From Rhodamnia argentea (taxonomy: Eukaryota > Streptophyta > Magnoliopsida > Myrtales > Myrtaceae), in NCBI RefSeq assembly GCF_020921035.1, contig NC_063150.1, forward strand, positions 29,187,826 through 29,251,825: a stretch of DNA of 64,000 bases, given 5' to 3'. Positions 1 through 64,000 of this stretch are shown one piece after another. Below the pieces are notes generated by a model, which worked only from the letters and a program-made list of their open reading frames with translations, was not told where the DNA came from and did no database searches. Position 1 is the stretch's first letter. Every line of letters begins with the position of its first letter. Both the position numbers and the translations under genes were made by a program.

Positions 1-624
1 TTACAATTAGTGTTATTATTTTTGTTACCATCATCATCATCATCGTCATCATCATTATTTCATTTTTGATTATATATTTTTATTTTAATGTTTCTGTAAT
101 ATAAATATATATTGTATAAATTGAACAACAATCACAATCAGCAGAAAAACTATTTCTAGCAAGGTGACATTTACCTTTCGTTTTCACCGGATAATTTCCT
201 TGGAGAGGAGAAAAAAGAAGAAGCTAACTTCTCGCATAATAATTAAGAAATTTTGAAAAAAAGGTGAGGAAGGTTTTCCTCAAATTATCTCAATACAACT
301 TAGTAGGATTAACAAAATAAGGTCGTACTTTTCGCATCCACTTTGATTGAAATTTGTTTAAATCAGCTTTCTGATTGATGAATTGTATATGGATATTACA
401 TAGCATTTATAGACTTTCAATGTTGGCCATATCCCTAATTTCTAAGAAAAAGACACAAAAAATTTGAACTACGTCCACTATGATATATTTACTTGAATTT
501 TTTCAGAAAATTCCAAATAAAAATTCAAAGTGCCCTCATTTTCTGAAATAAGAATATGAAGTGAATATTATTTCAAATAAAGGCATAAAATACTATCATT
601 TTTTTTTCAATAAGGGCCTGAAAT
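1..624. other. AT-rich spacer with old repeat ends
   Basis: No coding region is recognised. Bases about 172-385 resemble bases about 3488-3695 in direct orientation. Bases about 495-624 contain degenerate phrases of the CAAATAAGGGC/GAAGTG type that mark the ends of the foldback family seen intact at 18541-18979. This is probably the left part of such an element, later split by the MITE at 625. Confidence 0.5.
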
Positions 625-1212
625 TAAGAGTGATCGGTTTCCGGTCTAGTCCGATTTTCGGGGAACCGAACCGGTGGTCTCAATTTTCAATTTGCCAAAA
701 CTAGACGAAGGTCCTGGGAATCAGATTGACAGGTTCGGTTCGGTTTACGGGCGGTTCCATTAGATAGGTAACACGTCAAAAAAAAAAAAAACACTGCACC
801 ATTCCTACACCATTCCTGGCATACTTATAGGACTAATCGGTTATACGAATTGTTGAAGATTGAATAGAGTATATTAGTTTCACCCGCTTGAGTTGATTTC
901 ATAGAAATATGACGAGAAAGTTCTTCACTGAGGACAACTCCTTTAGGAAGGAAAATTTACCTTATAATGACTAATTAGATGAGCTTTGTTTTGATTGCAA
1001 GTTAAGATATTAGTTCCAAACAAGTAAACACTAGGATTACTTTTAAAATATTAATAAAAGTAATCAATCAGTTTGGCCTGGATGGTCTAGTCCGATCCTA
1101 TGTCTCTGTAACCGGGAACCGCACCGCCCGGCCACCGGTTCCAATTTTAAAAATCGGGGATCGGACCGAACCCCTTTAAAATCGGGAACCGAACCACCGC
1201 AACTCACCCCTA
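625..1212. mobile_element. hAT-like MITE with 8-bp target duplication
   Basis: The element starts TAAGAGTGATC and ends with the inverse of TAGGGGTGAGT. It is flanked on both sides by the same 8 bases, CCTGAAAT (617-624 and 1213-1220). An 8-bp duplication and short TAGGGGTG-type ends are hallmarks of hAT-derived MITEs. The interior is rich in GGTTCGG/CCGAACC phrases and has no coding capacity. It has landed inside an older foldback-type element. Relatives or fragments lie near 15417, 16328 and 56119. Confidence 0.65.
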
Positions 1213-1220
1213 CCTGAAAT

Positions 1221-1809
1221 GGCCATCTTAGTATAAAACAAGCATATGAGCCTTCGTCCTATACTTTTTTGATTTTTTTCTTTCTTTTTACCTTTTTCTA
1301 TTTTTTTTATTTCCTTTTCACGATGGCTAATCTAAGGCAATGGCCAGCCACTAGCAATGCTTGGAGAGTGCCCCGCGAGGCCGCCCTCGAAAACCATAGG
1401 CAAGGACCGGCCTTGTTAGATCCGGGTGAGGACCGCCTCGTCTCGCCTTCGCCATGACCAACGGGGACTTGGGCAAGGCAACACTTGTAAGCGGCTGGCG
1501 AGGATTTGTGGGCACTCGCTCAAGACTCAATTTTATGTTTGACTCATCCCGTTAATTCCATCCAGTTTGACTAATGGAAAATGCTAACGTAATTTTTTCA
1601 AATATTTTATTTTTTTTACATGGCGTCCTACACGTGGCATTAAAATTAACTAAAGAACTAAAACAACATCATTTTGATCTGATTCCTAATTATTTACATG
1701 AAATCGAATTAAATTAGGTTGAAAAATTCATAAAAAAGACCTAGGGAATGCATACAATGTCTGTTACAAGTAGGTAGTCAACTCTACTTTTGGTAATCTC
1801 GTATGGCCT
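1221..1809. other. Foldback-element remnant with GC-rich core, then AT-rich spacer
   Basis: Bases about 1320-1500 form a GC-rich island (GGCCGCCCTCG, GATCCGGGTGAGG) inside AT-rich DNA, preceded by a T-rich stretch. The same kind of core sits in the centre of the foldback elements at 14528, 18541, 56815 and 59856. The short open frame across it is not supported as a gene. No matching right arm was found, so the element looks broken. Confidence 0.4.
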
Positions 1810-2770
1810 GTAGAGCTTATCTAAAGTGAATGCTGAGATTTACATGATCTTCGAATGGTCGAATGTTTTCGCCGTATTTCACTTCACCCTTGGAGTTCAC
1901 AACCATGGACCATTCACTCACAAAAGAATCTCAATCCAATCCTTCTTCGAACGGATATTTACATTTTACCATAATATTATTCTCAATGTGCCAAATGCAC
2001 AACAATTTTGCACTTCTAGGAAAAATGAATCAAATTGCATTCATCAATGGTAATTCTCTATCGGTGACGATAGCTAAAGGTTGACAATCAACACTCATAT
2101 GTTGCTAAAAACATCACCAAAGCCCAAACGTGATCTTCCTCTTCTTCCTTTCTCTAAAATGCAAAGCATCCGTAGAAAAAAATAATAAAGCTAAGAACGC
2201 CAATAATATCCAAAGAAGGCATTTTGCATCTATTAGTCCTATAAGTACAATTCATTATGAAGACACTTGAGAAGCTCTTAATTAGTACCATGGAGATAGT
2301 GTAAGAGAAAAATAAATGCGTTAGGTGACATGTTTCAAATTGTAGATTAATCCACCTGCACTAAGCTCCTCTAATAAAGCTTGTACCATAGTGCAACCAT
2401 TTAGAAATTCACGACATAATCTTTCTTTCATGTTATAAACGGTTATAGCAATAGCTTGAATTTTGGGATTACTTGGTGTCAAGAAAGAAAGAATTCGATG
2501 AAAAGGTATACCGGCTTTAGACATCTTTTTCACATGGGAAGCTTTAACTTCATAAAAGCGATGACAAGTATGATGTCCGAACATATTGCTCGAAGGATTA
2601 TGGCAACAACCATCATACGAACAGTCAATCAAATGAGATCCAATCTTTCTTGTCTGACTTGCAATAGAAATATGTCCACCATGATAATTACTTCCCTTAA
2701 CGCAACCAAGAAGAACATGTACGTCTCTCTTTAACCTTTTTTTTTTAATAGAGACAATTTAACCTTTGTA
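1810..2770 (-). pseudogene. FAR1/FHY3-type (MULE transposase-derived) gene relic
   Basis: Read on minus, 2770-2323 gives a stretch typical of the N-terminal half of FAR1-related and MULE proteins. It has CRRF-like HTCHRFYEV, then AGIPFHRILSFL, then IQAIAITVYNMKERL and GCTMVQALLEEL. After a stop and frame change, 2300-1810 continues with MNCTYRTNRCKMPSLDIIGV, which opens the transposase core, and then EEEDHVWAL, ENNIMVKCKYPFEE and SEWSMVVNS. Order and spacing match the family. Several stops and frameshifts interrupt it and the zinc-finger end is missing, so it is dead. It could derive from a host FAR1 gene or directly from a Mutator-like transposon; I cannot separate these by eye. Confidence 0.65.
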
Positions 2771-3937
2771 TAGAAATATGTCAGATCACGGTAATCTTTC
2801 TTCTCTGACATGCAAGAAGATGTGTCCACACAATACTCAAACGATCCTCTCTCGTTGGATAATTACCTAGTAAAATGTCAAATGAACTTGTTTACTTGAC
2901 TGATTCCTGTTCTCCTTTCGCAATTTTGTCATCACTAGATACATTTAAACAATTTTGGTCCTCTTCAATATTGCCTTACATAAAAATAATACACTGAAAG
3001 ATGAGTCAATTGTACATAATGCATAGACCACCATATTCAATCTTTGAGTAAATTCTCGTAAATATGTATTGAAAATCGCAATAAAAAAATTCACGAATCA
3101 TGAGGATAGTCTATGCAGAAAAATTAAACAATTTTGTGGATAAAACTAACATTTCTTTACTCTTATATAGGATTGGTGGTTGCTCAAATTGAAATAATGG
3201 AGAATAAATTTAGAGGGGGAAAAAAAAAAAAAAACACGGAGGAAGTATTGAAATGTAGTGGGTGGGGGAGAAGCATCTCGGGTGAAAAAGAGTTATTTGA
3301 GAAGGATGTGGGTAATTTTGTCTTTTAGTAAATTAAAAAGAAAAAAAAACAAAGAAAAAAGGTAAGAAATAACCTAAATTTTGATTAAAAAAATACTAGA
3401 TTAAGATTAGGACCCACGAGAGATAATGTGGTCAAATCATGAGATAGGGATAATGACAATACCAACAATGATAACCTCCATTAGGAGAAAAGCCCTTTTC
3501 ACCAAATAATTTCATCCAAAAGGAAAGAGAGCTAACTTCTAGCCCAATAATTGAGCAATTTTTTTTTAAAAAAGGAGTGGAATGTTTTCCTCAAATCATC
3601 TAATTGTAACTTAGCGGGATTAATGTAAAAAGGGTCGTGTTTTTCACCTTCCAACTCCATGAAATTTCCTTAAATTAACTTTTTGGTCAATGCCCATAGT
3701 TTGTCAGCCGTGGAGAAAACTTTAACCCATATAAGAATGCTCCCCCACTTGTGGTCGATCGAGTTACATCAATTTGAAAACTATCATGAGATTGTGGAGA
3801 CGTCATCGTCATTTCTATTTTTCAGCAACATAACCGGAAAAAAAAAAAAAACCACAAGAACAAGATTGTCTTGAGATATGAACAAAAAGTTGGGCAAGTT
3901 CTATTATAATTGACTGAATAAAAGTCTAGACTGGATA
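2771..3937. other. AT-rich spacer without recognised gene
   Basis: I see no gene here. Bases about 3488-3695 repeat, in the same orientation and with many differences, the segment at about 172-385 (shared phrases include GCTAACTTCT, GTTTTCCTCAAAT and AACTTAG). Poly-A tracts and short open frames elsewhere are not convincing. Confidence 0.4.
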
Positions 3938-3941
3938 CAAG

Positions 3942-4397
3942 TGTCACGGACGGATTCTCCCTTGCTCACGTACCCTTGTGAGTGGAGCTCTGTGGCGTTG
4001 GGGTGATGATTGAGTGATGCAGAGGGGCTGATACAATGGGTTTGTGAGAGCAGTGTCGGGATGGTTTGTTCTAATAGTTCTAGGATCGAAAGATTCTATC
4101 TACGAGGAGCTCTAAATGTGAGGTTGGTCCCCTGCGCACAAACTAGTCGGGAGCTGATGTCGCTCTCCTGATGAGGCCATGGCAGGCCGAAATCAATTAT
4201 GGTGCCAAAGTGTTCAATGTGTCTCACTCAAAGACTGGATGCTTGAGTTAAGCTAGACGTGGTATAATTCGATACGAGGATGTTATTCGTTGTACTGTTA
4301 TCGGGAACAACTATAAAAGGGAGGCCGCCCTAGCGTTCTCGGCTCGCTTGGCACCGCACAAGGTGTTCCAAGCCCAAGGATCTATTGGCCCGTGACA
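3942..4397 (+). repeat. Left LTR of the 1.43 kb retroelement
   Basis: 456 bp, running from TGTCACGG to CCGTGACA. A TATAAAAGG box at 4312-4320 fits the LTR promoter. The right copy has decayed this box to TATAGAAGG. Confidence 0.75.
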
Positions 4398-4922
4398 AAT
4401 AGTATCAAAGCAAGATCCCTCTAGTAGGTGAGTGAGTCGAAAAAAACCTATGGTTTACCCGATCCCATGAGGGAGGAGAGTGAATCGCCAAAGCAAATGT
4501 GCTCAGACAAAATGCGATTCTTGAAGCTAGCTTCCGAGATGCTAATGGAGGCACGGGAAAGATTCGATTCCTCACTTAATAGGGATAACGTTCTTGGATT
4601 AATGGTCGAATGTCAAGTGAGGTATGCTACCACGTTTTCAACAAGGGCAGAAACATTGGTCAGCTAAGAGCAAGAAGAGCTTAGTAGCCGAAAGATGGTG
4701 TTGCCAAAAGGCGCAATTGGCTCAGAATGCCACACTTGTTAAGGAGAGCTCAAGTGCCTGAACGACTTTGATTAAGGGAAGCTACCAATGGAGTGGAGTC
4801 TATTGGGCGAGCGTTCACCATCCATGTAAGCTCCAAAAAGTGGCGTTGATGGTACCAAAGTAACGTAAAGAAGCGATAGTACAGCCCGCAACGAGTGTGT
4901 TGCGAAATTGAGTGCCGGATAA

Positions 4923-5372
4923 TGTCACAGACCGATTCTTCCGTACTCATGTACCTTTATGAGTAGAGCTTTGTAGCGTCGAGGTGATGGGAGAGTGATG
5001 CAGAGGGATGATACAGCTCATTCGTGAAAGTGGTGTCAAGTAATTTGTGCTAGGAGTTCTAGAATAGAAAGATTATATTTCTAAGGAGCTTTGAAAGCAG
5101 AATTGATCCCCCGTGCACAAATTGATCAGAAGCTGATGCCACTCTTTTAATAAAGCCATAGCAAGTTCGAACCAGTTGTGGGGCCAAAGTGCCGTGTGTC
5201 TAGCCCGTAGGACTAGATGCTCGAGCTAAACTGCGCGTGGTACAATCCAATACAAAAATGATATTCGCCATATTATTCTCAGGAACTATAGAAGGAAAGA
5301 TGGTATGGCGTTCTCGATTCGCTAGGCGCCGCACTAGCTATTCCGCTGCCAAGGATTTGTTGACCCGTGACA
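4923..5372 (+). repeat. Right LTR of the 1.43 kb retroelement
   Basis: 450 bp, collinear with 3942-4397. By eye it carries many C-to-T and G-to-A changes relative to the left copy, as expected after long cytosine methylation. I see no clear polypurine tract just before it. Confidence 0.75.
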
Positions 5373-5649
5373 CAAGCATCTGTTGTTTATAATAGTTGTT
5401 ACTTCCTTTTCCCCCTTAATGAAGACGGTCAAAGTTGCACAACAGGAGGCAATTGTCACCCTTTATCTGTAACGCACAAGGTACATTATTCACACCAATT
5501 ACAGCTATTTTTAAGCACATACACACCCCTCTGCTCCTCTGCACCGCAGTTCAGAGTCTCCCCTGACTTTAAGAGGATACTCTGGCTGCGGATGATAAAG
5601 TCATCATGGATCCGGACTTCATCACAATGCTACAAAAACACGTTCGATC

Positions 5650-8600
5650 TCAGTTATCAGTCGAGAGCCCATTGATCGGCCAATGTTTCTGCGAATAAGA
5701 GTCGTGTGCGAGCGACTGCATCAAAAGAGCATAAACATGAACCGTGTCAACACAAGTTCAAGCAGGAAAAGGGAAATGAGAGAAGTTGAAGCAATTACGC
5801 TACCTGTTCCTGCGAGCGGAAGTACACAAAGGGAGTGTAGTGTAGGAAATTCGAAACTCTTGATGTGTATATATCAGCATACCTGCATTTGTTAATGTTG
5901 AGCCAAACGAACATCCATGAGACTCCTCATTGCTCCTATATTTGATTGTGGATTAAGAATGCATTTTAAAGGGGAAAAAAGAAGTACTTCTCAATTTGTC
6001 TCATCAAGTGGCTTTTATCCCATAGACCCGCTCGCGACAGAAAGCCCCACCTAATGACAAGTCAAGAACGAGCAAATTACTTTTGTAAGGCCTCAACAGT
6101 GAAGGGAGAGCACAAACAAACGAGTTGACTATTTAAATAAATCATGATTAAATCAGAGTTTCTGCAACTTAAGCAGATCAAGCGGCACACCTTCTATTGA
6201 ACAGCTCGCCATCTGTTTCTAACAGTGGTGCTATTTTTTTGTCTAGTCTTTGCATGACAATCAGCAACTTCTGCATGCTTTCAGTGAGTTCCTGATCGTC
6301 CATGCCTGTCGCAGCTAGTGTCTGCATATTCAGAGAAAAGCGAATCAATGATGTGCAACATTGCAAGTATCGCCCCCATAAGTAATAACTTCCAGAAATA
6401 AGCCAAAAACAAGAAGACAGAGATGTCGATTGGAACTATTACAGAGGTAAGAAGAATATAACAACATTTATGGCCTCACAAAGTTGCTTAGCCCAAAGAA
6501 AAAAAAGGGCTAAAAAGCCTCGCTTACCTGTGCTGGACGCCCTTTATTTCGCCTCTGTGAAGCGAGCCGCAGCTGGTTAAAGAGATCCCCGACAACCTCT
6601 TTTTGGTTTATGAGATCTATCAAAGTGGCTCTGTGATCTCGGCTTCGAATTAAAGCGCTGTACTGTAGTGTCAACAGCTTTGTAAGAGAAAGCGAAAGCT
6701 GAGAATATGCAATCATTGCACCATAGCCATGGAAAACTCCTATACATGACCACAAACATTTCCAAACATTATGATTTATGACTACTATATGAGGCTATAA
6801 AATCCCCATGAGCTGAAACTTTCTTTTATCCTAAAAGATGTTGCTGCATTACCATACCTCTGAATGAAAGGAACAACCAATAAGAAGAAATCATGAATTC
6901 CTACAAATATTTATGTTTAGTTTGGTCAGATATGCATACTCCGTAAAATAAATACTCTCACTAACCTCCTCCTCCAATTCTCGACAGATTAATGCCGTTC
7001 TCCATCGTAAATGAAGTTTGGACTGACTGACATCTGTGTATATATGGTCACCCACGTATAATATTTCATCACCGTGTATATTGAGAGAATTCTCTACCAT
7101 TTGAGCACTTCCCCCGGAATACAAGCCCCCTGCATCAGCGGAACATATAAGCGGAGAAAACACAAGCTGCACAACATGTCAAACATTTAGTACTAAACCA
7201 TCATCAGAAAATAGGTCAAAAAGCTTTCTCGGGGCTTACTTTTGACAAATTAGCACTCCTTACGAAAAGCATTCCTTGTACTTAAAGATCGTTTAAAAAA
7301 AATAAAAACTAAAGACCCAACTGAAGAAATAGTCATTCATGTCAAATTTTACCTTTTTTTTACTGCATTTGATGGGATAAACTTCAAAATTAACTACCAA
7401 CGCAGTAAATTTCCTCGACTTGATGATGATCAAGGGATCTTAACATGATGCTGGACCGATTTTGCCATCTCGATTCAGGCAAGGGTCACTGATGCTGGAC
7501 TTCTTATAAGCAAAAGCATGAAATTACTTCAGTTATTTCAACTTCCATCGGTCCTCAAACCTTTCTAGATTTCTTTTTTCTAGCATATACAAGCACTTTC
7601 TGTGGTAACTGATGACAAAAAGGGTAGAATGAAAGACGCCTTTCAAACAATAAAACTATGCTGCCCAAACATGGCATCTCATTGACAAAACATGGCATGA
7701 GTTCAATAGGATGGAGATAGATCACCTGTACAAGCCTTGAAACAAGGACGCATCAGACCCTCACCAGTGACCACTTCGTACATTGGATGCGACATCTGGA
7801 AAAATTCAGGCTTTTTTGCTGATACAATAACCTGCAATACGAGAAAAAGGATGTATATATGCACAGTGTACACTTGATTGTCTGGAGGTTGTTCTGAAAA
7901 ATCGGCATATTTCGTTTTATTGCAAGACGCGAACTATATCCAAGTATGAGAGAGAACTGCTGGATTCCTTTAAGAGTTACTTGAATGGAAAAATTTTCAC
8001 AATCACCACAAACAAACTTTCACCTTCCATTATGTGCATTTTAAATAAACTCTTGACCAGAGCTTATTTCTTGAGAGCTCTAAATGATGTAATACAGCCA
8101 GAGTAAATATTAAGTAATCAGAAATGGATCCACTTACAATGTCGAATAGATCACGCCAGTCCATATCATTAGGGAGAAATCTGTTAAAGGAATGCTTCAT
8201 CATTTTGTCTGTGTAATGATAATCTGAGTTGGTGATAAGCAGAAGTTTTTTACCCGCCTGATGCAATAAAGAAAACAGTAAAATAAGAGTATGATATCTC
8301 CACCTACTTTATCGGGGCCAGTAACAAGCCATACCTCCTTCTGATCCAACAGGGCTAGAGGTAGTTCCGGATCAGGCTCCACAAACAGTTCAGGCTTAGA
8401 CATTATCTCACTCTGCATAAATGCTAGTAACAGTCAGTTTCTTTAACACCAAAAGAAATACATCGATAGCTGTGTGTGTGTATAGCTAGGTACATGCAAA
8501 CACACACGCCCATGCGCACACGCATATAGTCATTACCTTCAGCTGACCTTCCACGTGAGCCCTGAAGAGAGCCTTTCCAACAGCCTGAGGACAATTGTAT

Positions 8601-11600
8601 GAGTCATTAAGAGATGTGATGAAAATTCACCATCGTTGAGAATTAGAAAAAAGGACATTGCCTTGTAAAGCCCTTTATAGTCGAGCGGACCAACTTCTGC
8701 TGCTATAGATCCATCATCCAATCTATCAACCATCTGGTAGCACTCAAAGATATGTTAACAAGTGTTTTTGTATTGGGAAAAAAAGTCTGCTTCTCAAATT
8801 AGGCAAGGAATAAAGAGTTATTCAGTGCTATAAAAATGAAAAAGTGGGAGGGGGCGGGGGAGGGAAGAAAAGTATTGGAAATGGAAAAGCCATCAAGAGT
8901 TCAACATAATGAGAGAAGCAGAAACAGAGAGATCAATGGAAAAATGCAGTCAGCCAACAACGCAAATTCTACCCAAAGAAAGGACAAAAACAAAGGAAAA
9001 TAGGACATCCATTTCTGGCTGAAGACAGATAGCTTTTTCATAATATTCAAACACAAGATTAGACAGTAGGATGATTTTATTGCAGAAATTACTTGCATAA
9101 AAGCCACAGCTTCTGAGACGGAGAAAAGCGTATTAAGGAACTCCCATTGACTTTCTTTCCGCAAATCCACCAGTTCCCTCCCGTAAATCTCACTTCAATG
9201 AGTCAAAGTGAACAGATGTCAGAAATGCTAATCAAGTTACAGCGGAAGCGAGATTCAAAACTTATGGAGCCAACTTAAAATCCAAGTTTGGAAGATTGAT
9301 ACTTGTGATATAATCATAAGGCACACCTATAGCCAAATCTAGATAATCTGCTTGAAAGAGCCATGTTTAGTTCCCTGCGGTGTCTCAATAGATTTTGGAG
9401 ACATAATAGCTCAATGAATTTGCATATGATAGTTATCGTTTGACTCGTATTCTCCAACATAAGTTGTCCCTTAACAAAGAAAGGCAACCATCCTGCTGAT
9501 TTTGAATTTGTCAATGAACTTTCTAGGGTAAACCCTACCTCACAGCTCGGGTAGATAACATCCGTGTGCCATGCATGGCCCTCTTCACATAACCAAACCG
9601 ATCGGCCTTAACCAAATTACCACGTTCTTTGTCTATGACCAGACCTCTGATAACCTGATGACAGAAGTTCATCAGAAAAACTTAGTTCCAGCAGATGGAT
9701 CCCATAAATTGAAGAGCTGTCTTCACCGAGGAAGATCCTCACCAAGTCCGGGTCAAAAGATAGTCCATCAACAGGAAAACCCATGTTCTTCAAATTCTCC
9801 ATGCAGTAATCGTAAGCACGCCCTTCCCATGCCTGTCAGAATACGAAGTGATAAGAAACTATCCAACAGGTAAAACTTGAGAAATAAAATAAAAGACTAT
9901 GCATAAGGATTCCACACTTGCAAAAGCTTTCATGGCAGGCAGCTAAAATTGCAAAAGTCAAATTAAGTAATTAGTACGTTCTATATTCTAAGTGACATAA
10001 AGATTTCTACAATTAGTAACATCATTAGATAAAACTACTTTCAGGACATGCTTCCGTTAAATCACATAGACTACAGGTTTCAACAATCTCGCCTAGTCAC
10101 TCTTGATATGTATCGGAGAATAGAAATTACCATCACATTGTAGTGCATCAAAGTGTAGTCCATGTCGTAGCCAATGGCACTTATGGATCGAAGATTCAAT
10201 GTACGGCTACAGAATATTCCACGAGGAGAATATCTACACGAAAAAGGACTCTGCACATTACAAGAATTTGTAGCAGCATTAGCAATAACAATCCCTAGGC
10301 CACGGGCCTATGGAACGTCATTTGCAATAAATCAAGCTCACAGAAACAGATCCATGCGAGGCAGATCACACTTCACAACACATTGTTCGATATAGATAGA
10401 AAGACAAAAATTAAATTAGAGCACACTTGCAAAAAGTGGCAGGGAAACAATATCTCAGATGTCATGATTTATAATGAGGAAATCCACTTTAGCCAGGGTT
10501 GGCAGTTTGTTTCCATGTCATAAGAAAAACGTGTCAAGTTGTACAAACTCTGTACATTTGTCACGAATATAGCACATTTTTTTTTGGTCAAATAATATAG
10601 CACATTTACTCAGTGTCAAATGTTGGAAATTTAAACACCAACTTGAAATATTCACTGGACATGTTAAAACTTAAACAGCACGGTGCAACAGGTGTAACAC
10701 CTTTCATATTTGGATTTTGCACGAGAGGCTGAATGTCAATCACGTACATTAATATGCTTTTGTGTTAGATGACTGCTTGCTCTTAGAATTTGAAACCACT
10801 CTCCATTTTTTTAACACTCCTGTAGCACTTAAGCATGACCTTATATCATACTAACAACATAGGAAGTGGACTCAAGTCAAACAAAAAATCTGAGACCACG
10901 AGCCAACGAAAGAGACATAAGCAGGGTTGTGGTCCAAATGGGTCGTGTCACATGATCCGGCATTAACTTCAAGTAGATAAAGAAGTGAAACTGACACTTG
11001 ATAAAGAAAAGAACTTGAGAGGGAGAGAGAGAGGGAGCGACAGAGAGCTCAACTAACAGGAATATCCAATTTTCTTAAAAGATCCTCAGCTTCATCAGCT
11101 TCCATTTTGGCCACTTCCTCAATTGGGCCTTCTAATGTGATCTGACCATCAATTCCTGCACACAAAACCAAACTGTAATCACATGATTCCCAATCAATAC
11201 CCACCTTCTAACGTACCATCACTAGGCAACAATCCCAAGACCAAACGGCAAAGCAACAATTGGAGGAAAAGGAAGAAGCAAAAACTCAGAATTCAAATCC
11301 GCAAAACACCCCACACAAGTTCATTGTCGTCCCCAAGCAAACAACAGAAGCCAACCAAAAACCTACCAAAAGCCTCAAGGTGCTCCATTTTCACGTTCAA
11401 ATCGCCCTTAGTGCTCTCCCCGAGGTAATCAATGTCGCACTTGCTCGACGATGTCGCGTAGAACACTTCCCCACCACCACCACCACCACCACCACCCCCG
11501 GCGGGCTTCTCACTCACGCCCCTGCTACACCGACACTTGAGCAGATTCACGCTGACGCTGACGCTGACGCTGACGCTGACGCCTCGAGCGAAACTGGGTT

Positions 11601-11658
11601 TCAACGCGAGGACTCCATGGTTCTTGATGAAGCGAGAAGGAGGAGGAGGAGCAGCCAT
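5650..11658 (-). CDS. HAD superfamily (subfamily IG) cytosolic-type 5'-nucleotidase, 17 exons
   Basis: Putative 5'-nucleotidase of the NT5DC / 5_nucleotid family, similar to Arabidopsis At2g23890 as I recall it. Exons in transcript order: 11658-11367, 11155-11058, 10250-10131, 9832-9743, 9654-9539, 9192-9093, 8733-8662, 8584-8537, 8412-8335, 8257-8138, 7831-7726, 7129-6966, 6662-6528, 6321-6191, 6050-5988, 5882-5804, 5715-5650. The product is 625 residues. HAD motifs are intact: motif I GYDMDYT (157-163), motif [12 protein letters not shown] (about 344), motif III Lys in SAKKPEFF (about 382-389) and motif [10 protein letters not shown] (439-446). The first ~60 residues are Ser/Arg-rich without a conserved fold and look like an organelle transit peptide. 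I chose the ATG at 11658 ([10 protein letters not shown]); an in-frame ATG at 11727 would add 23 residues. Intron 7 uses a GC donor. The substrate is not proven by sequence. Confidence 0.88.
11551..11580. repeat. Coding hexanucleotide repeat (GCTGAC)5
   Basis: Five perfect GCTGAC units in exon 1 of the 5'-nucleotidase. On the coding strand they encode an alternating Val-Ser tract within the presumed transit peptide. A nearby CAC-rich tract (about 11466-11498) encodes a run of about ten Gly. Confidence 0.85.
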
Positions 11659-11970
11659 CGAGACAGGGATCTCTCTGTGACGAGAGAACCCGAAGGAGAG
11701 CTCCGATTGGGATGACGTGGCTCGCATTTTCTTTGAGATGGGTTGTGGCGAAAAGTAGCAGAAGGAGAGAGGAAGCAAGAACAGGAGCAAGGAGACAGCG
11801 GACGAGCCTGAGAATCAGAGAAATATCTGAACTTGCACATGAAAGGGATTGATGGGAGAATCTCTTTGTTTCTGCAAGGACTGTGGTCAATTTTTTTTAC
11901 ATTTACCCATCCACATGATAAAAAATTAATTTTAAATGTCACGTAATTAGTTTGACTAAGATCTCTCGCC

Positions 11971-12331
11971 TAGACATGACCACGGATTATGAATCGACGG
12001 TTCTGGTTCATGAATCAACAATTCTGATTCATGAATCGACGGTTCCGATTTGCGGCCATGCTTGAATCGGAATCGGCCCTTGAAGGGGCGGTCTCGGTAT
12101 CGGCCCTTGAAGGGGCGGTCTCGGTTCCGGTTCGGCTCAATTTTGGGCCGTCAGGGGGAAGATCTTTTCCCCTTTTTTTTTTTTTTTTAGTTGTTCGGAA
12201 CCAGTTCGGAACCGCCGGTTCTGGGCCAATTCTGAATTTTTTTAAATGGTAACCGGCCCGTGAGGGGCCGGGTCGGTTTCGGTTATTCCATGAGCCGGTT
12301 TTGGGCCCAAATCGGCTCGTGGCCATGTCTA
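11971..12331. mobile_element. hAT-like MITE upstream of the 5'-nucleotidase
   Basis: The left end TAGACATGACCACG and the inverse of the right end TAGACATGGCCACG form terminal inverted repeats. Flanking octamers CTCTCGCC and TTCTCACC match at 6 of 8 bases, a decayed target duplication. The interior has short internal repeats (CATGAATCGACGGTTC-like three times, CCTTGAAGGGGCGGTCTCGG twice) and GGTTCCGGTTCGG-type phrases. It does not code for a transposase. It lies about 300 bp upstream of the nucleotidase start codon, so it could form part of that promoter. Confidence 0.6.
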
Positions 12332-12339
12332 TTCTCACC

Positions 12340-13612
12340 ATTGATATTAAAATGAGTTTTTTATTTAATATTTAAATGAGTTGATAAAAAATTTTAGTAC
12401 TAAAGTGAGCACCATAGATAAATTCCGACACTTCTAATGTTTTTTGCCAAAAAAGTTGAGATCTTGCCACTAAATCGAGTCGCCCATAGGGACCCCTCTA
12501 TCTCTTTCCCGATTCTTGAACCTAAAATCCCAAAAAAATCTAAGACCAAAAAAAAATAAGGCGACTAAATCCACTTAATTTTTATCATAAAGATAAAATT
12601 ACCCTTAATTATTTAATTACAATTTAAAGTGGTGGTTTTAAATTTATTTACTTTCTTTTATTTAATCTTTCAGTTTGTATGTATGATTTAGCTGTCAAAA
12701 AGATAAGATTTCCACGTATACGACGAAATCCACCTAATTTACTTACTTCCATAAAAGTTAGTTTCATTTAAAAGAGAAATTTCTAAGAAAACTAGTTCTT
12801 TTCTCCATCAAATTTATGGATAACTTGTCGAATAGAATCTAGAAATAGTTTCAAATAGACAATTTTCAACTCAACAATTTATTTATAAATTTTCACTTTT
12901 GCTGGGCATGTCACTGTCAAATCTTGTCTTGTCAGTCTTCTTATATAACGCGTGTAATGAAATGATCATATGTAGACAAACAAATCTTTCAAGATTTTCC
13001 AAAATTAGGTCATAATTATATTCTCTAACGTGAAACACTATAGATAACAATCTAATTAAATCAATATATAGTATAAAATAAGAATTTTTTGTTCAATGTT
13101 AGTAAAATCTCATTATTTTATATTAACAAACAGTAACATCATGTATAAAGTGTTTATGAAAAGATATCAAGATATCTTATTGTACATAATATTTTTAGTG
13201 TGTTTCAAGATATTTCTATAACGTCTTAATTTTGCTTTGTATAAAAATAGCTTGCCAACAGTAACGAAAAAGATAAATTCTTTAATAAAGCTAGTTAAGA
13301 GATTTGATATATCAAAAATAAAAGAATCATAATAAAGTGAGTTTTTGAGATAAGAGATACAAAAAAAAATAAAGACAAGAGATACAAAGAATAGATAAAC
13401 CATTATAAAACTAGTGGTGAAAAAGAGACTTTTAACTTTTTAACTGTATTAAAAAAAGTGTCTTTTTTCTTTACTATTGGTGACACTTTTACACAGAGTA
13501 GGAATATCTAGGGATACACTAAAAAAAAATTTAATACACAAAAATACATGTGAAATATTTAATTATGACAGCTAGATCCTAAATAGAAGTAAAAAAAGAA
13601 AGAAAAAAGAAA
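12340..13612. other. AT-rich spacer
   Basis: No gene, RNA or clean repeat boundary is recognised. The sequence is strongly A/T-biased with many short homopolymers. The open frames in it have no family resemblance. Confidence 0.5.
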
Positions 13613-13621
13613 AAGAAAGAA

Positions 13622-14140
13622 GGGTTAATACCACGAAAAATCTCAACCTGGTACTCCTGTGATAAATCTACCAAAAAAAATTTTTTACCACAAAAATCCC
13701 TAAATTGGTATACTTGTGATAAATTTATCCCAAACCGGTACACCTATGACAAATTTACCATACATTAGTTTTTGTTTAATTTAACCGTCAAATTCCTGAG
13801 TTAGTTGATACGTAATCGTTGACGGGTGTACTAGTTTGCGGTTTTTACCTTCTGTATATTACAAATGTATCAATTTGAGATTTTTCGTGAAATTAACCTG
13901 GTTTATCGAAGGGTAAATTTATCACAGAGACACCGGTTTAGGGTTTTTCTTGTTAAAAAAAATTAGTTTATAGTAAATTTATCACATCTGTAACTATTTA
14001 AGGTTTTTGGTGGTCAAAAAAATATTTTGAGTTAAATTTGTCATTGGTATACCAGTATGGAGTTTTTTGTGGTAAAAAAAATAGTATTAGGCAAATTTAT
14101 CACAAATATACTAGTTTGAGGTTATTCGTGGTATTAATCC
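13622..14140. mobile_element. Foldback (MULE-type) MITE, 519 bp
   Basis: It starts GGGTTAATACCACG and ends with the inverse of GGATTAATACCACG. Flanking 9-mers AAGAAAGAA (13613-13621) and AAGAGAGAA (14141-14149) match at 8 of 9. The arms are built of degenerate repeated phrases (RGTACACCTATGACAAATTTACC-like on the left, their inverse on the right), so most of the element can fold on itself. A 9-bp duplication with long inverted arms fits a Mutator-like MITE. It has no coding capacity. Confidence 0.65.
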
Positions 14141-14527
14141 AAGAGAGAATGGGGCCATCACTTTGCAATTGCATAAGTGAGGGCTATTTTGTCTTTTAGT
14201 ATAAATGGGGGCAAGGATTTAGTCATATAGGGAGTGAAAATAGCATTGCCCAAAAAAAAAATCATATGATTTATATATTAAAATTTGAAAATTTATTCTC
14301 TTTTTAACATGTCGCAAACAACAAAACATAAATTTTGACGCATAAGTAATATTTCTTATCAAGTGCCTCGGGGGCACTTTACAATAAAATTTCATCACAC
14401 AATAGTGCTCTAAATAAGCTTGTGATCCGATCCAAAATTCTCACCTCTAGCAGATTGATGGGGTTGTAATAGTTAACTTATTTATTTTAGGATATTACTT
14501 GGACAAATCAAATGGTTAATAATTAAA

Positions 14528-15074
14528 AGGAAAATTCCGAATAAGGGTTTGCAACACTATTAATTTTTCACATAAGAGCTTGAAGTGGACATTATTTCAA
14601 ATAAGAATGTGAAGTGGCCATATCAATCTAAAAAAAAGACCGCATCTCACCGGCTGATCAAAGGTACTTTCATCCTTTACTTTTTCTGATTTTTTCTTTT
14701 TTTCAAAAGAAATATAGGAGGCTACCGCCCCACCACATGTGGGGCGTTGGCAATGGCCGGCGAGGGCCAGCAGGCCCTCGTGAGATCCTAGATCCGGAGG
14801 ATGGTCGGTGACCCATGCCCGGGTCCGTGGGGGTGTCGACCAAAAGCGGGACCTTTCCCACCTAATTTTTTTTCTTTATTTAATTTTTCTTTTTAAAATT
14901 TTTAATTTTTAGTAAATTTAACTAAAAATTAGGTTAAAATTATCATTTGACGAAAATACTCTTGATTGGTCGGCCGACCGGTGAGGGAAGGCCCTTATGT
15001 GAAAGAGCCATGGCCACTTCAGGCCTTTATCCGAAAAAGTGAATGCACTTCGAGTCATTATCTGAAATTTTTGC
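14528..15074. mobile_element. Foldback (MULE-type) MITE with GC-rich core, 547 bp
   Basis: The 9-mer ATAATTAAA flanks both sides exactly (14519-14527 and 15075-15083). The left arm has AATTCCGAATAAGGG and CTTGAAGTGG; the right arm has the inverse phrases ending CTGAAATTTTTGC. The centre (about 14715-14860) is GC-rich (GGCCGGCGAGGGCCAGCAGG) next to a T-rich tract. It belongs to the same family as 18541-18979. It has no coding capacity. Confidence 0.65.
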
Positions 15075-15416
15075 ATAATTAAATACAGAGAAAATGACAC
15101 CACAAGCGATGTACCTTTAGTACGATATTTATTTGAATGTTATAGCTTTTTTTTCGATTACTTGAGTGTCATACTGATGAAAAATCATTCATTTGAGGGC
15201 AATTGATGATTTATTTTGTCGGAAAATCAGACATAGCATTAATTTTTTAGATTGATAGACATGGCTTGTCCGAAAAATCTAATAGGTGAAAACCAAAAGA
15301 GACGATGGAATTGGCCCCGGTTCTTGCTCCCAAATTGACAAATGTGCGCTAAATTTTTCTAAGAAGCAAACATTAACCCTAATTCAGTGAAATTACTCAT
15401 AAAATTAGCTGTAATT

Positions 15417-15559
15417 TAGGGTGTGCAAAAGAACCATGAACAGACCGGATCGCCCGGAGTCGAGTTGAACTGTCCCGAAATCGGCAATTCTCATGGGGAC
15501 AGGTCCGGTTTCAGTTCCAAAAATTGGAACCGGTGGGTACCGGTCCAGTTCTACACCTA
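15417..15559. repeat. hAT-type MITE fragment
   Basis: It starts TAGGGTGTGC and ends with the inverse of TAGGTGTAG, with an interior of GGTCCGG/GGAACCGG phrases. No 8-bp duplication is visible, so one or both ends may be truncated. Confidence 0.45.
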
Positions 15560-15915
15560 GAACAGCCCACCCATATATACACACACTCGTCAATCTTGTT
15601 GTTATGAATGAACACTAGTTTGCAAAAGTTAGCAGGACATGGCCATTAATAGTTCGTGCTGTTCTACTTAGCTACAACTTATAGCAAAGCCAGAAATGTC
15701 TACACGTTGGGAACACGAGAAGCTGTCTTGTGTAATTCAGCTCTCTTTATTTTACCATGCTGACTTGCTTCTAGCTGGATTTTCACATTACATCTTCTAG
15801 AAATGCAACGCCCTATGTCAATACCATGGACCACCTTGTAGTAGAGCCAAGATAAAGGTCTATCTTATTCACTCTTATACAATTACAGGTCCTTCGAAAT
15901 AGTATCGTCTTATTA

Positions 15916-16318
15916 GGGAAAAATACACTAGAAGTGCCATAACTTGTGTACGGCGTTCACTTGAGTGCCATAACTTTCAAAACGTTCACTTAAGTGCCAT
16001 AACTTTCAAAACGTTCACTTAAGTACCATAACTTTCAAAAATCGTTCACTTGAGTGCTACGTCGGAGTAAAATCGTTCACTTGAGTGCTATAATAACTTT
16101 TCCGGCGTGCCACGTTAGTTTTCCGGCGTGCCACGTCATCTTTCCGGCGTCTACGATAACTTTTTCGGTTGCCACGTCAGCTTTTCCGATCGCCACGTCA
16201 ACATGACACTCAAGTGAACGATTTTTAAAAGTTATGGCACTTAAGTGAACATTTTGAAAGTTATGGCACTCAAGTGAACGCCGTACAAAAGTTATGGCAC
16301 TTCTAGTGTACTTTTCCC
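15916..16318. mobile_element. Foldback MULE-type MITE with perfect 9-bp target duplication
   Basis: The 9-mer GTCTTATTA is present unchanged on both sides (15907-15915 and 16319-16327). The ends are GGGAAAAATACACTAG and the inverse of GGGAAAAGTACACTAG. About 130 bp on each side consist of tandem phrases of AAGTGCCATAACTTTCAAAA and GTTCACTTRAGTG type in opposite orientation. The centre repeats TTTTCCGGCGTGCCACGT-like units. There is no open frame of note. The intact duplication suggests a fairly recent insertion. Confidence 0.8.
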
Positions 16319-16327
16319 GTCTTATTA

Positions 16328-16501
16328 GGATCAATTCCATGGATCCACCCGGAAACCGGACCAAACCGGCAATCCGATTCCTAGGTGGATCCATGGAACC
16401 ATTAGGCAGTTTTCAGTACTGATTTTGTGAAATTGGCTCTTAGTGGGCGGTTCCAAGTTCCAGGGTAGAAAGCGCCTACCCGAAAATCATGCTCACCCCT
16501 A
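16328..16501. repeat. hAT-type MITE fragment, right end
   Basis: It ends in ATGCTCACCCCTA, the inverse of the TAGGGGTGAGCAT end seen at 56119. Inside are two perfect 15-base inverted arms (16335-16349 and 16384-16398) around a GGAAACCGGACC loop. The left end is not identifiable; the MULE-type MITE at 15916 inserted next to it. Confidence 0.45.
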
Positions 16502-17716
16502 CCTATGATTACTGCGGGAGAGTGAGCTAGAGGTTTGAAGAAGCTAAGTTCAGGTCATTGAAGTCCATCTCCGAATGCGAATCGCTGCTTGTTTTCATCT
16601 TCGAATCAGAGTTGTTGTGTGGGTGTTTGCATGGTGATGAATTAAACGATTGGACAGCGCAAACCGGTGATGGCTCTGTTGGGGACACTGGTTGATTTTG
16701 CTCGCGCCAATGGCCACCACCTCCGTCACTCTTGCGACTCGCTTAGTCATCATCTGGACAAGGTACCATGTGTGTACAGATGCCGTTCTGGGATATGATT
16801 ATCTTTGTCTTCTCTTCTATGCTTTGTGGTGTCGTTATCCCGTTAAAATGCAAGCATGTTGCTTCTTTCCACCACTAATGAAAATAGACGAGTCTAACAT
16901 TTCATTAGACATGAAAAAAAAAAAAAAGTGGATTTGTGATTTTTGTCCTTTTTATTTCTCTGTTTTACTTTTTCTCTATTTCTCTTTTTGGGATAGCGAG
17001 ACCTTCATCGCTAGGAAGAACAATGGGACAAAATTAAGAAAGCAAATCAATCTGAACAATGAAGTGCAATGGGACAAAATGAAGATATATGGTGCAAAAA
17101 ACAAAACAATCAATAATTTCAAATATTAAAGTATTTAATCATATCGTGCATTTTAATTTATTGAGACAAACAAATCAGCTTTAGTTTTATGAAAACAATA
17201 TAAAGATTAAAAAGTGAACCTTTACCACATACATGCAATTTTGACCACTTTTTCCAAAATACATCTGCCCCCACGTGAATGTCTTTCCCAATATTGCCCT
17301 AAATTTACCGCAAAAGTTATCTTTCTACCACACATTGTGAATCATCTTCGTGCAATGAAGCTTTTTACCAAATTCACATAAATACCATGAGTAATCCACT
17401 TTGTTGAGGAGAAGCATGTAAGTTGATGCGATTACATATGATTCGTCGCACTTAAGAAACAAATGAAGATATGTAATATAAATATTAAACTATTAATCAT
17501 TTGAAATATAAACTCATGCAAACATTTAATGCATTAATCTATTGAAATGAATAAGCAAACCCACTTAGTTTAAAAGGGCAGCATAAAGATTGCGAAGCGA
17601 ATCTTTAACTCGTAAATGCAATTTTGACCACTTTTCAAAACACACTTACCACGAAGTGAAAGTTTTTACCGATATCAACACTGAATTTATCGCGAAATAT
17701 ATATTTTTACTACCTA
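16502..17716. other. Spacer with no recognised gene
   Basis: Bases 16520-16760 have more balanced composition than the rest and short open frames on both strands, but no family match. From about 17130 the sequence is AT-rich, with a weak internal duplication (phrases around 17220-17400 recur around 17590-17710, for example CAATTTTGACCACTTTT). Confidence 0.35.
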
Positions 17717-17721
17717 TAGAT

Positions 17722-18000
17722 TGTTGCAGTTGTTGTCCCACATCGCTTAAGAACGGGTCTTATATAATTCTTATATTCATGTGGTCTCTCTCCATCTATA
17801 AGTTTAAGTTTTTGGGTTGGATTTTCTAACATGGTATCGAGCCAAGTGTTATCCCTTTCGTGAATGTGCGTGTGTCCACCCCATTAGTCAAATTCCACGT
17901 GCCCCGCTCATTCCCTTAAAAACGGGTATTATATGCTCTTTATATTCATGTGGTCTCCTTCTACCTATAAGCTTAAGTTTTTGGATTGGACTTTCTAACA
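17722..18000 (+). mobile_element. Miniature LTR retroelement (SMART/TRIM-like), 279 bp
   Basis: TAGAT flanks both sides (17717-17721 and 18001-18005). The left LTR (about 17722-17831) and right LTR (about 17865-18000) share TATATTCATGTGGTCTC, CTATAAG, TTAAGTTTTTGG and the end TTTCTAACA. Immediately after the left LTR lies TGGTATCGAGCC (17832-17843), close to the initiator-Met primer-binding site. Only about 33 bp separate the LTRs, so nearly the whole interior is the primer site. It cannot encode proteins and must have moved in trans. The exact start of the right LTR is uncertain. Confidence 0.7.
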
Positions 18001-18005
18001 TAGAT

Positions 18006-18531
18006 TGGTGAATCTTCTATAAGAAAAGAGATGTTACTAGGATGCACGTGTGAGATGTTCTTCGCGATTTCTCCGATGGAAGGTATCGGATTTTTGTTGC
18101 GCGCTACATATGTTTACCCCAAAACGAGCTTCCTTATTGCTTCTAAGATATTTACATGTGAAAAAGGACTGCAATTTTTTAGACACCCTTATACCGTAAT
18201 GAGTCTTTTTGATGTGGTAGAGAATAGCAACTTTGGCACATGTACCCCAATAATAATGTAATTAAGATGATTAATACAATAATTTATCACGGTTCTTAGA
18301 TGATTCTTTTACCATTTTATGACATATTTTATGGCATGTTTGTCTCTCGATTAATTTTAATATTTGTCATATTAGAAAGCTATCGAAATAAGTACATCAA
18401 TATTTATTGATTTAGTAGCAAAGAAACTTGATGGTTAAAGGATAATGAGGTGATCCTTCTATAAAGCTGAGTGGTTCATAGTAGAACATAACTTTTTTTA
18501 CTATATCAATATCTATTATCACAATGAGTAA
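18006..18531. other. AT-rich spacer
   Basis: No gene or RNA recognised. Short open frames in this stretch have no family resemblance. Confidence 0.4.
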
Positions 18532-18540
18532 AAAAGCTCG

Positions 18541-18979
18541 GGGAATATTCCAAATAAGAGTGTGAAGTATCCTTATTTTCTCGTCTTTTTGACCAAAGTC
18601 ATTTTTGTCATTTACTTTTTTTTTATTCCTACCTTTTTTCCTCTTTTTTCCCTTCCTTTTTGATAGTGGCCGGTCTAAGGTGATGGCGGCCCACCGGGGA
18701 GGGCTGGGCGAGGCCGCCCTAGATTGCCACAGGAGAGGGTCGGGTCGCCGCGCCGGATCTAGGCAAGGATCGCCTCACCCGTGGTCGGCGAGGGCCTAGG
18801 TGAGGCGACCCTTGCTGGCTGCGACAAAGAAATGGGAAAAATAAAAAAAGTAAATGACTTTGGTTGGGCCATTCTTTAAGACAATGAGGGCAATTCAAGC
18901 CCTTATTTGAAATAATTTCCACTTCAGATACTTATTTGAGAAAATGAGGGCACTTCATGCCCTTATTTGAAATTTTTCC
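18541..18979. mobile_element. Foldback (MULE-type) MITE with GC-rich core, 439 bp
   Basis: Flanking 9-mers AAAAGCTCG (18532-18540) and AAAACCTCG (18980-18988) match at 8 of 9. The left arm, GAATATTCCAAATAAG then GTGAAGT, mirrors the right arm, which is the inverse of GGAAAAATTTCAAATAAGGG then CATGAAGTG. The core (about 18665-18820) is GC-rich with GGCGAGGGC/GGCGAGGCC phrases and is flanked by T-rich and A-rich tracts. The open frames across the core on both strands are composition artefacts. Confidence 0.7.
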
Positions 18980-18988
18980 AAAACCTCG

Positions 18989-20039
18989 GACATTTTCGGC
19001 GAAGGGTTAGTTTTTCTTTCTTCTTTTTTTTTTTAAGCATACTTTCAGGAATAAAGATATCTGAAAAAATGCAGTTTTTGGTGCGCACCATGAAATTAAT
19101 TTTTATCAAGACTTGTAAAATCTAACTCATTCCATGTAAAGGATGACCTTGGATGCATCATCGGTTCTGTACTTCTTAGCTCATTCCATGTAAAATAATG
19201 TGGAAAAGCCTCTGTTTTCAGATGATGAGGGAGCATTTCTTTGTTTTCTCCTTTTCAGTCTCACACGACTGGTGATGCTTCCTAGACATGCGCAGCAGGG
19301 GTTTGATGATTCGTCGCTCTCCAATGCTTCAATCTTGTCTCATATGAGGAGGCTGTTCTTGAGCTGGAGTTGCATAGTATCGATCGATCAATCTATGAAT
19401 CGCATCATCGGCGGCATCGTGGTATCGAATCAGCTCAGAGGGTGTCTATTTGTGCCTAGTACATTAGCACTTGACAGCTTCATTATCTGCATTAAGTCCC
19501 TTCTTGTCCATGTAGTTGTTGTCCACATTATGTCTGTGTCATGTTCCAAATCAACATCTTTGTCTTGAAAATGACTTGGAGGTTTCTTTTGTGAGCGGTC
19601 TTTGTTTTTATTTGCTGATATCACTAGCTCGGCCCTCGCTGATGAACCTAAAGTCGAATTCTTGGTGAATTTGATGACAGATATCTCAGCATATGGATCA
19701 TGCGTCCAGTTCATTTGGTTCTCAGCACATGGTAGATATTTAAGGTGCAGTTTTCTGCTCAATCTTTTTGTCCGAGTTCGATTAGAAAGGTATTGTATAT
19801 CTGTGTTTCTGTTTGAATATATCATCATTTTCGCGAACTTTGCTCCTTTCGAATAGAAGATGTAAGCTGGCTTTCGCAAAAAGTGTTTGAGAAGGAAAGA
19901 TGCACTTCAATCGTCTCTAGGCACGTTTTGAGCACTCATTGATTCAGAGTTGTTTATTGATCTCGCCGTCACAATTCAACAAACCACTCCTTGAATTTCT
20001 ATCTTAGTATCTGTTTCGCAGGCGAAAGGAAGTGATCAT
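18989..20039 (+). other. Upstream region and probable 5' leader of the ABCB gene
   Basis: No conserved protein was recognised in 19140-19880 despite long open frames on both strands. A TTTCGCAG just before GCGAAAGG (about 20013-20021) looks like a 3' splice site, so the ABCB transcript may have an intron in its 5' leader ending 20 bp before the start codon. A relic of another gene at 19200-19860 cannot be excluded. Confidence 0.35.
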
Positions 20040-23000
20040 ATGGGCAGAGAAATGAGCTCAAGGCAGACTTCATCATCAAGAAACCACTTAGCAGAAGTAG
20101 AGCAAGTGATGAAGGACGGAGCTAAAATGCTACCATATCATAAGTTGTTTTCTTTTGCTGACTCCTTCGATTACTTCCTCATGTTTCTCGGCACAATTGC
20201 TGCCATCGAAAATGGGATTGCCACGCCACTTATGACTGTTCTGTTTGGAGATCTAATTGATTCTGTTGGGAAAAATTTCGACACCTCAATCGCCGTACAC
20301 GAAGTCAATGAGGTATCACTTAATCTCATGAATGAGCAACTAACTGGCTTTTCGAGGGAAATTGTCTTATATCTTTCGTGGTCCCGAGATATTCTTCTCA
20401 GGTTCCTCATATCAGATTTAGTGGCTCAAGTCTGCTATATGGCAATTATGTAGAGCTTGACTTTAGTTTTCTCCAACTTGATACACAAAATCGGGTAATC
20501 ATCAGTGTCAATTGTATATCTTCAGGTTTGCTTAAAGATCATCTATTTGGCTCTGGGTTCTGGTTTCGCATCATTTCTACGTAAGGAGCTAGAAATTTGT
20601 GTATTGACTGGGTTGCATTGCCTTTGAACTTTAGAGGATCCGAGTGTAGAATAATAACATGGAACAAATTGTGCATTTGATAATGTGCTAGAGGTCGCTT
20701 GCTGGATGATCACAGCAGAGAGACAGGCCACACGGATAAGGAATTCGTACCTGAGAACAGTTCTGAGGCAGGAAATCGCTTTCTTTGACAAGGAAACAAG
20801 CACAGGAGAGATAATAGTGAAGATATCGAGCAACACCTTTCTCATTCAAGAAGCCGTGGGCGAGAAGGTACTCGCTGTTGCGTGTGCAAAATTGATACTG
20901 TCAATTCTTTTTGTGATTTCTGTTGGTTTGATGTCGCTATTTGTCATTTGTTCAGGTAGGAAATTTCATACAGTTCGTAGCGACATTTCTAGGAGGCTTC
21001 TTCATAGCTTTTGTGAAGGGATGGCTATTCACTCTAGCCATGCTGTCCACCATCCCGCCTCTTGTCATATGTGGTGCCATCACGGTGAAGCTCACAGGCA
21101 AACTAATGTCGCATGCACAAGGCGCTTATTCGGTTGCAGCGACAATTGTAGATCAGACAATTGGCTCAATCAGAACAGTAAGCAAGAATGTAATCGATAA
21201 AGTATGACACCACTATAATTGTTCTCTTCCTTCGTGTGATGTAGAAATCCTATTGTCACAGGTTGCATCTTTTTCGGGCGAAAAACAAGCCGTAAAGAAG
21301 TATAACAAGTCACTTATCAAGGCATACCGGTTTGGAGTACAAGAGGGCTTGGTCGTCGGGTTGGGCTTCGGCATGCTTATGTTTACCGTGTTCTGCAGTT
21401 ATTCATTCGCAGTGTGGCTCGGCGGGAAAATGATAGCTGAAAAAGGGTACACAGGAGGGCGTGTCATTAACGTAGTCTTTGCAGTGTTGCTTGGATCCTT
21501 GTAAGTCGTGACATCCTGTTTTGCCGTTATCATTTGATATTTTTGCCCATCTGAAACAAGCTAACAAGATTTTCAACATTTTATTTGGACCCCTTTGAAA
21601 GATCTCTGGGCCAAGCATCTCCTTGTTTGAGTGCGTTTGTTGCTGGACAAGCTGCGGCATTTGAGATGTTTGACGCAATGAAAAGGAAGCCGGAGATCGA
21701 TGCCTTTGACAAAAGCGGAAAAAGGTTGGAAGCATTGTCTGGACATATAGAACTAAGAGATGTCTACTTCAGCTATCCGACCAGACCGAATGAGCGGGTG
21801 TTGAATGCTTTGTCCCTGGTAATACCTGGTGGTTCCACTGCAGCTTTGGTCGGGCATAGTGGAAGTGGGAAATCGACCATCGTCAGTTTGATCGAAAGAT
21901 TTTATGATCCACAGGAGGGCGAAATTCTCATTGATCATGTCAACATCAGAGAGCTCCAACTCAGATGGATTAGGGGAAAAATCGGTCTTGTCAGCCAGGA
22001 ACCCGTGCTATTTTTCGCAAGCATCCGGGATAACATTGCGTATGGGAAGGATGGTGCTACAAACGACGAAATAATAGCAGCTGCTAAGGTTGCTAATGCT
22101 GCTAACTTCATCGACATGCTGCCTCAGGTAACTTTTGTTCTTGAATAGTTCGCCAGTGTTCCTCTTCTCTAGTTTGAAAGCTATCAAATCAAAGCCTTCT
22201 TGTCGGAAGCGAGAGCGTTTGTAAACGAGAAGCTGCTTTTGTTTTCATAATTTGATTGCATGTAGGGACTAGCCACCATGGTTGGAGAGCATGGAATTCA
22301 TCTTTCTGGGGGCCAGAAGCAGAGAATTGCCATTGCTAGAGCAGTCCTGAAGGATCCGAAAATTTTACTACTCGATGAAGCCACGAGTGCACTCGATGTA
22401 GAATCTGAACGAGTAGTGCAAGAGGCGTTGGACAGAGTTATGAAGGATCGCACTACTGTGGTTATAGCCCATCGCTTGAGTACAGTCAGGGACGCAGATG
22501 TCATCTGTGTGATTGATCAAGGGAAAATTATCGAAAAAGGTAAACGTTCTTTGTTGTTTGTTTTTTCAATATCTCCAATGCCGGAGTTTGCAGAATAGAT
22601 CGTGACGTATTTTGTCACAAATTGCACTTGCATGATCCAAGGTTCGCATGATGAGCTAGTCAAGAACTTTAAAGGTGCATATAGCCAGTTGTTTCGGCTT
22701 CAAGAAGCTGCCAAAGAGCCAGAAAGGACGCCCGTGAAATATTCAGACCAGAGTCATCTCTTGTTTTCGGCTTCATCCGGGCAGTCGCCTGAATTCAGTT
22801 TTTCATACTCAGACACAGCATCTGAAAAAGGCCTCGGTACCAGCGATTCCAAAGCATCATCACCAGCACCGGAAGTATCTCTCACCCGTTTGGCCTATCT
22901 TAATAGCCCGGAGATTCCGGTGTTGCTGTTAGGCGCGATAGCTGCAGCTTGCAATGGCATCATATATCCAATTTTTGGCTCGATGCTCGCTAGTTTGATC

Positions 23001-25110
23001 AAAACATTTTGCGAACCAGTGGAGGATCTCCGAAAAGATTCCAAATATTGGGCACTGATGTTTCTGATTCTGGGCATGGCATCCTTGGTGGTGACGCCAT
23101 TGAGCATGTATTTTTTTGCCGTGGCGGGGTGTAAGTTGATCAAAAGAATCCGGTCGATGAGTTTTGAGAAGGTGGTACACATGGACATAGGTTGGTTCGA
23201 TGAAACCGAGCACTCGAGCGGTGCGATTGGCGCAAGGCTTTCGACAGACGCGACGTCGGTGCGTCTTTTGGTGGGAGACACTCTTGCTTTGCTTGCGCAG
23301 AATGCTGCGACAATGATCGCTGGGTTGCTCATCGCTTTCAAAACAAACTGGGAATTGGCTCTTGTGATTCTCGCTTTGCTTCCCTTAATTGGTATCAGTG
23401 GATATGTTCAAATGCAGTCCATGAAAGGCTTCAACACAGATGCAGAGGTCTGTCCCTGACATTGTTGAGTCCAGCTTAGAGCTAACATATTGAACAAAAA
23501 GCGCGAAAATTTGACAGATGAACAACATGGAACAGACTTTTTGTATAGTGCATAGAGTACAGGAATTTTGCATATTAAGTGGTTAGTCTAATCAGTCCAA
23601 TTGTATATCTGCAGAAATTGTATGGGGAAGCAAGTCAAGTTGCTAGCGATGCGGTCGCCAACATGAGGACAGTCGCATCGTTCTGTGCCGAAGAAAAAAT
23701 GGTAGCACTTTATCAAACAAAATCTCGAGGCCGTCTAAAGGGAGGAGTTAGGAAGGGAATTATAAGTGGTATCGGCTTTGGATTATCGTTCTTTCTTCTA
23801 TTTTTCGTCTATGCTGTGAGCTTCCATGTCGGAGCTGAGCTCGTCGGCCAAAATAAGACAACTTTTCCTAAGGTTTTTCGGGTAAGTTTCTCATTTCGCT
23901 CATGCATCTGATGCATCTTTCTCCTAGGCTTTCATGTCCCTGACTTCGGTTCAATAATTTGCATGGCAGGTCTTTTTTGTATTGACAATGACGGGAATCG
24001 GAATTTCGCAGTCGAACTCCCTCGCACCCAATGTGAGTAAAGCAAAGAGTTCGGTTGCTTCCATATTCGAAATCTTAGACCTAACATCTAAGATCGATGC
24101 CAGTGGCAACCGTGGAACTACTCTAGCAAATGTGAAAGGAGACATCAAATTTCATCACCTAAAATTCAAGTATCCAACTAGGCCTGAACTCCTAGTATTC
24201 AAAGACTTCTGCTTGTCCATCCACTCTGGTCAGGTACAACAATACAAGATTAGCTCGTTCCTCTCAGTCTTTTCACTCTCGATACGCTTAATCTGATAAA
24301 GAGGCTTGTCAGCTCAAACGCGGTAAGTTAAAAATTTCATGTGTCTCCTCTCATGTACTAGTCAGTTGCTTTGGTTGGAGAGAGCGGGAGCGGAAAATCG
24401 ACGGTAGTATCTTTGCTGCAAAGATTTTATGACCCTGATTCTGGTCGAATAACCTTGGACGGAGCCGATATACGGGAGCTAAACTTGGAGTGGTTAAGGG
24501 GACAGATGGGTCTGGTGAGCCAAGAGCCTGTCCTGTTTAATGACACGATCCGTGCTAACATCGCATACGGGAAAGGCGGCAGTGCAACAGAGGCGGAGAT
24601 CGTAGTGGCGGCGGAGTTGGCCAATGCTCACAATTTCATCAGTGGCTTACAACAGGTTGAGGCTTCAATCTGTCAACATGCTTCTAAGGTTTCAGAGTCT
24701 TCATTTGGGTTGCCAGTTATTACTGACGATGACATTGTAAACATGCACAGGGTTACGATACAACAGTGGGCGAAAGAGGGATTCAGTTGTCCGGTGGGCA
24801 AAAGCAGCGGGTGGCGATCGCCAGAGCCATAGTGAAAAACCCAAGAATCTTACTGCTCGACGAAGCTACGAGCGCTCTCGACATTGAATCCGAGCGGGTG
24901 GTCCAGGATGCCCTGGATAGAGCCATGGCGAGGCGGACCACATTGGTGGTGGCTCATCGGTTGTCCACGATCCGCCGTGCAGACGTCATCGCAGTGCTAA
25001 AAGATGGCGCAATTGTCGAGAAAGGGAGCCATGAGACTCTGATGAACATGAGAAACGGAATCTATGCTACCATGACAGCACCACATGATAGAGTTGCGTC
25101 TGTCAAATGA
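20040..25110 (+). CDS. ABC transporter B family (P-glycoprotein/MDR type), 12 exons
   Basis: Full-size plant ABCB transporter, closest in feel to the ABCB4/ABCB11/ABCB21 clade, several of which move auxin; the substrate is not readable from sequence. Exons: 20040-20312, 20526-20580, 20692-20867, 20956-21177, 21262-21500, 21602-22127, 22266-22539, 22642-23447, 23615-23881, 23970-24233, 24362-24655, 24751-25110. The product is 1251 residues, normal for the family. The layout is TMD1-NBD1-linker-TMD2-NBD2. NBD1 has Walker [10 protein letters not shown] (406-414), signature LSGGQ (510-514) and Walker B ILLLDE (530-535). NBD2 has Walker [10 protein letters not shown] (1040-1048), signature LSGGQ (1145-1149) and Walker B ILLLDE. 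Q-loops (VSQEPVLF) and H-loops (AHRLST) are intact in both. TMD1 around residues 149-168 ([11 protein letters not shown]) is more divergent than I expect. It should act in the plasma membrane. Confidence 0.92.
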
Positions 25111-28100
25111 GGCTAGTAACTCTGTTAATCCATCTTTTTCCATTACCACTAAAGTTTTGAGTCTTGATATTGTATATTACACCCAGTGGATAAAATGAAC
25201 ACCAGCATCTCATGAAGTTGTGAAGAATATTCATGAGAAAGAGGTGTCTGGTCCTCAAGTTTCTTGCTCTAAGAGAAGTGTGAAAAAGATGGAAGACTAA
25301 GTTGGGCCTTTAACATCAGAAAATGCCTCCTCACCAACCAAGAACATCTCCTTCTGTTCAAATGCATGTGTTTGTGACAAGAAATTGATAATTTAACTTC
25401 ACTCCATGACATTTTATGGTCAACCCAAACTTGCTTTTCTTGCAAGCCCAATTCAAGCTTCCACCTTTTTTTTTTCCTTGGCTTCTCCATAATTTACTCA
25501 AAGCTCAACGACAAATATTTTATGAGCCCTAAATTGGTTCGTACTTTGATTTGGGTAATTGATGGGGACTACCACATGCCCTCAAACATGTTATTTGCTT
25601 ATACAGTACGCCCATGATGTGTCCCTCCCAACCGTCACTGGTGGCAAATTTCTCTTTTAGGGCAATTCAAGAATCTGTCTTTTTTCTGTTTCCTCTCTAT
25701 CTTTCTTGTAGGTTTTTTTGCCTAAAGCAAGAAGCCTAAACCCACTTCAGGATGAACTTGATTCATAGTGAGAGATTCTCATTGAGAGAGAAGCACCACA
25801 CAAATGCAAACAAAGGAATTGCAGTTGGGATGTAATGAAAAACTGGTTAATAGTGCATGCCTTTAATATGGTTAATGATGTATGCCTATGGTTTTAGCTC
25901 GTTTAAAATTGGCTAATCTTTGACTTTTGATTTTGGTTTTAAGGACATAATTAAGATCGGGATTCTAGAAGTTTGAGGATTGGTAAAACACTAAACGGAA
26001 TGAGTCGGCTCGTGTGAGATCCGGGGACGGATTTGTTATTTCCGATGAGAGGAATTAAGCCGATTCGGCTCAAAATTTAGGAATTACCTTAACAAAGTTG
26101 AAAGACTGCCCAAGGGGTGGCAAAAAAGCTACTTTGAAAGTTGAAAGAACAAAATTTTGATTTCACAGGTTGTTTTGCCTGTTGGATTTCATGAGGATCT
26201 AGCTTTAAGATTATGTCTGCTGGTTTAATGGAGTGTGATTAACGTTCTAATTTGTTAACGGAAGATTGATTGTGGGGGTTACATCCCAAATCACATCTTC
26301 CATAAAAGTACATGACAATTGAAGATGGACCCTTACAATCAATCAATCAATCAACGCATAAGAGAAGAATACTATCTCTAATCCACATCAAGATTAATTA
26401 TTCTAATCATTTTTCATTCATCTTTCAATATATTTGTTCTTATCTTCAAAAGAATTGTATGATCGAAATATAAATTCATCTAATTGAAGAAGTCAGTGTC
26501 ACCCATCAACCGTTTAGTGAGTTGTCACATCCTCAACATATGACAACAACTAAGAACAAATTTAATTACATTGTTAATCACGTGGACACATTCCATTAGA
26601 CTCAAAATTGTCCTATGTCCCATGAAAATTAATGCGCAAAATCTAGAAACTAAAGTTGCGCAAATGAGGACCATTCTTTCCTCCATCTTAAATCGCAATC
26701 AACTCAACGAATTTCGCTTCATTTGATGTGAAACTACAACCAACAAGAAGAAAACCAACCGATTCACTTGGCACAAAAATCTCTAGGGTTATATCCATCA
26801 AGGGTTATTTTCCCACATCTCCATCGTCCCACTTCTTCTCCCTCCTTTTTCAGCTCATATATATGGAGATCCATAAATTTTAGTCCACTTCAAGAACTTC
26901 AAGGTAATCACTCTTTGATTGCTTTGCTGTTATCAGATATCGACATCGATATAGATAAACATCCGACGGGGGAGCGTGCATGAAACTATGTACGCGCGCA
27001 TCGCGATCTGCTGCTTATTGCAGGTTTTTCTCCGTGTGAAAGAGAGGATAAGAGTTCGGCTCGGATTCCTTTCGATTGCCGGTACGTATTCTCTGGAGCA
27101 AGGTTCTAAGCAACTTTCGTGCTGATAGAATTGTTGTTTTTAGATCAAGTGGAAACAAACAGTGGTTAGTAGGAAAAATAAACCAAAGTTTTACCTTGTT
27201 GCTTCTCTTTAGCTCGCCTTGGTTTCTCTCCTCCTTTAGATAAAACTTCAGCAGGCTTCTGTCATCTTACTAAAAGAGAAAAAAAGAAACTTTTGAAGTC
27301 ATATCCTAAAAATACTTACATTTAAGTGTGATACATGGCAGACTTGATCCATGGATGGATTTTGGATTTGAGTCGAACCCTTATATAGAGCCTAAACTTG
27401 TTGTCTAGGCTTGCTCATTAGCTATCACATTTTTCGGCTTTAGATGGGTCATCTAGGTCGGCCCTACTAGACCGAACCAGACTTGTAAGTAAAAAGCTCA
27501 TCGAGGAATGTCTTTGAGCCCTTGTGACATGGGGAGATCACGAATCGCCAAATTTGTGCATGTTGATTAAACGCACGATACAAGTTTGATTTCCATAGCA
27601 TCGAGTAGAAGCTTCGTTGAGTTCCATATCATCAAGTATAAGTTTGATACCACAGATATGACTCTCCTCACCTTCAATGAGGCCTATTGGTGCTGGACAA
27701 GCATTTGTCATCTCACGGGTCACTCCAATGATAAGTAAACCGTTGCGATTAAGTATAAGAACGTTGTCCCGCATTGTGATATTATTATACGACAGTTAAG
27801 ACGTGCCGTTGTAATTATAAAGGATTTACGTTAAGGAAAAGGCTTTAGACTTTAGAGTACACCTGATGTACCTTAAATTTATTTTTGTCAGCTCATGCCA
27901 ATCTTTAAGATCAAATTCTCAAGGGACAAACTCTTGCTGTCACATGCAGCTTCCCCCCTTCTGCTTCTGATAGTAACTAAGCAACAGTTGCTGTTCCATT
28001 CACGGATCATCTCTTTCTTTCTCTCTCTCTCTCATAAATGCTCTTATGATCAGTCGACATCATCCTCGTCAACCATTGGAGATGAAAGGGTTCTCCCTCC

Positions 28101-28374
28101 TCCTTCTTTATCAAGCAAAGAACCAATAAATCTTTTCCCACGCACATTACAAACATTTGAAGCAAATGACGTGCACCGAGACGAGATTCAATCGCTCGAA
28201 TGATGTCCTAATGCGACAATGGGGCCTTAGCTTGCAACACATGCAATGCTGCTACATGCAGCATCAGCTATTGCAATTTCAGGATCAGACCTGGGGTTTT
28301 TACTTTGTAGGGCTGACATTGTTGCCAATTACCTAATTAAGTCGAGATTACGAACAGAGTGGACTTTCGTCTAC
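25111..28374. other. Spacer downstream of the ABCB gene
   Basis: No conserved protein is recognised. Around 26700-27130 the sequence looks promoter- and leader-like: CATATATATGG near 26856, then a C/T-rich leader, a possible donor AAG/GTAATC at about 26901 and an acceptor TTATCAG at about 26937. A short transcript is therefore possible but not proven. 27895-28203 has an open frame of 102 codons without resemblance to known families. Confidence 0.3.
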
Positions 28375-28684
28375 GTTAACGCTCGGCGCATCGGTCTAGA
28401 TGAGAGTAATTAGGTCTTTTATGGAAGTGATTGTGGGTGGCGTGAGATGTGAGTTAACGTTCGGCAACATCCATCTAGACGAGAGTAATTAGGTCTTTCC
28501 CGAAAGTTACAGTGGATCACATGAGATGTGAGTTAAACGTACGGCATATAGATATGGAAGAGGGTAATTAGGTCTTTTCTGAAAGTTACAGTGGATTGCG
28601 TGAGATGTGAGTTAAACATCCGGCACATTGATCTAGAAGATGGTAATCAGGTCTTTTCCGAAAGTGACACGTGATGGTGGGTCG
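28375..28684. repeat. Tandem repeat, ~79 bp unit, four copies
   Basis: Units start with GTTAA[A]CG at 28375, 28453, 28532 and 28611. Each contains TAATTAGGTCTTT (TAATCAGG in the last), GAAAGT and the closing GTGAGATGTGA; the last unit degenerates. The copies differ by substitutions, so the array is not recent. No coding frame runs through it. Confidence 0.75.
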
Positions 28685-31036
28685 AATTTAGATGTGCTAT
28701 AGATTTTTCTATTGGTCGCCTATTATGTATATTACTAGATAAGCAAATCGAAAAAACCACTTCAATGGAAAAGAAAATGAATAACTTTTTTTCGGGATTG
28801 GCAATAATAATGAACTTCTTGGCAAGATTCTACCTAGAATTTCTTGAGAGTGGGAACTAAAGAAGGAATCTTTACTATAAAGCATATCCAGTTTGTTACG
28901 AGGTTATACATGTCCGTGAAAGAGCATTTTATTCCTTTTTCATAGTTCGCATCTGACTGCGAACATTACTCTGTTTTGCTTATTATTATTATTATTATTA
29001 TTATTAAATAAGTTTCGAAAAACTTACTAAAAAATTTTTAAACCTATTTCAATTGTACCAATTCAAATCTTTTTTTTTTTTTTTCAGATTTAGTCCTAAA
29101 CTTTTTGCAATTGTGTCAATTCAATCCATTCGGTCAATTTTGTTGATTAACTAGGGACTGTTGGGTTTACTATTCATTTTGTTAATTCTTTATTTGGCGA
29201 TTGCTTTTGTTATGTCCTAATTACGGAAAAACATTTATCCGCTGCATAATACAGCTCCTTGGTTTATACGTAAAATGATGTCATTATTCTATTTAATGCA
29301 TAGGTTTGGTATATGTGACAATTTAATCAAGGGCTCACCCTTTGTCATTCTAATAAATTACCTACATAGAAAAAAAAGGGGAAACTATTCAATCACATGT
29401 TTCTTGTTGGCAGATCTTTAATCAAATCCACCAAATGACATTACTATAAATGTTTAAACCACCAAATAACATTCATAATAAAGTGAACAAAAAAAAGTTT
29501 ATTCCAATAGAAGAAAATGCTCATTCTCACCAACCCCATTGCATACAAACCTAAATGAGAATGAGTGGAGTTCCTACTAAACCCATTAAAGTTCAATTTT
29601 GCTTGACTTAGAACCAACTACATGTCCTTGGAGTAATCATCAATCAATCAAACGTTACAAAGCACAACCCTCTTTAGTGGAAATTGCACTGTTGCAATGA
29701 TTAGACCGCACGCCATGAATAAAACATTTTCTTTGACATAATTTAAGGCCCACAACATTTTTTTTTATTTGCCGGCCTTGTACTGTCGACTAAGTTAGCA
29801 TAAAGGACAAAAACAAGGAAGCTTGGCCTCATTGTACGAGATTTGTCTGCATTGTATTGAGGGGCCATCTCAATCATTTGCAATCCGACCACCTCATGAT
29901 GATCAAATTGATTAGTTTAATTTCTCGGCGAATTCTCCAATCATGTTAAAAAAAAAATTGGAAATTGATTGTAGATTGCTTCCAAAGTAATTGCTGATTA
30001 TTCGGCATGTGGTGGAGCAAATGGCATGACGCGTTAGACTAAATCATAGTTAACAAATTATTTCATGTGAAGTCTCCTCTAGATGTGAATTATAAAAGTG
30101 GATGTACTTGAGATTTCATTAATGCTATTAATTATTCTAGGAGTAGTCTTTACTACATATTGATTTTAGGTCAATACCAAAAAAGATTTTCAAACCCGAT
30201 ACGCCCCGTGCTTCATTTATCTCCAATTAATTTTCGTGTGACGAGAATTCCAAACTGAAGTACGTCCAATTTGGAATTTCTGGTGATAACTGGTGCGTAC
30301 ATTCTGTGGGTTCCTTTTCTTTTCTTCTTGAGATTTCGTCCACTTAATTAAATTTTCTTGAACCACCGAAAAATAGGTCGAGAATGAGCTGGAAATTGTG
30401 AAGTGGCATGTACTTTATTGGTTGACATTATTAATTGTAAATACCCCCTTCAAGTGCCATTATTGTGTGACATAGGGGACCCCCACTGAAGGCCCAAACA
30501 AAGGAAAATGAAAAAAACATCAACAATTAGCAGAGCAAAACTCAGGTTTTCGTACTTCCTGTCTCGAGATATTCATTGGAAAGTGCTCAAAAGCTAGTCT
30601 GCATAAATTTCACCATCACCGGTTCAGGGGATCTTCCTCAATCTAGGTAGCCCAAAGGCTTCAGTAGCTTTTGTTCACATACAACTGACTTTGCCCACAT
30701 CCTGTTTGCTGCCACATTGCTTTCTTCTCTGGTGTGCACCAAGATTAAGCAGTAGTGGCTGTCTGAACAGGGAGGGTCAATGAACAGGCTAGAGAAAGAA
30801 CGAATTGGGTGATTTGTTCTCTTGTGGGGGTCTTTGGATTTGGATTTTGTGTGTGGTTATCTCATGAATCATGATGAGGGCAGAGGGAGTCAAACAAGAG
30901 CACAGAACCCATGAAGCAAGCTGAATAATCTCCACACAGGGGGGCTCACATGATCCTCTTCCCATAAGACTCCACATCCCTCCGTTTTTGCTTTTTTGCA
31001 GGTTTTTTCTTGGGTCAAGTTCCGAACTTTGAAGCC
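28685..31036. other. AT-rich spacer and upstream region of the CHUP1-like gene
   Basis: No gene recognised. A (TTA)n microsatellite lies at about 28981-29005. TTTTTGCAG at about 30992-31000 resembles a 3' splice site, so the CHUP1-like transcript may have an intron in its 5' leader. Confidence 0.4.
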
Positions 31037-34000
31037 ATGAAGCAAGAAACACCACCCAGAACAACACCCACAGTGAGAGCTGAATGCAGAATTAGCGGCA
31101 ATTCGACTTCGCATTCCACGACCACCACCCCTTCGCGTTTCAGAGCCACCCCAAAGGTTAAGGAGTCATTGAAGCCAGCGGGTGATGTGATGAGGGACAG
31201 AGCAAAGTCAGTGCCTCCAGATGTGAAGAACGTTTCCAAGGCCCAAAGGTCTCTTGTGCTCAGAACCCCCAAATCTGGGGACGTTGTCGCGGGATCTCAA
31301 AAGGGTAGGGATCTTGAGGAGGCGAAAATCGGGGGTCGGGCCGGGGCTGCCCGCGCAGTTGTTGAGCAGTTCGCTCGGCCACGGCGGCTGCGACCGACTG
31401 TGAGTTCCGTTACTAGCAGGAGAAATGAGGATGGAGTGATGGATGGGAATAAGAAGAAGTGTGAGGAATTGCAAGAGAAGCTAGAGTTCCGTGAGAATTT
31501 GGTCAAGAGTTTGCAGAGTGACGTGTTGGCTTTGAAGGCAGAATTGGAGAAGACACTGAGCTTAAATGTGGAGTTGGACTCAAAGAACAGGAAGCTTACA
31601 GAGGATCTTGCTGCTGCTGAGAACAAAATAGCAACTCTTAGCAGGTTTGATAAGGTGAGAGTCTAATACTAAATTTTGGCATGATATTGTGGTTTGGGTT
31701 ATAATTTGAAATAGAAACATATTTCAATCACTCTCTCTCTCTCTCTCTCTCTCTCTTCACTGCTTTTCCCTGTAAATTGCATGGGTCACTTTTCATTTCA
31801 ATCTGGAGTACATGCTCCAATTCTGTTGTGCAAACAAGGTTCCTTTGATGGTTGCATGATATGAATCAATCTGTAGGTAAAATCACCCCTTCATAAATTC
31901 AAGGATTGAAAGTATTCGCAAACTTGAAACATGAGCTAGTGTTCCTTCTGGTTACAGACTGGTGGCTATGTTTCTAAGTTCTTCATTTCCCAGTTTTTTT
32001 TTTCTTTCAATGGTGTCTGTTTATTCAATGTTTTGTTGTTCAGAGGGAGTCAACTAAGGATTTCCAGAGTCCCAAATTTGAAGACATTCAGAAACTGATT
32101 GCCAATAAGTTGGACTATTCAAAAGCAAAGAAGGAAGCATTCAGTGAGGCTATCTTTAAGACCACGCTACCTGCAGCTCCGGCAAGTTCAATACCAAGAG
32201 GTGCTGATGATATTGTAAAGCCTCCACCTTGCCCGTCCCTGCCACCTCCGCCTCCGCCACCTCTTCCCTCATCTCGACCCCGAGCCAGAGGATCTGCAAC
32301 CCCAAAGACTCCTGCAGTTGTAGAATTTTATCGCTTACTGACGAAGCCAGAAGAGAAGAAGGACGAATCAAGATCAAAGGATTCCAATAAACCCGCGGTT
32401 ACCAGTGCGCATAGTAGCATAGTTGGAGAAATCCAAAACCGTTCCGCTCATGTTTTAGCTGTAATCTTTCGAACCCCTTTGAATTGAGTTGTGATATAAC
32501 TTTGTGGCTTTGTCTTGTGAATGTAGTTAGGATGGCTAGTAACTCATCTTGATTTTACAGATCAAAGCAGATATCGAAACCAAAGGGGAGTTCGTCAATG
32601 GTCTTATCCAGAAAATACAAGCTGCCGCTTTCTCAGATATTGAGGAGCTCCTAAACTTTGTGGATTGGCTTGATAATGAACTTTCTTCCCTGGTGAGTTT
32701 AGGTGCATATTCAAACTTGTTTGGTTAACCTCAGTTCAGATTGGGCATGAAATAGATGTAGTTCATAAATGTTCGGACCAAAAAGTCCCATGTAGATATG
32801 TAGGATATACTCCCACTTTCACTAGGCTTCTCCTCAGATTTGAGGGTCTTTTTTCTTTTCCTGTCTCATTACCCAATTCGATAAATGGATCCTCTTGCTT
32901 AAGGAGACAAATGATGAGATCATGAGAATTAAGGGCCCCGTGTTTGCGAGATATTTTTATGGTGGGCAGTTGCTTGAGCTGTAGGTGAGATTTAGTTACC
33001 TGAGCTGTAGGAGAGGAAAATATCTCGAACTTGGACAGCTTTTGCATGTCGATGACAGAACAAACAAAATATGTTCATTGCAATACCATGCATTCCTCAG
33101 ACAGTAGAGAGCCATTGCTTTTGAGCTTGATTAGTGTCATTGATCAGCTATCAGAGCTGAACGTCCTTTGTGTCTCCCATGCGGCATGTGCTATCGATGA
33201 CAGAAAAATTTATAGTCATATGTGATGGAGGTGCCTTTCTTGCTGGTTTGTGTCATGTTCTGCTTCGAATGGCCTGTTGTGGGAATTGATGACATTGCAT
33301 CTAGCTCTACCTACGTGATCTCTACGATGCTGTACCATTACCATGTTTATAGATGATGAACTAAGACCAATCTTGTGTAATCTGCCAACTTTAATGTTGT
33401 CGTTTGGTTGACAGGCTGATGAGCGGGCTGTGTTGAAACATTTCAACTGGCCTGAGAAGAAAGCTGATGCCATGAGAGAAGCTGCAGTTGAGTACCAAAC
33501 TCTTAAGTTGCTGGAGAGTGAGATTTCTTTGTATGAGGATGAAATGGAGGTTCCTTGCGGAAGTGCGTTGAAGAAGATGGCTGGCCTACTGGACAAGTGA
33601 GTTTACACTTCATGTTCGTCATGCATTAGTGGTCAAAGTTGGGAGAAGTATCGATTATCCATATTTCTGTTTCACCCCTTTCATGTCATTGTGCCAGGTC
33701 CGAGAGAGGGATTCAAAAGCTCGTCAAATTGCGAAGTTCGGTGATGAGATCGTATCAGAATTGGAAAATTCCAACTGATTGGATGCTCGATTCGGGAATG
33801 GTGTACAAAGTATGGTACATTTGTCCTCTTCTTAAGTTCACCGTGGATTCTAATGAAACGTCATGATGCTGTTTGCCATTGACTCACTCAAAAAGTCGAA
33901 GTCGAGAACAGAAAGACGCAGAACTTGCGTGTTTTACCTGAAAGGCCAAAAGCTGACTGTTTGTTGATGTTGTATGCAGCGATTTCTTTCTGCTGCTGTG

Positions 34001-34557
34001 AATGTCCCGAAAGTTTTGAATTTACGGTTCTTCTTGCTGGTGCTTAAGTTCTGTTGCAATTTACACTGGTTATATGGCAATGATGTCGTGCCAATCTTTG
34101 GTTTGGTGTTTGTTCTGCAGATAAAGCAGGTTTCAATGAAGCTGGCTACCATGTACATGAAGAGAGTGACTATGGAGTTTGAATCCATGCGGAACTCGGA
34201 CAGGGAATCAACCCAAGAAGCTCTACTGCTCCAGGGTGTTCATTTCGCATACAGGGCCCATCAGGTAACCAAAACATACTTTTTAGATGGCCCTAGCCTA
34301 AAATCATCTCTTCGCTTGTGCTTTGATTCCCAGCTTTGGAATCCGATCAAATCCGAGAATCTCGAACTGCTTAGTTACCGTTCATAGTTTTGTGTCGTGA
34401 TCGGCACCAGTCTGTTAATTGTTTTGCATATCCTGCGGCGCAGTTTGCAGGAGGGCTTGATTCGGAGACGTTGTGTGCTTTCGAAGAGATCAGACACCGC
34501 ATCCCCGGACATTTACAAGGGTCTCAACATCTGCTGGCCGGCATAACCTCGTCTTGA
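31037..34557 (+). CDS. CHUP1-like / IPGA1-like coiled-coil, proline-rich protein, 7 exons
   Basis: Member of the plant CHUP1-like family, resembling Arabidopsis At1g48280 as I recall. CHUP1 links chloroplasts to actin and IPGA1 relatives bind microtubules; the function here is inferred only from family. Exons: 31037-31654, 32044-32460, 32561-32692, 33415-33596, 33698-33809, 34121-34264, 34444-34557. The product is 572 residues. A basic, Ser/Thr-rich N-terminus (1-130) is followed by a coiled coil (about 145-206, CEELQEKLEFRENLV). Next come a proline tract (LPPPPPPPLP, about 277-286), SVVEFYRLLTK-like VVEFYRLLTK, and the conserved C-terminal domain with FVDWLDNELSSL, LKHFNWPEKKADAMREAA and DWMLDSGM. 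The CHUP1 outer-membrane anchor is absent. The start codon is the first ATG in frame (GCCATGAAG). Confidence 0.88.
31731..31755. repeat. (CT)n microsatellite in intron 1 of the CHUP1-like gene
   Basis: About 12 CT units about 80 bp into the first intron. Simple repeat, no further function visible. Confidence 0.85.
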
Positions 34558-36640
34558 GAACCCGTGTAGTGTTGAGCGGTAGATTTACGCATCACGGGCC
34601 TCCGAGCGAATGTCCGGCACAAGATTCACTTTCGGCATGTCCCCGACAGATACTTGGAAAGACCGTCAGAGCATCTCGGAGCAAATATTATCTCTGTAGA
34701 AGCCGTCAAGGCTCGGTAGTTGTCATGGAAAAGTATTTAGTTTGTCTGCGCGACAATGTGCAGCATGAGTTAGGAGCTCGATAAATGTAATCCTTTTTTC
34801 TCTTTTTCTTCTTGTCCGACATCGATATATGTAATGGAGACGTTAAGTTGCTGCAGTTTTTTTTTTTTCCTTGTGCGATTCATCTGACGATTGCTTGCAA
34901 AAATGTCAGTAGTGATGCTCTTCCAATGTTGCCTCCTGAGAACGACGTATGGTGTTCATCATCCTCGGCAAGTACGAGGATGCATAACTAGAGTCGGTTC
35001 TTCCGAAAGCACTGATGCTGCTCGGGTGTTGATTGTCGTGAATCGTGATAGGGATTCTCGCGCAAGGCAAGGCTATTCTGTGCACGAACCCAGAATGCGC
35101 CGTCAATTATCCCCCTGGCTTGTTTTCGAATTAAGAGTCGGCCCAGGGCTGGCGTCATTCCGACAACCGGCGGCGATCACAATGGTACATGCCTCGAGGA
35201 AATGATAGATGACCGACTGTATAAAATAGGACGACGTGAGGTCAAGGGACGCATGTGCCCAAGCTAGCATCTCTATGCCTGATGGGGATCCGGCCCTTCC
35301 TCGGCCGTGGTGAAGAAGGATTGAGATGGTTACGTGTTAAGCATAGTAACCCGTTTGATGGTTAGTAGCTTCCATTTTTTTTTTTTATTAATCTATGCAC
35401 AAAACCCCCAGTTTTTTTTTTTTTTCAAAACAAAACCCGAGTTGATAGCAAACAATGATGCTATACAAATAAATCAATCACCAACAAAATCTAACAACGT
35501 TTGACTAATGGACTCTAGCCAATTATAAGGATCTCCTAATAAATTCAGAGAATATTTTGACTCGATTAGTAATGAGAATTCGAAATATCACCTTGATTAA
35601 TAAAAAAATGAAGATTAAATAACTGAAAGAAAGGTCAAAAATTTTTTTTTTTAGATTCTTCCTTTCTTCAAACGAAATGAACGGAACTAGAATTAGACTC
35701 ATTCTCTAAATCTTTTAAGGATATTCCTTGGCTATTCATGAAACGTGAGAAAGAAATTAAGAATCAGCCGTTTCGGGAAGAAATTGAAGTATTTCTTGAA
35801 ATCCTACAAGATTTACTTTTTTTTTTACCTTTTAACATATGGTCAAGACTTCATCTGAGTTCGAATTCTATCGAGAAATCGACACGAAAATCAGAAAATT
35901 GTTGATGAAACAATCAGATAGTTTCTTTTGTCCTTTTCGGGCAAATCCGGAAACAAGGATAACGGTTAATATATTCAAGATAGACAAATTGAATATGGGT
36001 GATCGTCAACGATCTTGTATTTTTAAAATCCATGCGTGAGCTTTTTACCACCCCCAAAAAAAAAAAAAATAAATAAAATTCCATACGTGAGTTGTATTAA
36101 ATCAGATTCACATGCCAGCCGGAAATTGGAGTGCCAACTTGCCATCAAACTGTTGACCTATGTAGCATTGACACCTAGACGCGACAAAATACGACACGAC
36201 ATGATACGGGATACGTTATTTTTTAAAAGGTAGAGAATTTCGATATGTTGTGATACGTTATATATATATATTTGGCTGATTGTGAATATTAATTTTGATG
36301 GCTGAATATATGACTTGAGCATATATATTTTTGATAAAAATCTTCATTTTGACTTTTAACTTATTGAAAATATTTAAAATTGATCTCGTGCGTGTTGAAA
36401 TGATGTGTCAAGATTCTGAACTCGCGTGTCACTAACATGTTTGGAGTGTTGATCATATGTTGATCGTATGTTGAAGTGTCGAAGAATATCGAACACATAC
36501 GACATGAGACGAATGTCCTTGAAAAAGAGTACCAGTGCTTTCTAGCCTTAGACTCAGATTGAGACTCAGCCCGCTGCACCTCTCCTCCTCAACTGGACTT
36601 CCAAGGGCGTAATGGTAATACCGCAGCTTGTTACCGAAAT
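34558..36640. other. Spacer between the CHUP1-like gene and DGAT3
   Basis: 34558-35340 has balanced composition and probably includes the 3' untranslated region of the CHUP1-like gene; the open frames there match nothing known. 35380-36600 is AT-rich, with GACACG/GATACG phrases (36175-36260 and 36400-36520) typical of old MITE remnants. Confidence 0.4.
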
Positions 36641-36658
36641 GAACGGAAGTGTTGGCGC

Positions 36659-36838
36659 CGACGTGGCGTCGCGCGGGCCGTCCGCTCTCCCGCCAGAACA
36701 CATTGACCGTCGTCTCCCCACTCGCCGGGAGGGACCGAAGCAAAAGGGCGTGTGGAAAACCGGAAACAGACATGACCCCTCGGGGCCCCGTCCACGTCAT
36801 AGGCTTCCTCACTGCACCACTCAAAACGCGCCACGTGT
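36659..36838 (+). promoter_or_regulatory. ACGT-core cluster upstream of DGAT3
   Basis: Three ACGT-core motifs lie within 180 bp: GACGTGGC (about 36660), CCACGTCA (about 36792) and CCACGTGT (36831-36838, containing a full CACGTG G-box). These are the usual bZIP/bHLH sites of ABA- and light-responsive plant promoters. They sit about 150-325 bp before the DGAT3 start codon in a GC-rich patch. Function is inferred, not shown. Confidence 0.5.
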
Positions 36839-36984
36839 AAAAAGGAGAATTATAGCTCACCTCCGCCGTCGCCGTCATCTTCCCTTCATGTCTATTTCAT
36901 GAATTTTCATTGATTCATTTGTATGTTTTTGTTTCTTTTTTGGTTGTCAGCAGTCGGAACTCGGAAGCTGGACCCAGATTTCTG

Positions 36985-38418
36985 ATGGAGTCGCTCTCCT
37001 CCGCCGCCGCTTCGGGGCGGTTCCCTTGCTTCTCCGGCGCCGGGATCGATTCCCGCCGTGCGAATCCAATCGGTGAAATCAGGGTTTGCAGCGGCAAGGA
37101 TCGCGAGGGATATGCCAGATCGAGGGTGTCTCGCGGCGTTTTGAGGTCCGAGTTTGGTGATGATGGACATGTGAAGTATTACGGTGGGAAACCTCGGTTT
37201 GGTTTGAACAAGGAGGGGAGGAAGGAAGGTGGGAATGCGGAGATTAAGAAGAAGCTGAAGATGTCGAAGGGATTGACGAAGGAGGAGGATTTTTCTGAGT
37301 TCTATTGGATGGAACGTCGTGGTGGTGGTGGTAGTGGTGGAGACGGTGAGGTTATCGAAGGTCAGGAGAAGCCAATCTCGGTACGTTCCTTTGGTTTTAG
37401 GTTCCGCTGTTGGAGTTTTCCTTCAATTGCTCGTTAATTTAATTCTGTTGTGAGGTGATTTGTGGTTTGGTTCTATGGCTGATCTGATTGGCGATGGTGT
37501 TTTTTGGCCAAAGGAAGCGAAAGATCCTTGTTTTTGGGATCTGCTCTCACTTAAATCTGATTCAGGGTTGATAGTTATGCATATTTCTGTTACCCTATCT
37601 GAAAATTCATGATCTTTCCGTGTAAATTGGCTTCCCATGAAGAACAAAAAAAGAATTCAATGAAGCTATCACTAGTTGAAGGTTGATTAATTCTGAAATT
37701 TGTGCTTTTGGTGGAGTACTTCTTGCTTGGATTTTATTGGTGTTGGTGGGTTTTCTGTCAAATCATTGTGGTCATTGTCATGCAGGAAGCAGCAGAGGTT
37801 TTGCTGAAACAACTTGAACAGCTGAAGGCAGAGGAAAAGGGGCTGAAGAGAAAGATAAAAGAACAGAAGGCCAAGCTTAAAGCGGAGCGAAAGAAAGTTA
37901 TGATGGATTCGGAGTCGTCGTCGTCGTCCTGCTCCTCGGAATCAAGTGACAGTGAGTGCGGAGAGGTGATTGACATGGGCCGCCTGAGGACGGAAGTTCT
38001 TGCGAAAGAAGAGGGCAACAATGCCGGAAATCTGGCGTTGCCAAATGGTGTTCTGTACCGCGAGGCAACGACTGGCTTTCCTAGCGATGTTGCAGCCAAT
38101 GGTGCGGTGACAAAGAGGATCGAAGTTTGCATGGGTAAGAAGTGCAAGAATTCAGGAGGACCGGCGTTGTTGGAGGAATTCAAGAATTTGGTTGGGGTCG
38201 AAGGTGCTGTTGTTGAATGCAAGTGCCTGGGCAAGTGCAGGGATGGCCCTAATGTGAGGGTCTCGAATAGCTTGGGTGAGAATCAAGCTCCTGAAGCGGA
38301 TGATTCCGTCAGGATTCCGGCGAATCCTCTACTTATCGGGGTCAGTTTGGAAGACGTCAATGCTATAGTGACCAAATATTTAGGGAAGGACGAAAATCTG
38401 GAGTCGAATGTGGCATAG
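36985..38418 (+). CDS. DGAT3: Soluble diacylglycerol O-acyltransferase 3 with thioredoxin-like [2Fe-2S] domain
   Basis: DGAT3 is the cytosolic enzyme that transfers acyl groups from acyl-CoA to diacylglycerol to make triacylglycerol; the Arabidopsis member is At1g48300. Two exons, 36985-37380 and 37786-38418, give 342 residues, close to known plant DGAT3 lengths. Visible parts are a Ser/Arg-rich N-terminus, a Gly tract (GGGGSGGDGE), a Lys/Glu coiled coil (about 133-172, LKQLEQLKAEEKGLKRKIKE), a Ser run and the C-terminal thioredoxin-like ferredoxin fold. That fold has CMGKKC (C247, C252) and CLGKC (C279, C283), the CX4C...CX3C pattern that binds a [2Fe-2S] cluster in this family. The start ATG at 36985 opens MESLSS; no earlier in-frame ATG was found. 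The gene lies head-to-tail after the CHUP1-like gene and tail-to-tail with the remodeller. Confidence 0.88.
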
Positions 38419-38750
38419 TCGCTGTGCTGGATGATTTGCTGTATATGCACTGGCATTCAAGGCACAATTCAGTAAATATGTATTCTATCTTAAGCTAAGA
38501 GTGTCTGTTTTTGTTGTAAGGTCTCTCGCTCTGTTTCTTTACGCATCCACCGAGTGCAGAGGTCCCTCTATAATGTTTTCTTTGTGGGGATTTGACCCAG
38601 TCGTAATTTCCTTCATTTGACATATGCATACTGGTGGACAAATTCATATGGATTACTGAGGAAAATATGATCGCTCTATTGACATCTGTAGTCCCTTCGT
38701 AGAGGGTTCTTTGCTCGAAATTATTTCATCATATATCCAACTTTTAATTG

Positions 38751-38954
38751 TTGGGAATGATCCTGGAAAGAAAAATTACTTAATCTGCTTGAAGATGTTC
38801 GGTATACACAGCAATAACTGATGAAGTGATGAAAGCGTTAGCAATTCAATCTTTGGGAATGTTCCTGGAAAGAAAAGTTACTTGATCTGCTTGAAGATAT
38901 TCGGTATATACAGAAATAACTGATGAAGTGATGAAAGCGTTAGCAATTCAATCT
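38751..38954. repeat. Direct tandem duplication, 2 x 102 bp
   Basis: Bases 38751-38852 are repeated at 38853-38954 with few changes (shared CTGATGAAGTGATGAAAGCG and TAGCAATTCAATCTTT). It is non-coding, about 330 bp after the DGAT3 stop codon. Confidence 0.85.
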
Positions 38955-40166
38955 TTCCAGGGTCTCGACAAAGTCTTGACTTGAATACAGTATGTCAATT
39001 GAGCCTCTGCAGTACAACAATACTGAGATTCTATACCTACACAATCTGTAGGAAATCTTAATACCAATTCTTTGTCGCCCGACAACAATCCCAATGGAAG
39101 CTAAAAGCTTTCGTGTAACTGCCCGACATGCAGGAGTACAGGTAGATCAGAACAGCATCAATTTGCTAGAGAAGGCCAACACAAAAAGATCTTGGCCAGC
39201 TGACCTCATGCTCCTAGAACTTGACATTTGGAAGGGCAGCTGCCACTTCCGGCAGCAAATACCCAGAAGAATTTGTATCCAATCTTCCTCTTGATGACTC
39301 ACTCCTTCACAGAAAGGTTGAGATCGAAAACAGCCAGCTTAGAAGACTCTTGACACCAGCAGCTCCGAATGAAACATCTGCAAACTTTTTCTGTATTATG
39401 CTCCACCATATGACTCAGCGACAGGTCACTCATGTTATGATGTGCTAGCCCGATCTTATTTGCTATTACGTGTCTCTGTTCGGTACCACTGAATTTTGAG
39501 CGTCTGTCTCTTGTTCTCCTACAATGTTCTTTAACTGGCCAAAATGAACCCTTCCATGGAACTTCGTTTTAACGACCAACACGGAAGGGATAGGAGATTG
39601 TATGGTACCGACCCTGAGGCTTCAGATCTATCTTCCGTGATTCCTGCACCAGTTCATGACTGAACCTGTCGAGCATTCTTCTTACGTCACAAATCAAAGG
39701 CGTGATGCCTTGTATGCTCCAAGGACACCTCCCTATAACACTTTGTTTAGCATTCACTCATTCATCCTATTGAAGCAGCTATGGTCACCTCTGATGTACA
39801 AGCATAGTACAGTTCATTCCATAATTCCCTCTCATGCATCTAAACCCTTCCATATGCTAGTACATCAGCTATTTTCGTCTTCAATGAACAGGTTGTCGAG
39901 GCTAAGCATGGTTATAGCTGCACAAAAGAGGTAGCTCAGATCTATCAATTTAGCAGTTTGTAAAAAATCGTTAATGAACTTCAGTGCTTCCATCCAAAAT
40001 TATGGCAAGACACAAGGAAAAGATAACAAACATGAATATCCAGCAAATTGTTGCTCTTCTAGCGAAACACCTTGCATGCACAATTTCCTAATGGGTTGTT
40101 TTGTGTTATTTATTTCTGCGAAGCATGCATTCCACTTGTACACTACCTTTAAGGGGGCATTAGCAT
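38955..40166. other. Convergent intergenic region between DGAT3 and the SNF2 gene
   Basis: Contains the 3' ends of two converging genes. Balanced composition at 39090-39470 and 39560-39930 with short open frames on both strands, none resembling a known protein. Part of it may be the 3' untranslated region of the SNF2 gene. Confidence 0.35.
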
Positions 40167-43100
40167 TCAATGCCTGGGAAATTTCAGCTTGCGCTGAAGG
40201 TCAGAGGGGTCACCATTGTTGCAACGCTTCACGAACGAGTCAAGTGTTTTCTGCTTGCCAGGGCTATTAAATGTTATCTGCTTTGCAGGGCTGTTGCTAG
40301 TTGGGTGGCTAGCTGAGACTTCCAATGTCTTTCCATGGCCATCAAGCACCTAATTTAGAAAGCAGAGTAAGGGTGAAACTTTTCCAAGAGTATCAGCATC
40401 ACCCCAAGAAAGAGAGAGATACTATCAGGAGCACTGCAAAAGAGAGGGTATAGACATGGAGTAGTTGTTTCGGGAATATGGGTAGCAGGCATTAATAACA
40501 GCAGTAAAATATAAAGAAGCATGATAATTTAGAGCTGACTACTGAGCAATTCACCTGATGTTCAGAGGGGTCATTGTTAACTACACAAGTGTGTTTTCTG
40601 CTTGCGGTTTAAATGTTATCTGCTTTGCGCTTTGCTAGTTGGTGGCTGCTGAGACTTCCAATGTCTTTCCATGGCCATCAGCACCTAATTTAGAAGCAGA
40701 GTAAGGGTGAAACTTTTCCAGAGTATCAGCATCACCCCAAGAAAGAGACTATCGAGCACTGCAAAGGGGTATAGACATGGTAGTTGTTTCGGTAATATGG
40801 GTAGCAGGCATTAATAACAGCAATAAAATATAAAGAAGCATGATAATTTAGAGCTGACTACTGAGCAATTCACCTGATGTTCAGAGGGGTCACCATTGTT
40901 GCAACGCTTCACGAACAAGTCAAGTGTTTTCTGCTTGCAAGGGCTATTAAATATTTTCTGCTTTGCGGGGCTGTTGCTAGTTGGGTGGCTAGCTGAGACT
41001 TCCAGTGTCTTTTCATGGCCATCAAGCACCTAATTTAGAAAGCAGAGTAAGGATGAAACTTTTCCAAGAGTATCAGCATCACCCCAAGAAAGAGAGAGAT
41101 ACTATCAGGAGCACTGCAAAAGAGAGGGTATAGACATGGAGTAGTTGTTTCGGGAATATGGGTAGCAGGCATTAATAACAGCAATAGAATATAAAGAAGC
41201 GTGATAATTAGAGCCGACTACTGACAGCAATTCACCTGACCCAAATTTTCCAGCTTGCTCTGGACAACGTCCCTGAAAATAAATGTTTGGCAAAGATGGT
41301 TGTTTAAAAGTATCACATAATTGGCCGCAGTCAATATGCACACAACCTCAACGGCGATACTAGCAAAAAAGGAATAGCACCTACCATATTATGTCATCAA
41401 CAGTGTCATTTGCCAGCAGGTAATATATATTGACTGAAGACACCTGAAACACAACAAACAAGCTTGTCAAGAAACCCATATGGACAGTGTTAGAAATTTA
41501 AAAGACAATGACTCAACACTATAATTGTGAACGAGATGAAACTAAAAATGAGTATTGATGACCAATTCAAAAAGATGCTACAAGCTATAGTAGGAGCAAA
41601 TACTCTTTCATGAGCAATGATTGGTGGTTTTTTTAACTACAAAGCCGAATCGAACCTGATTTACTGATTGAACTATGGTCATCAAATTGCAAACCCTCAT
41701 TAGTTAATTTTGGGGCTATAAAGCAACCTTTCAGTCAACATACATAGGAAGCGACAAACTAGTACTGCTGACAGCTGCAGACTTTGGACAACTTTCGTCT
41801 GTCACCTTGATTACAATGCTTTACCTGACCAATCCTGTGAGCACGATCTTCAGCTTGAATTAGATCACCCGGCGTCCACGATAGCTCTGCAAATATAACA
41901 GTGCTTGCAGCTGTTAAGGTCAGACCAACACCTCCAGCTCTGATTGATAGCTGCAAAAATGAATCAAACCTCAGTCTTCATCAATTAAAGGAATTGTAGA
42001 GGAGAATCACGAGGAAAAAAGGGTGACAGTTGATGCATCTGACGTGAAAGAACTTATAATGGAAAATCATGAACTTGAACAAGTAAAAGATAAAGCAACT
42101 GTCATACTACTGCTGCCCTTATTGCATCTTTCCCTTGGAAATCAGTAACCAAAGCTTGCCTTGCCACTGCAGGTGTACTGCCATCAATTCGTATGCAACC
42201 AACCTTCTTCTTCTTCTGTAAAATTATCAAGATGTGTAAACGAAAGATCAATCTGTTAAATACTAAAAGTTGGTCTTACAAGAAGAAATTCATGTATTGC
42301 GTCGATCATTGGCTGGTGATGCGCAAAAATGAGAAACTTGCAGCCTGCCTGCCAAGTATAAGCAGGTTAGAATGTTCTGCCTCCAAAATGCAAAATGCAA
42401 TTGCAGGTACCAAGAATCTTCAGTACTATTAGAGCAAGGGGGTAAAGTTATCTATAACCTCAAGTACATCAACTAGCACTTAATGTAGAGCATGCCTAAA
42501 AGCAGTACTACTGTAGAAAATTTCCACCCAGAATAAGAAAGTTCAATCAGCTAAAGAATCAAATTGTTCATTTAAAAACAATTGAAGCCATTGAAGTCAG
42601 AGATTCACCGCATCAGACTCCCACATAAATTATTAGAGAATATCATGATCATTCCTATCAAAGCAAGAAATCTTTCGAAAGAATGAGATATCTTGGCAGC
42701 ACTTCTTGTTTTAAGTCCTAAAATGGTGATATTTAATGGTGACAGTAGCTCAAATTGCAGAAAATGATAACAAACAATGCCAACACAAATTCTTTTCCTT
42801 CTCTAAGAGTTGAAGAAATGCCAGTGCTAGTCTAGATCACACCAAAATTGAATAGATACTTAATTTTATAAGATTTTCAAAGAAAAAGAAATGTAGCAAT
42901 GGGAGGACATATAAGTTTGAATAGTTTAAGTATGCTCTCTGCATTGCAATTCCTGATTATATCAATAATCAACGAGACAAAACACAAGTTTAACTGTCAC
43001 AATTTCTTAAATCGGAAGTACTAGCCACATACTTATTGGAATGCAAATGGACTAGGAAATAGGTCAGTCGATTACCTCAACAACCGTTTCTAAGTAGTCT

Positions 43101-46100
43101 AAAACTGCTGGGATTTTGGCTTCAGCAGAATCAGTGTATATCTGCAGACAATCAGTGCATTAGAGCGCAATATTTTCTTTTCCTCCAAATTCATCCTGGG
43201 TCAGGGTGGTGGGGTTGGTGTTCATAAATACTTCTAATGAACTGAGAACGATGACCTTAACGGAAATGACTTCACCACAAAATATACTCAGTTTTTACAT
43301 CTTGTGCATAAAGACCTGAATACCTTGCTAATCAGGTTCTTCTCAGAAAATTTGAGCGACTCAGCATCTTCTTTTGATGTGCAGGCCTTGATTCTTTCTT
43401 TTATCACCTTTAACTACAAAAACGAAATCAATTGGCAACTTTCTTTCTTCGCACGCAGAATGTCATTTGCAACTTGCAAGAAACAATAGGGACAACATAA
43501 TAGTGATTAGCCAGAAACATGATATGAACAAGAACTGTCACAAACCATTTACTGCAATTAACCATTCACAAGTCCGAAAAAAGAGCCAGAGCCGGAAATA
43601 TTCATTTTTGGGTAGTTAAGCTAATCAGGCTCCATCTCTAATTCCATCAATTTAAAAACCGACCACATAGCTTGCCAAAATCAGAAAGTTCATATATTGT
43701 ATACTAAAAGCACATATGAAGTAAATAGGGAATTCCACATGCCATGCAACACTTCTCAATAATTGGAGAAGTAACCAGATTCCGTATAGATGAAGGCCAT
43801 TTTTCAAAAACAATTAGTGCCAGCTTTTCCTCTCCAGAATTGGGATCATCTTAACAGCTATTTTGCTCATTCAATGATGTGAACAACAGCAAGCACAACA
43901 AACTAGACCTTATCCCACTAGGTAGGTGCCATACATAAATCCTACTTGTCAATGCACTCAATCTTGCATCAGATCCTCTGCTCTAGATACTCCATATCTT
44001 TTCTTATTGACTCCACATTCTTCAAAGTCTCGCCCACCCTTTCTAGCCCGCTTCACCATTCCTTGATCATATGTCCTCACTGAACCCGAAGGTCCTAGTT
44101 TTAACATGACCGAATCATCCCAAACGTGCTTCTCTCATCTTATCCTTGACTGGAGCAACACCTAATTTTTCCCGAACTGATTCATCATTCCTTGGTCATA
44201 TGTCCTCATTGGACCTGAAGGTCCTAGTTTTAACATGACCAAATCATCTCAAACAAGCTTCTCTCATCTTATCCTTGACTGGAGCAACACCTAATTTTTC
44301 CCTAACTGATTCATTTCTAATCATGTCTTTTCTAGTGCGCCACCACAATCCACAAATCATTCTTGTATCTATTACACTCATTTCGTGCAATGTTGGAGTT
44401 CAAATGCTCAGAACTACGTGCTACAGACAATTCTGTCAGTGCTGGTTCATTTCAATGATATCACATCAGATGTATGCCTTTGGTTTCTGTAAGCCTCAAA
44501 AAAGAAACACCAGCGCAGCAGTAATTTTACTGCTGAATATAAAGATCAAAGTTGCACCCAAACTTTAAAGGAGTAAGTATATATAGTTCGAAAAGTAGTA
44601 AAACCATATTGACAGATAGAAAACAAGGGTAATTTTCGGCTGACAAAAATTGCAGCTCACAATGCCGGCGTTCCCTCTGTCCCCCTCCCTCATACTCACT
44701 AAAACCTTACTGGCAAGGAACAACAAATGGGTAGTAGAAATATGCTGAGGATTTGAAGCAAAGACAGGCTCTGAAAGCTTCAGAAGCTTATAAATATTAA
44801 AAGCATGCAAACCAATTTACTCTATGAAACAATGGCACTAATATATGGAAGTCCATGCAGAAAGGTCCTCCCAAGTCCAATCAACTTATCAAATGCATAG
44901 ACTCAGATGGTTGTCAGGGATATGAAATGAAACTCCCAAGGTAACAAAAGTTATATTTATTCATGTGAACAAGATACAAGCTGAAGCTCCAAAACTACAA
45001 TTCAACTGACTTTGTAGCTACAGATTTTCTCATGATTTTAGTTATTAACTTTAGATAGCCCGATATTGATATGGTTTGATAGTGCAATAAAAAGAAGTGT
45101 TCTATCAAATTAGAACCAAAGTTCTTATAGAAATAATTCACAACCAGGAAACTTTGAGAAGAGAGAAACTGATGCTCCGCCTGAGAACCTAAAATTCCAC
45201 TTCAAAACATCAGCACCTCACACTACAATTGTAATTGAAGTCGCTGGATTAAATTTCTTATGCTTAGGCACACTAAGAAATCAACCAAGGTAATTCAATA
45301 CATATGGTTAAAATTATGCCATAAAGTGAAGAAAACATTTTTCATGTCCAGTCATCTCAAATCAATCTCATTACCTCACAGAACAAAGCATTGATCTTTT
45401 TCATGTCCTTATCAGCCAAATTAAGGAAAACCTGAAACAAAGGCCGAGAAAAACTGATGTAGAAAGATTTGAAAGAGTGTACCGGAGATTGACATCATTG
45501 GGATAAAGCAAAAGCTCCCCCACCGACAAACGATAAAAGCACTGCAAAATGGATTACAAATTCATTCTCGGATGTGTCTCCACACTCATCAGAGTTAAGT
45601 CATGCTTTGCTCGCGGAAGTGTCTAAATCGACTACCCAGCGAGCGTAGATCGCCCACTACAAGACGAAGAAATTGCTCAAGTTCTAAGGTCAGTGACCTG
45701 ACTAGCTACATCAAAGCAATAACTCAATTGCTACTTGGAGTTTTCAGAAAGCAAATCATTAAGAAAATAAAACTTTTCTTAGCCTTTGTTTAAAGAAGGT
45801 TCTCATTTCCCCATAGTGATAGAAATAAAGAACTTAAATGTAGAACATTAACAAGCATGACTGTGCGTATGTTAAACAATGGCTGTAGGAGGACTAATGT
45901 CCAGAAAGAGAGTGGAGACTATAAAAAGTTACCTGTTGCCTGCGTTTAACTGGGAGCTCAGAAAGGACTTCCTTTTTAAGCCTTCGGATCATAACTGTTG
46001 CCTTCATCAGATGGTGCAATTCTTCATGGTTGCTGGTGCCTTGATAAACACCAAAAATTCCCTGAAAAGGTTCTCTTGTTAAAGAAGTAGTCTCCAACAA

Positions 46101-49100
46101 TTATAACTTCAAAGCACAATTATTGGGCAAAGTCAAATGTCACATACGCCCTTGCAATATCTTTGACCGTATTCATGAACATTTTTGTAAACATCTGGAT
46201 AGAGGGCTTCAAGCTGCAACGCATAAACAGGTTAAGTAGACACAAACTTTTGATACATAACTCTAGTTCCTAAAAACTTTACCAGCTACAACTTTAAACA
46301 ACTCAAGTACCTGTTTGTGAAGCTCAATTGGTCTAGACAAGGCAGGGGTTCCACTAAGCAAAATTGCATATTGCGCTTTCTGGAAAGTTATTATTGAAGT
46401 TCAGAGAGAGAGAGTGTGTGTGTTTGTTGTGTCCGCATAATGCATTGTCAATAAAAATATAATCAAAGAGAAAACACGATGCAACATAAAGTTGTGCACT
46501 TCTAACAAACCAGAATTCCAAATATTAGCTGAAAAAGATGAGGCAACTTTCTGAATAACAAGCAAGCATCGAGCTAAAGATGCATGCCATGTGCCCTATA
46601 AATAATTGCCAGAGGAAAACAATCAAACTCAACAAATGAAGTCAGATGTTTCATGTCCAAGCTGTCAGAAGAAACTAAGTTTTGAGCAATCAATCAGATG
46701 ATTGATGGGCAGTCTTCCAGAAACTTCCTCGATGAAAAATATGCATTACATGGGCAAACCAACCTATAAAAAGCATATGGGCATTTGAATTCAGTGATGA
46801 ACGAACTAATATAGAATATACTGCTTTGTAAAGCACTGGAGTCCAGACAGGCGGACACCCTCAATATATCATAAAATTACCAAGCACTGTATTGTATATC
46901 ACTATTGTCTGCCTTGTGAAATGCACATCTAAACTTTCATCTAGCAGGTAAATAGTGCAAATGGCAAAATAACTGATCCAAATTATTAAAATTCATATAA
47001 CCTTTATGACAGGAAGGGAAGCAGTTGTCCTCTTAGCTTGTGCATTTTTCAGGAAATGTGATTCATCTGCAATCACAAGCTGTATGAAAACATCAACTTT
47101 AAAAGCATGCACAGAAACACTAAAAAAGCGCTGAATATAAGAGGCGAAAAAGAATTAGCTAACAAAGGTAGAACATCAAGGATCAGCTTGAAAACTCTGC
47201 ATCAACTTATTAGGATGACTCATTAGGATGGCCATCCTCATCCAATTTACCAGTTTCCATATCTCTAAACAGAAGGCAGAACATCAAGCATCAGCTTAAA
47301 AACTTCCTCACAGTCATGCCCCTTCACTATGACTTATTTTATCCCAATTAAAGAACCAATTATGAAATTATCTAAGGTAAATTAAACAGATGGTCAGAAA
47401 GTAAGATTGATTTGTGAGCATTACCTTGAAATCTGATGACATTAGCAAATTCTGTAGCTTTGGGACAACATCATAAGAAATTATGTTAAAAAGGCCATCA
47501 AGATGTACACTGCTCTTGGTGTTTGAGGACACTATCCTGAATCCACTTCTGTTTGATCCACCACATTGAGATAAAAGAACCTAACAGACAATCACCATTA
47601 GCAAGGAAAGAAGAGACAAGGAAGAATATATAGATTTAAGATGATGACTTCAGATAAAACTCCTAGAAGGCAAGGTCATAGGCACTATTCAATAAATTAC
47701 CATTTCTGACATTGAAAAAACATATCTTAACAACATATCCAGCAACACTAGCATCAGACATATAAGGTCAAAGAGGGCAGCAGCCGAAGTAAGTAATATA
47801 GACAAACAACAGAATAACATACAAGTATGTCTGACGAAGGAATATTTAGCCATTGCTGAATCATCTGCCCAAGGAAAAGAGTAAAAGCATTCAGGCCCAG
47901 ACTGCCATCTTGTAAAATAATAGTTAAAGAGACAGAAAGCAAACACTCACTGTAGCCCAATGCAAACGCAATGAAGATGGTGTGAGCACAAGAACAGGCC
48001 ATGAATCACGAACGCATGCAGCAACAGCGATAGCCTGCGTAGATCGAAAGGATAAGAAGTGCAAACTTAAACAAGGGAAGTCATCAGTCTATGGCTTTTG
48101 CAAGCATCATGCTTCCAAATTCCACAGAATTCAGACAGTACTTCCAAAAGCATCTGTAGAAGTCACATAATTTTCTTCTCCCTTTTGTTGCAAAAGAGAT
48201 CCATGCAAAGACTACAGTTGCAAGACAAATTCTAACATAAATAGATTGTATACACCTGTTAGAATATATAAATTTTCGCTTGCTTTTAGGGTTGTGGTCC
48301 CATCATCTTACATGGTTGGGGTGGTCCCGTTCATCTTTCCGGCCCCTTTTGCCTCCCCAATGAATATTTCCACGCTTAGTACTGGAGGAAAAAAGCGTGG
48401 GGGTGTTAGAATATATAATATTACCCGCTTCTTCTAACTTAAGCTTTTAGGTTTTGGTCCATCAATCTTACAACACCAAACTTAGGGATTATTCTGTACG
48501 GAAAATAAAGTAGGTCCTCATGATAACCAAATACTGGTGTTATCTAATAATAGCATCAAACATAACACATCCAAAGAACTGAAAATTTATTACCCTTCCC
48601 AAATGACCTACTACTCAAAAACCAGATATTGCAGGGAATTCTGCAAGACAGAAAGACAGCCAGGGTTCTAAACTAGAGATCAGGGTAGCACCTGTAAAGT
48701 CTTTCCCAGTCCCATTTCATCGGCTATTAGTACGCGAATTCCATGCTGCAAGACAAACCTGAAAAAAAAAATTTACGCTAGGCAATATTTTATAAATGAC
48801 TAAATTGAGAACTTGATGTTGAATGTTTTAAGTAAAAGAACGTGTCATAACATTTTCTGACAATAGAACATCATAGTATGTACATACCGAACACCATCCC
48901 GCTGAAATGGAAGAAGCTTAGATTCAATAACACTGGGCATACTGCCATATTGTTCTGGCAACATAAAAAGAAAAAAAATCAATGGCTTGATAGAACAGAG
49001 ACGGGAATTAACCCCAAACCAACCCCCCAACCCCACCCAAACAAAAAACAGTGACTCCAACAAAAAATGTGTCTTTATTAAGACTTCACATGCAGCCCAA

Positions 49101-50627
49101 AGTACACTCTCTCATTAATCTCACTATCCAACTTCGACACTTACACAATTTGTTTCGATGTTAGTAATGCACTAAACTAACAATCATTTCAACATATAGT
49201 TTTTTTTTTTTGGTTGAACATTTCAAAATATAGTTAGATCATGCACTTTAATAAAAAGAATCGAGTTCAACAGTTGAATATACTGGACATTTCAGATGCA
49301 TCAACTCTTCACCTTGTAGATCCGGGAGAGCAGCTGCAGCAGCAATAGCTCGGCATACCAAGGGATCCAAGTTCACTATCTGCCAAAACAAGAAGGTACA
49401 TTGTTAGTTGAAAGGAAACATGAAGCAAATGATGGCCATAGAAATCAATATTCATAAGTTGTGGAATAGGGCATTTCCATTGACAACTTGCATAGTCAAC
49501 ACCAACCATTGCCTGATATGAAGTGTAAATTTGCCGACGCATCCATACCTTATAAGACCTTGCAAGATGATAAACTCAACTTGCATTTCTATCTATTTTA
49601 AGTATGCATATACTCATACAGAACATAATACACTTATTTTGGTGAAGAATGATGGGAGGTTATGAGCTACCACCTCAATTCTAGAGCATCGTTCTTCAGC
49701 AAGAACTTTTTCAGCTGATGGCAAAGAAGACAGTGGGAACATCCAAATTCTGCAATGCAATAACACCACCTGTGAGTATGCTATAAGAGCAAGTACACAA
49801 GCCACACAACCACGTCAGATGTTTCACACAAGCACACGCTTGTAGAGAGAGAGAAAGAGAGACCTTTCTTTTGCATTCCAACTGGCATTAGGGATCTTGC
49901 GGAAAGCAGCAACAATAACCTTGTGGAAGATAAATTTAAATGGAGAAACAACATAAAAAAACTCTCTTTCAGTTTTCAAATAAAAGGACTCTTTCACTGC
50001 ATATGACATTGGAGAACACAAACAAACCTGGTCATATGGGAACTTTGCAGCAACATTTCCACTGGAATGAAGATAAAACTTAACAGACGACTTCAGCAGC
50101 TTTTTCCCAGGTTCATCTAACAAACAGTTCACAGTGAAGTTCAAAATCAACACCAGACCGCTGCTTCCGAAACCAGACACAACATTTTAGTCAAAACAAG
50201 ACAAAACAAAATCAGGCCTCATAACCACAACTTGGGAAGGAAAATCGAAGAGGAGCAACAATTTTACCAGCACATGCTCTAGACGTGGCCGGAAAATCTT
50301 CACCCTGCACAACGACGACCGAATCAAAACCGCTGCTACCGAAACCAGGACCGCATTCACTAAAGCGATCACAAGCGATCACACCCAAAACCGTAACGAC
50401 AAGCAAATTCACTAGCGAAAAAAATGAAGCCCCGACGAGCAGGAAACCTTGTTGGGTCGAGAATCGGGGACGACCCGGGAGCTGTTCCAGTCGTGGTTGC
50501 TCGGAGTGGAAACGGGAGACTGCGGCTGGTTCCGGGCGGAATCGCGAGAGCGGGAGAGCTGCTGGAGAGCGCTCCGTTCGAGCGAATCGAAGTCTTCAGC
50601 GCTCAAATCCCAGTCGTCGTCGTCCAT
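40167..50627 (-). CDS. CHR18: SNF2-family chromatin remodeller, SMARCAL1/CHR18 type
   Basis: Annealing-helicase type SNF2 ATPase, orthologue of Arabidopsis CHR18 (At1g48310). Relatives rewind RPA-coated DNA at stalled forks. Exons, minus strand: 50627-50448, 50304-50268, 50116-50028, 49919-49864, 49749-49674, 49379-49313, 48954-48888, 48758-48692, 48034-47951, 47864-47823, 47580-47425, 47079-47002, 46379-46311, 46213-46148, 46061-45933, 45431-45375, 43413-43324, 43141-43076, 42348-42280, 42215-42108, 41950-41825, 41443-41385, 41272-41236, (41029-40874), 40349-40167. This gives 685 residues without the bracketed exon or 737 with it. Motifs: ADEMGLGKT (I), DESH (II), [11 protein letters not shown] (III), FAHHQPM (IV), [12 protein letters not shown] (V), [10 protein letters not shown] (VI). 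An acidic MDDDDWDL start precedes the HARP-like [12 protein letters not shown]. The last coding exon exists in three tandem copies; the middle one is frameshifted. Confidence 0.9.
40201..41235 (-). repeat. Tandem triplication of the terminal exon region of CHR18
   Basis: Three copies of an exon plus its upstream intron. Exon 5' ends lie at 41029, 40684 and 40349 (spacing 345 and 335 bp). Copy A (41029-40874) is an intact 52-codon exon with its own donor CAG/GTGAAT. Copy C (40349-40167) runs on to the stop codon. Copy B (40684 to about 40559) differs from the others almost only by scattered 1-4 base deletions (123 versus 149 nt in the comparable part) and is out of frame. Copies A and C both encode a QKTLDxFVKR motif. 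Confidence 0.88.
43990..44420 (-). mobile_element. RTE-type LINE relic in a CHR18 intron
   Basis: On minus, two frames show the well-known C-terminal signature of plant RTE-like LINEs: [13 protein letters not shown], then [20 protein letters not shown] and LRWFGHVKTR. The second half repeats with a period of about 129 bp (two copies, about 44051-44179 and 44180-44308). Stops and frame changes show it is dead. Only the tail of the reverse-transcriptase protein is left, as usual for 5'-truncated LINEs. Confidence 0.65.
48257..48472 (+). mobile_element. Miniature LTR retroelement (SMART-like), 216 bp, in a CHR18 intron
   Basis: ACACC is duplicated exactly on both sides (48252-48256 and 48473-48477). 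The left repeat (48257-48312) and right repeat (48404-48472) both begin TGTTAGAATATATAA and end ATCTTACA, with CTTTTAGG shared before the end. A purine/G-rich AAAAAGCGTGGGGG abuts the right repeat, as a polypurine tract should. TGGTTGGGGTGG follows the left repeat where a primer site is expected, but it does not match initiator-Met. The 91 bp interior is non-coding. It lies between the exons at 48034 and 48692. Confidence 0.7.
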
Positions 50628-50817
50628 CCCGGGCTCAATTTCGCGCCTTTTCTCGCTTCTCCTTTAATCCCCGGTAGTTCTTCAATGGAGTTTGCAGATT
50701 TTTTTTTTTCCCTTCCGGGTTCTTGGAAGAGAATCGAACCTGCGGAAAGTAAAGTGCTTCGCAGCTGCTGCTTGATACTGGGACTAGCCGTTTCAAGAGA
50801 CCAAACAAGAACAGCCG

Positions 50818-50820
<3 letters not shown>

Positions 50821-50850
<30 letters not shown>
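50821..50850. repeat. (AG)15 microsatellite upstream of CHR18
   Basis: Perfect AG repeat about 195 bp before the CHR18 start codon. On the CHR18 sense strand it is a CT repeat, common in plant 5' leaders and core promoters. Confidence 0.85.
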
Positions 50851-55369
<4,519 letters not shown>

Positions 55370-55542
55370 CAGGCGTCGCCTCGCGCATCGGCACTAGATT
55401 GTGCGGAAAGAAAGTCTCTGGGGACATCATTGGGACTGTACGAGATCAAGTAATGCGTAAGCTATTGAAGGTTTGTAGAGAGTGGCATTTGACGGTATTT
55501 GACTTGTGGAAAGAGTGAAAAAGGAAGGAAGATCTCCCTCCC

Positions 55543-55555
55543 AAAAAAAAAAAAA
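55543..55555 (-). terminator. RNA polymerase III terminator of the tRNA-Gly gene
   Basis: A run of 13 A on plus is 13 T on minus, starting 16 bases after the end of the tRNA. Four or more T are enough to end Pol III transcription. Confidence 0.7.
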
Positions 55556-55571
55556 TGGGAAAACAGAAAGT

Positions 55572-55642
55572 TGCACCAGCCGGGAATCGAACCCGGGTCT
55601 GTACCGTGGCAGGGTACTATTCTACCACTAGACCACTGGTGC
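55572..55642 (-). tRNA. tRNA-Gly(GCC)
   Basis: 71 nt, read on minus. The acceptor stem GCACCAG pairs with CTGGTGC and the discriminator base is A. The anticodon loop CTGCCAC gives anticodon GCC. The T arm is CCGGG-TTCGATT-CCCGG. Internal promoter boxes are clear: A box TGGTCTAGTGG and B box GGTTCGATTCC. There is no intron and no encoded CCA. It sits about 200 bp after the aspartic protease stop codon, on the opposite strand. Confidence 0.95.
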
Positions 55643-56118
55643 TCTTGGTTGTAACACGTTCAAAATATATAAATAAATTTAGAAGACCACTCGATTTCAG
55701 TTTCTCTTCATTTTATCAGCATGTCCTTAACTTCCTAGTCCATACGTAATGTCATGATACTGTGAAAATGACTTTTAGGACGATTTTGGAGGAAAAGAAG
55801 AGTATTACATTGAGGGTTAAAAGAACCAGAAAATCGAGAAATTGAACCAAAGCAATGCAATTTTTCGCTTATCATGTTTTTCTTATGGCTCTTGGTCGAA
55901 GGCTTCTCTTACTAGTAGCGTATACATATGTGGGTCAGTTTCCCGTAACTAGATCCATCAAACTAGTAGGTTGGGTTGAAAATAGTTCGACGTGAATTGA
56001 CTCATTTAACTCGTTTTGATCTATTTTAATATAATACTAATATAGTGACTCATACCTAACACATGTCTAACTTGACCCATATTACTATAACACTTTCATA
56101 TTTGAACAATATCCAAAC
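55643..56118. other. AT-rich spacer
   Basis: Nothing recognised apart from simple AT-rich sequence. Confidence 0.4.
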
Positions 56119-56300
56119 TAGGGGTGAGCATGGTTCGGATGGGTAGCTTCCATATCTAGAACTTGAAACCTACCATATTATAACCATTTCCATATTTTTG
56201 GAACTTGGAATCTACTCTTTTTGTCTTGACACCTATTTTGGAACCTACTCTATTTTTTCAATCCGGACTGTTTTTCTTTTGCATCAAGAAAATCATCACG
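56119..56300. repeat. hAT-type MITE fragment, left end
   Basis: It starts TAGGGGTGAGCATGGTTCGG, the clearest copy of the family's terminal sequence in the window. It continues with repeated GGAACTTGGAATCTAC-type phrases and fades out without a right end. Confidence 0.5.
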
Positions 56301-56814
56301 AAAAATACAAAAAAAAAAAAAAAAAAGTCAACATGTCATATGCATCATCATGCTTAGCTCACATAGCTTAGGTCGCATATTTATATTAAAAACATGAGCC
56401 ATGTCATTATTTTGTGCCACGAATGTCATGTCGGATAGTTTGATCTTAGGATTGATTTACATTTTGCATGTCATTATAGTCGATTGATTTAGAAAAGATT
56501 ATTTTTGCACATAGTTCAACTGTATTTCATGCATCTCATATAGCATAGTTTTGCATTCATGTAAAAAGAAAACTCCAAAAAAGATGTGCTTGATGCGATG
56601 GTAATTAGAAATCATATTAGGAATGTCTGGGGGATTTTCTAGCTAACATTGCAGGCGCTAACGTTTGCCTAAGGTAAGTGCATCTCTAATCCCTCACTTG
56701 CAATTTTTCATGCTTCGATTACTGATTGTTCAATAATGGTTGCGCACTGCATGATCACCGAATATGTTAGGACTTTAGTCTAAAATTAATCCAAGCTGCA
56801 TGCTCAAACATTTT

Positions 56815-57235
56815 TCACGAAAGTATGGGGAAAAAGATGCTTTTGATGTCAAAAGTTGCATACGGAAATTGCTTTGATACCAAAAGTTCCATCGGATTAT
56901 TTCGGTGCCAAATTTTTTGAAAAAGGATCACTTAAGTGCCAACTCTAATATTCTTTGCCATAAATCCGACGTGGCACTTTTTTATTAATATATAATGCTG
57001 ACGTGGCTCGCCGGAGGTCCAATGTGGTATTTCTTTTAAATTTAATTTTTTTATTTAAAATAATTTTAAAAATAAGCTACAAAATTATAAAAAAAGCTAA
57101 AAATCTACAAAAAAAAAAAAAAAGGGATCCATAACTAGGTGGTGAGGCTCGTAGCCTTGCCACCGTCGCCCCACCATCGCCTGCAATGGTTGCGCGACCC
57201 CCGTTGGCCGTAGGCGAGGGCCTCTAGACCCTCTC
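56815..57235. mobile_element. Truncated foldback (MULE-type) element, left arm and GC-rich core
   Basis: The left arm carries repeated GATRCCAAAAGTT and CACTTAAGTGCC phrases and two ACGTGGC motifs, then an A-rich tract and a GC-rich core (57130-57235, GCCACCGTCGCC, GTAGGCGAGGGC). The expected right arm is absent; retrotransposon sequence follows directly. Confidence 0.5.
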
Positions 57236-58603
57236 CCTAAGGGGGAAGCACAAAAATAGGGAGAGCCTAAAGGCAAAAGCCTAAGGCTTGAAAACAAAAG
57301 ATTTTCTCTCAAGATGTTTATATTAAATTGCTTATCTTTTAAACATCTTGAAGTACAACTACTTAGCTTGATCATATTTTTCAAAATCAAAAGATCAGCT
57401 TAGTTAGTCTTTCTCTAAATTCTTTTCCAAATCTTTTTCGGAGAATTCATTTATCTGAAATTGTGCCTTATAAATGAAACATTAGCCATACAGATCTTTA
57501 CTTTATTGCACTCTATAAACTCTGTCTCACTATACATCCGCGGGATAGTTTTGTCATCATTAAAAAGGGGGGGATTGTTGGAGAAACATCTCATAAAATA
57601 TTTTGATGACTTCCAAACTGTCATCTAGTTTTTTATTTACCTTTGGTGTGCAGATGTTTATTGTATATGGCTAAAGATCACGCGATGCCCATCGGTTAAA
57701 AATCGTGTAAAGACTAAAGCACTTTTGTGAAAACATTCGCCGAGGACCTCAAAAGATTTGGTCATTCCATATTTGATATGGGAGCTTGAAAGATCGAGTC
57801 AAACGAGGAGTATAAAGTCTACACATGCCAATGTTTCGAAAAGATCAATTGAAGTTGTCTATGCTTGATGGAAATGGCTAATGGGAGGATTTCTATCTTC
57901 TTGGGAACTATACACAACTGTATCGGAGAAAAACTAAAATTGCTAGCGCGGAATAGCAAGTTAGCACCTATTTTAGGAAAATCTTGTTTGACGAAGGGAA
58001 AGCAGTTCTAGCGCAAAGACAAGCTGTCCCATCGAACTCCAATAGCTCTTTTGTCCCCTCAAAGATGCTCCAATGGCTATTTTGCTAAAGCTTATAAAAG
58101 GAGGAGGTCATAAAGACCAAAGGAGAACCAACCTAAACTAATTGAATATCCAAGTATTGCTATAGAATCTGTTATAGTTGAAAAGCATAAGTGTAAAAGA
58201 TCTTATGATCGTCTGATAGCCTTGTAATCATGCAAAACAAGTGTATATTCCTGAGTAGTGAGGTTGTATTAAGATAGTGTGATCTATTGTGTGAAAGATT
58301 AGCTCACTTACTATTTGTAACTTGTGAGGCAGTTTACTAGTGCATTCCAGCCCATATTGTGGCTATTAGTTGTGTGGAATGGACGTAGTCCCGGAGCCGA
58401 ACCACTATATATATAGTGTGCCAATCTTTTCTATCTTATATATCTACTTACACACACACACACACACACACACACAGATATTGCTTAGTGAAACATTTGC
58501 TCATTCGATCTTTTTCTTGTTACCTTTGATTTTCCACAAAAGTTTGAAAAAGATATGAAATAACTTATTCACCCCCTTCTAGGTTGCATTGTTAGCCCCA
58601 ACA
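57236..58603 (+). mobile_element. Copia-like retrotransposon 3' end: internal tail, polypurine tract and LTR
   Basis: 57236-57561 reads like the non-coding tail of a Copia element. A polypurine tract AAAAAGGGGGGGA lies at about 57562-57574. An LTR-like block of about 1028 bp follows, from TGTTGGAGAAAC (57576) to GCCCCAACA (ending 58603), with TG...CA ends. A TATAAAAGGAGG box is at about 58093. A (CA)n repeat lies at about 58450-58476. The 5' LTR and the protein-coding part are missing, so the element is truncated. With no second LTR to compare, the LTR borders rest on the polypurine tract and the end motifs. Confidence 0.6.
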
Positions 58604-58740
58604 GCATTGTCCCACACAGATCGCAGCAAGTGCATTCAAAATGCTGCATTAGACATCGGAGTGGAATGTGACATAAGCTTGGGCGCGCAAGTCCAACTTG
58701 TAGATTGTAGAGTTAGATACGAATATTCCCCATTTACGGA
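58604..58740 (+). pseudogene. DUF26 (Gnk2/stress-antifungal) domain relic
   Basis: The frame reads SKCIQNAALDIGVEC, then DISLGAQVQLVDC and RVRYEYSPF, followed by a stop. Spacing of the cysteines, the GAxV phrase and the closing CxxRYE..PF fit the second half of a DUF26 domain, as in cysteine-rich receptor kinases and secreted repeat proteins. It begins directly at the end of the retrotransposon LTR, so the insertion or a deletion removed the front of the gene. Confidence 0.45.
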
Positions 58741-59846
58741 ACAATTCTAAGCCCTATGCCCATGACAATGGTAGAGCTCATCAAACATAGCATGAGTTCG
58801 TATGTTCTACTATGTGTTCCGGCGGCAAAGACGACCGATGTAAGTCATTTCCATTTTCTATGATGCATAGAGAAGAGCCCATGTGCTTATGCAAACGTCT
58901 TATGAATAATCCAAGTTCAATAAATTGTGCAATTATTGTCATTTACTGGCTTTCCAAAATATCAAAATAGTCTTTTTTCTTTTTGCAATTTGCAATTCCA
59001 CCTAAACTTTGTTCCACGGAATATGTTGCTAGTCTCATGAATTAGGCATTAAAGCAAACCGAAGACCGATTAGATGGATCAAATATCAAATTGTTCGCAC
59101 TTACTCATGATGTGGGTAAATTAGCTTACGTTAATGTGTAAATTGTAATACTTTGATACATGTGTGTGCGCAGGTATGATACATAAATATATGGGCTTAT
59201 TTTTAAAACAATATTATTAATAAACCTCCAAGTTACATAGTCTATCCAAATCTCCCTAATTGCGCGCAAATTGCTCTGGATTAGAGCCATTCAAATAAGC
59301 CAAAGTCCTATACTTAATCGGCTAATGGGGGCTTGCGGGATTTTTCATGGGTCTTTAAAAAGTCGTGTCTCTAAATTCATGTCCTTAATTTGTGCTCAAG
59401 TTTGGAGGGAGTGAAGATCGGAGTGGCGAATTTGACTTACAACGGAAATGATCCATGGCAATTGACAGCCACACCAATGTGGCTTTTCACTTTCAAAATA
59501 GTGGGCAAAAAACACTCTACAAGGAGTGTTCGAATAACCTGCTCTCATAATGAGAATGTATATAACCCTATTCCATGCCGGTCCGTATGTTTCTTCAGTT
59601 CTCTAAAACAAGTCATTCATGCATCAAGATAAAAGTTAAGTGCCATTTACTCAAAAAAATTTCAACTATTCGAATATAATGAGTGTTATATTTTCATTCT
59701 CCTAATATGTCATACTCCCAAAAAGGTTTCTCTTAGACGGTCCTTAGTCAATAATATGTTTAGTGGAAGAGTAATGACTCATGAAGGAAAATATCTTTTG
59801 CTTCTTTGAGTTCTAAATCTCAAGAAAGAATTGAAACTTTTCACGA
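58741..59846. other. AT-rich spacer
   Basis: After the DUF26-like relic no further conserved reading frame is recognised. The short frame at 59390-59632 matches nothing known. Confidence 0.4.
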
Positions 59847-59855
59847 AGAATTTAG

Positions 59856-60579
59856 GGAAAAAACTTCCAAAAAGTCCTAAATTTATTACACTTTCGCCAA
59901 TTCAATCTTAAATCTTCTAATTTTGCCAATTGACTCTAAAATATTTTCATATTTTGCCAATTGAGTCCATCTCAACCAATTTTAAGCTGGAAATTGCTAA
60001 CGTTGATAATTTAAATAATATTTTAATTTGTTCAATTTTTTTTAAATTTAATATTCTCTTTTTCCCTTTTTCTATTCTTTTTCTTTTCTTTGTTTTGTTT
60101 TTACATCTCTGAATGGCAATGGCAAGCCACCCTCGCTTGGTGTAGGCAAGGACATCGTGGCCCTCGATAACCATGGCCGAGATATTCCACGCTCTTGCCG
60201 AGATCCAACCAAAGGCCCAACACCATCGCTCGTGGCCTACGCAAGGCCGCGACGCCTTCGCCTAGACTAGGCAATAGTCGCTAGCCCTTGTTGGTGGCCG
60301 GCGAGATGTAATAAAAACAAAGAAAAAAAAGAAAGGACAAAAAAATATTAATTAAAAAATAAATAAAAAATAAAAAATATTATTAAAAATTGTCCACATC
60401 AGCATTAGCCATACCACTTAGGATGACCGACATCCACGTTAATAATTTTCGGCCAAAATTGGCTAGACAAACTCAATTGGCAAAATGTGAAAAAGTTTAT
60501 GACCCGATTGGTAAAATTAAAATGTTTAGGACTAATTTGCAAATGTATAATAGTTTTAGGACTTTTTGGACAATTTTTC
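59856..60579. mobile_element. Foldback (MULE-type) MITE with GC-rich core, 724 bp
   Basis: Left arm GGAAAAAACTTCCAAAAAGT then CCTAAATTTATTACA. The right arm is the inverse of GGAAAAATTGTCCAAAAAGT then CCTAAAACTATTATACA. Flanking 9-mers AGAATTTAG (59847-59855) and GGAATTTGG (60580-60588) match at 7 of 9. Repeated phrases of TTTTGCCAATTGAGTC form both arms. The core at about 60110-60310 is GC-rich (GGCCGAG, GGTGGCCGGCGAG) between T-rich and A-rich tracts. It has no coding capacity. Confidence 0.6.
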
Positions 60580-60588
60580 CGGAATTTG

Positions 60589-61367
60589 GTCTTATACAAT
60601 TTGTAGAATGCTAAGTTGACATCAAAGTTAAAAGTATTTTAGGAGACGCCTAGAAAGAATATATCAAGTGGTCAATGCCATCGTATTTGGATAAGAACAT
60701 AACAAGAACAAATGGAAGAAAATGTGGAAAATTCATTTACTTGTAACAGTTGGGGAGGGTTATTGTTTATTATGAGGATAGCAACAACGTGTATAATATG
60801 GTAAGAGATAATGTCATCATACCATGTGTGAGACAAAGAGATTCATTCCATTTCAATCCTTTGATTAAACAAAAATATTGACCAAAAAGAAGTTCCTAGT
60901 ACAAAGAATACAAAAACACATTAGTAAGAGATGATGTCAACATTAGCTAAAGCAATAAAGAAAGGACTTGCACAAACTCCGTTTTCCATAGGTTCATACT
61001 ACTTTGGTACAATAAAAGTTCAGGTTAAATAAAGAGAGGCATACAAGATGAAAGGGGGACACGGACATAATTCTAATATGCTAATTGAGAGGATTAGAGT
61101 ATGCTTAGTAAAAAGCCAAAAGGAGCCTTTCACACATAACTCAAACAAAGCTTTGACGAGAAACCTATAGGAATAACCTCTTTCCTATTAACACATGAAT
61201 TCATTCGTGGGTCCTATGAGAACAAATAAATGCCCTTCAACTATACACACATCGTCTAAAAGCAGCGATACAACGCCAATGCGCTATATATTTACACAAT
61301 CCTCACAAGGTTCCGAGAAAACGGTGCATTGAATAGAATGGACGTTTATATAGCCGACAATATAGAG
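60589..61367. other. Spacer downstream of the WRKY gene
   Basis: No gene recognised. It probably includes the 3' untranslated region of the WRKY gene next to 61368. Confidence 0.4.
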
Positions 61368-63708
61368 TCAAGAGGCATCATCACGGGCAACAATGGTGCT
61401 GGTGCTAGAGCTGATGTTGGTGCGGCCATTCGTATCATTGTTGACCATTCCGTGAGGAGTCGCGCTTGCACCTATTATTGAAGAAATGGCCATGGCTACT
61501 GTGCAACCGAAACTAGGGTCGCTAGCGAGAGCCGCTCCAACATTACCCCTCAATGAAGAAGGGCATTCATTGCTTAATAGCAAGTGATGCACTTGTGGTG
61601 GTGGCAACATGTGGATCAGTGGATGCCTTAGGAAACCGGTGCGATCATTGGAATGAGGACTGAAAGGAGGGTTATTCAGTGTCTGATAATTGGGTATTGA
61701 CGAAAGGATCCTATGGTTTTGTAGAGCGTAGTTATTGATGACCGGATTTCGGGCTAAGTCAAGCGTGATTGTGGGGCAATTAGGGGATGAAGAAGAAAGG
61801 GAAGCCATGGTGGTGGAGTTATTGTACAGGAGGTGATGTGGGAACAAGAAGTTGGAGCTTGAGAGGAAGTTAGGGTTGTTGCTGCTGTTGGGGGTGGTTG
61901 CGGTTGAGCCAGAGAGCAGCATTGTGGCAGCAGTGGAGGTGGTGTTAGCAAGGATGGCAGCCGCTGGAGGAAGGGGGTGGTTGTGCTTCCCTTCGTATGT
62001 TGTTATTAGGATGGTCTTGTCTTGCACGCATCTTTGGACCTGCGTTGATTACGATAATTCCACATGACAAATGGAGAAGCTAAGAAGAAAATTAGATTAC
62101 TTTTTCTGTTGGGTGCTGTATCACAAATAGTCTAAGTCTGGCTCATTTCACCTAATCAACTAAATCGCATATTAAGAATGTATGGAACTCATGGTAAGTC
62201 TCGCTAACAGTACAATTTCACCCACACTTTGTAAATTGTGATCGGTTCTCTATCGCATCATATATAAAATGAGTCTTCACGACATATTTTTTATGTACTT
62301 AATTCCTCTATAGCATTAGAACATTTACCCAGATAAAGAAAATAAAATCAAATTTGAAGGGAAGAAATCTCAATGACAACCCAAACACCTCTAGAAGTCA
62401 ATTTTCTTGGTCATTGAATTGTAGCTACACATAATATTATTATATACTTTGACATACCACGTGTATATCTATTAGAATCAGGAGCATTCAACATAAGAGG
62501 TTACAAGTTAAATGCTCATAATTTAACAGAGAAAGTTACATGAAAATCCTACACAATTCAATAATGAGTAGGCAATCGCATTGGAATTATCTACCGAGTG
62601 AAAGAGAAAGAAAGTTCCTCGGAGCTTCTTTCCAAAACCTTCAATTTTCAGAAAACGCAAGTCATTTCTTTACATTACGACATAGTTAGTTACTGTATAA
62701 ATAATTGGAATTTCTCGGTCAGCTCATTCAAAGTCAACATCCAGAAGGTCACTTTTTTCCTAGGCGTGATTTTAGGGTTTCATAAAATAGTTCCAAAAAA
62801 ATAAGAGCAAGAACTCCATTTGGTTAATTTTGGCATATTCTTCCCAATTGTGGATGGATAGATTTCGGATATACCTGTTTACGAACCGGGCAACCGATGG
62901 CCATCGCGCAACGATAGTAGGCTCGCGGATAAGGGTTTCCTTTCGCGAGTTTTTGACCGTACTTCCTCCACTGACACCCATCACTTATCTGCAACAAATA
63001 TTTACATAGCTCATTCATCATCATTTTGATGTACTATTTGCGGTAAGGGCATTTTGTCTAAAGTATGATCCTTACATAGAGATAAAGCATTACTTAGTTA
63101 ACTACCTCGACCGCATAGAAGACCAAAAGTTCAAATATACCCGAATCACCTGACTTTTTGTTAGATCCTTTGTTCAAAGATCATCGGTTGAAGTTATATT
63201 AATAACATGTGTATTAACATTGACCACGACGCCGATGTGACATATCATATGCAAGATTGGATTGATGGATGCAATCAAGGTAGCCAGAAATAGCAATCGA
63301 TCATAGGGACTCAAAAAGAAAATGAAGGGGAAGAAGAAGAAATCTAACCGTACGTGCATCAGATCGCGCCCTTATCGACACCCTCGTCTTTCTATAAGAA
63401 CCCTCATGACCGGAAACCTGATCTCGATTACTATCAGAATCTTCTTCTTCTTGTTCTTCTTTTACTATGTTCTTGCCTCTTGCCATATTGTGACTTTCTA
63501 AGGTCCTTACAGACCGATATGCTTGACCATCATCAGGGCTAGTCTCGTTTGTTGATGACAATGCTCTTTTCCTCCCTATGTAATTCACCATGCTCTGATC
63601 TTCACATTGTTGATCTATTATCCTAGCTTTCACGGATGGCTCCGATCTCTCTCTCAAAGTATCACCAAAAGGCGACACCTCGGCATTAGCAAGCACCTCT
63701 TCTTTGAA
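61368..63708 (-). CDS. WRKY transcription factor, group IIb (5' end outside the window)
   Basis: DNA-binding regulator that recognises W-box sequences. Three exons are visible, minus strand: 63708-63349, 62988-62875, 62039-61368, giving 381 residues to the stop. The first visible exon is acidic ([12 protein letters not shown]) and ends with [13 protein letters not shown]. The WRKY domain follows: [17 protein letters not shown], then a C-X5-C...H-X-H finger ([10 protein letters not shown] to KHNH). The intron falls after PVRKQ, inside the finger, as in groups IIa and IIb. The C-terminal [17 protein letters not shown] fits group IIb. The usual NPCPRAYYRC is [10 protein letters not shown] here. 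The leucine zipper expected upstream is not visible and should lie in an exon beyond 64000. A strong pyrimidine tract and CAG at 63709-63711 support the acceptor; no in-frame ATG lies upstream within the window. Confidence 0.88.
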
Positions 63709-64000
63709 CTGATGGGGAAGCAATTGACAGAAAAACAGAAGGAAAAAAGAAACGTTTGTTCTTTTACTTTTCTGAATCTATTGATTTCTGAAGAAGAGAA
63801 TTCAAGAATATAAAGGCAAACAATGGACCACAACAATTCAAATAGAGCAAAACCGATACACGATATGTTCTACTTATATATACAAGGCTCCATAATTTGG
63901 AGAAATTGTTTTGTTGATGTTTATATGATCTCTTACTTTCCCCCAGAATTTCAATTGAGATTTCCAAGCAAGCATACAGGAATTGTGCTACTAATTAAAG
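63709..64000 (-). other. WRKY intron running off the window
   Basis: Upstream of the acceptor on minus there is a long pyrimidine tract and no conserved coding sequence, so this is read as intron leading to a first exon outside the window. Confidence 0.5.

Follow-up and report, generated by a model that had tools for sequence, protein, structure and literature searches.

Rice CHR721 is described as the rice SMARCAL1 homologue, with 24 exons and 747 residues (PMC8974069). Its last 37 residues (711-747), which include QKTLDAYL at 721-728, bound OsPCNA in yeast two-hybrid and BiFC assays, and the yeast two-hybrid interaction was lost in the Q721 and L724 mutants, in the triple mutant and upon deletion of the box, the change at Q721 being named differently in the text and in the figure legend of that article (PMC8974069). 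For its part, human ZRANB3 carries PIP and APIM motifs plus NZF and HNH domains (PMC8974069, PMC6116012). The PIP consensus has F, Y or H at position 8; PCNA binders include boxes without one or both aromatic residues, and the non-canonical boxes of TRAIP, FANCM and Srs2 bind PCNA, some of them in another mode (PMC6116012). According to the same source, the affinities of most PIP peptides are micromolar, and a protein equipped with several PCNA-binding motifs may thereby be bound more stably or reach more than one ring. At the gene level, tandem exon duplications provide neighbouring exon copies that are open to alternative splicing (PMC9013439).

The window, that is, the whole stretch of 64,000 nucleotides analysed, contains a gene that likely encodes a SMARCAL1-type SNF2 motor of the plant CHR18/CHR721 type. 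The gene was spliced by hand, which yielded a model without internal stops, comprising 25 coding exons (738 codons) when exon A of the array described below is included and 24 coding exons (686 codons) when it is left out.

40167..50627, minus strand: SMARCAL1-like SNF2 gene, from start to stop codon (hand splicing, GT-AG introns, no frameshift)
41236..41272, minus strand: exon 23, the last one before the array, with donor GGTCAG/GTGAAT

Pfam identified SNF2-rel_dom (6.1e-33) and Helicase_C (4.3e-19) in the protein, together with a weak HARP match. When the first 187 residues were used as the query, PF07443 was matched over profile positions 3-35 of 55 (E 6.6e-5, 22.8 bits versus a gathering score of 25), and HARP was absent from the list obtained for the whole protein at E 0.001. 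These matches are in agreement with the assignment to the SMARCAL1/CHR18-type remodellers made in an earlier note on this DNA. A PDB search with the 686-aa protein matched 83 sequences, the best 60 of which were all SNF2-type remodelling or repair ATPases by name, none of these 60 being labelled SMARCAL1 or ZRANB3. ZRANB3 proper, which is recognised by an NZF zinc finger and an HNH endonuclease, was rejected as the identity of the gene, given that the 738-aa model had no Pfam match to NZF or HNH at E 0.001. Rice CHR721 has the same SNF2 and helicase-C domains and is longer (747 aa, compared to 686 aa here without exon A). Both counts of exons give 24 when exon A is excluded, an agreement to be taken as a lead since only coding exons were counted here. 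One scan each of viral contigs and genome contigs gave no relatives in the former, and 22 pattern hits with 0 confirmed in the latter. Rfam, applied to 38000-51000 at gathering scores, gave no match.

The first exon (50627-50448) encodes an acidic start with a tryptophan. This N-terminus resembles a protein-binding motif, and its partner might possibly be RPA. Within the long intron 45374-43414 of the same gene there is a tandem pair of period 129 (44052-44314; 92.5% identity over 134 columns, with 10 substitutions and 0 gaps), a reading of which may be akin to the terminal part of a reverse transcriptase from a plant LINE.

On the minus strand, exon 23 is followed by three tandem units, each consisting of an intron plus an exon; unit A measures 362 nt, unit B 319 nt and unit C 361 nt. 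Their parts, and the TCAG tetranucleotides revealed by comparison of the junctions, are as follows.

41030..41235, minus strand: intron of unit A
40874..41029, minus strand: exon A, with 52 codons in 156 nt, phase 0/0, and its own donor CATCAG/GTGAAT
40685..40873, minus strand: intron of unit B, its first 90 nt without deletions and the remainder with small deletions
40555..40684, minus strand: exon-like copy B, 130 nt, with deletions, no insertions and a stop at codon 23
40350..40554, minus strand: intron of unit C
40167..40349, minus strand: exon C, the last coding exon, including the stop codon
41236-41239, minus strand: TCAG at the 3' end of exon 23
40874-40877, minus strand: TCAG at the boundary between units A and B
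40555-40558, minus strand: TCAG at the boundary between units B and C
40194-40197, minus strand: TCAG within exon C

The three tandem copies of intron plus exon reported in the earlier note were thus seen, and so were its further observations that A and C are open, in frame and share their acceptor (the 20 intron bases preceding both exons are identical) and that copy A keeps a donor that looks spliceable, which resembles that of exon 23 and agrees with it over TCAGGTGAATTGCT. A and C showed 95.4% identity over 367 columns, with 14 substitutions and 2 gap runs in about 360 sites. They are adjacent, homologous, in-frame exons with splice sites of their own, and in this they are like the adjacent exon copies of described tandem exon duplications (PMC9013439). 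The difference is that the duplicated exon is here the terminal coding exon, a copy of which would have become internal by bringing along the donor of the preceding exon.

The junctions suggest how this may have come about. The duplicated segment would have extended from the 3' end of exon 23 (TCAG/GTGAAT, a splice donor) to the TCAG inside the last coding exon, and would have been repeated in tandem. Since a segment of this kind has a donor at its start, the terminal exon in the upstream copy would have acquired one, becoming the 156-nt phase-0 internal exon A. We infer this mechanism from the junctions, and we likewise infer from the sequence that exon A may be included in the mRNA; if spliced in, it would add 52 residues and provide a SMARCAL1/CHR721-type motor with two copies of its tail. 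While a PCNA-binding tail was already known, its duplication by capture of a neighbouring donor would be new, and the locus would show how a terminal exon can be turned into an internal cassette when the duplicated segment starts at a splice donor. At 2.5e-9 to 7e-9 substitutions per site per year, A and C would be about 2-8 million years apart. Our preferred reading, to which we give slightly better than an even chance, is that A and C arose by a recent real duplication that left a donor-bearing internal exon A and possibly a tail with two PIP boxes, copy B being damaged in the consensus.

The coding differences between A and C comprised 7 amino-acid changes and 2 silent ones, and none of them affected Q1, L4, F7 or V8 of the motif described below; with this ratio, no purifying selection is visible on the repeat. 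Differences were found at 9 of 156 exon sites and 5 of 205 intron sites, which is not significant (P 0.17). The fact that selection on A is not visible would also be expected if the duplication were real but silent, with A mostly skipped (41236 joined to 40349) or with B included and a stop reached, so that a single tail is made or the message is degraded. Copy B as assembled does retain its acceptor as well as its donor, and when the reading frame of the gene is carried on into it, a stop comes at codon 23. However, the letters on which this stop depends look false (see below), and the identity of A's donor with that of exon 23 over TCAGGTGAATTGCT and of its acceptor with that of C over the last 20 intron bases means that, judged by identity alone, there is no sequence sign that A has weaker sites than normal. 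We regard a silent duplication as not probable, although it retains appreciable weight beside our preferred reading, in which exon A is available for splicing.

A PIP-box-like motif was located by a motif scan in both open copies.

40910..40933, minus strand: non-canonical PIP-box-like motif QKTLDLFV in exon A
40230..40253, minus strand: non-canonical PIP-box-like motif QKTLDSFV in exon C, which stops 20 residues short of the C-terminus

The earlier note had placed Q-K-T-L-D-x-F-V in each copy. This holds for A and C but not for B, whose three frames, read by eye, do not contain the motif, and the presence of the motif in all three copies was accordingly discarded. Its description of a triplicated last coding exon that amplifies the motif goes too far: that exon is duplicated, in A and C, and the middle copy lacks the motif and looks like assembly-consensus damage. 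Compared to a canonical PIP box, A and C have the Q at position 1 and a hydrophobic residue (L) at position 4, and instead of aromatic residues at both positions 7 and 8 they have F at 7 and V at 8, which makes the motif non-canonical. In shuffles of the 112-residue A+C tail, taken in 60-residue pieces, QKTLD appeared in 1 of 20,000 and a degenerate PIP pattern in 159 of 20,000.

The likeness to the rice tail is close. Both share QKTLD-x-aromatic-aliphatic, with F and V here versus Y and L in CHR721, and the distance from the end of the motif to the C-terminus is 20 residues here and 19 in rice (PMC8974069). A tail-exon repeat is present here, whereas the available text of PMC8974069 mentions none for CHR721. 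PCNA binding by a tail of this kind is supported by an orthologue, and the PCNA link, put forward in the earlier note as an inference, gains support for the family from the binding of the rice QKTLDAYL tail to OsPCNA and its abolition in the Q and L mutants (PMC8974069). The tail is probably disordered. In Pfam, the tail repeat matched NGF, RnlA_toxin_N and Syntaxin-18_N, in each case below the cut-off and uninformatively, a PDB search with a 35-residue tail gave no match at E 10, and a full-text literature search for QKTLDSF gave none either. No repeated PIP tail in the SMARCAL1 family was found among the matches listed, as judged by titles and abstract openings, which is not proof of absence.

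In this species the tail might still not be a PCNA ligand, if V at position 8 abolishes binding, in which case the duplication would be neutral. Position 8 is indeed non-aromatic in both A and C, where the consensus wants F, Y or H (PMC6116012), but rice CHR721 binds with L at this position (PMC8974069), and the boxes of TRAIP, FANCM and Srs2, which lack one or both aromatics, also bind PCNA, though some in another mode (PMC6116012). We thus consider the loss of binding doubtful and retain the reading in which the tail is a candidate PCNA ligand. Taken together with the binding of the rice tail, the statement on multiple motifs in PMC6116012 suggests that an isoform with two tails would be bound more tightly, with a predicted gain in avidity for the PCNA trimer at forks. 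Such a protein would be similar to human ZRANB3, likewise a motor related to SMARCAL1, in carrying multiple PCNA-binding motifs (putative here); the two motifs of ZRANB3 differ in kind (PMC6116012), whereas those found here go back to a single copied exon. Should exon A be used, the one- and two-tail isoforms of a single gene would constitute a natural experiment in multiplying a PCNA-binding tail, and they could be compared directly in binding and fork-reversal assays.

A comparison with other tandem repeats bears both on the reality of the array and on the nature of copy B. Tandem pairs were scanned in 264 kb, namely this window plus 200 kb of the same contig, and a pair had to span 80 or more columns with an identity of 84% or higher, its copies being less than 1500 nt apart. 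The scan yielded 13 rows; the A-C row and a row involving B were left out, and 11 other pairs remained, two of which belong to one three-copy array. Together these pairs had 126 substitutions to 11 gap runs. With 14 substitutions to 2 gap runs, A-C displayed a normal spectrum (P 0.63).

The clear damage in B, and the fact that 14 substitutions in about 360 sites would be within reach of heterozygosity in an outcrossing plant, could suggest that the array as a whole was created by the assembly, which would have falsely joined two haplotypes of one exon as A and C and left B as noise. Against this, the repeat unit is merely 362 nt long and the flanking exons are not doubled in the gene model, both junctions have the TCAG breakpoint in common, and the surroundings are rich in tandem pairs, the 11 others in 264 kb spanning 90-537 alignment columns. 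Furthermore, when the array was used as a query against the 346.7-Mb assembly, it found one place, its own, in a search that scores only the best candidates. An artefact of this extent seems improbable to us, and a real duplication of A and C remains our preferred reading.

Copy B showed a very different pattern. Compared to a C/A hybrid template with a C-like 5' end and an A-like 3' end, chosen to fit B, it had 2 substitutions and lacked 42 nt in 21 deletion runs, with no insertion; compared to C alone it had 5 substitutions and 21 deletion runs, and compared to A alone, 9 substitutions and 23 gap runs. The 2:21 ratio against the hybrid departs strongly from the 126:11 of the 11 pairs (P 2.9e-16). 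Elsewhere in the gene the coding exons read through cleanly, which marks the damage as local. A genuine third exon decayed by mutation is hardly credible and was rejected: B is in register with both boundaries kept, and it resembles C in its 5' part and A in its 3' part, as would be expected after unequal exchange between these two, but its deletion-only spectrum is not that of ordinary mutational decay and the first 90 nt of the unit have no deletion at all. The spectrum of B fits consensus damage rather than evolution. Copy B would then have come from unequal exchange or from the assembly, and consensus building would have removed letters from it, probably as a result of reads that disagreed on copy number, two versus three.

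This kind of loss was simulated by majority-vote consensus of mixes of two- and three-copy reads, with 80 runs per mix. Read errors were assumed to be 1% substitution, 1.5% insertion and 4% deletion, doubled inside repeated letters; these rates, the aligner and the thresholds were the analyst's choice. A loose criterion for B-like damage called for at least 10 deletion runs, at most 2 substitutions and 0 insertions in B, with losses limited to 4 nt in A, 8 nt in C and 2 nt in the flank. A strict criterion called for 14-28 runs totalling 25-65 nt, the longest of at most 12, and a loss of no more than 4 nt from each of A and C. Loose B-like damage was obtained in 46 of 80 runs at 50:50, in 11 of 80 with 60% three-copy reads and in 18 of 80 with 40%, and in 0 of 80 when all reads had three copies or all had two. 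Strict matches numbered 6/80 at 50:50, 0/80 at 60% and 1/80 at 40% three-copy reads and 0/80 at each extreme, that is, 7/400 overall (3/350 in an earlier, slightly mis-phased version). One 50:50 run of a mis-phased version gave 22 deletion runs and 31 nt in B, a result that was not typical.

Mixed reads thus led to patchy, deletion-only damage mainly in B. With three-copy reads only, the median number of deletions in B was 0, and with two-copy reads only, a median of 220-249 nt disappeared from B and of 137-158 nt from C. In the mis-phased version the simulated damage climbed toward the 3' end; the observed deletions numbered 10 in the third 45-nt bin and 11 in the eighth. In the correctly phased version, none of the simulated consensuses had a substitution in B, whereas the real one has 2. 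A single deletion-prone read would also serve as a cause: the probability that at least 21 of 23 errors are deletions was 0.13 for a noisy read with 80% deletions and 0.008 for the simulated profile. Reads of mixed copy number are therefore the cause that we favour for the damage in B, as suggested by the model, without considering it proved. The case is a warning that a deletion-only exon copy can reflect reads of differing copy number and not a pseudo-exon. A more speculative idea, which we consider unlikely, is that alleles with two and three tail exons segregate within one plant, giving motors with two or three PIP boxes, tuned by splicing, for a three-sided PCNA ring.

Other features were recorded in the surroundings of the gene. 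A tandem pair of period 102 (38743-38956), 92% identical over 112 columns with 9 substitutions and 0 gaps, lies in the interval separating the SMARCAL1-like gene from an open frame at 37687-38418, which gave a sub-threshold match to a 2Fe-2S thioredoxin-like domain. Parts of two further genes were recognised by Pfam on the plus strand, each in two open frames: an ABC-transporter gene at 21555-23456 (ABC_tran and ABC_membrane) and an aspartyl-protease gene at 52073-53861 (Asp). A further tandem array was found in L004 at about 7231-8026 (27231-28026 of L002-L009 joined), with about three copies of a unit of about 260 nt; the copies share roughly 96% identity, and two overlapping comparisons gave 26 substitutions and 6 gap runs.
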